Positions 1-64,000 of a stretch of 64,000 nt of DNA are shown in pieces (position 1 is the first letter of the stretch; each line of letters begins with the position of its first letter). Under the pieces are notes generated by a model. That model made no database searches, was not told where the DNA came from, and saw nothing but the letters and a program-made list of their open reading frames with translations. Source of the DNA: Dioscorea cayenensis subsp. rotundata (taxonomy: Eukaryota; Streptophyta; Magnoliopsida; Dioscoreales; Dioscoreaceae); NCBI RefSeq assembly GCF_009730915.1, contig NC_052476.1, positions 20,007,257-20,071,256 of the forward strand. Reading direction: 5' to 3'. The position numbers were made by a program, and so were the translations under genes.

Positions 1-2344
1 CTTTCTTTTTTCTTCTTCTTTCCTCTTCTCTTCCTTCTCGGGTCTCTCCTTCTTCTCTTATTTTTTTCTCCTGTTTCTCCCCTGCTCTTTTTCTCTTCTT
101 TTCTCCACCAATCTTCAACTTTCCCCCCCTAAAATCCTCAACCTCCGAGAGATTTTTTTTTTATCCTTTTTTTTAAATTTCAAATTTTATTCAAAATCCC
201 TTCTTATCCGTTTCTTTTTTTATTTCTATTCTCACTCATAAATTTTGATTTTAATTTATTTTTATTATTATTATTTTTTTCACGTGACAATTTGTGGTGC
301 ACGTTTTTTAAATTTTCATTTTAGCCCTCATGTATCTTTTTTTAAAAATCTAATCTATTTCTTCTTCTAAGTCTATATAAACAGTATGTAACATAAATAA
401 AAAATAACAAAATAATGAAAGAATAAAAAAATTGAATACAAATATATTACAAACAAATTAAGCATCTCTATCCTTGCAATTTAAAAATTTATAATTACAA
501 TATTACCAATTTTTATGGCAGACTTTTTGTTTGGATTTGACTGGTTTTGTTTTTTTTTTAAATGAAGTTTATCAAACTAAGTTTGAAGATTAAGCATAGA
601 CAACAAATAAAAAAATATAATACAAATAAATCAGTAAAACACAAAAGATTTTTAATTTATTATTTTTATGTTTTTTTAAAAAAATAGTTGAGATGATTTA
701 TATTAAATTAAAGAAATATTAAATATCTTAATTGATTATAATTAAAAAAAAGCATATTATATATCTACTTTATTAAAATTTATAGATAATTTAAAAAATA
801 GATTAAAATTTTTTTTGGCATAACATTTACTTAGCTTTTTACTTCCTATAAATTAACCCAAATAAGAACATATTAGTTGTGATGTTTGCAATAAAAAGGA
901 CACAACCAAAGAACAAATGATTGAACAATCATATTAAAAAAAAAATAACAAAACTATGATAATTTAAATAGTAACATTATAGACACTTTTCGTGAAAAAC
1001 AAACATATACCAAGAGAGGGAATTGTTATTCATCTTCATTAGAATATGGACAATATATATTAACATGATCATTTAATTTCTTTCATTTTAGATTTTTCAT
1101 CTTCTTCTACAATTGTCTATTCATCTTCTCATAAACCCAATCTATATCATTTAATAAATATGAAACTATTGATAATTTAAAATAAATAAAGTCCATGTTG
1201 TAATTTAATGTAATACCGAATAAATGTCGTTAAATTTTTTATTCATTTAATTATAATTTTTTTATTAATAACACAATTTTTTTTCATATATTATGTAATA
1301 CCAAATAAATATTGTTTATTCTTTTCTAAACAAATAATTCTATATAAATTTAGCAAAAATTTTCAATTTCCAAAGCCCATCCGTTTCCATGAGCAGGTCT
1401 TATTAAATGTTTAATATAAAACTGACTTAATACCTATGATGAAATCAATTCCGTTAAATCTTATATGTTATAATGCAATGGGAAAGTTTTTTAAAAAAGA
1501 GTTTAAAAATCTTATTTGAAACCCTCTCAAATCATATTATCATCTGATTTCATTAAAAGATCTTAAATATAATAATATTATCTATTACTTTCCTATATTT
1601 TCTTTCATATTTAATATTTAATATAATACCAAATAAATATTGTTAATTATTTTTTAAACCAAAAACTAAAAAAAGGAAGGATTGAAAATAAAACTGATTT
1701 AATAGCCATAATGAAATCAACCCCACTTTAAATACATGAAAAAAAAATTAATATATTGTTAAATATATTAAATATCAAATAATGGCCACGATAAATCAAT
1801 GCCACTTTAAATATATGCAAAAAAATAATAATAAAATAAAAATCTTCCTTAAAACTCTCTCCAATCAAATTACCATCGGTTTTCATTAGATCATCATATT
1901 AAATATTTAATATAAAATCTATTTAACGCCCATGATGAAATTAATGCCTATTATGCAATTAAATTTTTTTAATTATTACCATATTTAATATAAATGAAAA
2001 TATAAAATTATTTCTTCAATCACTCTCAAAGCAGTTTATAAATCTATTCTAATAATATGTATAGATTATACATGTACTGTACACTATAAACATGATTTGT
2101 TTCTCAGTAGTATTTGTTAAATCTAATGTTGGTCTCTTGTGAGAAACAGTATTTTCTCTTCTCTATAATTGTATAATAGTAGGATTTATTTTTGTAGGGT
2201 TGTTAAGCATTGTAAATGGTGCACCTTTGTACAAATCTGTATTTTTTCACAGAATTTGTTACTTTTGTTAAAATAGTTGGGTTTTAGAGAAGTATATTGA
2301 AAGTTGGATTTTTCCATAGATATACAAAAAATTAGTTTTTCTTT
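1..2344. other. AT-rich intergenic region
   Basis: No gene was found. The first ~150 bases are strongly pyrimidine-rich, which could be leader or low-complexity DNA of a neighbour outside the window. The rest is A/T-run DNA with no sustained reading frame on either strand. Confidence 0.6.
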
Positions 2345-2645
2345 GTATAATACCTGAATTGGTCCCTCTACTTATCTCTCTTCCCTTTTGGCTCCTCTAC
2401 TCAGAAATGCTCTAAAGTAGTCCCTCTAGTCTTGAAAATGGTTCTAATTAGTCCTTCTACTTTAAAATAAGCCAATTATTGACTATATTTTTCAAGAATA
2501 GAGAGACTAGATGGAAAAATATTAAGAGTAGATTGACTAAATTGGGTCATTTTCAAAGTAAAGGGATTAGTGTGACGCATTTCTGAGTAGAGGGACTAAA
2601 AGAGAAAAGAGAGAAAAGTAGAAGGACCAATTCGGATATTATACC
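2345..2645. repeat. Fold-back MITE, Mutator-type family (copy 1)
   Basis: This ~300 bp segment is an inverted repeat. It opens with GTATAATACCTGAATTGGTC and closes with the complement of a near-identical arm (about 60-70 bp per arm, containing the CCTCTACTCAGAAATG block). A related copy lies at 56503-56815. There are no coding sequences. The target duplication here is unclear because both flanks are T-rich. Mutator-family assignment rests mainly on the second copy, which has an 8/9 nine-base flanking repeat. Confidence 0.7.
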
Positions 2646-3140
2646 AATTTTTTTTTTCAAAGACATACACAGTAAAAGAGAATAAACCACTTTTAAGGAC
2701 AAAAACAATTTTTTAATTGAGAGCAATTAGAAATCAAATAAAGTTTGATTCCCTAATGATTTGAGGGACAAAAATGAAGACATTCCAAACATGAAAGACA
2801 TTCGTCCACTACCAATCAAAATAACTACTGGAAGGTGATACACAGTTTAGCTAATAACTATATTTAAATTATTAATTAAATCATGAAAAGGAAAAGTTAG
2901 TTATATACCCCAAGTACCACAAACACAAACACCATCTTTCAATTTTATAATAATAATTTACAATTCATGAAAAATTAATCCTGCAACAAAAGCAATGCAT
3001 GAAAACTATTGCTCAAAGATCAGCCAAGTTTTTTACTTGAATGGAACTAGTGTTTTTTCATTTACACATTCCAATCTAGTGTGTACAAAAATAAAGACTG
3101 AAAAAGAAGGTCTTCTTTCAAAATGATGGAGTGATGAACT
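2646..3140. other. Intergenic / 3' flank of the remorin gene
   Basis: AT-rich DNA downstream of the minus-strand remorin stop. It probably includes the remorin 3' UTR. No other feature seen. Confidence 0.4.
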
Positions 3141-6100
3141 CTAGAACAAACAACTACAATTCAGGATACTAGACGATGGAATTCGACCAGTTTGTCGAAT
3201 GTACTCTGCCTGTCGAGTAGTTCTCACAGCTTTTCGGTTCATTCTGGCTTCTGCCATGGCTTGTTTCTCCTCTGCCCGTCGTTGCACTATTGCTAGCTTC
3301 TCGCCTGTCTTCTCTTTAACACGAGTCCTCATTCGCTCTGCATCGATCTAATTTATATATATACACATTTATATTAGGATGTATGTGAACATAGACAAGC
3401 AATCCAACCCTTGAAACTAATCTAGACGATACTAAAACAATGTAATTGGAAAGGAGTACCTCTGCTTTCTTCATTTGAACATCAAATTTCGCTTTCTGAT
3501 GACTCTGCCATGCCTTAATCTTGAGTTCTTCACTCTTAAATCTAAACAAATAGTTGCAGTTATTTGTCAGAATGGCAGAATTTTGCAAATAAATTATCGA
3601 AAGTTAGGTTGTATTTCCCTGCAGCAAGATCAAATTGTCGACATATGGAAATATATATAATACCACTTACATTGACAATGGGAATAGTTTAGTATAAGGA
3701 AATAAGGAAGGTCAAAAGCTACAGACCATCTATTCAATCAGGCATCAAATCCAGTTTAGACTAAGCTTTTTCTTCGACTGAGTTCTATATTATAGACAGT
3801 AAGAAGCCAAATTTATAGCTCTTTAAAATACTACTCCTCAGTAGTTATAGTTAACCTTAGGTATCAAAACTTACTCAGCATTGGCATTCATTCGAAATAA
3901 TTTCCATTAGGATCCATAATCAATACATGGCTATTAGAGTTTGAAGTCTCGCAAAAGTTTTCGTATTAAATTCAATATGAACTCTATGTACTAAATTAAA
4001 TAACTGCATATCAACACATACAATTTGCTGTCAAGTGTGTGAATAAAATCTGATAAGTAGAAGCAAGTAGATACCTGGCTATATGTTTGGATTTCTCAGC
4101 ATCTTCCCATGCAGCCGCACGTGTTTCATATTCCATTCTCGCAAGTTGATCTGCGTCGATTGTTACGGGAGCAGGAGAAGGATGTTGCAACTCTTCTTTG
4201 CTAGCCCACGAAGCGATGTTCATCTTACCTAGCTGTATGCCAAGAGCAGCAATTTCTCTCCTAGTTTTAATCTGCAATTCTCTTTCAGATAATTCATTTT
4301 TGCCACCACCTTTTCGGAAATTTAATTCATCATTGGTAGAAAGCTTTGGGAATGACTGCTGCACAGGCATTCCTTTTCTCGGACTCGATGGCCTTGAAGA
4401 AATGGAGCTATGACTTGGTGTCATGGCTCCTGGAGGAGTCGTCGTTCTTGATGGTTCTTCGCTTGGAATTGGGGTCATCTCTGTTCCTATATCTCTCATT
4501 GACACTAACTGTACAGCCGGAAAGTCTGCATAACGATTACATTTTCATAAGCATAAATACAAGAAGAAGAATTACTATCATCTTTGATTGTCTTTGATTT
4601 GTTTATATCACAATAAGGTATACATGATAAGAAGCAAGATATAACAATAAGAAGCAAGATATAACACTGAGTAAAACAAATAGAGATGGATATGACACAT
4701 TGAACTCAAGCATACCTGTTGGCTCAGATACAGGATTTTTAATGGTCGATGATTCGTTACGATAATTTCCTCTTTGAAGACTATTAGAATCTCCAGAAGC
4801 AACAAGTACATCACTTGACCGACCAGGTCCGTTCGCAGACAAGGAATTCGAACGTGTGTAATTTGAAACCGAAGGTAACTTCTCAACCATCAATTTGGTA
4901 TCCACTGATCGACTAACATAATGCTTTTGCCCAACATTCACAGGAGAAATTCTCAGCCAACTGGGCAGCATTTGACGATTTCCATGATTCTGTGAATTCG
5001 ACCTCTTCAAGACATTATTCGGACGCTGTGATCGCCGGTTCAATATCCATTTCTCTGCTTCATTCCACTTAGACGGAATATGCCTATGGTAAGACCCGGC
5101 CTTTGATTGCTGCACTTGATGGAACTCAAAGCTGGAAGTGCTGCCATTGTCATTACCACTGTCATATCCATTATAATCAGCCTCGAGAGGTTTCCCGGGA
5201 TGAACCACACCCAAATAGTTGCTTTGCTGAAGCGGATAAGAACCAATCTTTGAAGCACCACCTGCAATCATCACACCATCCTTCTGTAAATCCTTCGGTA
5301 ACAAAACATATTGTTTTCTTAGACTTTTCATGTTTGTTCATAAATAAATGTTTGCTAATGCAAATTGAAATTGATCTTCACTGACCTTCCTGATCAAGAT
5401 CACCAGCTAATAAGCCGTTCTTCGCATACTTCATCTCCTCGATTTTAGAAGGCGATGTCCTCGATGAATTGCTCTCGACTTCCTTTCTTCTGCTACTCTG
5501 AGCTCCTATGAGCTTCATCCGGAGTTTCGTCGGAGATAGTACACCCATCTACATTCAACAACATTCTTGTGAATCTTACACATTTGCAAGAAAATCAATA
5601 TCGAATTCTCTCTCAATAACCAAACAAATCAATGAGAATACACCATTCTTTCGACACATGTATGATACTGATATCAAGATTAAGAACTGCAAAACATCTT
5701 CTTGATCTATTGTGCACAATTACTTCCAGCTACAACTAGATATCAACATGGAAACAGTGTCATACCAAACCCCAAATAAACATTCTCACACATTTGCTAC
5801 AAATCCAGCAACATTAGCTCAAATGGATACACAAACATTTTGGTCACTAATAATCTTCAAATAAATAATTTAAAAAAGAAAGTTCTGACATGAATGTTCA
5901 TCAAAATATTATCCACAACAAGAGAAAAAGGAACAACTAAACAAGAGCCATTACCATGTTGAAACCAATCAATCAAACACTAAACTCAAAGCCAAAAGCA
6001 AATCCATGAAAAGAAGAGACAAATAAAGAAGCAATGTACCAAAACAAGGTCCAAAGATGAGAAATCTGAGGGCTTGTTTGGTTGCCATTGCAGTGAAGAC

Positions 6101-6144
6101 AGAGGAACACATACCTTGACATTGTGGATCCTCTCATACTCCAT
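3141..6144 (-). CDS. Remorin family protein (C-terminal remorin domain, long N-terminal region)
   Basis: Remorins are plant-specific proteins of plasma-membrane nanodomains and plasmodesmata that act as scaffolds in signalling and pathogen responses. Six exons join in frame: 6144-6115, 5548-5386, 5261-4716, 4525-4075, 3541-3460, 3347-3141, giving 492 residues. All introns are GT-AG and phases agree. The Remorin_C domain spans about residues 355-485, with AAAWEDAEKSKHIARF, KIKAWQSHQKAKFD and the basic coiled coil MRTRVKEKTGEKLA. The end (ILNCSCLF) has two cysteines, the usual kind of site for S-acylation of the remorin anchor. The long Ser/Arg-rich N-terminal region with the MTPIPSEEPSRTTTP block resembles the long remorin group (often called group 6). 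The start ATG in a ten-codon first exon is inferred. A MULE begins about 750 bp upstream. Confidence 0.9.
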
Positions 6145-6895
6145 TGTTGTTCTCAGAGGGGAAATGTGTTGTGTGTTTTTGTGTGTTTGCTGAGAAAATT
6201 TGCAGCAACAAAAAGGCCTTGGTTTTTGAAGTACACTTGGAAAAGGTGAAAGGTAGGGTACAGAATCGGCGATCTATTCAATTCCTCGGCTAATTATTAG
6301 CTTTTTTTTTTTATTAAAAAATAATAAATAAATTTATAGATGCTTTTTAATGCAATATATATATATATACTCGGTATGTTCTTTTTTACTTGTCACATGT
6401 ACTTAATTCACACCGATTAAAAAAAATTAGTTAAACTTAGTTAATTACTTATATTTTATAAAAAAATTATTACTTTCTAAAACTACACTTATTTAAAACT
6501 TCACTAGGTGAAGTATATGATTTAATGCTTAATTGATTGTGATTTATTGAAAATTATACTGATATGTTAAATTAAAGGGTAAATTTAAAAAAAAAATATT
6601 TAATGTTGCATAAAATTTTTAATGTGACAAATAAAAAGAAACAAAGAGTGAAAGTAAAAAAAACAGAAGGAGTATATTTTTTTCATGCAACCAAAACGCT
6701 ATCCATTTATTAAAGTCTGTTGTCCTTGTTTGATATTCCTTTGTTTCTATTATATGTACACTTTAATGTAAATTAAAAAAAATATAATTGAAAATTAGTT
6801 AATATTCTTAAATTTATAATAAAATTATATTAATTTTCTAAAATTATGATTATTTAAAAGTTTAACAAGATTTTATTAAATTTTCTTTATTTTAA
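6145..6895. promoter_or_regulatory. Upstream region of the remorin gene
   Basis: This is the minus-strand gene's 5' side. The first ~150 bases are less AT-rich and probably hold the leader. Further out are poly-A/T runs and a short (AT)n at about 6357-6370. No specific regulatory element could be assigned. Confidence 0.35.
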
Positions 6896-6955
6896 GGGAA
6901 AATTACTGTTCACCCCTCGTAATTTTCAAAACTTCCCAAAAACCCCCTCCTACTT
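6896..6955 (+). repeat. Left terminal inverted repeat of MULE copy 1 (approximate)
   Basis: AATTTTC, AAAACTT, CCCAAAAACCCCCTCC and related blocks align with the reverse complement of the right ends near 16486 and 25646. The match is imperfect, with several small indels. Confidence 0.55.
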
Positions 6956-7059
6956 TTTACACACCACTGATAGCCCTTCCGTAGTGTTTAACTTCCCTTT
7001 ACCCCCTACTGCTCACTTCAATGGGTCCATGTTGGAAATCCCATTTTTGGCCCTCGAAA

Positions 7060-7650
7060 AATAGTGGGAAAGGAAAAGCGCCAAATCACATCATGTCTCA
7101 ACCTTTTCAGGGGCTTTTCGCTTGGTTTCGATAGACAACGCCAAGGAGTTACATTACATCTTGTTATTCTCCTCATTATCATACCCGAAATATATAAACC
7201 TGCTTTCTAACGTAAAATGAAATTGATTTCCATCTGATCGTCAAGTGCACTTCATCTTCAAAACGAGACGTAGTCGATTTTATTGTCGAGCGCAGAGCAC
7301 GTGCCATTGCTGCCTTCTCGCTTTATGGTTAGTAAAGTTGTATTACGACGAGAAGAATGAAGAATTACGACTTTGAGTTCATTTCGTTGTAAAGTTCTTC
7401 TCGCTTTATGGTTATCTATTTCAGTATATTTTTAAATAATGTTTAACTATTTGCTATTATCCGCTTAAATATTTTTACTAATATGTTTAATAATTGTCAT
7501 ATCCGCTTAATACTTCCCATCTCCGCTTTAACATTATCTTTACATGTATAACTATTCATAAACGCTAAAATTCTCAAAGTCTCTGCAGAAACGGTGATCT
7601 TTTTCGCTCGATCCGAATTGTTGGCATGCGGCGACGTGGCAGGTGCAGGG
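7060..7650 (+). pseudogene. Degraded duplicate of the transposase 5' end (leader, exon 1, intron 1)
   Basis: The segment at ~7070-7110 (GCGCCAAATCACATCATGTC) resembles the leader at ~9005-9045. 7240-7325 resembles the 3' part of transposase exon 1 at 9385-9470, including the CCATTGCTG/CCATCGCTG region. 7429-7570 resembles the intron at 9535-9690, with CCGCTTAA repeats. This looks like a partial internal duplication in the left arm. No open frame survives. The corresponding part of copy 2 is hidden by the N gap. Confidence 0.5.
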
Positions 7651-9180
7651 TTATGGGTATCCCTGCAGTGAAGAATTAACGACTCAGATTAACTTTATGC
7701 ACTGCAGAATATAAATTTCCGAACACCCGCTCGCTCTCATCGACCAATGTCGGCCATCGCTGCTTAACTTTTTTTCTCGGATACGTAAGAGTCACCGCTC
7801 GTGGACTTCACACCATAAATAACTGTGGAAGAACCCTCCCCATGGACAACCACTCCTCGCTCGTCCTCATCATCCTCCTCCTCCTCCTCCTCCTCTTCCT
7901 CCTCTTCCCACTGGGACAACCACTCTATCTCGGAAAAGGATGTTTCGTGAGCCTTCTTCCTTATCTTGAGAATCAATTAGCCGTAATCACCGAACTAGTT
8001 AAACTATCTTTTTCTCGCCTGTCGAAGTCCTCCTCATAATCGCCTCGAATGCGAGGATTCTCCACGTGGGACTGACTGGAAAGCAATTAAGAGAGCATTT
8101 CGACTTGGGTATGAAAAGAAAGTTTTCACGTATCACGTGATCACGGAGGATTCTCTAGAGGAGGGAGATCGTGAAACATCCTTTTAAGACGGGTCGACAT
8201 TTACCACTGAGACTTTCTCGTTAACGCTTTAAGAAAACGACGCCAGCATGACAACCAGCTACGCTCGCTGTTTAACTATCGTGGATCGCTCGTTTAAGTC
8301 CTACCACGACATCGATTAATAGTCGCTTTTCATGAATGTGTGTTGTTTAACCTTTTTAATGTCAGACGCTTTTGCGTGTTCAAGTCGATGCGCTAGTTAT
8401 GCAAACCGTGAGCATTCGAACGCATGCATACTTGTTTCAGCTATACGAGGGTCGAGTCGCTGAGTGTCCAAAGTCCGAGTGACGTTGTAAATGTTGTCAG
8501 AATGTTGTAAATCTTTGTAAATGTTGTAAATGTTGTAAATCTTTTATAAATAAAACGAAACAATCGATTTCGATCGCGAACTTCGAAATTTAAACAGAGA
8601 CCTAGTAAAAAACAATGTGGGAAACAAAAAACGCTCATCAGAAACAATAGAAAAAGTTAAACAATACTCAAGTTACTCTTTAAACAACGACAACGGTGTT
8701 TAAGAAAAATACGTAAATATGTTTAAACAGATGACCCAGTGAGGTACCCATCTAGCAACGCGATGTCAGATGAAAAGCATTCAATTTAAACAATAACATA
8801 TTATTTACATGATATAGACTTTAGTTAAACAGCTTAACCGTTATTTTAAACACTATATGTATCCGCTTTTAAACATAAAAAAAGCTCGACGCTTACACGT
8901 AGACTCATGTTGAGTCGAGAACTTTCATTCGAACGACTGACAACATGTCTTCCTCAGCGATAATGACATATATTTCCCTTTTTGCCCTTGGGATGGAGGG
9001 AAAAATACCGCCCAATCACATCACGCCTAATCTAACCTCTATGCATACAATCGCAGACTTTTTGTTTGCGACTCGATCACTGTTTGTTCTTTACATCTTC
9101 TACTTCTTCTTCGCTCGCCTTCGCTTTTGTTCTTCATTTCATTAGGGTTTTGATCGATTTGGTTTTCGAATCGATATATT
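7651..9180. other. Left arm of MULE copy 1, non-coding
   Basis: Contains a (CTC)n triplet run at about 7867-7906, an irregular TGTTGTAAA tandem repeat at about 8484-8545, scattered TTTAAAC motifs, and the transposase leader (8940-9180). An acidic ORF on the minus strand at 7764-7976 is just the translation of the triplet run. I see no recognisable gene. Confidence 0.4.
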
Positions 9181-11730
9181 ATGGAGAGTTTTTGTGGTAT
9201 TGCTAGATTCAACTGGGGAGGGAAGAGTGCTAATGCTCACGCCTCGGACTTCTGGGAATTGGTGTTAGATGAGATATGCGAGCGATGGGGTCTCAAGTTT
9301 CTCTTGTCGTGGTTAAGTTCATCACACCGTGATGGATATAAAACGGTTTCGCCTAATAGAAAAACGATGTCGACTTCCATCGGATGCGCCACGCTCCACT
9401 CCATCTTCAAATGTGCTCGTAGTTGATCTTGTCGTCGAGACGTAAAATGTGCCATCGCTGAATCCTAACGAAAAACGAGGTTTACTCGTCAGAAGTTCCT
9501 TTTCTTTTAATTATTTCGACTGTTCGGGGTCATTATTGTTTAAATATGTCCGACATCGGGTTAACATATCAGACTAGTCCTTTACGTTATTAGTTAATTG
9601 TTTAAGTATTTAATTTAACGCTTAACTATTGTCATTATCGCTAAACATTATATTCTCCGCTAACATATCGATCTTTTCATTCGATCAGTGTCGGGTGAAT
9701 TCAGATCCGCGAGTGCTCCCATTCATCCCCATGGGCGACCTCGACGCTGGGATGTCTTCCTTCCTCGCCGATCATTCGAAGTGTTGTCGCTGGATATCGG
9801 TCAACGCTTTTGACGGTGCCGAACATTTCTGTGGATGTACTTTCAAAATCATGCAATCAAAAGGAATTTTGACTTCAAATTCATAAAGAACTAAAAACAT
9901 CAGCGATCGCGGAATGCGTACCGATGGTCTAGTCGCTAGCGCCTTCACGCATCAAAAGAGTATAACAAAAATACTTTCGTAATCAAGACAATCAACCCGG
10001 GTCACACACTGCGGTGGTGGCATAGGTTCAGGCCACATCCGAAAAGCGCCCAAAAACGGGTTAGCGCATCGAGTGATTCGTAAGCTCGGGCCGACCGCCC
10101 CTCAGTATAAGGCCATCGACATTCGTAAGGACATGTCATGGGAACATGGTGTCCACATACCATACAAGCGGGCTTGGTTGGGAAAAAGAGCACGCCCGGG
10201 TGGTCCCTCGACTCAAAGTGACATCTCCAAAGCCATGATCGCTTGCTTTGGTATGTGGATAAGGCGGGTCGAGACAAACCCCAAGTAGGCTGCGATCGTG
10301 GAGAGAGACGCTGATCGCTTTTAAACGCGCATTCTTTTCTTTCGATGCGGTATCGTGGGATTCAAGAGGGCTTGCAGTCGCTGTCATTAGCTCGACTGGT
10401 ACCCACCTCCTTGGAAAAATATCGGGTACACTCACGGGCTGCCACAGGAAAGATGGTAACAATGGTTTTTTCCACGCCGCCTTCGGTATAGTCGACAACG
10501 AGACCGACGCCAATTGGACTTGGTTCATATCTAAGTCACGACGCCTTATACGAGGGCGTGAGATTATCACTGAGATAATTACCTTCGTGTCCGGACGGTC
10601 CAAGGGCCTCGTGAGCTGAATTGCGAGAGTCTTCCTCTTCGCCACACGCTGCATCGCCTTCGACATCTGGAGGCCAATTTTACGAAAAGCCAACGTCGAC
10701 TTGGGAAGGCATCGAGGGAGCGAGTGCTCGGTCTATACGCTTCCAGCATTGCGCTGGGCATCCACCGCTAAAGATTTCGACGATACCGTGAATGAACCGC
10801 AGCTATATCACCCGAAGCTCATCACCGGGTTGATTAACAAATCGGATATGGCACATCGGGTCGAATTATCTCGCTCGGAGGTGATCGTTGGGGTGAGATG
10901 TATTCGAACGTCATCGGAGTCGCTCAATGCTTGATCAAGGAAGCCTCGTCATTTACCGTCGACGTAAAATGGTCGACTCCATAAGGTCCATGAATGTTGA
11001 TTTACACTTAACATTTAGTATTACCCTTTAAACATTCTCAATCTTTGTTTAATTACACTTTTTCTCGACTTTTAAATATTAATCATTTTCGTTTATTTAA
11101 TTACAATAATGTTTAAACATGTCGACTGAATTATTTAACCATCACTCGCCTTTTGTTTAACCTTATTTGCCGAGTTCAAGTTGATCGCATGTTATGTGAA
11201 TCCCAGGCGCGAGCGTAGCGATCAAATGGGAGACCCACTTACGCCCGGACATACATTCGGGTTAGAGATCATCATCGAGACGACCGAAATCTTCGTGTCT
11301 GGGTCGTCATGGTCGATGATCGCTACGGGCGATCGACTCAATCGCAAAGAACTCCGTGGATCTCGCCATCATGAACTTGTTCATGCCGGTAGGTGGCAAG
11401 TTTGATGGTATCCCTCGCAAAACATGCTTTGCGAAAGAATAATGCGGATGCACACCAACGTACATCGATGTATGAGCGGGTACTTCACCGGCCGACAATT
11501 ACAAACCGGCATACAACGAAGCTATATTCCCCATACCCGACGATGACAGGCCTTCGACGGGAAATCGTGAGCTTCGCTTACATCACTGCGATTAGAAGGC
11601 ACTGGGCGGCCTAGACGAAAAGAGGATCGAGTCGCAAGCGTTTTCGACGTCCGCTGAGTTACATCGGGCAGCTCACCGCCAAGGATCCGGCCACAATCGA
11701 CGATCTTGCAATGAAACTGTCGCCGACTAG
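9181..11730 (+). pseudogene. MuDR-type MULE transposase, frameshifted (copy 1)
   Basis: Transposase that would cut and join the element at its terminal repeats. Three exon blocks are separated by AT-rich introns: ~9181-9480 (N-terminal block MESFCGIARFNWGG), ~9690-10960 (catalytic MULE domain) and ~11170-11730 (SWIM-type zinc finger region). Fragments in shifting frames show the MULE hallmarks: a GTHL segment near 10400 where a one-base insertion breaks the preceding Asp codon, KDGNNGFFH, a WTWF motif, and the C-x2-H segment (C-LRHLEANF) near 10650. No frame stays open for more than about 100 codons, so the copy as assembled cannot make transposase. The ATG at 9181 is shared with copy 2 (18504). 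Whether all indels are real is doubtful (see findings). Confidence 0.8.
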
Positions 11731-11755
11731 GCATTGTTAATAAACCGACGATGAC

Positions 11756-12340
11756 AGGGAAACATTGTGTATTTATAACGAATTGAATGTATTTACACGG
11801 AGACATTGTTATTTTAAACGGATACATCGAATTTGAAATATTTCAACCGATGTTTAAAACGATATATGGTATATTTAAACAATGAAACGGAAATGTACAC
11901 AACTACAACGTAAATTAAACAAACTGAAATGAAACTGAATGAAATTTAACCTCGCTTTTACAATCGAAAAACAAACAAAAATTTACATCGAGATATACAA
12001 GTCATGTTCTTCGAAAAACAAAAACAATGAATTGAATTGTGTATTGATGGGCAACTTTCCATATTTAGTTAAACAATAAGTGCATTCATTTAAACAGAGA
12101 AAGTGTTATTTTTAAACGGGCTACACCGTAATTTGAAATATTTAAAACCGATGTTTAAACGATATATACTATATTTAAACAACGAAAGTGAAATGTACAC
12201 AATCACAACGTAAATTAAACAATGAAATAAAAACCGAATGGAATTTAACCCGCTTACAATTCAAAAACAAACAAAATTTACATTAAGATATACAAGTCAT
12301 GTTCTTCGAACACGAAAACAATGAATTGAATTTGTCCGTA
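11756..12340. repeat. Tandem duplication (~290 bp) in copy 1 between the two genes
   Basis: The segment from the GAAACATTGTGTATTTATAACG region at ~11758 to ~12044 is repeated at ~12045-12340. The same order of blocks recurs: AATTTGAAATATTT, GATATATGGTATATTTAAAC, AAATGTACACAA, ACAAGTCATGTTCTTCGAA, AACAATGAATTGAAT. Copy 2 has only one unit (~21055-21365), so the duplication occurred after the copies separated. Confidence 0.75.
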
Positions 12341-13549
12341 TTTACATTTGAAAACAAAATCGACACCGACATACAAGACATGTTATTCAAAAATGTAATT
12401 TAACCCGCCTGCGACGACCCCTTTGTCATACGGACGCCACCGCCCTCCCTCTAGTATGCGGGTAACATACCGTAATCCGAGGTAAGGAACGTCCCGTCTC
12501 GCAGTAGCCGTAACTCTCACCCCACGAGAATCGCTCGACAAACCGCACGACGACGTAGACGGCGTAATCGACGCTTCCTTGTTTTTGGCGCTGGGTTTCG
12601 TGGTCGGCACGCAGCGGGTACTTTCTGTCGTGCCGACCGCTAAACTCCATATCGGCACAAAGGTCGAATAGATTCCACCGTCGAGATATGCAAGTCGAGA
12701 TTAGAATCACCGATTTAAATACCAAACGCATATTAATCGGACATAATTAAAGAACTTACTCATGTCCAACGCTGTCCCTTATCGCATTCGACATGTACGA
12801 AGAATAATGCCCAGTATTCTTGTTTATCATCGTCCCGTGACTGCACGTACATGGAAGTGGCCATTCATGATTATCTGGGAGGACGACACTTGAACTTCTA
12901 CGTGTCACTGCATAGCATCCCCGATCATAGCCATAATTGTAGCCATGCGCGTCCCGTCCCCGCTGACATAAACAAATGTAAGCGGTCTGATGACGGAGGC
13001 GCTCTTGTAAGGATACGGGCTCTTTTGCTCGCCGACTTTTTGTATTATGCATACGAAAAGCGCCCATCACATCATCAAATGACCATCTCCTTCCCCTCAA
13101 GTCAGTATAACCTCGTCATAGGATGACCGATAAGGCCATTCTTCCACACGATAAAAGTCGAGGTTAAACGATAATGTATATTAGAAGACCATATTGTAGA
13201 ATATTTTAAATGATATTATCAATTGTTACATGATATTATATATAATTAAACGAGTAAGGCTAAAAACTTAAATGATAACATAATGGTATTAAACACTATT
13301 AGGTAATAGTTAAACACTCATGAGAAACTCTTTAAACAATATCATAAAAACGCTACACTTACCTGCGTCCATAGAGCAGCTTGAGGAAGATCCTCATCAA
13401 CTCCTCGTCAGATTTGTTAAGACGACTCGAGCCAACCCATTTCTTCTTCTTCGAATAAAAGCTTTCCGAGCCGTTCGTCCAATTTTCGATCGGCCTCGAT
13501 CATCTCTCTCGCTGCTCGGCTCGGGGTCTTCATCAAGATCTTCCTTCGA

Positions 13550-13710
13550 CGCGGGACGATGGCGACAAAGATCAACCGCATACACATCCTTACATTGTTG
13601 TTCTTGTTGTGGGATCGTGTCCGCCTCGACGGGACGACGGCGACGACAGATCAACCGCAGCATACTTTCCTTCACATGGTTCTCGTTGCTGGTGGGATCG
13701 CGTCTCGCTG
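13550..13710 (-). repeat. ~79 bp tandem repeat inside the Ulp1-like coding region
   Basis: Two units starting near 13550 and 13629 share the GGGACGA-GGCGAC, AGATCAACCGCA and GTTCTTGTTGTGGGATCG-type blocks. In the coding (minus) sense they encode a repeat that contains PQQEQ-CKDV and A-D residues. Copy 2 has the same array at about 22600-22770, so it predates the separation of the two copies. Confidence 0.6.
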
Positions 13711-14589
13711 GTCATGCAGTCATCGTCGGCCACTGCCACTCAGCAACGGATTCGACGCATCTTCTCAACCGTGGCCACGACAACGAAAGATCACTGGGAG
13801 ACACACCCTTAACTTGTTCTCGACCTTCGTGGATCGCTGTCCATCTGACGCCGTATCTCGCAGTACCGGTTCCACTGGTCGACGATTTCATCGAGAAGAG
13901 AGTCAACGACCTTCTCAACCGCGAACGCCACATCATCTCACGATGTCCTCCACCGCTCATGGCCATGTCATCAATGGCGATGCACTCACGAATGACGATC
14001 GACCGATGGTGTCGCTATTGTTTCATCGCCACCGGCTGGAGATGAGGCAGATTGTTCTCCTCTTTTCGCAAGTCTCTTCGAATGTGGCCGCCTTGAACGA
14101 CTCTTCCCGATGATGTCGCTGCCGCCAAACCCGACGCCTGCTCGTCTCCCGGTGCTTTTGCCTTTTCGAGGGATGGCGCAAATGGTCAGCGAACGCCCTT
14201 CCAGCGCCCACACGAGGCGATGTCGAGGAAACTCGGTCATCAATATCTCGCACGCCGCATACAGAGTCATGGCGACATCTTCACCAATGCCACGGGTACG
14301 CCACGGCCTGAGGGGCCGCCATGGTCTGGGGGACCGCTCGCTGTCGTGGTAGGGGGTTGCTGCAATCGCCGGGTAGGGGAGGGCTTCTCCTGGCCGAGGA
14401 AATCGCGTGCGCTGGGTGGGTCGAAGTAGGAGAACGGCGCCCGGCCAAGCACGTATGTAGGCCGCCTCTCTCATCCCGCCTTCGAGCAAGTGGTTCCGGA
14501 GCAATGGCATCCATCCGTCGGTTGGCGCCAACAAATATTTCTTCTTCAGCATTCGCCGGAACCAGCTCAGGAAACTAACATATGTAAAC

Positions 14590-14775
14590 CAAACAATTTC
14601 AGCGAGATCATTCATTTTAAACTATAAAAACTATATATTTAAACGTTATAGAATATAATTAAACGGAGAACAAAATATTTAAACGGTTATGAATAATAGT
14701 TAAACGGTAAATACTAAAGTTAAACGCTAAATAAAATGTTTAAACATTAAAGACTTATGTTAGACATTGTCCATG
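14590..14775 (-). repeat. Degenerate ~20 bp TTTAAAC repeat array in an Ulp1-gene intron
   Basis: TTAAAC occurs about every 19-21 bases (…ATTTAAACG…, …AATTAAACGGAG…, …TTTAAACGGTT…, …GTTAAACGGTAA…, …GTTAAACGCTAA…). Similar arrays occur at 13170-13340 and 15640-15800, and in the transposase introns (9535-9690, 11000-11165). Copy 2 has them in the same positions (for example 23700-23880 and 24760-24910). Confidence 0.65.
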
Positions 14776-15575
14776 ATTTATTACCTCTTTTCCATCGAGC
14801 GATGACAAGTTTCGCTTTCACCGCCGCTGCTTCCTAGTAGTACTTTCACCAGTAGCACAAGATCCTCGGGATCTCGCCGAACGGACTTTCTTCCCCCGCT
14901 CCGGCCAGCAGAAACCGTGACGTTAAGCCGACCCCAGCAACCCCTTTAATGCACTCCTGTGTCGGTCTTCTTCCCGGCAAGATCTATCTTGCGACTCTCA
15001 GGCCGCCAGGAATATCCTCCATAAGCCACTGTCAGGCCGCCTCGCGCCCACGCCAGACGTCCCCATGGGTCGGTAGATCATCGACGTAATCAACGATCCA
15101 GCTCGGAACCGAGCATGATGTATTCTGGGAAGAGGACCGTCCCCCACGAGGTACAGCACCATCGAGTTTGACAAAAATTATCTTCTTCTCCCTCCGTCGA
15201 ACAAGTTGCACCAGTAGCGCTTCGATGGAGTCTCCGCTCTCGTAGGTCTTTGATAGATCACCGCCTTCAACGCCGACCGGTTTTCTTCTTCGAAGACCAC
15301 CGCTACGCCATCGCAACGCCGCACTCAAGAACGAGGGCCACATCTTGAGGTCTCGAAACTCGCGAAAGCTTTCCCCGATCCCCGAATTTATCGGTGCGAC
15401 CATCGTCATTTTCGCAAAAAGAGAATCAAGAAGGGCCCTCTCGTATATGGCTTCCAGCTTTCAAATAACCACGCAAACGGTGTCCTCTCGAATAATCTCC
15501 CAAAGGTCGAGGGGTCATGTTAACTTTCAATTCAACCTAAGGTCTCCACAACTCGCGCCAAATAGCAACGCCCAT

Positions 15576-16486
15576 TAACTAGGGTCGACCGCCATAATCA
15601 CAAGCCCGCATGATTACGACAAAAGTTTAGCGGAAATATAAGGTTTTAAACCAGAACTCTCGCTATCAAACGTAGATATAAAATGTTAAACGAGACCCAT
15701 TTTGTTAAATGTAGACGTAGAATACTTAAACAGAGACAACAAATGTTAAACTCAGAACATCTCATTTCTTAAACGCCAACCCCATTTCAGAAACCTCAAA
15801 CCCATATCAAACCTAAACTGAAATGTACATTATAAATATTACACAAATCATAATAATCAAGAAACTATTTCGATAGTGTATACATACGAAATGCAAAACA
15901 AAACAAAACCCTAGCCGAGAAATCTCCTGCAGACTAACAAAAACCCTCAAACTGAGAAATCCCCTCAGACTTCAATATCTTCCAACAAAAATGAGCACAA
16001 ACAAAACCGAAAAATCTTTCTTCAGAATGTAACGCTAACATAAAACCATACTCAATACCTTAGATCAGAATCGACGAAACGCCAACTAGTCATGGGGACT
16101 CTCCTTCGAGATACCGGTGAAAGGGAAAAAGTCGATGAAATGCTAATTACAGAGGGTCACAGAGAGAGACAACTTCGGAGACAACTTTCGAAATGGAAAA
16201 GTCAAGACGTGAGTCGAGAAAAAGCAATTAAACTGCCCAATAAATTGCCTCTTGTTACCCTACGGAAAAACCCCCACTTCCTCTCAACGCCGAGACGGGT
16301 CAGCAGCCCACGACTCCCTACGCAGCAAGTGCATTTTCGGCTCCAAAAATTTGAAACTCACTCCGCTCACATCCGCTACAGGGCTTTGCGGGGTTCGAAA
16401 AAACATGACTTTTAAAAAGCGAGTGCATGATCAGAAACTAATCTGTTTTTGCAATTTTACAAACTTAAAGGGTTTTTTTGGCAATT
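15576..16486. other. Right arm of MULE copy 1, including a second TTTAAAC array and terminal repeat
   Basis: 15640-15800 holds a ~20 bp-periodic AAAC array. 15890-16080 looks like the leader of the minus-strand gene (AAACCCTAGC, CCTCAGACTTCAA). About 16390-16486 is the right terminal inverted repeat, ending GGCAATTTC. A 107-codon plus ORF at 16092-16415 is not conserved in copy 2 and is rejected as a gene. Confidence 0.5.
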
Positions 16487-17192
16487 TCAATTATGTTTAT
16501 CAATAAAATATATAATCTGTGGTATTTGATAGTGATTTTGATTTTGTTGGTATATTTAGACATTGGGATGTATAACAATTTATTGTTATCATCTTCAATT
16601 AAAGGGATGTTTCAACTACAATCTAGACCATGAAAGGTTCAATAATGTATTTTTGGTGGAAGGGTATATATGAAATAAATAGTAATACACAAGGTCATAA
16701 AATGGCAATTATTATTATTAATCAAATATAAGTTGCACTTTTTGAACCGCCCCAAACTTCTAATTATGCTCTAAAAAAGAATTTCTAATTCAAAATGGTT
16801 TTGTTGGTACACTTCACTTAATGTAACTTTTTATTAATGTGTTTATAAACATATAATATTTGTCATTTGTTTTTAAACTACTCTAATCGTTAAATATTTG
16901 TTCTTTCAATGGGTTTTATAAATCAATAAATAAATGATTTTTTTATCTAATAGTCATTTTTTTATGATTTATAAAAAAAACAATATGATTTTTTATTACA
17001 TTATAATTATTATTATTGTGATAAATACGGACAAAACATATATGTGTATACAGGGTGGAAATTGATTATCCAACCCACGCACTTTTAGCTGAAGACAAGA
17101 AGCTTAAGTTGTAAGTCCGCATTTATAACCGGTGATCAATTATCAATTTTATTTTATTTTGTTTAAATCCTATTTTCATAATGATTGAATTA
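16487..17192. other. AT-rich intergenic DNA between MULE copy 1 and the gap
   Basis: Low-GC host DNA without a usable reading frame. It shares no obvious similarity with the flank of copy 2 (25647-25850), which argues for independent insertions rather than one segmental duplication. Confidence 0.5.
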
Positions 17193-18192
17193 NNNNNNNN
17201 NNNNNNNNNNNNNNNNNNNNNNNNNNNNNNNNNNNNNNNNNNNNNNNNNNNNNNNNNNNNNNNNNNNNNNNNNNNNNNNNNNNNNNNNNNNNNNNNNNNN
17301 NNNNNNNNNNNNNNNNNNNNNNNNNNNNNNNNNNNNNNNNNNNNNNNNNNNNNNNNNNNNNNNNNNNNNNNNNNNNNNNNNNNNNNNNNNNNNNNNNNNN
17401 NNNNNNNNNNNNNNNNNNNNNNNNNNNNNNNNNNNNNNNNNNNNNNNNNNNNNNNNNNNNNNNNNNNNNNNNNNNNNNNNNNNNNNNNNNNNNNNNNNNN
17501 NNNNNNNNNNNNNNNNNNNNNNNNNNNNNNNNNNNNNNNNNNNNNNNNNNNNNNNNNNNNNNNNNNNNNNNNNNNNNNNNNNNNNNNNNNNNNNNNNNNN
17601 NNNNNNNNNNNNNNNNNNNNNNNNNNNNNNNNNNNNNNNNNNNNNNNNNNNNNNNNNNNNNNNNNNNNNNNNNNNNNNNNNNNNNNNNNNNNNNNNNNNN
17701 NNNNNNNNNNNNNNNNNNNNNNNNNNNNNNNNNNNNNNNNNNNNNNNNNNNNNNNNNNNNNNNNNNNNNNNNNNNNNNNNNNNNNNNNNNNNNNNNNNNN
17801 NNNNNNNNNNNNNNNNNNNNNNNNNNNNNNNNNNNNNNNNNNNNNNNNNNNNNNNNNNNNNNNNNNNNNNNNNNNNNNNNNNNNNNNNNNNNNNNNNNNN
17901 NNNNNNNNNNNNNNNNNNNNNNNNNNNNNNNNNNNNNNNNNNNNNNNNNNNNNNNNNNNNNNNNNNNNNNNNNNNNNNNNNNNNNNNNNNNNNNNNNNNN
18001 NNNNNNNNNNNNNNNNNNNNNNNNNNNNNNNNNNNNNNNNNNNNNNNNNNNNNNNNNNNNNNNNNNNNNNNNNNNNNNNNNNNNNNNNNNNNNNNNNNNN
18101 NNNNNNNNNNNNNNNNNNNNNNNNNNNNNNNNNNNNNNNNNNNNNNNNNNNNNNNNNNNNNNNNNNNNNNNNNNNNNNNNNNNNNNNNNNNN
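17193..18192. other. Assembly gap, 1000 N
   Basis: Exactly 1000 undetermined bases, the conventional placeholder for a gap of unknown length. Sequence resumes inside the MULE at a point equivalent to about position 8880 of copy 1, so the missing DNA should include some 2 kb of the left arm of copy 2. Confidence 0.95.
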
Positions 18193-18503
18193 AAAAGCAG
18201 CGTTTAAGCAGGATACTCATGTCGGCGATGACAATATGTCTTCATCGCGACGGTGACATATATTTCCCTTTTTGCCCTTCGGGATGGAGGGAAAAAAATA
18301 CCGTCAATCACATCACGTCTAGTCTAACCTCTATGCACTTTTTTGTTTTCATTGCGACAGTGATATATATATATATATATACACTTTTTTTTGTTTGCCT
18401 ATCTGACTGTTGTTTGTTGTTTACATCTTCTTCTTCTTACGTCTTATTTTTTTGTTCTTCATTTCATTTGGTTTTGTATCGATTTGGTTTCGGCCGATAT
18501 ATT

Positions 18504-21015
18504 ATGGAGAGTTTTTGTGGTATTGCTAGATTGACGGGGAGGGAAGAGTGCTAATGTTCACGGCTCGAGACTTCATGGGAGTTGGTGTTAGGCGAGATAT
18601 GTGAGCGATGGGGTCTCGAAGTTTCTCTTATCGAGGGTTAAGTTTATCACACGGATGGATATAAAAGCGGTTTGTCAATAGAAAAGCGATGTTGACTTCA
18701 GGCGGATGTGTCAGCGTGCACTCCATCTTCAAATGTGTTGTAGTTGATCTTGTTGTCGAGGAGCGGAAGATGTGTCGTTGCTGAATCCTAATGAAAATGA
18801 GTTTTTACTCGTTGTAAGTTCCTTCTCTTTTTATTTGTTTCGATTGTTTGGGTTCGTTTAGTGTTTAAATATGTCAAAAGTCATTTGGTTAACATCTTGT
18901 ACTAGATCGTTTTACGTATTCGATAGCTTGCTTAAGTATTTAATTTAACATTTAAATATTGTCATTATCACTTAAACATTATATTCTCCAGCTTAACATA
19001 TTAATCTTTTTCATTTGGTGAAGTGTTGGCGAGAATTGATTCTGCGAGTGCTCCAGTTCATCCCCATGGTGACCACGGACGGTGTGGGATGTCTTCCTTC
19101 CTCGTCGGATCATTACGAAATCTTGTCGTTGGATATTGGACAACGTTTTGCGGTGTCGAACATTTCGAGGATGTGCTTGAAATCATGCGATCAAGCGAAT
19201 TTTGACTTCAAATTCATAAAGAGCGAAAAAAACATCGGGTGACTGTGGAATACTGCTGCGAGTGGTTGTCGTTAGGCGCTATCATGCATCAAAAGAGTAT
19301 AACAAAAAAATACTTTTCGGAATCAAGACAATCAACCCGTCACACACTTGCGGTGGAGGCGTAGGTTCGGCGTCACATCAAAGCGTCTAAAAATGGGTTA
19401 GCGCTGAGTGATTCGAAGCTCGAGGACCGGCCCTTATGCTGAGGCCAGTCGACATTCGGAAGGACATGTTGCGGGGAACATGGTGTCCACGTACCATACA
19501 AGTAGGCTTGGTTGGGAAAAGAGCATGCGGGGTGGTCCTCGGCGCAGTGACATCTCCAGCTACTGTTGTTTGCTTTTGGTATGTGGATAAGGTGGGTGAG
19601 ACAAATCCGGCGGTGCGATCGTGGAAAGAGGCGGTGATCGTTTTAAAGCGTGCATTCTTTTCTTTCGGCACGTGTATTGTGGGATTCAAGAGGGCTTGCG
19701 GGCCCGGCTTCTATTTCTCGATGGTACCCACCTCGCTTGAAAAATATCGAGAGTGCACTCTTTGGGTGCGCGAGGGAAAGATGGAAACAATGGTTTTTTT
19801 CACGTTGCCAATTGGACTTGGTTCATATCTAAGTTAGGCGATGCTTTATACGAGGAAGGAGATTATCATGAGATAATTACCTTCGTGTCGAGACGAGTCG
19901 AGGGACCTTGTGAGCGCGATTGCGAAGTCTTCCCTTCTTCGCCACATGCATCTTGTCTTCGACATTTGGAGGCCAATTTTATGAAAGCCAGATGTCGGAC
20001 TTGGGAAGGCATTGAGGGAGGAGTCTTGTTCATATGCTTCCGCGTTGCGTGGGCGTCCACGGCCAAAGATTTTGATGATATCAGTGAATGAGCTGCAGGC
20101 CGCGTTACCGAAGCTCATCATTTGGTTGATTAATAAATCGGATATGGCACATTGGTCGAATTATCCATTCGAGAGGTGATCGTTGGGGTGAGATGTATTC
20201 AAATGTCGGGTGGAGTCGTTCGATGCTTGGATCAAGGAAGCTCGTCGTTTCACCGGGTGGCGAAAATGGTCGACTCCATAAGGTTCTGCGAAATGTTGAT
20301 TTACACTTAACATTTAGTGTTATCCTTTTAAACATTCTCAATCTTTGTTTAATTACACTTGTCGACTTTTAAATATTAATCCTTTCGTTTAAATATTTAC
20401 AAAAATGTTTAAACATGTTTCTGAGTATTTAACCATCACTATCTTTGTTTAACCTTATTTGTCAGGTTCAAGTTGATGCGCATTTTATGTAACCGGCGTG
20501 ATTAAGCGAACAAATGGGAGACCTACTTATGCCCAGACATACATTCGAAGGTAGAGATCATTGTTGAGGATAGCCGAAATCTTAGGTGTTGGTCGTTGTG
20601 TCGATGATCGTTACGAGTGATCGACCGGTCTGACAACTACTGTAGATCTCGCCATCGAGAACTTGTTACGTATCGAAGGTGGCAAGTTTATGGTATCCCT
20701 TGCGAACACGCTTGCTGCTATGATAATCGCGGACGGACACCAGCGTCCATCGATTTATTAGCGGGTACTTCACCGTCGACAATTACTAAAGTGGCGTATA
20801 AAAGCTATATTCCCCATACAAGCGATGGCGAGGCCTTGAGGGCGAAATCGTGAGCTTCGTTTGGGACCGCTCAGTGGCGGAAAGGCGGCTGATCGGCCTG
20901 GGACGAAGAGGATCGAGTCGCATGGCGTTTGATGTCCGCGAGTTACATTGCTGTGCCCTTGCCATGGATCCGGTCACGATCATAGATCTTCTGATGAAAG
21001 CGTCATGCGAGCTAG
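18504..21015 (+). pseudogene. MuDR-type MULE transposase, frameshifted (copy 2)
   Basis: Same exon layout as copy 1. Visible family features include MESFCGIAR at the start, ALYEEGDYHEIITFVS and LRHLEANFMKA (C-x2-H region) near 19950, AWASTAKDFDD, and a clear SWIM-type zinc finger piece RRWQVYGIPCEHACC at ~20650-20720. The GGTACCCACCTCG segment (GTHL region, ~19720) is preceded here by an intact CTCGAT, so the catalytic Asp codon survives where copy 1 lost it. About 30 bases are missing near 19807 relative to copy 1 (between the HV and the NWTWF segments). Several frameshifts remain, so no full protein is encoded. Confidence 0.8.
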
Positions 21016-21429
21016 GTATTGTAAATAAACCCAGCGATGACGAGGGAAACATTGTGTATTGATGGGCAACTTTCCAAATTTAAACTCTTACTCTTTCTGA
21101 TGAATGCATTTATTTAAAGCAGAGGCAGTGTTATTTTAAAGCGGATACGCTTTGTAATTTGAAATATTTCAAAGCTGATGTTTAAGCGATATATGGTATA
21201 TTTAAACAATGAAAGCGAAATGTACACAATTACAGCGTAAATTAAACAATGAAATGAAAGCGAATAGAATTTAACACGCTTTACAATTGAAAACAAACAA
21301 AAATTTACATTGAGATATACAAGTCGTATTCTTCGAAACCAAAAACAATGAATTGAATGTCGGGGTTTTACATTCGAAAACAAAATTGACATTGAGATAT
21401 ACTAAGACATGTTCTTGAAAACAAAAATT

Positions 21430-24400
21430 TAACCCAGCTTGTGACGACCCCCTTTCTCATGGGACTGCGGGTGCCCTCCCACTCCTTAAGTATCCGGGTA
21501 ACATACTTAGTCCCGAGGTAAGGAGCGATGCATGCTGCGGTGGCCGTAACTTCTACTTTCAAAGTAATTGCTCGATAAACCGCATGGCGTAGGCAGCGCT
21601 GATCGGCGCTTCCTTGTTTTTGGCGTGGGGTTTCCATGTCGTGCACGAGTGGGTACTTTGCCGTGGCCGACTCGCCGAACTCCATATCGACATAATTGTC
21701 GAATAGATTCCGCTGTCGAGATATGCAAGTTGAGATTAGAATACCGATTAAATACCAAACACTATTAATCGGACATAATTAAAGAACTTACCATGTCCAA
21801 CGCGTCTTTATCGTACCCGGACATGAAGAATAATGCACTGTATTCTTGTTTATCATTGTCGAGGGACGAGCGACATGGAAGTGGTCATTCATGATTATCG
21901 GGAGGATGACAATTTGAACTTCGATGCGAGGTTCGCACAACATCCCCGACCATAGCCATGGTGTTTCATGTGCGTCGTCCTGCTTTGACATAAAGCAGTA
22001 AGCGATGCGGTGATGGAGGCGCTTCTTGTAAGGATATGGCTCTTTGCTCGCAGACTTTTGTATTATGCATACTGAAAGCGTCCCATCACATCATCTGTGA
22101 CCATCTCCTTCTCCTCAGCGGCGTGTACAATTTGTCCGTGTGGTGTTGACGGTGTCATTCTTCCATGCGACATTCTTTGAGGTTAAAGCGATAACATGAT
22201 ATAATAAGACCATATTGTAAATATTTAAATGATATTATCAATTGTTAAATGATATTATATATAATTAAACGTTAAGTAGACAAATTAAATGATAACATAA
22301 AGACATTAAACACTATTAGAAAATCGTTAAACACTATAATAAAAACTTTAAACACTATCATAAAAACTTTAGACTTACCCGTCCATAGAGTAGTTGTGGA
22401 AGATCCTCATCAACTCATGCTCGTATTTCTTAAGACGAGACAGGCCAACCCATTTTTTTTTTGGGAATAAAAGCTTTTCGAGCCGTCTGGTCCCATTGTT
22501 GATTGGCCTTGATCATCTCTCTCGTTGCTCGGTCGGGGTCTTCATGGGGCACTGCCGTTGTACCTTCACGGTATTCGACACAGCCAGACATCTTCCTTCG
22601 ATGCGAGGACGACTGCGACAGCATCAACTCATGAGACACATCCTTACATGGTTGTTCTTGTTGTGGGATTGTGCTACGGCTCGATGCTGGGACGGCGGCG
22701 ACAACATCAACCGCGGACACATCCTTACATGGTTCTAGTTTGTGGTGGGATTGTGTCACGCTCGATGCGTACTCTGTCGGCCACGCGGCCACGCGCCGCG
22801 AAGCAGATTCAGCGATCTTCTCAGCGTAGCCCGCGGCGAGCGGCATCATTTTGAGACACACCCTTAGCTTGTTCTTGATCCGCAGGATTGTGTCCATCTT
22901 TGATCGCCTGATCTCGGCTGATCGGGTTCCACCAGGGTCCATCGATTCATTAAGAAGAGGTTGACGACGCTTCTCAGCCGCGGCAGCAGCCTACATCATC
23001 GATGATGTCCTCCACCGTCATGGCCATGTCATCAGCGGCGACGACCTCGATGACAACATCGGTCGTCGATGGTGTTGATATTGTTTCATCGTCGCCCGGC
23101 GGTGGAGGCGAGCGATATTGTTCTCCTCTTTTCGCAAGTCTCTTCGAATGTGGCCGTCTTGAGAATGACCTTCCCGATGATGTCGTCGTCGTCAAATTCG
23201 ACGCCTCGTTCGTCCGGGTGCTTCGATTCTTTGGAGGGATGGCGCGATCGGTTGTGAACGTCCCCTCCGAGTGCCTCTAACACGAGAGACAAGCGAGAAA
23301 ACTTCGGTCATCAATATTTGGCAGCGCTGCGTAAGAGTTGCGGTGACATCTTCGCTTAATGTCTGCGGGTTGGGTCTGCCATGGTCAGGGTCGCCCGTGG
23401 TTGAGGGGCGCCACAATCGGGGGACTGTCGTTGTCGTGGTAGGGGGTTGTTGCAATCTGCGGGGTGGGGAGGGCTTCTCCGCGTCGAGGATCGCGATGCG
23501 CGTGGTGGGGGCTGGAAGTAGGAGAAGCTGCGTCGGCGCACGATAGAGGCTCGCCTCTCATCATGCCTTCGAGCAAGTGGTTCCGGAGCAATAACATCCA
23601 TCCTTCGGTTGGCCCCAATAAATGTTTCTTCTTGACGATTTCGCGGAACGACTCGAGAAACTAACATATATAAACCAAACAATGTCAGTGAAATCGTTCA
23701 TTTTAAACTATAAAAACTATATTTAAGCAGTGGTTATATATTTAAAGGTTATAGAATATATTTAAAGCGGAGAACAAAATATTTAAACCCGAGTATGAAT
23801 AGAGTTTTTAAAGCGGTAAATACTAAAGTTAAACACTAAATAATATGTTTAAACATTAAAGACTTATGTTAAACATTGTCCATGATTTATTACCTCTTTC
23901 CCATCGAGCGATGACAAAGTCTGGTTTCTACCGGTCGCTTGCTTTCGGTAAAAGTACTTTCACCGTAGCACAACATCCTTGGGATCTTGCTGAAACGGAC
24001 TTTCTTCCCCGTTCGGTCATCTCGTAAAACCGAGCGTTAAGCGCGACCAAGCAACCCCTTAATGTACCACTGTGTTGGTCTTCTTCCGCAGCGATCTATC
24101 TTGCGCTCGAGCGGTTTGCTTGGGGAATATCCTCCATAAGCCACTTGTGCGTCGCTCGCGCCCATGCGTATCGCCCCATGGGTCGGTAGATCATCGACGT
24201 AATCAGCGATCCGATTCGGAACCGAGTCATGATGTATTTTGGGAAGAGGACTGCACCCATGAGGTACACCATCGGGAGTTTGACAAAATTATCTTCTTCT
24301 CCCTCGTCGAACAAGTTGCACTGAGTGCTCTTGATGGAGTCTCGTGTCTCTCGTAGGTTTTTGATAAATACCGCCCTTCGAGCCGACCGGGTTTTCTTCT

Positions 24401-24682
24401 TCGAAAGACGATCGCGTCGCCATCGCAACTGAGACCAAGAACGAGGGCCACATCTCGAGGCTCGAAAGCTTCGGCGAGCTTTTTCCCGATCCTGAATTTG
24501 TTGGTACGACCATCGTACCATTGCAAAAGAGAATCAAGAAGGGCCCTCTCTTGGTATATAGCTTCCAGGTTAGTGAACGCTGCAAACGGTGTCCTTCGAA
24601 TAATCTCCCAGTGTCGAGGGGTCATGTTATCTTTCAATTCGACTAAGGTCTCCACAACTCGGTGTCAAATAGCATCGCCCAT
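21430..24682 (-). pseudogene. Ulp1-type (C48 peptidase) protease-like gene of MULE, frameshifted (copy 2)
   Basis: The first exon is the best preserved part: ATG at 24682, then a TGA where copy 1 and frame comparison suggest Arg, then a 142-codon open stretch (24655-24227). That stretch has MTPRHWEIIRRTPF, ALLDSLLQWYDGRTNKF and DVALVLGLSCDGD, typical of plant DUF1985-like proteins found fused to Ulp1 domains. The linker (22942-22430) repeats PQQEQPCKDVS. The C-terminal block (~21990-21430) contains an IIMNDHFHV segment (catalytic His region), MEFGES-KYPLVHDMETPR and KQGSADQRCLRHAVYR, in which the catalytic-Cys region is frameshifted. Convergent with the transposase. Confidence 0.72.
22600..22770 (-). 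repeat. Tandem repeat in the Ulp1-like linker (copy 2)
   Basis: Two units with CATCAAC-C, ACACATCCTTACATGGTT and GTGGGATTGTG blocks, equivalent to 13550-13710 of copy 1. Confidence 0.55.
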
Positions 24683-25646
24683 TAACTAGGTTGACCGCCA
24701 TAATCACAAGCTGCTGACAATAACAACACATTCAACATGCAGGATTGACAAAAGTTTAAGCGGAAATATAAGGTTTTAAAGCGGTAACCTCTCGGTTATT
24801 AAAGCAGAGATATCAAATGTTAAAGCAGAGACCCATTTTCTTAAACAGAGACGGGAATACTTAAACAGAGACAACAAATTTTAAACTGTAACATCTCATT
24901 TCTTAAACGTCAACCTCATTTGTAAAACTGCAACCATATCAAATGAAAGGGGAAATGTACATTATAAATATTACACAAATCATAACAATCGAAAAAACTA
25001 TTTCGATAGTGTATACATACGAAAATGCAAAACAAACAAAACCCTAGCTGAGAAATCTCCCTGCAAGACTAACAAAACCCCAGCCGAGAAATCCCTCTGC
25101 AGACTTCAATATCTTCCAACAAAAACAAGAGCACAAAACAAAAACCGAAAAAAATCTTTCTTTTGTAATGAGCAGTTAACATAAAACCATACTCAATACC
25201 TTAGATTATGAATCGATGAAATGCCAACTAGTTGCGGGGGACTTCTCCTTCGAGATACCAGATGGAAAGGGAAAAAGTCGATGAAATGCCAATTACGGAG
25301 GCTTCAGCAGTAGAGACAACTTCGGAGACGACTTGAAATGGAAAAGTCGAAGACGCGAATCGAGAAAAAAAGCAAAGTAACTAGCTCTAATAAATTGCCT
25401 CTTGGGATTACCCTATGGAAACCCACCCCACTTCCTCTCAAACCGCCGAGATGGGCTGCAGTCCCACGACTCCCGCTGCAAGGGTATTTTCGTCCCATAA
25501 AATTTTGAAACTCACTCGTGCTCACATCCCAGCTTTGCGGGGTTTGAAAAACATATTGTTTAAAAGGAGGGGGTTTTTAGGGATTGCAAAACTAACGGGG
25601 TATTTTTGGCAATTTTACAAACTTAGAGGGTTTTTTTTGGCAATCT

Positions 25647-25850
25647 CCACTTATTATTATTATTATTATTATAATTATTAATTTTGCACATATACTGCTA
25701 TTTAAATATAGTGTGATTCTTAAGTTCATAGGGACTTAAATGAAAAAATAAAAATAAAAACAAACCCTAAACCCATCGGCAACCTCGCGCGTGTTCGAGA
25801 GGAGAGGTTCAGCTCGCTCGCTATTGATCAGTGCTCGAGATCGTAGAAGC
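25647..25850 (+). promoter_or_regulatory. Short upstream region of the RH1 gene
   Basis: Only about 200 bp separate the MULE end from the RH1 ATG. It begins with a (TTA)n microsatellite (about 25651-25678) and ends in a GC-richer leader (CGGCAACCTCGCGCGTGTTC). No clear TATA box could be chosen with confidence. RH1 transcription may start close to or inside the MULE terminus. Confidence 0.4.
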
Positions 25851-28800
25851 ATGGAATTGGAGGAGGATACGAAGCCGAAGAGCGTTCCGGTGTTGCCATG
25901 GATGCGTAGCCCGGTTGACATCGATCACTTCGATGAGTGCCCTCTTGGCCTCCTCCCCTGCCTCGATCCCAGGTCGTATATTGGGTTTTTATTTTTTTGT
26001 ATATTGTGTGAAAAACCTGCGATTTTATCTTTGAATAGTGAATTTAGCATCATTGCATGGTAGAAACCGGTATTTTGCTTCAGAATTCTTGGTCTGTGGG
26101 AAAAAGCTTTTGCTTGCTTTCATACTTTTGAATCAATGGAGATGTTTTTGTTGAATTTTAGTTGATAGAGAAACTGCTGTCTTGTAAAGCTTATAGCTTG
26201 AGTTTGACATTTGATGGCTTTTCAGTTTTTGAACCTTAGCTTGAAGGAGATTGTGTGGAGTGTTGGTGTTTATTAGCTTTTTCAAGAAAAAAAGAACTCA
26301 TAAACATCTCATTTTGGAACTTGATATTTTTGCAAAGATGTCTCAAAATGCTACTGTTCTGTCTCGTATCAATTCGCTGTCTACTACAGGATTATATATT
26401 TGAGGATCTGTCAAGATTTTTTTTCTTTTTCTTTTTTTCTATAAAGAACATCGTTTTTTTGCAACTCGAAAGTGTTTGCAAAGCTTCCTCAAGAGGTTGC
26501 TATTAAATTTCGAGCCAATGCTGGTGTTTACCGTACTGAAGAAGGAATGCTGTCTAGGTTTATAGCCTCGTTTGTGCTTACAAATTTTTCTTTTTATTTT
26601 AGATTGGAGGATGCTTTAAAGAAGATTGGTGTTCATTCACTCTTTCCTGTGCAAGCAGCAGTATGGCAGGAAACAATTGGTCCTGGTGCCTTTTGAACGC
26701 GATATTTGTGTCAACTCACCGACAGGGAGTGGTAAGACTTTGGCTTATGCTTTGCCTATAGTGCAAATGCTCTCAACTCGGAAAGTAAGATGCTTGCGTG
26801 CTCTAGTGGTGCTGCCTACTCGGGATTTAGCTTTGCAGGTTATTATAACTTCTATCTTTGTTACTGAAATATTTCTGTATGCTACCTATTAGTTGCATTC
26901 CACACAATCTTTTAGCCAAAGCCCAAGATATGATCCCTATCCCCGACCTTATGGCTAATAAAACATGTTCCCCCTTTGTTTGTTAGACTTGCAAAGGATT
27001 GTTTTTAATATGCCATTGTACTTTGTAGCCCTTCTTGTTGAAAACGTCCACATCATCTTTTATGTCACCTGTTTCTGCTTTGTGTTCTTGCTGGACAATG
27101 TAGCACATTTCTTGAGTCAAAATTGCTCCAAGCCCTTCCCAACCAGTTTTTTTTTCTATCTATAGTCTTGCTTGTTAGGTAACCAAATTTCTAGTTCCAT
27201 GTAAAATTATTAATTTTAGTTACAGTCTTTCCTTTCTGGAACTTTGTGAACTATCTCAGTTATCTCAGTCATGGCAGACTTTCTCAGGATTGGCTTGTTT
27301 TGGGTTTGATATTATTTCCATTGCTTCAAGTTATGGGCATACAATTTCATGTGCGCATTATAGAAGGATGATTAGATGCTTTTGGTGTGGGATGGTATGT
27401 CATTGATTTATGGGATCTTATCACATCAAATTTATTTGATTTTTATTGCAGTAATGTATCGCTGCCAAACAGTTGATTATATTCTCAAATCAGACCAGTT
27501 AACTGTGTTAAAACAATTGTCCTGATTTTTAATGGGAATTAAGTTCAATATATCAATGTAATCTTGTTTATATTGTGTTTAATGCTGATAAGCATTCTTT
27601 TCTCTCTTTAAACTTTGAATTTACAGCTTCTTATGGTTTCTTTGTTGGCTATCCACTTCAGGTCAAGGAGGTGTTTGCTTCTATTGCTGCTTCAGTTGGC
27701 TTGAGTGTAGGCTTGGCAGTTGGTCAATCTTCCATTGCGGATGAAATCTCAGAGCTTATTAAGAGACCAAAGTACGACATGGGTGTATCTTTGGATCCCG
27801 AAGACTTACATGTTGAGCTACAAAGTGCTGTGGACATATTAGTAGCTACTCCTGGAAGGTTGATGGATCACATAACCACTACAAAGGGTTTTACTCTTGA
27901 ACATCTGTGTTACTTGGTAATTTACAAGATTATTCTGCTGCCTTAGTTTTCAGCATTTGCACCATTTTGTTTATGTGATAGTTTGCCAAGTTTTAAACTT
28001 TCTTTATATTTTCATTGGAAAAAAAAACTTTATGTGTAACAATTGAGTCCCTGCATTAATACATGATTCCGTTTAGATTAATGCAATTGCTTATAATTGT
28101 TATTTGTTCGTTTTTTTTTTAAATATACCATCAAATGTGTAGGTTGTTCTTGTTGGTACTTTTTTTTTTATTGGTTAAATGAGCTATAGACATAACATCT
28201 AATACAAATGTTCAGGTTGTTGATGAAACTGACAGGATGTTAAGAGAGGCTTATCAGTCCTGGTTGCCAACTGTGCTTCAGCTTACTTGTTTGAATGATC
28301 AAGCAATATTTAACCAAGCAAGAAGTGGGCTAAATTTGTTCAATTCCTTGACTACATTAAGGAGATCGTACGTTATTCTTTTTCGCTTAACCTTTTAACC
28401 CATGCAGAAAGAACTTTTAGGTCACGGTTTGATAAAAAGACAAAAAAGAAATCTTGGTAGTGATAGTGCCTTTTGTCAAAAATACGTTCAAACATGGGGC
28501 TGATTAACTTATGAAACTTAAGAGCCTCATACATGTGTCTTACTTGATTAATGTGTTATTTATTTATTTATCTATAATTTGTAATGCAAAACTTCTCTTA
28601 ACAGAGGTGTTGAAAGGGGCTTTAAAGGTAAAACCTACCCAAGGCTTGTCAAGATGATTCTTTCTGCCACACTAACTCAAGATCCGAGCAAGCTTTCTCA
28701 ACTTGCTTTGCATCACCCTTTGCTCTTGACAAGTGGGGACAGCCGCTACAAACTTCCTGAAAAGTTGAAATCATACAAGCTGGTATGCTATGGTGCTGTT

Positions 28801-30338
28801 TGTAGGTGTTTCAGTAAGATGTAGGATTTCTAAAGAATAGAATGCTTGAGTTGCATATACATCTCATGCATTAATTGATTTGTCTATTTAGCCATAATGT
28901 TTAAGGGCAGTGATTGATTTGTCCTATATAGTATTCAGAATGCATATCTGATAAGGGTTCAGTTTTTCCAATATGAAGAAAAATAAACGTGTCTTATCCG
29001 CTAACCTGATTGATCCATCAAAATTAGATGTTTGGATTACTATTTTTGAGGAAGCTTCTAAACTGATATATTGTTGCTCTGTATTTGCAGATTTGTGAGT
29101 CAAAACTGAAGCCATTGTACCTAGTTGCTCTTCTACAACATTTAAGTGGGGAAAAGTGTCTGGTTTTCACTTCTTCTGTTGAATCAACACACAGGCTCAG
29201 CGTCTTACTGAACTTTTTTGGAGACTTGCCTTTTAAATTTAGTGAATATTCGGGTCTGCAGCGCCAGTCTGTAAGAAGGTAACTGCCATCATCAATTGAA
29301 CTATATCTATTGTGTCATTACATTACATTAGCTGGACATGCCTCTTAAAGGTGTTAAATAAAGCATGTCTTTGCCATCATGTGTGTTCCATCCACTGAGA
29401 ATGAGAGATTATCTTTCAAATTTTTGGCCGTCCTGATTAGACCTGTTTTGAACATACTGGCCAGAATCATGTTATAGCTTGATGGTGCCCCAATCTTCTT
29501 ACCTCTTGGTTTAATCTTTTTGTTTATCTTTGCATGGAATCCTTGTCATGCTTACACAGATTTCCACTTCAGCAAAACATTGTCAGGGTTTCGGGATGGG
29601 GAAATAGACGTGCTTGTTTCTTCAGATGCAATGACTCGAGGAATGGATGTCGAGGGGGTTAGAAATGTTATCAACTATGATATGCCCCCTTATATCAAGA
29701 CATATATACACAGAGCAGGCCGGACTGCAAGGGCAGGCCAGTCAGGGATGTTGTTTTACCTTGTTGAGAAAAAATGAGGTAATGAAGCTATTATTAGTCG
29801 ATGTTGATATTTTGGCAATGAAATTTCAACTTCAATGCTCTTATATGTGTCGCAATGTGAATAACTAGTTATCTAGTTGAAATAGAGTGATATTGTTCAA
29901 GATTATGCACTTAAAGGCATTATGTAATGGTTCTTATGCCTTTGTCATCTCATACTGAAAATTTAAATGTATTTTACAGGTCAAACGCTTCAAGAAAATG
30001 CTTCAAAAAGCTAATAATAACTCATGCAGTGTTTATCCACTCGCTGCCGAGTCAATTGAACATCTTCACCCTTTGTATTCTTCCGGTAAATTTAATAAAA
30101 TTAGTCAAATATAAGTTCAGCAACGTCTCTTATGTTGATGGTTAACACTCACTAGTTGTTTTTACTCGTAAAGTAATAGTTCAGCTAATGCCAGGATTTC
30201 ATTTCTTTGGGCATTTTAACAGCTTTGGCCAAGTTAAAGGAGGTTGTGCAGTCAGAAACAAGAAGCAAAGTAAACACTGGTTTTAACCGACGAAAAGCTA
30301 GTAAAAGAAAGAAAGACAACAACACGATGCAAGAATAA
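25851..30338 (+). CDS. RH1: DEAD-box ATP-dependent RNA helicase, RH1 type (two single-base frameshifts)
   Basis: ATP-driven RNA unwinding enzyme. Exons: 25851-25972, 26603-26838, 27662-27916, 28216-28367, 28605-28782, 29091-29278, 29573-29778, 29980-30085, 30223-30338. Introns are GT-AG. Motifs in order: I SPTGSGKT (~residue 80), Ia PTRDLALQ, Ib [14 protein letters not shown] in place of DEAD (~207), [35 protein letters not shown]. The N-terminal [12 protein letters not shown] and Lys-rich C-terminus match plant RH1. Two extra bases break the frame: one T in the TTTT at 26691-26694, and one base near 29745-29753. Discounting them, total exon length is divisible by three and the product would be ~518 residues, the expected size for RH1 (about 520). 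Splicing and motifs are otherwise intact, so assembly error is as likely as a real pseudogene. Confidence 0.88.
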
Positions 30339-30467
30339 TCAAATCTTCGAGGTAGAGAAGACCCCTTACCTTTTTCTTTGTGTATGCTTATAACTATCAA
30401 CATTCACATGGTGTTCTGCTAAGCATAGTTTTTCACTCATTTTGTTAGAACATTTACCATGCCATAG

Positions 30468-31290
30468 TTTTATTTCTAGGAATTTCATTAAGATGAACTT
30501 TGGAGAAAACAAATTCACAATAGAGTTTTTTGAAAAGGCTTCGGAACGTATGATTGAAGGTGCATACTTGTCCATCTTGTACAACAGTAAAGCTAGAATC
30601 TCACATTTATATTCAAGTTTCGGAATTGTATGCTTGAATCACTCTTTATGTATCCAAATTTGGTGGTTAATCTATCTAATGTCACACAAAGTGTGGCATT
30701 TCCCTAGCCATGGGAAATTAATCTTGCAACTGTTTCAAAACTCACAAATCTTGTGCTTTAATATGTTTCATGCATCCAACTTTGTGTTTATCAGGACATA
30801 TCCTTTCCATGAATGAAAATTTAGGTGGTTATCCCTTTCCCCTCTACCAATATTTGGTACGAGGAACTTGAATTCATCGTTGATTTAATTTTATTTCTAG
30901 GATTTCATTAACATGAACATTGGAGAAAACAAATTCACAATCGGGTTTCTTGAAAAGGATCCAAACATGGATGAAGCTGCAAATCAGAAATGATAGAAGG
31001 TGCATAATACTCTTCCATCTTGAACAACTCTGAAGCTAGAACATCACATTTACATGCAAGTTTTGGAATTGTATCCTGATTCTCTCTTTTTCAATGAAAT
31101 TTTGTGTTTAATTTATCTAATGCCACACAATTTGTGGCATTCCCTTGGCCATGATGAATTAATATTGGAACTGCTTCAAAAATGGCATATCTTGTGTTCT
31201 ACTATGTTTCATGTATCCTGCTTTGAGTTCATCAGGACATATTCTTTCCTTGAATAAAAATTTAGGTGGCCATCCCTTTCCCCTGTCAAT
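30468..31290. repeat. Tandem duplication (~420 bp unit) between RH1 and the polyamine oxidase
   Basis: The unit at 30468-30850 recurs at 30889-31290 in the same order: TTTTATTTCTAGG, TTTGGAGAAAACAAATTCACAA, GGTGCATA, TCTATCTAATG-CACACAA, TGTGGCATT, CAGGACATAT, AAATTTAGGTGG, ATCCCTTTCCCC. The copies differ by perhaps 15-20 percent plus indels. The short ORFs in it are not alike and are not genes. It lies in the shared 3' flank of the two convergent genes. Confidence 0.85.
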
Positions 31291-31574
31291 ATTTTATCCA
31301 AGGAATACTAATTATTGTCGACTCTGCATCACTACGGTATGAGAATAAAGGAAAACAGATGCATGGAGAATATTTCATTTTATTTATAAAGTTTTAAGTC
31401 TTGTAGCTATAGAAACTAGCTACCTGTCCTTTCACAATAACTTAGCATGCAACAAATACCAAATACTTCATGAGAAGACACCATAGAAAAGCAACAGATT
31501 TTCTTAGATTTCTCCTCTACATTAAAAATGGATGATAGCATTGCTAGCATTAGGACTAGCAGTGAATCATATAA

Positions 31575-34146
31575 TCACATTCTAGATATAAGCAATGGTG
31601 CTGAGACTGCAGCAATCTCTTCGCCCATAACCGGGTGGAACATCTCCAACTCTCCGTATTTCTCAAGAAGGCGCATCTGACATTCTTCGGCAGCCATCAG
31701 ACCTGTAGAGTATGCACCATGGACAGATCCGGTGTATTTGATGCTCGTGGCTTCACCGGCGAAGAAAAGGTTGTCTACAGGGATCCGTAACCTCTCATGG
31801 AGGTCATAAGACTTCCCGACAGCCCCGTAGCTGTAGGAACCAAGAGAGTTTGCATCTGTGCCCCAGTGTGAGACCAGATACTGAATCTGTTGAAGAATAT
31901 GAATGCAAAAAAAGTATAAGAATTATTGTTTTAAAAGTTGAGACTGAAAGAGAGTGTTACAGCATACCGGTTCGGATGCACCGGGGAGTATTTCTTTCAG
32001 CTGAGAGAATGCGAACCGAGCAGCAGCATCGTCCGACATCTTTTCAATGTCATGGGCGAGCCGACCTGCAGGCATGTAAACAAGGACCGGATGACCTGTT
32101 GCTTTGTGAAGATTAAGGAAATAGCTGCAACCATAAGTGGTTGCAGAGACCACTCCCAAGAACTCTACATTAGGCCAGAAAAACCTTTTTCAAAGTGCAA
32201 GGCAATCTTGTTCTCCGTCCCGACACCGATATCATTGATTGCTTCTTCCTTCCACTCCGGAAGACGGGGCTCAAACTTAATGGATTTGGATTTGAGAACT
32301 CCTAAGGGAACGGTTATGATAGCGGCATCCGCAACAAATGTTTTACCATTTTCGACAGTGATTTCTACTCCCTTCTTACCCCGGATTATTTTCGTAACCC
32401 TTAAACCATAATTGAAATGAGAGACTAGGGAACTGGACTCATGCAAATGCTGATAACTAAAAGTAGAGAAGTGATAAACACCTACCGGTGACGAAGACGA
32501 ATGTCAAGGCCTCTTGCAAGTGTTGTTAGAACAGGACGATAACCCCGAACCATGAGACCATGGCCTCCTGGAAGTAAAACTTCCTGTACAAAATGAACAT
32601 TCCAAATGATCATTATACAGAAAACAAAAATACAAGAGAAAACACTGATGTTTTGGAGGAAGCTGATAATCACATGACATTAGATCTAGGACCAACTAGA
32701 ATTCATCATTGAGTTTTGAGGTAAAAATACTCTCACTTGCCTGATCCCAGTTTTTTAGTGAGATGGTATCTGCATCTGCAGCAAACCAGCCTTCCATTCG
32801 GCACAAATACCATTGCAATACTTTGTGAGCCAGGCCTTCCTGTCTGCAATTAGACGATCAATTTCATAAGAAAGACATCCGATAAAGACCATCACACCCA
32901 TTGTGAACTAATAAACAGTATGCTTTTCTTACTTCAGCTCTGGATGTCGATCCATGACAATTGTGATGGCCTGAGCTACAGACAAGTCATTTGTATTTTC
33001 CTGCCTAAGTTTGTCAGCCTGTGCAAATGTGCAATATAACCAACTTAGCAACAAAGCAATTAATTGATCCATAAGCACTACTAAACAGAAGTTCATACGT
33101 TATCTAGTATCTCCTGAAACACTTGGCCAACTTTTTCAACTAGGTCTTGAGGAACTTGATGTCCATCAGTATCAAAAAGAGCATAGCTGTATGTATATAT
33201 TCATGTCAAATTGGTAAGTTAGTCCACCAGTTAAACAACTGTATATGTTTTCAGCAAAATTCATCATATGTAGTTTAAGAATACCTCTCAAGATCATGGT
33301 CAAACAATACTGAATTGTCACCGCTGGTCCGGTAGAGCGGAAGCCCTAATCTTCCAATCAAAGGTGCCAATGGATTTTCTTTACACACACCATGCAACCT
33401 AATTGTGAACATGCTCAGATGTTCAGTACTAATTCTTAGAGCAAGCTATGTAGAATGAACTAGAAATAATAGCAAGATAAGCATACCAAGAAGCTCCAAC
33501 ATCAACAGGGAAACCAAAAGAGTAGTCGGTATAAACCCGGCCACCGATCCTGTCGCGTGATTCCAAAACAACAACCTGAGAAGCAAATATACTAAATAAG
33601 TTACCAAGATCAAAGTGAACACTTTCAGCATGCTACCAAAGCCCGGTACCTCGAATGATGCATTCTTAAGAGCTCGGGCAGCAGCAAGGCCGGCAAAGCC
33701 ACTGCCTATAACTATTACAGACGACGGCGAACGGGGCTTCCTTCTCTCCACAAGTGAATAAGAAGCTGCAAATGGAGAATTTTATGATAACATTTAGTAA
33801 TTTCTTCATAGTTTTGCACAATCATTGCTCATCTTTTGGGAACAACACATGAATACATGCAGATAGGAATTTCTTCCTAGTTCCATAGATTCATCAAAAT
33901 TCAACAAAAACACTTGAAAAGATAGATCATAGAACTACATAAATACAATGAAAACTAGGGCACAGAACATCCAAATCCAACCAACAAAAAAAAAAACAAA
34001 CAAATTTGTGATCCAAAACTCATCAAAAGAAACAAAATAGACGAGTACTAAATTAAAGCAAAATCTTGCAAACAAAATGATGAAGAAGAACAAGAAAAAA
34101 AGGGCAGAGGACCTTTTTTGAGGGAAACGTTGCTGCGGCTCTCCAT
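31575..34146 (-). CDS. PAO: Polyamine oxidase, FAD-dependent, peroxisomal type
   Basis: Oxidises spermine/spermidine, producing H2O2; members ending in SRM or SRL act in peroxisomes by back-conversion. Exons (minus): 34146-34113, 33765-33650, 33575-33487, 33398-33285, 33186-33099, 33018-32933, 32843-32741, 32583-32486, 32399-31968, 31886-31575. Features: FAD-binding [14 protein letters not shown] (~28-41), [46 protein letters not shown] near the C-terminus, and the terminal PTS1 signal SRM. Introns are GT-AG, except that the one after 32741 has a GC donor. The ninth exon carries two extra bases at an A5 run (32179-32183) and a T5 run (32186-32190), shifting the frame just before the WPNVEF-like segment. 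Discounting these the length would be ~489 residues, as in Arabidopsis PAO2-4. The start ATG sits in an 11-codon first exon. Confidence 0.9.
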
Positions 34147-34417
34147 ATTGATTCCCGTTCCAACGACTCCTCGAATTCAAGATGGAAGGGGGCAATTGAG
34201 GGGAATAATGAAGGACGAAAAAAATCAAAAGACAAGTGATGAAGTGATTGGAATTCGAGTTTAACCCCAGATTGACGAAGCAGCTCATGCGGGGAGTTCC
34301 AAGAAATCCCTAAACCACCTTCTCAATTTGGAGGTTGAACAGGGTTTTTCGAGGCCGAGAAATCGATTCAAGCTTCAAAAAATGGGGGAAATCCCATGAA
34401 AAATGGTGGAATTTGAG

Positions 34418-34513
34418 GAAATTCGAAGCAAAAAACAAGAGAGATTGAGAAAGGGCGAGAACCCAGGAAATTCGAAGCAAAAAAGAGAGAAATTGAGAAA
34501 GGGCGAGAACCAA
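34418..34513. repeat. 49 bp tandem repeat upstream of PAO
   Basis: Two near-identical units, 34418-34466 and 34467-34513, each starting GAAATTCGAAGCAAAAAA and ending GAGAAAGGGCGAGAACC. They lie ~270-370 bp upstream of the PAO ATG, so probably in the leader or core promoter. Confidence 0.8.
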
Positions 34514-35410
34514 ACTGGGATTTTTCTTGGTGTTTCTCTTCGGCGTTTTTCGTTTGCTTTTATAGCTTCTTTTCTCTCACTTGGATTGCTTCCAGTCACC
34601 GGCGGTGAGCTTACCACCGCCTTGAACTTTGCATATTGCCCCTTGAATTCTTTCCTATTCCTCTAATATATATATATATATATATATTTTTAAAAAAATT
34701 ATTATTTTTTGGGTTTTATTTAAATACTGTTAAAAATACCTCTATAATATTGAACTAACAGAACTTAAAACATTATATTTTTCTCCCCCTTAAATTAGCT
34801 AGTTATTCTAATTTAAATAAATAAATAATATTAAAAAAATAAAAATCTAAAACCTCTATGTAATATTGTTTAAAAAATATATAATTCTTACTCTATAATA
34901 AAAACGATTGGTATTTTATTTTTTATATTTTGTAATAATTTTTATTATTATACTATATTCCTTTCTTCCGCACACATGAAGTTATGAACTATAAATTTTT
35001 CAAATTTTTATTTAATAAACATTAAAATCTAGGCATTCAAGTTAATTGATAATATAAATTTTTAAAAAAAAATATTAATTTTTCAAAATTACCCACATAC
35101 CTCTTTTAAAACATAGAGAAGCGTAAAACTGATAATATTCATAGAATTTTTATAGATGACAAGTAATTAAAAAAATTCTAAGTGTGACCGTTAATAATAA
35201 TTAATTAAATTTTTTTCTCAATTTTTTTAATTTTTGTGAGGCTAAAAGTATTATTTTATTTAAACTTGGAGATGGTTATTGTTCGCTTATTATCACCGGG
35301 CTTCAACATAAGCTCAAGATGATGCCAACCATTTTAACAACCATACTTAATCTTGGCCGTCCGTTGACCAAACCAGAAGATATCAACGGTTGATATGTTA
35401 AAGTCGTCAC

Positions 35411-35416
35411 CACGTG
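35411..35416. promoter_or_regulatory. G-box core CACGTG
   Basis: Perfect CACGTG palindrome with flanking CAC-CACGTG-CTTG, the core bound by plant bZIP and bHLH factors. It lies ~1.27 kb upstream of the PAO start. A six-base match can arise by chance, so function is unproven. Confidence 0.25.
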
Positions 35417-35758
35417 CTTGAAACAGTGTACAAAACTCACACGCTAATCGTGACCGTCCAAAGGTTGCGTGTCGCTTTCGCCAACGGCCCCGATTGGAGA
35501 AGACATCGCTGTCGTTGTGCTGTCAGCGATCGTAGCCGTTGAACTACTGATCTTCTATTACAACCGTTGGATTGTCAAGGGGGACCTTTCAGTAATTAAT
35601 GTCGGTCCTATTGAACTTTTGGATTTAAGTCCCTGGTCACCGTGGTCGGTGTTTCCTTATCTTACGCCACTGGATCATTCTAGATAAGAATATCCTCCTC
35701 AATAAGACAAAATTTTAATTTTAATTTTAATTATTAGTATATAAAGAGTTTGGTATGG

Positions 35759-36201
35759 TATATGCTATTAATAATCCATCATCATTATAAATATAGACAT
35801 TGATATCCATGAATATATTGTAAATATAAAGAGAATATAAATAATATAAGAATAAAAAGAAAGGATATATACCAAATATCCTGAATTATACTTCACATTT
35901 TTCTTTTCTATTTTTTTCTTCTATATCTCATTTACAATATAAGGAGAGTATTTATAGGCATTCAAGAAATGAATGAACGATTATGATTAATTCGGTCTAA
36001 CGGTCTAAAATACATTAGTAGGTGAAATAGTAACAGTGTTGACTGCTGGCAGTCTGCTACTATAGTAAATTGTTGTGCAGCTGCAACAACAACATCTAAA
36101 TATTTGCTATAGTAATGCCGATTGTTGCATTGTTATCGTATACTACTGTGCGTCACCGAATGCTATATTATGCATCCATTATTTTTATAGTATTCATAAC
36201 A
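35759..36201 (-). repeat. 3' LTR of the copia element
   Basis: About 443 bp. It shares with 40516-40934 the blocks TATATGCTATTAATAA, GATATCCATGAATATATTGTAAA, AGAATAAA and CAAATATCCT-AATTATACTTCACATTTT, and the end TATTCATAACA. The boundary at the 35759 side could shift by three bases if the LTR ends in CA. Confidence 0.85.
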
Positions 36202-36473
36202 CTCCCCTCGGATGCCTATGACCAAAAGATATGTCTCATTAAAACTTTGCTAGGAAAAACCCAATGAGATAAAAACCTAGTCAAGAAAAAAGTATACACT
36301 ATCGTTGGGATACTGTCTCATTAAAAACCTTGCATTAAAAAAACCCATTGAGATAAAAACTGTCTCGAGGGAAAAAGAGTATAATCTCCCCTCAAATAAA
36401 TAACTCTTAATTTATTTCAGGAGAACTTATATCCATTATTCCGGTCTAGTGTCTTTCAAGTCTGTGTAGAGTT

Positions 36474-39000
36474 TTATCTTGTTAAGAGATTTAATGGTCT
36501 TCTATTATTTACAAAATACATTAATGCACCAATTGCACTTAGATATTGCTTTTTTTGGACCAAGAATGATCTTTCTTTCTTCAAGTGGATGAAATGGATC
36601 TTTCTAAACATCGAGTGTACTGGACAACTATTGGAGTATTCAATGGATAAATCTTCTCTCATATTAAATCTGTTCAACACCTTTTCCGTAGAGGTTGATT
36701 GATGGACAAATATTCCATATGCTAAGTACTTAATTTTTATGCCAAAACAAAATGTTGTCTTTCCCGGATCCTACATTTCAAATTCTCTCCTCGATATGAT
36801 ATTGTAATTGCAATTTCATGAGTACCTTCAAGATTTAAATCATTCACGTATACTACTATCACAACAAAACAGCTAATAGAACTTTTAATAAATACACATG
36901 GATATATATTATCATTTTGGTATCATTTTTTTATAAAGTATTTACTGAGACAGTTATACCACAACCGTTCAGATTGTTTTAACCCATTAAAAGATCTTTG
37001 TAATTTAATGGAGTATAAATGATATTGATTTGTAATGTCTGTTATTTTATATCCTTCAAAGATTTTCATAGACATGTCATTTTCAAGTAATGCATTCAAA
37101 TATGTTGTGACAACATTCATCAACCACATATTTAATTTATTACTTGTTGTCATGGCAATCATAAAACAATTCTATTCATTACATGAGAATATATCTCTTC
37201 ATAATTATCACCAGGCATTTGAGAAAAATCTTGAGCAACCAATCTTGCTTTGTATCTTATAATTTCATTATTTTTATATCTTTTTCTCATGAACACCCAT
37301 TTAAAACTGACTGGTCTTATATCTTCTGGTGTTGGTGCTATTGGCCCAAACACCTCACGTTTTGATAGGGAATTTAGCTCAGCCTAGATAGCTTCTTTCT
37401 ATTTTGACCAATCATTTCTTTGTCAACATTCATTAATAGATCGTGGCTTTGGATCATTATCTGTATTTATTTCTATATCTGTAGCCACATTATAGATGAA
37501 TATATCATTTATTTCGGTCTCATGCTGATTTATTACCATCATCTACATAACAAATAGAATTTTTAATATTTTCAGAAATATTATTCCCCATTGATTCTTT
37601 TTCATTATCATGTTATGAAGGTTTCATATTTTCCTCTCATTTCTCATATGGGAAATCCTCCTCTTTATGAGCTTTATTTTTCTGTTTCCTTTTTTCTAAG
37701 AGCTGAAATCTTTGGAGCCTATTGGTCTTTCACGCTTTTTGTCATGGTTTATTTTAAACTTGTTTTTCTTTCAATGGGGCCTTAGGAATCTCAATTCATG
37801 CAGGAGCATTGGCAGCTTTGTATATATGACATGGTTACCCTTTTAGTATCAGTAAATGCATCAGGTATTTTATTTGCAATATTTTGCAATTTAATGATCT
37901 TTTGAACTTTCAAGTTCACATTCATTAGAGCGAGGATCATACGTATGTAATCGTGATGCATTCCAATCAATTTCTTTCTAGCTTATTTTGAGTAATCATT
38001 TCTCCCCTAATGAAAGGGAAGATAGATTCATCAAAATGGTAATATGCAAATCTAGCAGTAAATACATCCCCCGTTAATGGCTTTTAATATCGTATAATTG
38101 AGGGAGAGTCATAATTAACATATATACCAAGTCTGCATTGTGGACCCACTTTTGTATGATTTGGTGGTGTTGTTGGCACATATACTGCACAACCAAATAT
38201 TTTTATATGTGAAATATCAGACTCTTTACCCATAACAAGTTAGTGTGTTGAACATGAATTACATGTAGTGGGTCAGATCTATATTAAAGCTGCTTCATAC
38301 AAAATAGCATGATCCCACACACTTGTAGGCAATTTCATCCTTAATAACATTAGATGAACAATAATTTGAAGTCTTTTAATTAATGAATCAGGCAACTCAT
38401 TTTAGGGTATGTACATGAGCTACTAGGATGCTCAACATGTATTCCAACTACCATACGATAATCATAAAATGATTTTGATAATTTTATGGGATAATCTAGA
38501 AATTGTGCTTTAAGCTTGATAATTTGTGTCAATAACCTCGCATAAGCTACATTTCTTATAGATATGGGACCATCTAGTCGATGACATCGATTAAAACCAT
38601 AAAATATTTAAATGGTTTGCATGGTGGATGTATTGGTCCACACATATCTCCTTATATTCTTTCTAAAAATTTAGGAGATTCACCAATCACCTTAGTTGTA
38701 GGAGGTCTAGTTATCAGCTTTCTCATCCAGCATGCTGAACATGCATATTTCATTATTTCTTAGGATTTTTTAATCCTTCAGTGGATGTCCATGAGAGCTA
38801 GTAATAATCCGACGTATCATAATGACACCCAGATGTCCCAAGTCTTTCATGCCATATTTTAAATATCTCCAGTCATTAACCTTTTGGAGTTAAAACCGTA
38901 TGTGATTTCATCACTTTAATACGTGTAAAATATAATCTTGAAGATATATAGGGAAAGCTTTCAAGTACACACTTTTTGTCATGAAAATAACTTGTGTAAT
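36474..39000 (-). pseudogene. Remains of copia pol (integrase, reverse transcriptase, RNase H)
   Basis: Reverse transcriptase pieces: 37353-37159 (RPVSFKWVFMRKRYKNN, RYKARLVAQDFSQ) and 37162-36923 (YLNALLENDMSMKIFEGY, LQRSFNGLKQSERLWYN). Near 36850-36838 the catalytic motif expected as YVDD reads YVND, so the active site is altered. A C-terminal piece is at 36680-36474 (YLSAIGALMYF). Integrase-like remnants lie at ~38100-39000 and are heavily interrupted. No product is possible. Confidence 0.75.
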
Positions 39001-39539
39001 ATAAAGATATTCTTTTCCTTCCTTATCAACCATCTCTAAATAGTATCCATTGAGACATATTATTAAAGCTGAGAAGGTTCCTATCTAGATTTAGGAGAAT
39101 AGAGAGTATTTTTCATTTGCAAGGATGTCCCATTTGGCAACATCAATGCTGCTTCTCCAAAACCTTTAGTCATGTCCAATGACACTACTATTGTGGCTAT
39201 ATATACCTTTCTCATTGATAAGGAGATAAAATATATTTTTCTTATCAAAATAATATGCATTGTCCTGCAATCAATAATGCATTAATCATCAGTCATATTT
39301 TCTAACAAAACAAAAAGAAACATAATTTTAATAGATAAAACATACTATAAAGGTATATTACAAATTTAGTCTAACTGAAAATCTAATACACTTAAATATG
39401 TATTTTGAGTTTTATTCAAATCATTATTAGAATTATCCTCAATTGGATTGACCGAGGGGTTGTTAGCAAAAGATCTTTACCCTTCTTATTTTTTAGTGAC
39501 TCTTGGTAAAGATAGAAAATAAAATACTTAGGGATCGTG

Positions 39540-40290
39540 CAAATTCTAAATTAATGACCTTCCAATCCACAATGATAGCAAGTATTCTTTTTTGTCTCTA
39601 ACCCAATGTTGTGACTTTGTTGCTTTTGTTGATGTACATCAATTTTTCTATCGCGTGGTCCGATATAATTTCGGCTCCCATGACGACCATGTCGTTCTCA
39701 AGCACCATAATATCCTCGTTCACCATGGTTCCCATAACCATTACCGCGACCACACCATATTCTTTGCCCATAATTAATTTATGGTAGTGGTGCCAATCCA
39801 GATGGTAGAAATTGATGATTTTGCATCAACAATTCATTATTTTGCTCCATCACAAAGAGACAAGAAATCAATTCAGAGAATTTTATGAAATTCTTTTCTC
39901 TATATTGTTGTTGCAATATAACATTTTGAGCGTGAAATGTTGTGAATGTTTTTCTCAAGCATCATTCCTTCTGTCACTGTTTCTCCACAGAGATGTAGAA
40001 CTGAAACTATTTTAAATAGCTCAGAATTATATTCTTGCACTCTTTTAAAATCTTGGAACCTGAGATTTAACCAATCATTGAGTGCTTTGGGCAAGTAGAT
40101 CATTCTGAGATGTTCAAATCTCTTTTTATGGATAATCACAATTTCATGTGGATCCTTAATGGTCAAATATTTATTTTTTAGGGCATCATTAAGATGATGC
40201 CTTATGAATATCAAGGTTTTTGCCTTATTATCATTGGACTCATTATTATTAGTCCCAATGGTTTTGCCCAAGTTCCTTGCTTTCAAATGG
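39540..40290 (-). pseudogene. Remains of copia gag with zinc knuckle
   Basis: A 128-codon open piece at 40286-39900 resembles the gag (UBN2-type) domain: HHLNDALKNKYLTI, FEHLRMIYLPKALNDW, RFQDFKRVQEYNSELFKIV. Downstream near 39600-39540 is a CCHC knuckle, CYHCGLEGH followed by a cysteine, interrupted by a stop right after the His. Confidence 0.75.
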
Positions 40291-40515
40291 AGCTTGACAT
40301 TGAGACTCCATGATATGTAATTGCTCCTAGAAATGTGAAGAGCCTCGAATTCTCTTATTTTGATATTTTCTATTACAAATCAATCTCTATGAAAATATAA
40401 TATGTGATTAGGAGAAAGATTAAAGAAAAATATGAATACTTGATATAAAGTTAAATTAAAGATAAATGAAAATGTAGAACAATATTAGGAGCAGATTCGT
40501 GTTGATAACGTATTG

Positions 40516-40934
40516 TATATGCTATTAATAAATTATTCTCAATATAAATATAGATATAGATATCCATGAATATATTGTAAACATAAAGATAATGTGAATA
40601 ATATAAGAATAAAGAGGAAGGATATATAGCAAATATCCTCAATTATACTTCACATTTTCTTCTTTTTTTTTTCTTCTTCTTTCCTATCTCTTCTTCTATG
40701 TCTCATTTCAATATTAAAGAGTATTTACAGGCATTCAGGAGATAAATGAGCAGTTAGGACTAATTCGATCTAACGGCCCAAAATTTATTTGTAAGTGAAA
40801 TAGTAACAATGTTGGCAGCTACTACAGTAATGTTTACTACAACAACATTTAGATGGTTGCTACAATACTGTCGCATGCTACCGTGGTGCCGATTACTACA
40901 ATATACATTAATTATTTTTAAAGTATTCATAACA
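40516..40934 (-). repeat. 5' LTR of the copia element
   Basis: About 419 bp, partner of 35759-36201. It lies next to the putative primer-binding site on its lower-coordinate side. Confidence 0.85.
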
Positions 40935-41049
40935 TATGGGATATTATAAATTATAATTGTTCAAATTCATACTTTTTTTTATGTTGAATTTTGCAAATTA
41001 TGTAAAAAAAAATTATTCAAAATTTTAGAATTTTAGTTAAACACGTCAT

Positions 41050-41052
<3 letters not shown>

Positions 41053-41087
<35 letters not shown>
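41053..41087. repeat. (AT)n microsatellite
   Basis: About 17 AT dinucleotide units directly upstream of the SINE. Confidence 0.9.
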
Positions 41088-41091
<4 letters not shown>

Positions 41092-41104
41092 ATTTTTTTA
41101 TAAT

Positions 41105-41328
41105 AAACGTAATTTATTAAAGCTTTTCAATCACGACCATTTTGAGTCTCATTGGCATCGGGTCCCTTACGTAGGGTGTTCACCCTGAGTGTCGAGCGTG
41201 GCTCCCCGAGTTCAATCCCCATCTCACGCAAGGTGAGGACACGGTTCGGTGGTGAGCGCGACTCCCCCACGTGTTCGGCCCTGGGTTCCAACGCTTATCG
41301 CCTTTCGTAAAAAACGTAATTATTAAAG
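41105..41328 (+). mobile_element. tRNA-derived SINE-like insertion with target duplication
   Basis: A ~189 bp GC-rich block (41123-41311) in AT-rich DNA. It is bracketed by near-identical direct repeats: AAACGTAATTTATTAAAG at 41105-41122 and AAACGTAATTATTAAAG at 41312-41328. It ends in TTTCGTAAA next to the repeat. It contains GAGTTCAATCCCC, close to a Pol III B box, and a second GGGTTCCAACG further on. TTGGCATCGGG upstream could be a weak A box. Long target duplications plus a short A tail are the mark of target-primed retrotransposition. The exact SINE family is not recognised. Confidence 0.6.
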
Positions 41329-41505
41329 TAACTAATAGTCCCACATCAATATATATATATATATATAAATTTGAAACCCTGGGTTTTTTGTTCTATTACT
41401 TTAGGTTGAATTGGAATTATTAAAGTAACTAATAGTCCCACATCAATATATATATAGATTTAAAACCCTGGGTTTTTTGTTCTATTACTTTAGGTTGAAT
41501 CGGTT
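41318..41505 (+). repeat. Tandem duplication with USE-like motif and TATA stretch
   Basis: Unit 1 is 41318-41414 and unit 2 is 41415-41505, differing mainly in (AT)n length. Each contains AATAGTCCCACATC, an (AT)n run, AAACCCTGGGTTTTTTG and TTCTATTACTTTAGGTTGAA. AGTCCCACATCA matches 10 of 11 bases of the plant snRNA upstream sequence element RTCCCACATCG. No snRNA or snoRNA body was recognised downstream, and the T6 run would stop Pol III. Confidence 0.8.
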
Positions 41506-43920
41506 TTAGGTCACATAATATTTTTGGTTTGCATCTAATAAAGAAATTGCTTTTTTTTATTTCTATTATTTATTTTATATATGTTTTAAAAATAAATTAT
41601 AACTAATTTAGTTATTAATGTTAGTATGTTTTTATCCGCTTTTATTTAAAAAAAACGTTAATGAGATTTAATTTTTTTAAAAAAATATATACAAGCAAAA
41701 GGCCAAACAATCTCTTTGCATAAAAAATAAAATAAAATAAATTTATAAGAGTTTGTTAAGTGGTACACATTTGTGTTGCTAAAGCAAATAATTTAAAATT
41801 CATATATATATTGATAAAATAGATAAATCATTATGGGTAAGGATCTTGCACGTGTTCTCAATTAATGCCTTCATATATACTCCGGAAGATCAACCTTGGG
41901 TTTTTAATTAATGTAAAAATCATGTAATTGTTCACTTTCTAATCATTGTAATATTTTTAGGTACAATTAAATTTTTATATTTAATCGAATTAAATCATTT
42001 TGATCTGCTGTATAAATAGGTAAGTGTAATTGTAAAAGATTTAATTGTAACTAAAAATATTACTGTAGACTAAAATGATCCAATTTAACTAAATATGAAG
42101 ACCTAATTATATCTAAAAATATTAGGAGTAAAAGAATAAAAAATACATAATTATAGAGACCTGTACGATAATTAAATTTTTTTTTTATCCCCTAAAATTT
42201 TTTATCATTGATATAGAGGTTTTTGTATATATATATATATAAGAAATTTGTGTTATATATATATTCAATGCCTCGTTTTGCACTGGTTGAGAGTGGAAAC
42301 CAAAAAGTCTGAAAAAAAGAAAAAAGAAAAAAAGAACTTCACTAAGACCACCATAAGCACCATGTAGAATAAAAAAATGAAATAAAATAAGATAAATGAA
42401 CTTCACTAAGACCACGGATCATCACCGCATGTACTTTTTTACATAAATAATGGTTGGTAGAGGCCACTAACACTTCCACATGAAATTGAAGTAATGCATG
42501 TGGATTTCTTAAACTCATTTTTAAAAAGTTAGTGGTTTTCTACCACAGGTCATTAAATTTCTTTTCATGCATATAAAACTCATGTGGTTTAAATAATGAC
42601 ATTTGGACCCATTATTTTTAAGCCACATGACATCAACTCCTTTTTAGGTAAACTTTTTTTTTTATTTTCTATTTTTTTTTTTAATATATGAATGCTCACA
42701 AACATAAAACTAATATGTTAACATGATATAGACATCATAGAGAGCCTAATGTTATAAGACTAAAATTTAGCAAGCAAAATTAATTTTTTTTTCATATATT
42801 TCTTCTTAATTATTTTTTTTTTTTATTATTTTTTATTTAAATCAACAAAAAAAAATTTTTTTTTTGCTTTTTGTTGTAAATAGTCTTTATTAAACCAAAA
42901 GGATATTCTTAATAAATAAGCATTTAATTTTTATGTGTGTTGATGTATAAATGACACCATATTTGCACATGATATATAATTTAATTCCCCTTCAACCACC
43001 TAAAAAACCAAAAAATAATAATTTAATTCATTGTGATATTGTTGATGAGTCCTTTTGGAAACAAGACCTTCCATGTTTTGTGATTTCACTGTCATGCATT
43101 TATCAAGATTTGAAGTAACACTCATTGTTTCTGTTGTTATTAATTAATTTTGCTTCATTTCAATCTTTTTTATATAACAATTAATTTTCTTTTTAATCTA
43201 TTAAAGAGGTTGTAAAAGACCTATTTTGATTGTGTTTGATCAAAATTAAAAAAATATATATTAAAAAAATAATATATATTTATATAATTTAACATATAAA
43301 CTTTAACTCATTCCACTTATCCTCTAAATTCCCTCATTTTCTCTTTCATTATTTATTCTCTTTTAGAATGTAATATCTTAATTATAATTAATAGTTAAGA
43401 TTGATTGATGTATATGTATCTATTTTATTAGTTTTAAATAAAAAAATTTGAAAGAGACTATTAATTAATCAGTTGTCAAGCTAAACTATCAATCACTTCA
43501 ACACTACATTTGTTTTTATAAAAAAATTAAAAATAAAAACAATAAATTTACTTTCTCCGCCTCATTTTCATTCATATTGTGACATTTTTTTTTAAAATTA
43601 TTTGACACTTCTAGGAATTTTATAAGCATTAATTATTCTTTTTATTTGTCAATTTTATCCTTCTTCTCCTTTAGAGATTAGTGTGCATATTAATAGGAGT
43701 AAATAACTCTAACAAGAATAAAAATATATTATCATAATTTATTTTAGATTTTAAAAACTTTAATGATAGCTTTAATATTTTTACAAAACCTCAAGTTAAA
43801 TACGGAACTGAGTAAGTATTTTTTTAATATAATTCAATAAATAATTCAGTTGATTGACTATAGAACATTTAGAACATAATGTACATATGTCATCATTTGT
43901 GTACAATAAATAACAATGTT
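41506..43920. other. AT-rich intergenic region with small hairpins
   Basis: No gene. Contains two adjacent inverted repeats (42449-42628) and a direct repeat of GAACTTCACTAAGACCAC at ~42334 and ~42398. The remainder is AT-rich and featureless. Confidence 0.5.
42449..42628. repeat. Two adjacent short inverted repeats (MITE-like hairpins)
   Basis: Hairpin 1: arms 42449-42471 (AATGGTTGGTAGAGGCCACTAAC) and ~42528-42554, imperfect. Hairpin 2: arms 42581-42598 (CATGTGGTTTAAATAATG) and 42610-42628 with an 11 base loop. These could be remnants of a small MITE. A miRNA-type precursor is possible but unsupported. Confidence 0.5.
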
Positions 43921-46460
43921 TCATCCTTGTGCCATCAAGTCCAATGAAGTATCAACTAGAGAATAAAGACTTACACAATGTCTACTTAGCCCAACACTCC
44001 CTGAAAACACATTGAAACATTCCAACTCTGTTGTTGTCTCTGCAACACTCACCAATTCCTTTTCCATTCCAAAGTCTTTAAACAATTCGATGTATTTCTT
44101 GTCTGAATTCATCAACCAAATTGCAATCTCAATCACAAACCTTCTAATCCTCGGCACTTTGATTGAAGGATAATCATAATTCTTAAGTACTTCCACCATT
44201 TTCTTTGCTATTTCGCTTTCATCTATTTCGGCTTTTTGAAGTCCTAGTGCGAATTCTTCAGTAGTTGTGAACCTTAATATTTGTACCATGAGTCCAAGTG
44301 ATACTTCAAGTAACTTCATTTCTTCAACCATGACAGAATTGAGCACCTGCTCTTCCAAATCACAAATAAGTCATACTATTTCTTTCGATATCGAATTAAA
44401 ATAAGTAAATAGATACTTACATTAGGAATAGCTTTGATGATTTCTTTTACTCTCGAAAAGCATTCGGTCAAGCTATAAGCACACAAGTGCCTCAATATTC
44501 TCGACGAGTTGATTTGCAAGACGGGATCATTCAATGCGGCCACAAACCGCGCCACCGCGTATTCATCCTCCTTCAATATCCGATCACAATTCATTTTGTT
44601 CTCCAATGCTAGCATTGCGAGTGCCTCCCCGGCCTCCACACTTACCTCACGATGATCCTCGCTTACCGCCGTCCTAAAAAACAACCTCACTAGCTCCTTA
44701 ACCATCCCTCCGGTCAAGCCGATCCTTTCTTTGGCAACTTCATCCATTGCCAAACTAGTTAGTACCTCAATCCCCAATTTTTGCAAATCCAAATGCTTCT
44801 CTCCAAACTGCAAGATTTCGCGGATGTTGCTTATTGTGAACACTATTTCAGCTATATCTCGACGAAGATTCTTCCCCGTGTTGCCGGAAGTGTTTGATAA
44901 CATTTTCATCACTTGCAATGCTCTCTTCACGGCTCTGATTTGTATCTCTGAAGCCGAACTATTGCCGAAGAGCCACTCTCCGGTGCTAGTAAAGTCAATG
45001 ATCTTTGCAAGCAAACCTCTAGTATTACCAATCTTACCACAATTGTCATGATCACTGGCAAGCTTCTTGAGTATCAATAATCCATAAAGATTAAACACCG
45101 AAAACTCATAGTTACTCCGGTCAACTATAATACACTTCCGACATACCTCGTCCGGCTTCGAGCTAGCTCCTTGACCAGTGTATAACAGTGATGATATTGA
45201 CTCCATTGCCCCGGGAATTCCAGCGACTCTAAGTGCATTTTGCTTCTTGCTAGCTAATTTGGAAGTTATCACCGCGGCGGACAATCTAAGTTCCTCTTCT
45301 TCCTTGCTCTTCCAATTAAGCATTTCGAGCAATCTCTCCATCGCCGGCATTGAAGTGCCAAGTTTGCGAAGCGTCTCATCAGAGAACTCGAGATTTGTAG
45401 CGAACTTGACAAGGATGTTTGCGCCGATGAGTTGTTCATCACGCGAACTGGAAGAGAGAAGTTCTTCAGCAAAAGTTACCAAGTCCATTTTGAGGCCATC
45501 GAAGATGCTACCGTTGACACATTTCGAGTATGAATCGTAGAAAAAGCGTTTGATCGAAATCATGCCTTTTGCTCCCAAGTCACACTCATTGTTCACCTCT
45601 TCAAGAATTCGGCAATGGCTCACCTTCCACTCCCAGTAAGCCTTCTCCAACAAGAACATGAATGCTTCGGCAAATGCCAATGCGTAGAAAATGTTTAAAG
45701 CCGACTTTCGGTTCTTACTATCGGAATCAACATCGCCGAAATCTTGTTGAACAAGGCGCATTAGCGAAAGAATGACACAAGCAGAAGCTGAAAATAGTTG
45801 AAGCCAATACAGCAACTTGCTAATATTTCTCGAAAGAAAAATCCATCCGGCATAAGGCAACAACGGCACCTCCGGAGAGCTCCAAGTCCGGAGATCTTGA
45901 TCCCTTGCTCCTCTTTCCACATCTCGGGTATTGCCTTTCGATCGAAGGATCGAAAGTGGAGAAATCAGGGCCTTGATAGCATGGAAAACAGAGAGAGAGC
46001 TTGACCGGAGCTTGCGAAAGCTCGCTCGACCGGCCTCAGTAACAGACCAAGTTGCTTGATGCTGCCATTCAAGCTCATGACTTCGACTAAAAATTCTTGT
46101 ACCTTCAATGAGCAATATAACAGTGATGAACAAGAAATCCTTCCTCTCCAAAGTGATCGCGAAGCCTCCAAGTAAGACAACAGTGGCCCAAATGAACCCG
46201 AGAGTCCCGAGACCGCTTGCCGCCTTCTCTAGTATTGCTAGCCGGAGAGCAAAGAGTGTAAGTTTCTTCTCCGGTGCTAATTTGTTACTACGAGTGCTAG
46301 TATTTCTTTTGGAATTTTCTGCTAAATCTCGTCCAGACAGCTTCGGCTTGGTTCGTTCTCCAGCAAGTTCGCGCTGCGGCTCGAAAAAGGTCGAGCCATA
46401 GTTATTGGCGACATCGATATCGCCGCTTTGTCGATCGATGATTTGCAAGACAATGCTCAT
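43921..46460 (-). CDS. BLE2-like membrane protein with ARM-type helical repeats
   Basis: Two exons (46460-44421, 44346-43921) join in phase 0 across a GT-AG intron to give 821 residues. The N-terminal ~330 residues carry four hydrophobic segments (around 85-105, 108-125, 200-232, 250-272). The rest is alpha-helical and Leu-rich like armadillo repeats (for example NILVKFATNLEFSDETLRKLG, GEALAMLALENKMNC, ILRHLCAYSLTE). This architecture matches the plant family named after rice BLE2 (brassinolide-enhanced 2), whose biochemical role is not established. The ATG at 46460 is the first in the long frame, and a TATAAAT lies ~50 bp upstream. Family name by recognition; function unproven. Confidence 0.85.
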
Positions 46461-46508
46461 TTGATATATGGATTGAATGGTTTGTAGAAATTAAGTTGGC
46501 AAGATTGA

Positions 46509-46515
46509 ATTTATA
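46509..46515 (-). promoter_or_regulatory. TATA box of the BLE2-like gene
   Basis: Minus-strand TATAAAT about 50 bp upstream of the ATG at 46460. This would give a short leader. Confidence 0.45.
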
Positions 46516-49500
46516 AGGAAGGAGAAGGACTAGAATAAGATATGGTGGTGATGACTAAGAAGAGTGGTTTGGAAGCATGAGTTTGCCCACAAGCAAAGAG
46601 TGATAACTCATTCAAACCATGGAATTGGAGGGAATTGGAATGCACATTCATGGCTTGTAAAGAGAGAAAGAAATGGAAGGATAGAGATTGATGGTTGTGT
46701 CTTTTTCTCTATTTTTTGCAAAGCTGTTATCTCTTGTGATCATAGTTTTGTCAACCTTTTTATTTTTTGGCCTTTTTTTCCTTAGCTTTTGAATCACTTT
46801 ATTTAAGTTGTTTCATGTTTGTTCCATGCTTCTTGTTTTTCATTTCTTGCAAACTTCACCCATGTTTGCTTTGTTTGTTAGTTATTTCCCTTATTATATA
46901 CATATACATATTTTATATATATATTGAAATTATAAGAGAAAAAAGACATTGAATTTTCCAAAGCGGATGGTTTTGAGATATATATAACAATAATCAAATA
47001 TGCACTTCGAAGTCGTTTGGTCCAATAGCATTGGACACATTATGAAAGATCTTATGTAAGAATTCATTTGTGCAAATTTAAAGTCGTGTAAAAACCGATT
47101 AGAAGTTTATTTCCTAGTTATGTACACACCCTTTACTGCATGTCTACTTGTTATATTTGTAATAAAAATCAAATATGTATAGATATTATATTGATAAAAA
47201 AAATATATCATTATCATTATTATAGTTGTTGTTATTATTATTATTATTATTATTATATATGACGCAATTAAAACATTCCAAATTCTAAACAACATGATGT
47301 GTTGCGTGATGATGAACCTTTGATATTGCTTGGATTATTAGTTTCATGCTGTATGCCTTTGAAACAAGGTTTACATTTAATTTGTACTTATTAATTTATA
47401 TCTTTCATTAATTCATTTGATGATATATATATATATATGTTAGGGGAAAATTTCTAAGAAAAGATTAATAACTTTAGAGTTGGTTTATAAATTAATAATT
47501 TATATCTTTCATTTGATTGAAAAGTTGGGAAATTTATAAGAAAAGATTAATAATATTAGACTTGGTTTATAAAAGGGATAATTTATTATAGAAAGCAAGC
47601 TGTGAGGAATCTAAGTAATTTATAAAAAAAAAAGGTTTATTTCTTGAGAGTGTGTTTGCTTTAATGATTCTCAAACTATTGTTCACTCAGGGAAGGAATC
47701 TATTTATTATTTTAGCAACACAAAGAGTAATGATATTTTTATATAATGAGTTGTTGGAATAGTTTTTCTGAATGGCTATACTAAATTGGTATCTATGTCA
47801 GTATCTACATCATTCTTTTATATTTCTTATTTTTTTAGAGATTTAATGTATTTTTATCATCTAAACTATACATCTAAATTATTAATCATAAATGGTTAAC
47901 TGAAGACTTCCTCTCTAAACCCTAAAGTATAAATTATAATCCCTGTAGGTAATATACGGTTTATTTTTATGGTTTAGGGCTTAGGATTTAGAGTTTAGAG
48001 TTTAGGTTTGTAGAATTTTGGATATATGGTTTTTAGGTTTAAGAATTTAAGGTTTTAGATAGGGTTTTATAATGTTTTATAATTTTTAGAATTTATGAAT
48101 TTATACTATTTGAATTTGATATTTATAAAAAAAATGATGCGAATGATGGTGCAGATGTCAAGTGTAAAAAATATTTATTAAATCTGTTGTGTAAATATAG
48201 CATCACTTGGAAAGAAAAAAAAATACTTGTGCATATAAATAAATATGAAAGAAAAATAAAAAATCGAAACAATATCCCACTTGCCATTTTTAGCTTTGAG
48301 TTTATTAGTTTATCTTATTTTCAGTTATTTTTATTCTATTTCTGAGTTATTTTTGCTATATTTTTTTATTAACAATAATCATCAATGCAGCAGAAGTGCA
48401 CATCAAAAATAATTATTTTAATAAATAGATAAAACCAAGAAACTTAAGTTGTTTTGGCATTTTATTTTTTTATTTAATATTTTGATAAATATATAATATA
48501 TTATTATTTTTATATATATAAAAAACCAAACACACAACTTTGGTTTTATTAGTTATACAATCAATAATTGTTTGTCTTAATCTTTAGAAGTTTCTTTAAT
48601 GATAGTACATAACTCTTGTCCTCTATGTCTTCCATTCTTGCCTAAAGCCATCATTTAAATCTAGGGCCTAAGTTCCTTTAAACATAAACTTTTGAAGAAG
48701 CACAACTTTATCTTAATTTGCAATTATTCGAATATATATATATATATATCAGATATGTATGTCTACAGATGCACTGTTCACTAAAAATGTTTATGGCTAT
48801 CATTGTGCAGAGTTACTGTGTATGATCATTGCTTGACATTGTTCAATGTTGTTATATAATGCACGTTTAACACTGCACATAAATGGATTGTAGGCGTTAG
48901 ATGTGAATCCAGTAGTTATTGTAGACATCTTTAGATTTGAAATTTACGAACATCTTTAAATGATGGGTTTGTATATATATATATATATATATAAAACTTA
49001 CCAATGACTTATTGGTTCCGGGTCCCTTGCACGCAAAGTGATGGCATGATGTTAGTAAGCTTGTGGATGCGTTTCACATTAGTGTACGTTCCTAACTATT
49101 AATCTTAAATGGGGATGTTTGTCGCCTAGTGCTATAAAAAATTTAAGAAAATGATCTAGTTGTAGAAATACTGATTTTAAGCAGTTATAAATAAATTAAA
49201 AACAACATTAAATCAAACTAACACAGAATAAATCAAGTTATATTATAGTTCATGTTAAAAAAAAAAATCATATTAAAAATAAACTAATGCAGAATAACTC
49301 AAAATTTTATAATGGAAATATTATTTTTCAAAAGTAAACAAGATATGGTTCAAACTAATAATACTACTAAAAGAATTAAACATCTTTTTTTTAAAAAAAA
49401 AATTAATGCTAACAAACCTACATCAACTAATATCTTTGAAATATTAAACATATTTTAGAAAGGTTAGTGAGAATATGACCTCTTACCTTAAAATTAGGTT

Positions 49501-51803
49501 ATATATATTTATATAAAGGCTACTAATAGTATGAATTATTTCATAATGTAGATTAATTATTTTATAATTAATGTTAAATATACAAGAATGTGATAATTGG
49601 TGTAACAAAATGAGTAGAGTGGGTGGGAGTAGTGATGGAATGGGATTGATAACTACTAAGTATTTAAATTGGTCTAGTCTTTGATTAATGAACTTTATGG
49701 CCAAATACAAACAAAAGTCCAAATCAAATTTGATTCTATTTTTAATTTGTCTTAGTGCATTGTTTATTATATAAAATAGAAATTAAATAATAAATTAAGT
49801 TTTATTTTTTTGTTATATCGAGAGAGGTATATGAGGGTTTAAAAATAAATTCAGTATATTAGAATTTAAAATTAATACCGAACGGAGCTTAATTTTGGTT
49901 TATGTAAAATTTTTGTGTGTGGTTATATAAACAATATCAAGTAAATTGCATAAATAGTATGATGAAAAAAATAAATAATATTTCATTTTTTTATTTATTA
50001 CTAAATAATAATTTGCATTTAATTGAATTTTCATATAACATATATATATATATATATATTACTGACAATTGTAAAATAGTAAATGTAATGTGATTAAGAG
50101 AACAATTAAAAAAGCATGGGGAAAAACATAAAACACATAAAACTACTCAATAAAAATGATAAAAACTACGACAAACTCAATTAAATTTGGCCTATAAGTG
50201 TATTTACAGTCACCGGTTTAAATAAAAAGATAGTGAAAAATTCGGGATAGCAAACATATGAATTTTTAATTCGTTTTTTTTAAATATGAAGCAGTAGATA
50301 ACCATATAAAGATTATATGGTTAATTCTAATAAAAAAACAAAGGGGTGGGTTGAAATAATTATTAAAATTAAAGTTGTTTCGCTCGGACGAAATATTTAT
50401 TTTAATAAATAAATAATTTTTATTTTATTTTTATGTGGTGCTATATATATATATATTCAAATGAAGTGGACCATGAATTTGGTAGACATCACTGAGTCCC
50501 CATTAAGGAAGCTGAGTGGTCACTGAAAAGCCATTTCTTGCCTTCCATTTCAATTAATTAAATATATATATATAATTTTTTTATAATCATATTCTTTTGT
50601 TAAGATAAATTTCATTATTTTTTGTTTTTTTTTAAATTATATAAATAATTTATTGCTTGACCGACACTTGCATGAATTTAGAGTCCATATGTTCTCTCAT
50701 GTGCATGATGGCCATTCATGTCCTTGTCTATCAATTATTTTTTTATGTGTAACTATGTTCACCACTAGTTATCTTTTCAAGATAATATCAAAATTTACAT
50801 TAATTACAGAAAATATTAATTAATTAATATCAAATCAATTAATTAATTATCGACTTTAATTATAGAAAATAGTAATTAATTAACATTAATTAATTAAATA
50901 GAACAAGATCTTTCACCAATTTTTCATTTTTTCTATAAAAAAAATAATTATAGAAAAGTAGACATTAATTATAAGACTCACCATTATTGATTAAATATAA
51001 ATTTAATTAAAAATAGTAGTCATTAAAAAATTAGTGATAGAAAGATAATTCATGAGATCTTCATTTTTTTCCTTTGATAAAAAATAACAATAATTATAGA
51101 AAACATTAATTAATTGAAAATTTTAAAAATTTGAGAAAAATATATGATGAGATTTTGTGATGAAATGAGATACGCGCGTGTTAGAGATGTGTACAGGTGG
51201 GGTTCGGATCTAGTGGGGTCGGCATCAGTAGACCAAAGGCTTTTGGTTTGATATTTTTTTCGTAAATTAAAAGTTTGAACTTATTATTATATATTATGGT
51301 TTTTTTTTATAAATTTATATATTTTTTTAAATTTTAGGATTTTTATGTCAAAATCAATTTTATTAAGGTTCCTTTTTACTCAAGAAAAATCTTAAGTCAA
51401 AATGATATTACTTTTTCATTATTAGTAAAATGAAATATAACAACTTCACAAAGTAAGGATACATTAAACTAATCCTTCCAATAAATAAATATATGTGAGA
51501 GCAATATATAGCTTATAATTAGAAATTTAGTATTTAATAAAAATATTGAATTTGATATTTTTTCTGTATTATTTTTAAAGTATAAATTATCAAGCATATA
51601 TATATATAATTTAATAATTTAATAATTTATAAAATGTGGGGCAAAGCTTCACTATCATCTTTCTCTTTAGCACCACATGAACTTGGTATAAAAGTTCCTC
51701 CTTTTTTTCTCTTTTCTTTGTCTTTCTGATTTGTGCTGCATTCCAAAGTGGACACAGTGCACATCCACTCAATCATCACAGAAAATTACCCTATTTTCCT
51801 CAT

Positions 51804-51836
<33 letters not shown>

Positions 51837-52792
51837 ACAAAGAAAACTCTTTGTATATTTTTATTTTGATTATATATATAGTGACTGAATTTTCCATTTA
51901 GTTTTTTCATTTTTTATTTTAATCATTTGTCTATTTATTTCTATATTTTTAATATTTTAATAAAATACTGAAAATATCACGGGCACCATCACAAATGGGG
52001 TGTAGGAGAGCACTCGATTAAATTGCATATGCAAAGGTGAAAGGGATATGCGAGTGTTTAGTGAGTAGTTAAAATAGAAATAATTTTAAAATTTTAAATT
52101 TAATAATAAAAATTTTAAAATTCAGAGATATATTAAAGATTTAATATATTTGAAGTTTTTTTTGGTTAAACCAAAAGACTTAACCTGCTCTTACCTTACA
52201 CACACACACACACATATATATATATAATTTTCTAAAAAAAAAAATTAAAACTTTTTCCCTAATATTTTCAAATAACAAAATAAATCATTTAATAATAATA
52301 ATAATAATAATAATAATACAATTCACTGCCTTCCATGGTTTTTCCTTGTTCTTCTCATTCAATGCTTTTGGAGATTTTTCCCATCCTCATTCTCTCCTGC
52401 CACTCATTTGTCCTCTTCCTCTCTGCTCCCTTTCAGCACAACCTCTGTCTCTCTCTCTCTCTCTCTTTCTTGTTGGAGTGGATTGGTTGAAAGGTTGGAG
52501 GAGTTGAAGGGCATTTCCTTCATGATTCCATGTGCTTGGATTGCTTTTATTTAATCTTTGGAGAGCGAGGAATGCCATAGGAAAGAGGACAAACTACAGT
52601 TGTGTTCTGCTGGACTTCCTCTACCTCTGGAGATCCCTTTCCTGGTTCCAGCTGCCACCTTTCCCCATTTTGATCCACCTTCCTTTGTGATTCTGGCCTT
52701 TGATTGCTGTTTTTCTCAAAAAAGGTCTCACCTTTGGGAGTTTTTCTTGTTTTTTTGGAAAGAGTGAGATGTGAGCAGGATCTGTTGCTAAG
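46516..52792. other. Gene-poor AT-rich region and MAPK upstream region
   Basis: About 6 kb with no gene on either strand. Microsatellites include (AT)n at ~51804-51831, (AAT)n at ~52290-52319 and several TATATA runs (for example ~48967-48990, ~50040-50060). 47968-48018 has degenerate GGTTTAG/AGTTTAG blocks. From ~52320 the sequence becomes less AT-rich and probably holds the promoter and leader of the MAP kinase, including a (CT)n tract at 52444-52467. Confidence 0.5.
52444..52467 (+). repeat. (CT)n tract in the presumed MAPK leader
   Basis: CTGTCTCTCTCTCTCTCTCT type run ~330 bp upstream of the MAPK ATG. Pyrimidine-rich tracts of this kind are common in plant core promoters and leaders. Confidence 0.6.
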
Positions 52793-56164
<3,372 letters not shown>

Positions 56165-56502
56165 ATTAAATTCGGCGATGTAGCTTCATTTCTATGACGG
56201 TATCGGAGAGTTTTTTTTCGATACTTTGGACTAGCATTATGTTTTCGCTGTAAATGTTATCGATGTAACTTTGCACATACACTGACCAGGTCAATATTGT
56301 TGTTGTTGATGATGATGTTGTTCATTTCTGAGGAGTCTAAACCTTAGTTCAACAATAAGGAAATCAAAATGAAGAACAAGAATGTAATGTACCTTGTTGT
56401 TTCTTTTTCTTGTATTTTATTTAGACATTTTCTTTAATTATGTTAAGGAAAAACATCAGCATATATATATTTCTGTTCTTAAAGTTTTTATAATTTTTCT
56501 TT

Positions 56503-56815
56503 GGTATAATCATCAAAATAGTCCATGAGCTTTTTCTCTCTTTTTTTTTGGTCCCTCTACTCAGAAATGCTCCTGACTAATCTCTCTACTTTTGAAAATG
56601 TATCCACTTAATTAAAAATATTCTCAACCAGTCCATCTACTTTTAAAAATATACCCACTTGGAGAGACACATTTCTAAAAGTAGAGGAAATGGTTGGGAC
56701 TATTTTTAACTAAGTGACACATTTTCAAAAGTAGAGGGATTAGTCGGGAGAATTTCTGAGTAGAGAGACCAAAAAAGAAGAGAGAAAAGTAGGGGACCAA
56801 CTAGGGTATTATACC
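56503..56815. repeat. Fold-back MITE, Mutator-type family (copy 2)
   Basis: Inverted repeat opening GGTATAATCATC and closing GGGTATTATACC, with inner arms sharing CTCTACTCAGAAATGCTCC and its complement. Flanking 9-mers TTTTTCTTT (56494-56502) and CTTTTCTTT (56816-56824) agree at 8 of 9 bases, consistent with Mutator-type insertion. Related to 2345-2645. It lies ~340 bp downstream of the MAPK stop codon. Confidence 0.75.
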
Positions 56816-56873
56816 CTTTTCTTTTAATTTTGTTGCTTAAAAGAAGATTATTATTTTTCAATTAAAAATAACA

Positions 56874-57036
56874 ATGAAATTAAAAGAGAGCTAGTTACAA
56901 ATAATTTCTGGATGATTAGGGGGTGTCAAGAAAAATAAAATTATTGGGAAAGGGAGAGTGACTAGTAATTTCTGAAAATTGAGGGGGTGTAATGTAAAAA
57001 CCTCATTTATTTACAGTCATTATACAAAAATAACGT
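56874..57036. repeat. Direct repeat flanking the Pack-MULE (left copy)
   Basis: TGAAATTAAAAGAGAGCTA through GGGAAAGG-GAGAGTGACTA, TAATTTCT, GAGGG and CATTATAC. The same order recurs right of the Pack-MULE at 60685-60840, implying that the target was a tandem duplication. Confidence 0.75.
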
Positions 57037-57044
57037 TGAAATTA

Positions 57045-57395
57045 GGTTTAATCCCCTAATTAGTCCCTATAAGTAGGTCAACATGACTCTTTAGTCCCTC
57101 TAATCTAATTTGACCTCCAGAAGTCCCTTTATTTTTTGGATTGAGAAATCCTAGTCCAGAAGCTAACAGACTGGTTTCTCCGTTGATAATTGTTGACGTG
57201 ACATTTTTTCAGATTAAAATATGATGAAACTAATTTAAAAAACCCTAAATGCAGTTTAGTGACTAACTAACTCTCACTTAATGTTTCTGATCTAGATCCA
57301 AATAGGATCAAGACCCGAAGCATTAACAACCTAAATCCTTCATTTTCATCATCTTCTTCTTTTTGTTCTTCTTCTTTCTCCATTAACCCTTCCCT
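57045..57395 (+). repeat. Left terminal inverted repeat of the Pack-MULE
   Basis: Reads GGTTTAATCCCCTAATTAGT through CATTAACCCTTCCCT. The complement of 60339-60683 runs in parallel over its whole length, with a few indels (for example around 57170-57180 and in the TTC-rich part near 57355-57375). Confidence 0.92.
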
Positions 57396-57418
57396 CCATC
57401 TTCATCCTTCAACTTAAT

Positions 57419-60125
57419 GTGTCGGCCTGAGCGACGTTGCGAGCCATGGAAGTGAGAAGAGCGATGCCGTGCTTAGTTGCAGCGATGGTGTTTGTCATGG
57501 GCGCGTTGACAACGAGACATCCATGCACCGTCCCTGCCTAGAGATCAACGTTGTCGATCCCAATGCCAGCGCGGCCAACAACCTTAAGCTGGCTGCGCGC
57601 CGCCTCAAACACCTCACGCGTGACCTTCGTCCCGCTCCTCACTATCAACGCATCGCACAGCGAGATCTTTGCGCAGAGCTCCTCATGTGACAAATTATAA
57701 GAGCAATCTACGTTCGAGAACTCACGAAGGAGTGCCAACCCAGCTTCCCCAAGCTTCTCGGCGACAAGGACGGTGGGTTTGGCATCCGCCGCGGAAGCTG
57801 TCACGTCCCAGCCCAACAGCCGGGCCCGAGAACAGATCGGCCGCATCCAATGGGACTAGGCCCCACTGGGTGCAAGGCCTCAGCTAAAACCTGGTCAGAG
57901 TCTTTTCTAACAAGCAGATATGAATAGAACATAAAAGCACAAATAGGATACTGGAAACTGAAATACTACAAGTACGGACTTTAACAGCCCTATAGAATAC
58001 AAATACAACCCAACAGTTCGCAAATTACAAATACAGTCAGAATACAAGTCTTACACTCTCAAGAAGGTAATATAGAGATATTGATAAAAGCAGACAATAC
58101 GACCCCCAGACAACCCCTGATCCTAGACTTGATCTTCTCCTGCGAGAATAGAATTCACAAAGTGCATGAACCACAAGGGCCCAGTAGGATCGCAGAAAAC
58201 AACAAATATAGCAGATATTGCAGAATAATAGCTCATGCTTCATACAGAATACTGAAAATACGCAGAATACTGGAATAATCCAAAAACACGAAAAACACGC
58301 AGAAATACATCTCCCTGGCTAATAACAGAAATCAACATCACGAGGCTGGATTTTCGACTATGAAGTCGGAACAGAACATAACGTAACGTAATATCAATCA
58401 CTGTAGCCTGGGATCTTCGACCGCAGTCGGGGGGTAGCGCTACTACAGAAAACATGTGCACATGGCTAGGACTTACTCCTCCTAGTTGGGCGAGCCAGGA
58501 ATGGAGATGTACAAAAAACCGCAGAAAAATACTGTAATCACGCATGGAGGAATTCATCGAATAAATAATGCAAATAAGAAAATAAATAAATAAACATAAA
58601 TATCACGCAAATAAATAAATAAATAAAATTATTAAACAATGCAATAATTAAATAATAATTATTGCCAGAAATACGGAATACACAGTGCGAGAGCCTACCT
58701 GGCTCCGAGCTACAGAGTTGGGTTCACCAAGTCCCGCGAACTACAGCTCGGTATGGATCTACCCAAACAGAATATTCTAACTTAGGTTACAAAACTTGGG
58801 CCGGGCCTAAATTACGACTATAGCCCGAGCTAATTCAACAAATAAAAGAGTTCATAGCTAGCAATTAAAGGTTTTCACAAAAATTTAGCTAAGCAATTAA
58901 AATTCTCCATAAAAGCTTTAATCATAACACCATCACAATTAGCTTTCCAAGATTAAAATCAATACAATCCCATGATTCTGAATATATAAATTAATATTTC
59001 TAACATGCACCACAAGCATTTAAGCAATACTAAAAATAAAATTAAACATTAGCATGGACACAGGATTTGGACGAATTTTCAATGAAAAGAAATTTCTAAA
59101 TCATGAAATGCATGCATACCCACACACATACACATATATTTATATACATAACAACAAATAATCAACTAACTTATAACATGGCTGCATACTCACAATGTCA
59201 AGCTTACAAACATGAAAACCTATATTCAAATAATTTAAAACATGAATGCTAATTTACATGTCCAAACTTACAAGATGCATACACAAATATTATAATTAAA
59301 TTATAGGCATCCCTTGGTAGATACAAGCTTGCAAAATCATGAGAGATAAATAAAATCTTAACAAAATAAGGCTGCAGATTCCAAACCTCTCTATATTGCA
59401 ACATGCACACATAGAATTTAAGCTTAAAATTACAAAGGCATGCTACACATAATTATTGAAAATGACCAAAAACACTCAATGACATGAAAAACATGCTCAA
59501 ATAAATTCTCAGATAAACATACATGCTTGGCACTAACAAAACAATTAAAACAAGACAATAAAAAATCTCAGAATTATGAAGAAAATAACAAGTTTACCTC
59601 TAAGCTTGTTGGTGACAAGTTCCATTCAAAAACCAAGCTTAAAGAGAAAAAAAATTGACACAAAAATTCGGCCAAGGTTGAGTTGTTTCAAGGATAAGAG
59701 AGTTTGGAGAGCATGGTGATTGGTTGCACAGCTAAGCCTTTAAAAGCAACCCGTAAACTCAATTATAAGTCTCCACTAATCAACAACAGGCAAACCAATA
59801 ATTCCACTTCAGTCAAGATCCGGAAAATAAGGGCAATGAAACAAACAGTAGGGCCCACTCACCAAACACTCAGTCAAACCAGTCAAAGTAGGAAAAAAAG
59901 AAATTTTACAAACATTACAGAAGCAGAGGCAGCGGAGATATGTGGGTGCTGAGACTCAGTGATTCGTGCGATCGGAGAGATCGCAGGGAGGCGGACGGCG
60001 GAGCCAAGGAAGGAACAACGGTATCTAAAGCCGCGGAGGGAGATGGAGAGCATGGAAGTGGGGATGGATTCCGAGAGCTTGACGCCTGGGGAGATGGCGA
60101 GCTTGGCGGGAGCGAGCGCGGCCAT
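57419..60125 (-). pseudogene. Captured 5' fragment of D-3-phosphoglycerate dehydrogenase, plastid form
   Basis: The parent enzyme makes 3-phosphohydroxypyruvate in the plastid, the first step of serine synthesis by the phosphorylated pathway. The fragment begins at ATG 60125 with a Ser/Arg-rich plastid transit-type sequence (to ~59925). It continues after the LTR from 57793 with [49 protein letters not shown], then a TAG at 57540-57538. Beyond the stop, CLVVNAPMTNTIAATKHG and MARNVAQAD remain readable down to ~57419, where it meets the terminal repeat. So only about the first third of the enzyme was captured; the NAD-binding core, catalytic residues and ACT domain are absent. It is broken by truncation, a nonsense codon and the LTR insertion. 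Confidence 0.92.
57799..59919. mobile_element. Solo LTR inserted in the PGDH fragment
   Basis: 2121 bp beginning TGTCACGTCCCAGCCC and ending ACATTACA (TG...CA), flanked by the 5 bp target duplication GAAGC (57794-57798 and 59920-59924). No second LTR, primer site or coding domain lies inside. Its 5' start motif does not recur within it, so it looks like a solo LTR left by recombination. The large size fits a Gypsy-type element, but the family could not be assigned. It splits the transit region of the captured gene exactly, since the frame continues across once the LTR and one GAAGC are ignored. Confidence 0.85.
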
Positions 60126-60338
60126 GGTTTTGGATCTTGGGGGAGAAAGTGCTGGCCTTTGTTTGGACGAGCTTCCACAAAAATGGCGCTTTTTGGTTCG
60201 AGGAAAAAAGGAGTACTGGATCTAGTCTTATATAATGGTCGGGGATCTTTTTTTCTATTTTTAGTCCCTTGGAATTCCAGAATTGCAATGTGTAGTTTTT
60301 GTTCAAGATCTCAAGTTTGAAAGGTTTGGGTGTAGGGG

Positions 60339-60683
60339 ATGCAGGGAAGGGTTAATGGAGAAAGAAGAACAAAAAGAAGAAGACGATGAAGATGAAGGAT
60401 TTAGGTTGTTAATGTTTTGGGTCTGGATCCTATTTGCATCCGGATCCGAAACATAAAGTGAGAGTTAGTTAGTCACTAAACTGCATTTAAGGTTTTTTAA
60501 ATTAGTTTCATCATATTTTTAATCTGAAAAAATACCATGTCAGCAATTATTAACGGAGAAACCAACGTCTGAACTAGGATTTCTCAATCCAAAAAATAGA
60601 GGGACTTCTGGAGGCCAAATTAGATTAGAGGGACTAAAAGGGCATGTTGACCTACTTATAGGGACTAATTAGGGGATTAAACC
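60339..60683 (-). repeat. Right terminal inverted repeat of the Pack-MULE
   Basis: Complement of the left repeat. Ends ...GGGGATTAAACC at 60683, followed directly by TTGAAATTA. Confidence 0.92.
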
Positions 60684-60684
60684 T

Positions 60685-60840
60685 TGAAATTAAAAGAGAG
60701 CTAATAAAAAATAATTTTTGAATAATTAGAGTTGTCAAGGAAAATAATAAAATGATGAGAAAAGGAGAGTGACTATTAATTTCTAAAAAGTGAGGGTGTG
60801 TATTGTAAAAACCAAGTCATTATACACAAAAACCCCTAAA
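60685..60840. repeat. Direct repeat flanking the Pack-MULE (right copy)
   Basis: Partner of 56874-57036, with TGAAATTAAAAGAGAGCTAA, GAGAGTGACTA, TAATTTCT and TCATTATACA blocks in the same order. It forms part of the upstream region of the mTERF4-like gene. Confidence 0.75.
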
Positions 60841-60850
60841 AAATTTAAAA

Positions 60851-60876
60851 TTTATATCTATATATATATATAAATA
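60851..60876 (+). promoter_or_regulatory. Probable TATA region of the mTERF4-like gene
   Basis: TATATCTATATATATATATAAAT about 60-85 bp upstream of the ATG, followed by a CT-rich leader (TCTATCTTCTCTTCCACTTC). Repetitive TA makes the exact box uncertain. Confidence 0.45.
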
Positions 60877-60935
60877 TCCATCCATCTTCGCTCTATCTTC
60901 TCTTCCACTTCTCCATTCAATCGCTGGAGCTCGCC

Positions 60936-62411
60936 ATGAAATCCATGGCGACCACCGCCATGGCCAAACCCTCGCTTTTCTCCTCACTTCGCATGCAACT
61001 CGCGAAGCCCCACCCCTCTCCCCGCCGCTCATACGTCCGCGCCTCACCCCCCTCCCCTTCCACCCTCTACGCTCGCCCCAGCCTCCAGCAGATGAAGATC
61101 CAGAGCGCCGAGAACCGCGCCCGCGTCTACGACTTCCTCCGCTCCATCGGCATCGTCCCCGACGAGCTTGAAGGTCTGGAGCTCCCCGTCACCGTCGAAG
61201 TCATGCGCGATCGCATCGATTTCCTTCATTCCCTCGGCCTCACCCTTGACGACATCAACAACTACCCCCTCGTCCTCGGATGCAGTGTCAAGAAGAACAT
61301 GATCCCCGTCCTCGACTACCTCGGCAAGCTCGGCGTTCGCAAATCCACCTTCACCGAGTTCCTCCGAAGGTATCCCCAGGTACTCCATTCCAGCGTCGTC
61401 ATTGATCTCGCTCCCGTCGTCAAGTACTTGCAAGGCATGGATATCAAAGCTGGAGACATCCCTAGGGTTCTCGAGAAGTACCCGGAGTTGCTAGGGTTCA
61501 AGCTTGAAGGCACAATGAGCACTTCCGTTGCGTATTTGGTTGGAATCGGCGTTGCAAGGAGAGAAATTGGGCGAATTCTCACTAAATTTCCTGAATTGCT
61601 AGGAATGCGAGTGGGGAGAGTGATCAAGCCTTTCGTCGAACACCTTGTGTGCATTGGCTTGCCAAGACTAGCAGTTGCAAGATTGATTGAGAAACAGCCC
61701 CAAATTCTAGGGTTTGGATTGGAGAACAGAGTGAAGCCCAATGTTGAAGCTCTAGTTGAGTTTGGTGTTAGAAATGAGGCTATTCCATCAGTCATAGCTC
61801 AGTATCCTGATATTATCGGTATCGAATTAATGCCGAAGCTTGCTTTGCAGCAGAGTTTATTCGAAAGCAGCATTTTGATAGGCCGGGAAGATTTCGGGAG
61901 GGTGCTTGAGAAAATGCCTCAGGCTGTTAGTCTCGCCCGGGGGACGATTTTGAAGCATGTCGATTTCTTTACAGGGAATGGTTTTATGTTGAGTCAAGTG
62001 AGTAGGATGGTCGTCGGTTGCCCGCAGTTGCTTGCTTTGAATCTTGATGTTATGAAGATGAGTTTCGAGTATTTTAAAGCCGAAATGGATAGGGATTTGG
62101 AGGCCTTGGTTGAGTTCCCGGCTTTCTTTACTTATGGTCTTGAGTCGGCAATTAGGCCTAGGCAGCAGATGATTGCGAAGAAAGGAGTTGAGTGTTCTTT
62201 GGCATGGATGCTTAATTGCACTGATGAGAAGTTCAAAGAGAGAATGAGTTATGAGTCAATTGGTATCGAGGAAATGGAGGTGGAATCATCGGCATTTGAT
62301 ATGAATTCTTTGTTAGAGCCTAGGGAAGAAGATGATGAAGATGATGAAGATGATGAATTAGAGCATGAGGATGATTTGGATGATGAGGATAGTGATGATG
62401 AGTATGTGTGA
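60936..62411 (+). CDS. mTERF4: mTERF family protein, chloroplast mTERF4/BSM/RUG2-like
   Basis: mTERF proteins are helical-repeat nucleic-acid binders. The mTERF4 subgroup (Arabidopsis BSM/RUG2) acts in chloroplast group II intron splicing and plastid development. A single open exon encodes 491 residues. The first ~55 are Ser/Pro/Arg-rich with few acids, a plastid transit-type sequence. From ~70 to ~410 come successive ~30-residue mTERF repeats with the Leu/Pro pattern (YPLVLGCSVKKNMIPVLDYL, YPELLGFKLEGTMSTSVAYL, FPELLGMRVGRVIKPFVEHL, QPQILGFGLENRVKPNVEAL). The tail (455-491) is a nearly continuous Asp/Glu stretch coded by GATGA repeats, as in mTERF4 orthologues. There is a second in-frame ATG three codons later; the first was chosen because it precedes the transit region. 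The intronless structure is normal for the family. Confidence 0.92.
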   Translation: MKSMATTAMAKPSLFSSLRMQLAKPHPSPRRSYVRASPPSPSTLYARPSLQQMKIQSAENRARVYDFLRSIGIVPDELEGLELPVTVEVMRDRIDFLHSLGLTLDDINNYPLVLGCSVKKNMIPVLDYLGKLGVRKSTFTEFLRRYPQVLHSSVVIDLAPVVKYLQGMDIKAGDIPRVLEKYPELLGFKLEGTMSTSVAYLVGIGVARREIGRILTKFPELLGMRVGRVIKPFVEHLVCIGLPRLAVARLIEKQPQILGFGLENRVKPNVEALVEFGVRNEAIPSVIAQYPDIIGIELMPKLALQQSLFESSILIGREDFGRVLEKMPQAVSLARGTILKHVDFFTGNGFMLSQVSRMVVGCPQLLALNLDVMKMSFEYFKAEMDRDLEALVEFPAFFTYGLESAIRPRQQMIAKKGVECSLAWMLNCTDEKFKERMSYESIGIEEMEVESSAFDMNSLLEPREEDDEDDEDDELEHEDDLDDEDSDDEYV

Positions 62412-62796
62412 ATTTTGTAAAGCATTAGACAGAGGAGCAACTTCTTCACTGGTATGAGTTTTTTGTGCTATTAAAGTGTCATATCTTGAAATGGTAATAT
62501 CCATCAATTTGTTATAATACTCATGATTATGGTCTTTGAAGAAACTCTTTGTATTGTTTTGTGACTCCATTGAAGTTGTACTTTGTTTGAACACTAGCTT
62601 TTCTTAGGTATGCAACCATGTACCAAAATGAGCACATATGATACAATAAACATCTCATTGCCTTCATTTATGGTAAATCATTTGTTCATGCATAGCAATG
62701 TCATTAATTCTTGGAATACTGTATAAATACCCACAGTAGAGTTTTACATAGACCAACCTTTGTGACTATAAAAATCTATTGTCTTTACAAATTTAA
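62412..62796. other. Intergenic, convergent 3' flanks
   Basis: Short region between the mTERF4-like stop and the stop of the minus-strand membrane protein gene. Probably the two 3' UTRs. No other feature seen. Confidence 0.5.
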
Positions 62797-63795
62797 TCAG
62801 AAACGATACAATAAAGAACCGAGCTGATTCATTGTTTGATATATCCAGCGGAGAACCTGAAAGTTCACCAAAGAAAACAAGTTAAGGAAAAGAAACATAG
62901 AAATCTCTTGATTTGTTGAAATGGTTTGAATCATTACTGAGAAACAATGAATTAGAACATCCCTGTTGGACAAACCCTGCAAAATTCTAGTTTCTATCTA
63001 CTCTGCCCTCTGAAGCCATCCCATCTACAGTCAAAACTCAGAAGTTCAGTAAATAATTCCAATGGGCGGTAAAATGAGTGGCGATACTCGATAACAATGT
63101 AAAAGAAATAAAAAATAAAAAATAAAAAATACCTTCCATGTATACATCAGAAAGAAGACAATGGTATCTGCAGACCAAACAACTGCGAATGATTTCCATA
63201 CAAATGGAATCAAAATGTTGATTAATGGTATAACAAGAAACAGATAATTCAGAGCTTCTTTCTCATTTTTCGAGCAATCTCGTGCTCTGAGGGAAGGAAT
63301 GGCTGCAACCAAAGAATAAATTCCTGTCGTATAAGTAATCAAAAGAACACAAACACATACATTACACTTTTTTTTTCCCGTGACTATTAACACTATGTAA
63401 TCAATCTGCGCCGCACATGACAATAGCTAAACCTCCAAATGTAGAGTTTTTGAAGGTTTTTTAAAGAGAGAACTTACTGAACATCCAAATGGACCACATT
63501 CCCATTAATCTCCAAATGTCAGGTTCATTGGATGGGAAAACGAGGTTGAAAGAAAGAGCTCCACCAAGTAACATGGAGACATAACCTTGAACTTCAAAAA
63601 GAGTATACAGAGCAGTGCCTGGCACAGCAGGGTTCTTGCTTGCTGTGGAAGCCCTTGGTGCAAATGTTGCTGCAGTTTTCTGAACAGCCTGATGACGACG
63701 CAGAACCATAAGAAAGAATATCAAACATATACTCGTCAACATATACAAAATTGACAAAACGATAGAAAAAGAGAAAGACATCCTGCAGCAATCTT
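62797..63795 (-). CDS. Conserved plant membrane protein of unknown function (5' exon outside or unrecognised)
   Basis: Exons (minus): 63795-63478, 63302-63133, 62856-62797, joined by GT-AG introns. Opens with DCCRMSFSFSIVLSILYML, a hydrophobic segment, then a polar stretch and PGTALYTLFEVQGYVSMLLGG, LVFPSNEPDIWRLMGMWSIWMF, IPSLRARDCSKNEKEALNYLF and a hydrophobic pair IPLINILIPFVWKSFAVVWSADTIVFFLMY. Four or so membrane passes are likely. The family is widespread in plants, but I know of no assigned function. The upstream acceptor at 63797-63796 (TTTAG) is in phase with an expected first exon, which was not found up to 64000, so the gene is partial here. Confidence 0.75.
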
Positions 63796-64000
63796 CTAAA
63801 CAACCAGTTCAGGTATGAAACTTAAGAATCTCCAAATTTGCTGTCAGTCATTAAATTCATAGATAGAGGAAGTCTAATCTCCCACTTATATAAGCTCAAG
63901 CAAGAGGCTTCTAATGAAAAATTCACATTGATCATATTAATGACATAACACAACATGAAAAATTCACCCTGATCACACTCATTATTACAGTTCTACTACA
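63796..64000. other. Intron or upstream DNA of the membrane protein gene
   Basis: AT-rich, with a direct repeat of CACAACATGAAAAATTCAC-type blocks (GAAAAATTCAC at ~63916 and ~63957). Probably intron 1 of the preceding gene. Confidence 0.4.

Follow-up and report, generated by a model that had tools for sequence, protein, structure and literature searches.

The window, by which we mean the whole stretch of DNA that was analyzed, is 64 kb long with a GC content of 0.357, and its genes and transposons suggest that it is plant DNA. It contains a Pack-MULE that holds a piece of a D-3-phosphoglycerate dehydrogenase (PGDH) gene, with an LTR-type insertion inside this piece, and this arrangement is well supported. 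The element stands upstream of an open reading frame (ORF) of the mTERF family. The window also has a run of 1,000 Ns at 17193-18192, which is an assembly gap or a withheld stretch, and an Rfam scan of the window gave nothing at gathering scores.

The outer element and its setting

The outer parts of the element, its target and its neighbour are:

56875-57002, plus strand: left unit of the directly duplicated target, which agrees with the right unit in 108 of 130 columns (83%)
57036-57044, no strand: left copy of the MULE target duplication (TSD), TTGAAATTA, from sequence identity of the flanks
57045-57400, plus strand: left inverted terminus (TIR), 356 bp, 90% identical to its right counterpart (E 5e-139)
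57401-57419, no strand: 19 bp that separate the left TIR match from the PGDH match, perhaps TIR remainder or filler
60338-60683, minus strand: right TIR, 346 bp, inverted match to the left arm
60684-60692, no strand: right copy of the MULE TSD, TTGAAATTA, from sequence identity of the flanks
60685-60813, plus strand: right unit of the direct duplication, with the MULE at its start
60936-62411, plus strand: mTERF-family ORF, 491 aa, its ATG 243 bp beyond the MULE TSD

The initial annotation had described inverted termini of about 345 bp and a perfect 9-bp target duplication, and both were confirmed by measurement. The TIR alignment has 321 identical columns out of 358, a count that takes in one TSD base, and the K2P distance between the two arms is 0.074; the 345 aligned sites that are left when the 12 gap columns are omitted differ by 17 transitions and 7 transversions. 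Both outer ends start with GGTTTAATCCCC. The outer 22 bp are the same at both ends and occur at no other site in the window, even with up to three mismatches allowed; two matches were reached in 0 of 100 shuffles. The same TIR end pattern, scanned against viral contigs, gave no match, as expected for plant DNA. As for the TSD, 2,000,000 pairs of positions were drawn at random from the window, and 57 of them shared a 9-mer, where pairs touching N were scored as mismatch.

MULEs are described as having TIRs of 100-500 bp and a TSD of 9-11 bp (PMC3310237), and the two arms and the 9-bp repeat found here lie within these ranges. What marks a Pack-MULE in addition is a fragment taken from a non-transposon gene, together with the lack of a transposase. 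Here the gene fragment is that of PGDH, and the sole ORF of at least 120 aa in the element (59940-60320, antisense to PGDH) gave no Pfam family. The element has a total length of 3,639 bp, or 1,513 bp once the LTR-like block and one 5-bp copy are taken out; the stretch between the TIRs is then 792 bp, with the 19 bp beside the left TIR counted apart. The locus is very probably a non-autonomous Mutator-like element, about 1.5 kb long, with a 5' fragment of PGDH that later received an LTR insertion and is broken today.

The target was already directly duplicated, and the element inserted into the first bases of its second unit. The two units of this target differ by a K2P distance of 0.14 (126 sites), as against the lower value between the TIRs. 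We also considered whether the 9-bp TSD could be a by-product of the flank duplication, and rejected this because there is no gap or overlap between the left copy and the left TIR, and the match is broken when the boundary is moved by one base, as read by eye from the sequence.

An insertion near an mTERF4 gene had been proposed before, and this is correct at the level of the family: the neighbouring ORF belongs to the mTERF family with a Pfam E value of 2.5e-104, and it had no PDB match at E 0.001. The DNA that was formerly just upstream of this ORF is now 3.6 kb farther off. On the other side of the element there is a foldback at 56532-56788 (about 300 bp, self-inverted with 84% identity), which is MITE-like and ends near GGTATAAT...ATTATACC; weaker relatives of it, at about 68-69%, are found near 2333-2655. 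Farther upstream on the plus strand are two ORFs (53352-53726 and 54534-54896), which look as if they belong to a protein kinase gene of the MAP-kinase type.

The PGDH fragment and the block that splits it

Between the TIRs the following features were found:

57420-57798, minus strand: downstream part of the PGDH fragment, which begins where the catalytic (substrate-binding) domain starts and contains an in-frame TAG (57538-57540)
57538-57846, minus strand: ORF of 102 aa that starts at an ATG within the final 48 bp of the LTR block (minus strand) and reads in frame into PGDH up to the TAG
57794-57798, no strand: left copy of the GAAGC duplication, from flank comparison
57799-59919, no strand: TG...CA block, probable solo LTR, 2,121 bp, with conflicting orientation signals
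59920-59924, no strand: right copy of the GAAGC duplication, from flank comparison
59920-60125, minus strand: upstream part of the PGDH fragment, with the ATG and a presumed plastid transit peptide
60126-60337, minus strand: 212 bp 5' of the PGDH ATG, up to the right TIR, with TATATAAG at 60227-60234

When the minus-strand frame is joined over the 5-bp duplication, it opens with the ATG (60125) and a presumed transit peptide, about 70 residues long, which is followed by KPTVLVAEK...DNVDL. The frame then reaches the TAG and continues for another 39 residues, so that the rejoined frame is 153 aa long up to the stop. The pre-stop piece matches PDB 9jcm/9jcn, a D-3-phosphoglycerate dehydrogenase, over chain residues 80-161 (E 9e-36), and the piece after the stop matches the same entries colinearly over residues 165-203 (E 9e-14); the stop therefore falls at chain residue 164 and there is no frame shift. 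The pre-stop piece also contains positions 1-77 of the 134 positions of Pfam 2-Hacid_dh (E 5e-18), and no Pfam family was found in the post-stop piece. The claim of a plastid-type PGDH 5' fragment between the termini stands as PGDH homology, seen in both pieces with PDB and in the pre-stop piece with Pfam as well. Because the 68-residue N-terminal part gave no PDB match at E 1 and no Pfam family, its plastid targeting may be suggested from its place and make-up. In a functional PGDH the frame is intact and covers the catalytic and NAD-binding parts in full; the frame here is interrupted by the TAG and by the LTR block, and the fragment ends at ...VAQAD.

The captured coding parts have GC contents of 0.574 and 0.615, the TIRs 0.351 and 0.361, and the flanks 0.29. 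The 212 bp that precede the ATG are probably a captured 5' UTR with a putative core promoter, in which TATATAAG is a possible captured TATA box. TATA motifs occur in the window at the level of chance (11 found against 10.04 expected), and for this reason promoter capture is put forward as a suggestion. In the collection of papers that was searched, none names both Pack-MULEs and phosphoglycerate dehydrogenase. We also considered a plain segmental duplication of PGDH; judged at this locus, it was rejected, since the piece is bounded by the TIRs and the 9-bp TSD.

The block that splits the fragment had been described as 2,121 bp long with TG...CA ends and a 5-bp duplication, GAAGC, and it was recovered with exactly these properties. 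In order to judge its boundaries, we took as candidates all TG...CA pairs between the TIRs that are 500-2,800 bp long and have identical 5-bp flanks. There are 13 such pairs, and the ends and the 5 bp are therefore weak evidence when taken alone. Only one of the 13, at 57799-59919, reopens the PGDH frame (through KPTVLVAEK), and this restoration supports the insertion independently of the block ends. That the boundaries arose by chance was rejected, since the other 12 pairs leave the frame closed.

The TG...CA ends, the 5-bp duplication and the precise insertion are those expected of a solo LTR. None of the 11 ORFs of at least 40 aa that lie wholly inside the block has a Pfam domain (17 ORFs overlap the block). 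From its ends, its duplication, the restored frame and the lack of a Pfam domain in these ORFs, the block is probably a solo LTR, and it may have been left by LTR-LTR recombination. Another explanation is that the block is a complete small non-autonomous element with TGT...ACA ends and a 5-bp duplication. The absence of Pfam domains from the inner ORFs agrees with such an element as well, and no further copy of the block was found within the window, nor did a piece of it used as a pattern match viral contigs, as expected for plant DNA. The orientation signals also clash, with AATAAA found ten times on the plus strand and never on the minus strand, and two TATA-like hexamers on each strand (the block being read shifted by one base). 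However, TG...CA ends with a 5-bp duplication are the usual signature of an LTR, and solo LTRs occur commonly in plant genomes. We consider a small complete element improbable, and the solo LTR is the preferred reading.

Present coding capacity and probable decay

At present the ORF that starts at the PGDH ATG is 80 aa long and stops within the block at 59883; it would be almost wholly presumed transit peptide. The initial annotation had suggested that the captured piece could send a short protein to plastids. This is unlikely now, both with an ORF that ends in the block and with a rejoined frame that stops after 153 aa, and the idea is further weakened by the loss of conserved residues past the stop.

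Conservation was assessed against 35 bacterial and archaeal homologues, all 35 of which were aligned. These were fetched with six bait peptides, all of them from before the stop, and 25 of the 35 contain one or other of these exactly; the comparison of the two sides of the stop is confounded for this reason. Among positions conserved at 95% or more, none of 10 is changed before the stop and 3 of 7 after it (Fisher p 0.05); at 90% the bait-biased counts are 1/15 and 3/8 (p 0.10), at 80% they are 1/19 and 3/9 (p 0.08), and at 70% they are 4/32 and 9/17 (p 0.005). Half of the 10 pre-stop positions at the 95% level fall in bait peptides. When bait positions are removed the counts become 0/5 against 3/7 at 95% (p 0.20), 1/9 against 3/8 at 90% (p 0.29), 1/12 against 3/9 at 80% (p 0.27) and 1/14 against 9/17 at 70% (p 0.009). 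The 9jcm chain keeps all seven post-stop positions of the 95% level and itself departs at 5 of the 17 post-stop positions of the 70% level. The three near-invariant residues that are lost after the stop are kept in the 9jcm chain, which is consistent with decay, and decay of conserved residues is seen solely in the last 39 residues.

Such a contrast could also arise if the frame before the stop was, or still is, a short protein, of 153 aa before the LTR arrived or of 102 aa read from the ATG in the LTR block today. The unchanged 95% positions before the stop, set against three changed ones after it, would fit with this, as would the 102-aa ORF, which leaves the block and enters PGDH in its reading frame. 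Yet the contrast carries the bait bias: outside the baits it reaches a low p value at the 70% level alone, where 9jcm departs too. Identity to the 9jcm chain is alike on either side of the stop (65/82 before and 30/39 after), and the catalytic domain is present only in part. We regard a short protein as highly improbable, and the further idea that the LTR block supplied a new ATG and could drive a 102-aa chimeric, non-plastid partial PGDH, a transposon within a transposon, as scarcely credible. The reading that we prefer is decay, and the PGDH part would seem to be without function today.

Order of events and comparison with known systems

The course of events that explains the locus best is that a Pack-MULE took up a copied stretch from a nuclear PGDH gene of the plastid type, probably comprising 212 bp 5' of the ATG together with the presumed transit peptide and some 120 residues from the conserved part of the enzyme. 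A transposase supplied in trans would then have put this Pack-MULE, or its ancestor before the capture, into AT-rich DNA upstream of the mTERF-family gene, with the 9-bp duplication as a result. An LTR retrotransposon would next have entered the PGDH part, making the 5-bp duplication, and would probably have been cut to one LTR by recombination between its two LTRs.

Two steps of this order are firm: the PGDH piece is certainly older than the LTR block within it, and solo formation, if the block is a solo LTR, is later than the LTR insertion. The initial annotation had called the whole order fixed, and this was wrong. The order given there is one of at least three that are compatible with the nest, because capture in place, or transposition with the LTR aboard, leaves the same nest. 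In principle, a MULE may insert first and capture later by gap filling in place, a mechanism described in PMC8277862. The same parts could have been assembled in another order, either with the MULE first upstream of the mTERF gene and PGDH captured there by gap-filling repair, or with a Pack-MULE that arrived with the LTR already inside. The nested duplications leave these steps unordered, and for the single-copy Pack-TIRs of animals, gap filling that is independent of transposition has been described (PMC8277862). The TIR distance of 0.074 against 0.14 in the flank duplication bears weakly on this question, and on the element versus the flank duplication only. Against another order, 36% (481/1337) of rice Pack-MULEs are multicopy, a figure quoted in PMC8277862, so that many move after capture. 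One of these other orders is a real possibility, a little short of an even chance.

The anatomy of the locus is real, and each of its layers is debris of a sort that is usual in plant genomes: a Pack-MULE with clear bounds, in which a probable solo LTR is nested. It is a clean and legible stack of two known processes, the capture of a gene piece by a MULE upstream of a gene and then an LTR insertion, and it opens no long-standing question. Its main bearing is on annotation, since automatic gene prediction could report a PGDH gene at this locus that is false. The duplicated target, the possible captured TATA box and the 102-aa ORF from the LTR block into PGDH are new with respect to the initial annotation.

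Like other plant solo LTRs, the inner block has TG...CA ends, a 5-bp duplication and no coding domain found in it, and with 2,121 bp it is long. Nested insertions in Pack-MULEs are expected by annotators, who in tomato masked them prior to element sizing (PMC3310237), and the present case shows no difference from this. The distribution of Pack-MULEs in maize and rice peaks just upstream of TSSs (PMC7337890), and Pack-MULEs take GC-rich sequence (PMC3310237, PMC4858842); the GC-rich capture and the site 243 bp upstream of an ATG are thus traits typical of Pack-MULEs. With the Pack-MULEs of rice, maize, tomato and Arabidopsis the element shares the long TIRs, the 9-bp TSD, the GC-rich 5' gene fragment, the absence of any transposase found and the site just upstream of a gene. 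It differs from them in that its capture is split by an LTR-like block and in the 792 bp between its TIRs, which is more than the 305 bp cited in PMC8277862, and it is the same in kind.
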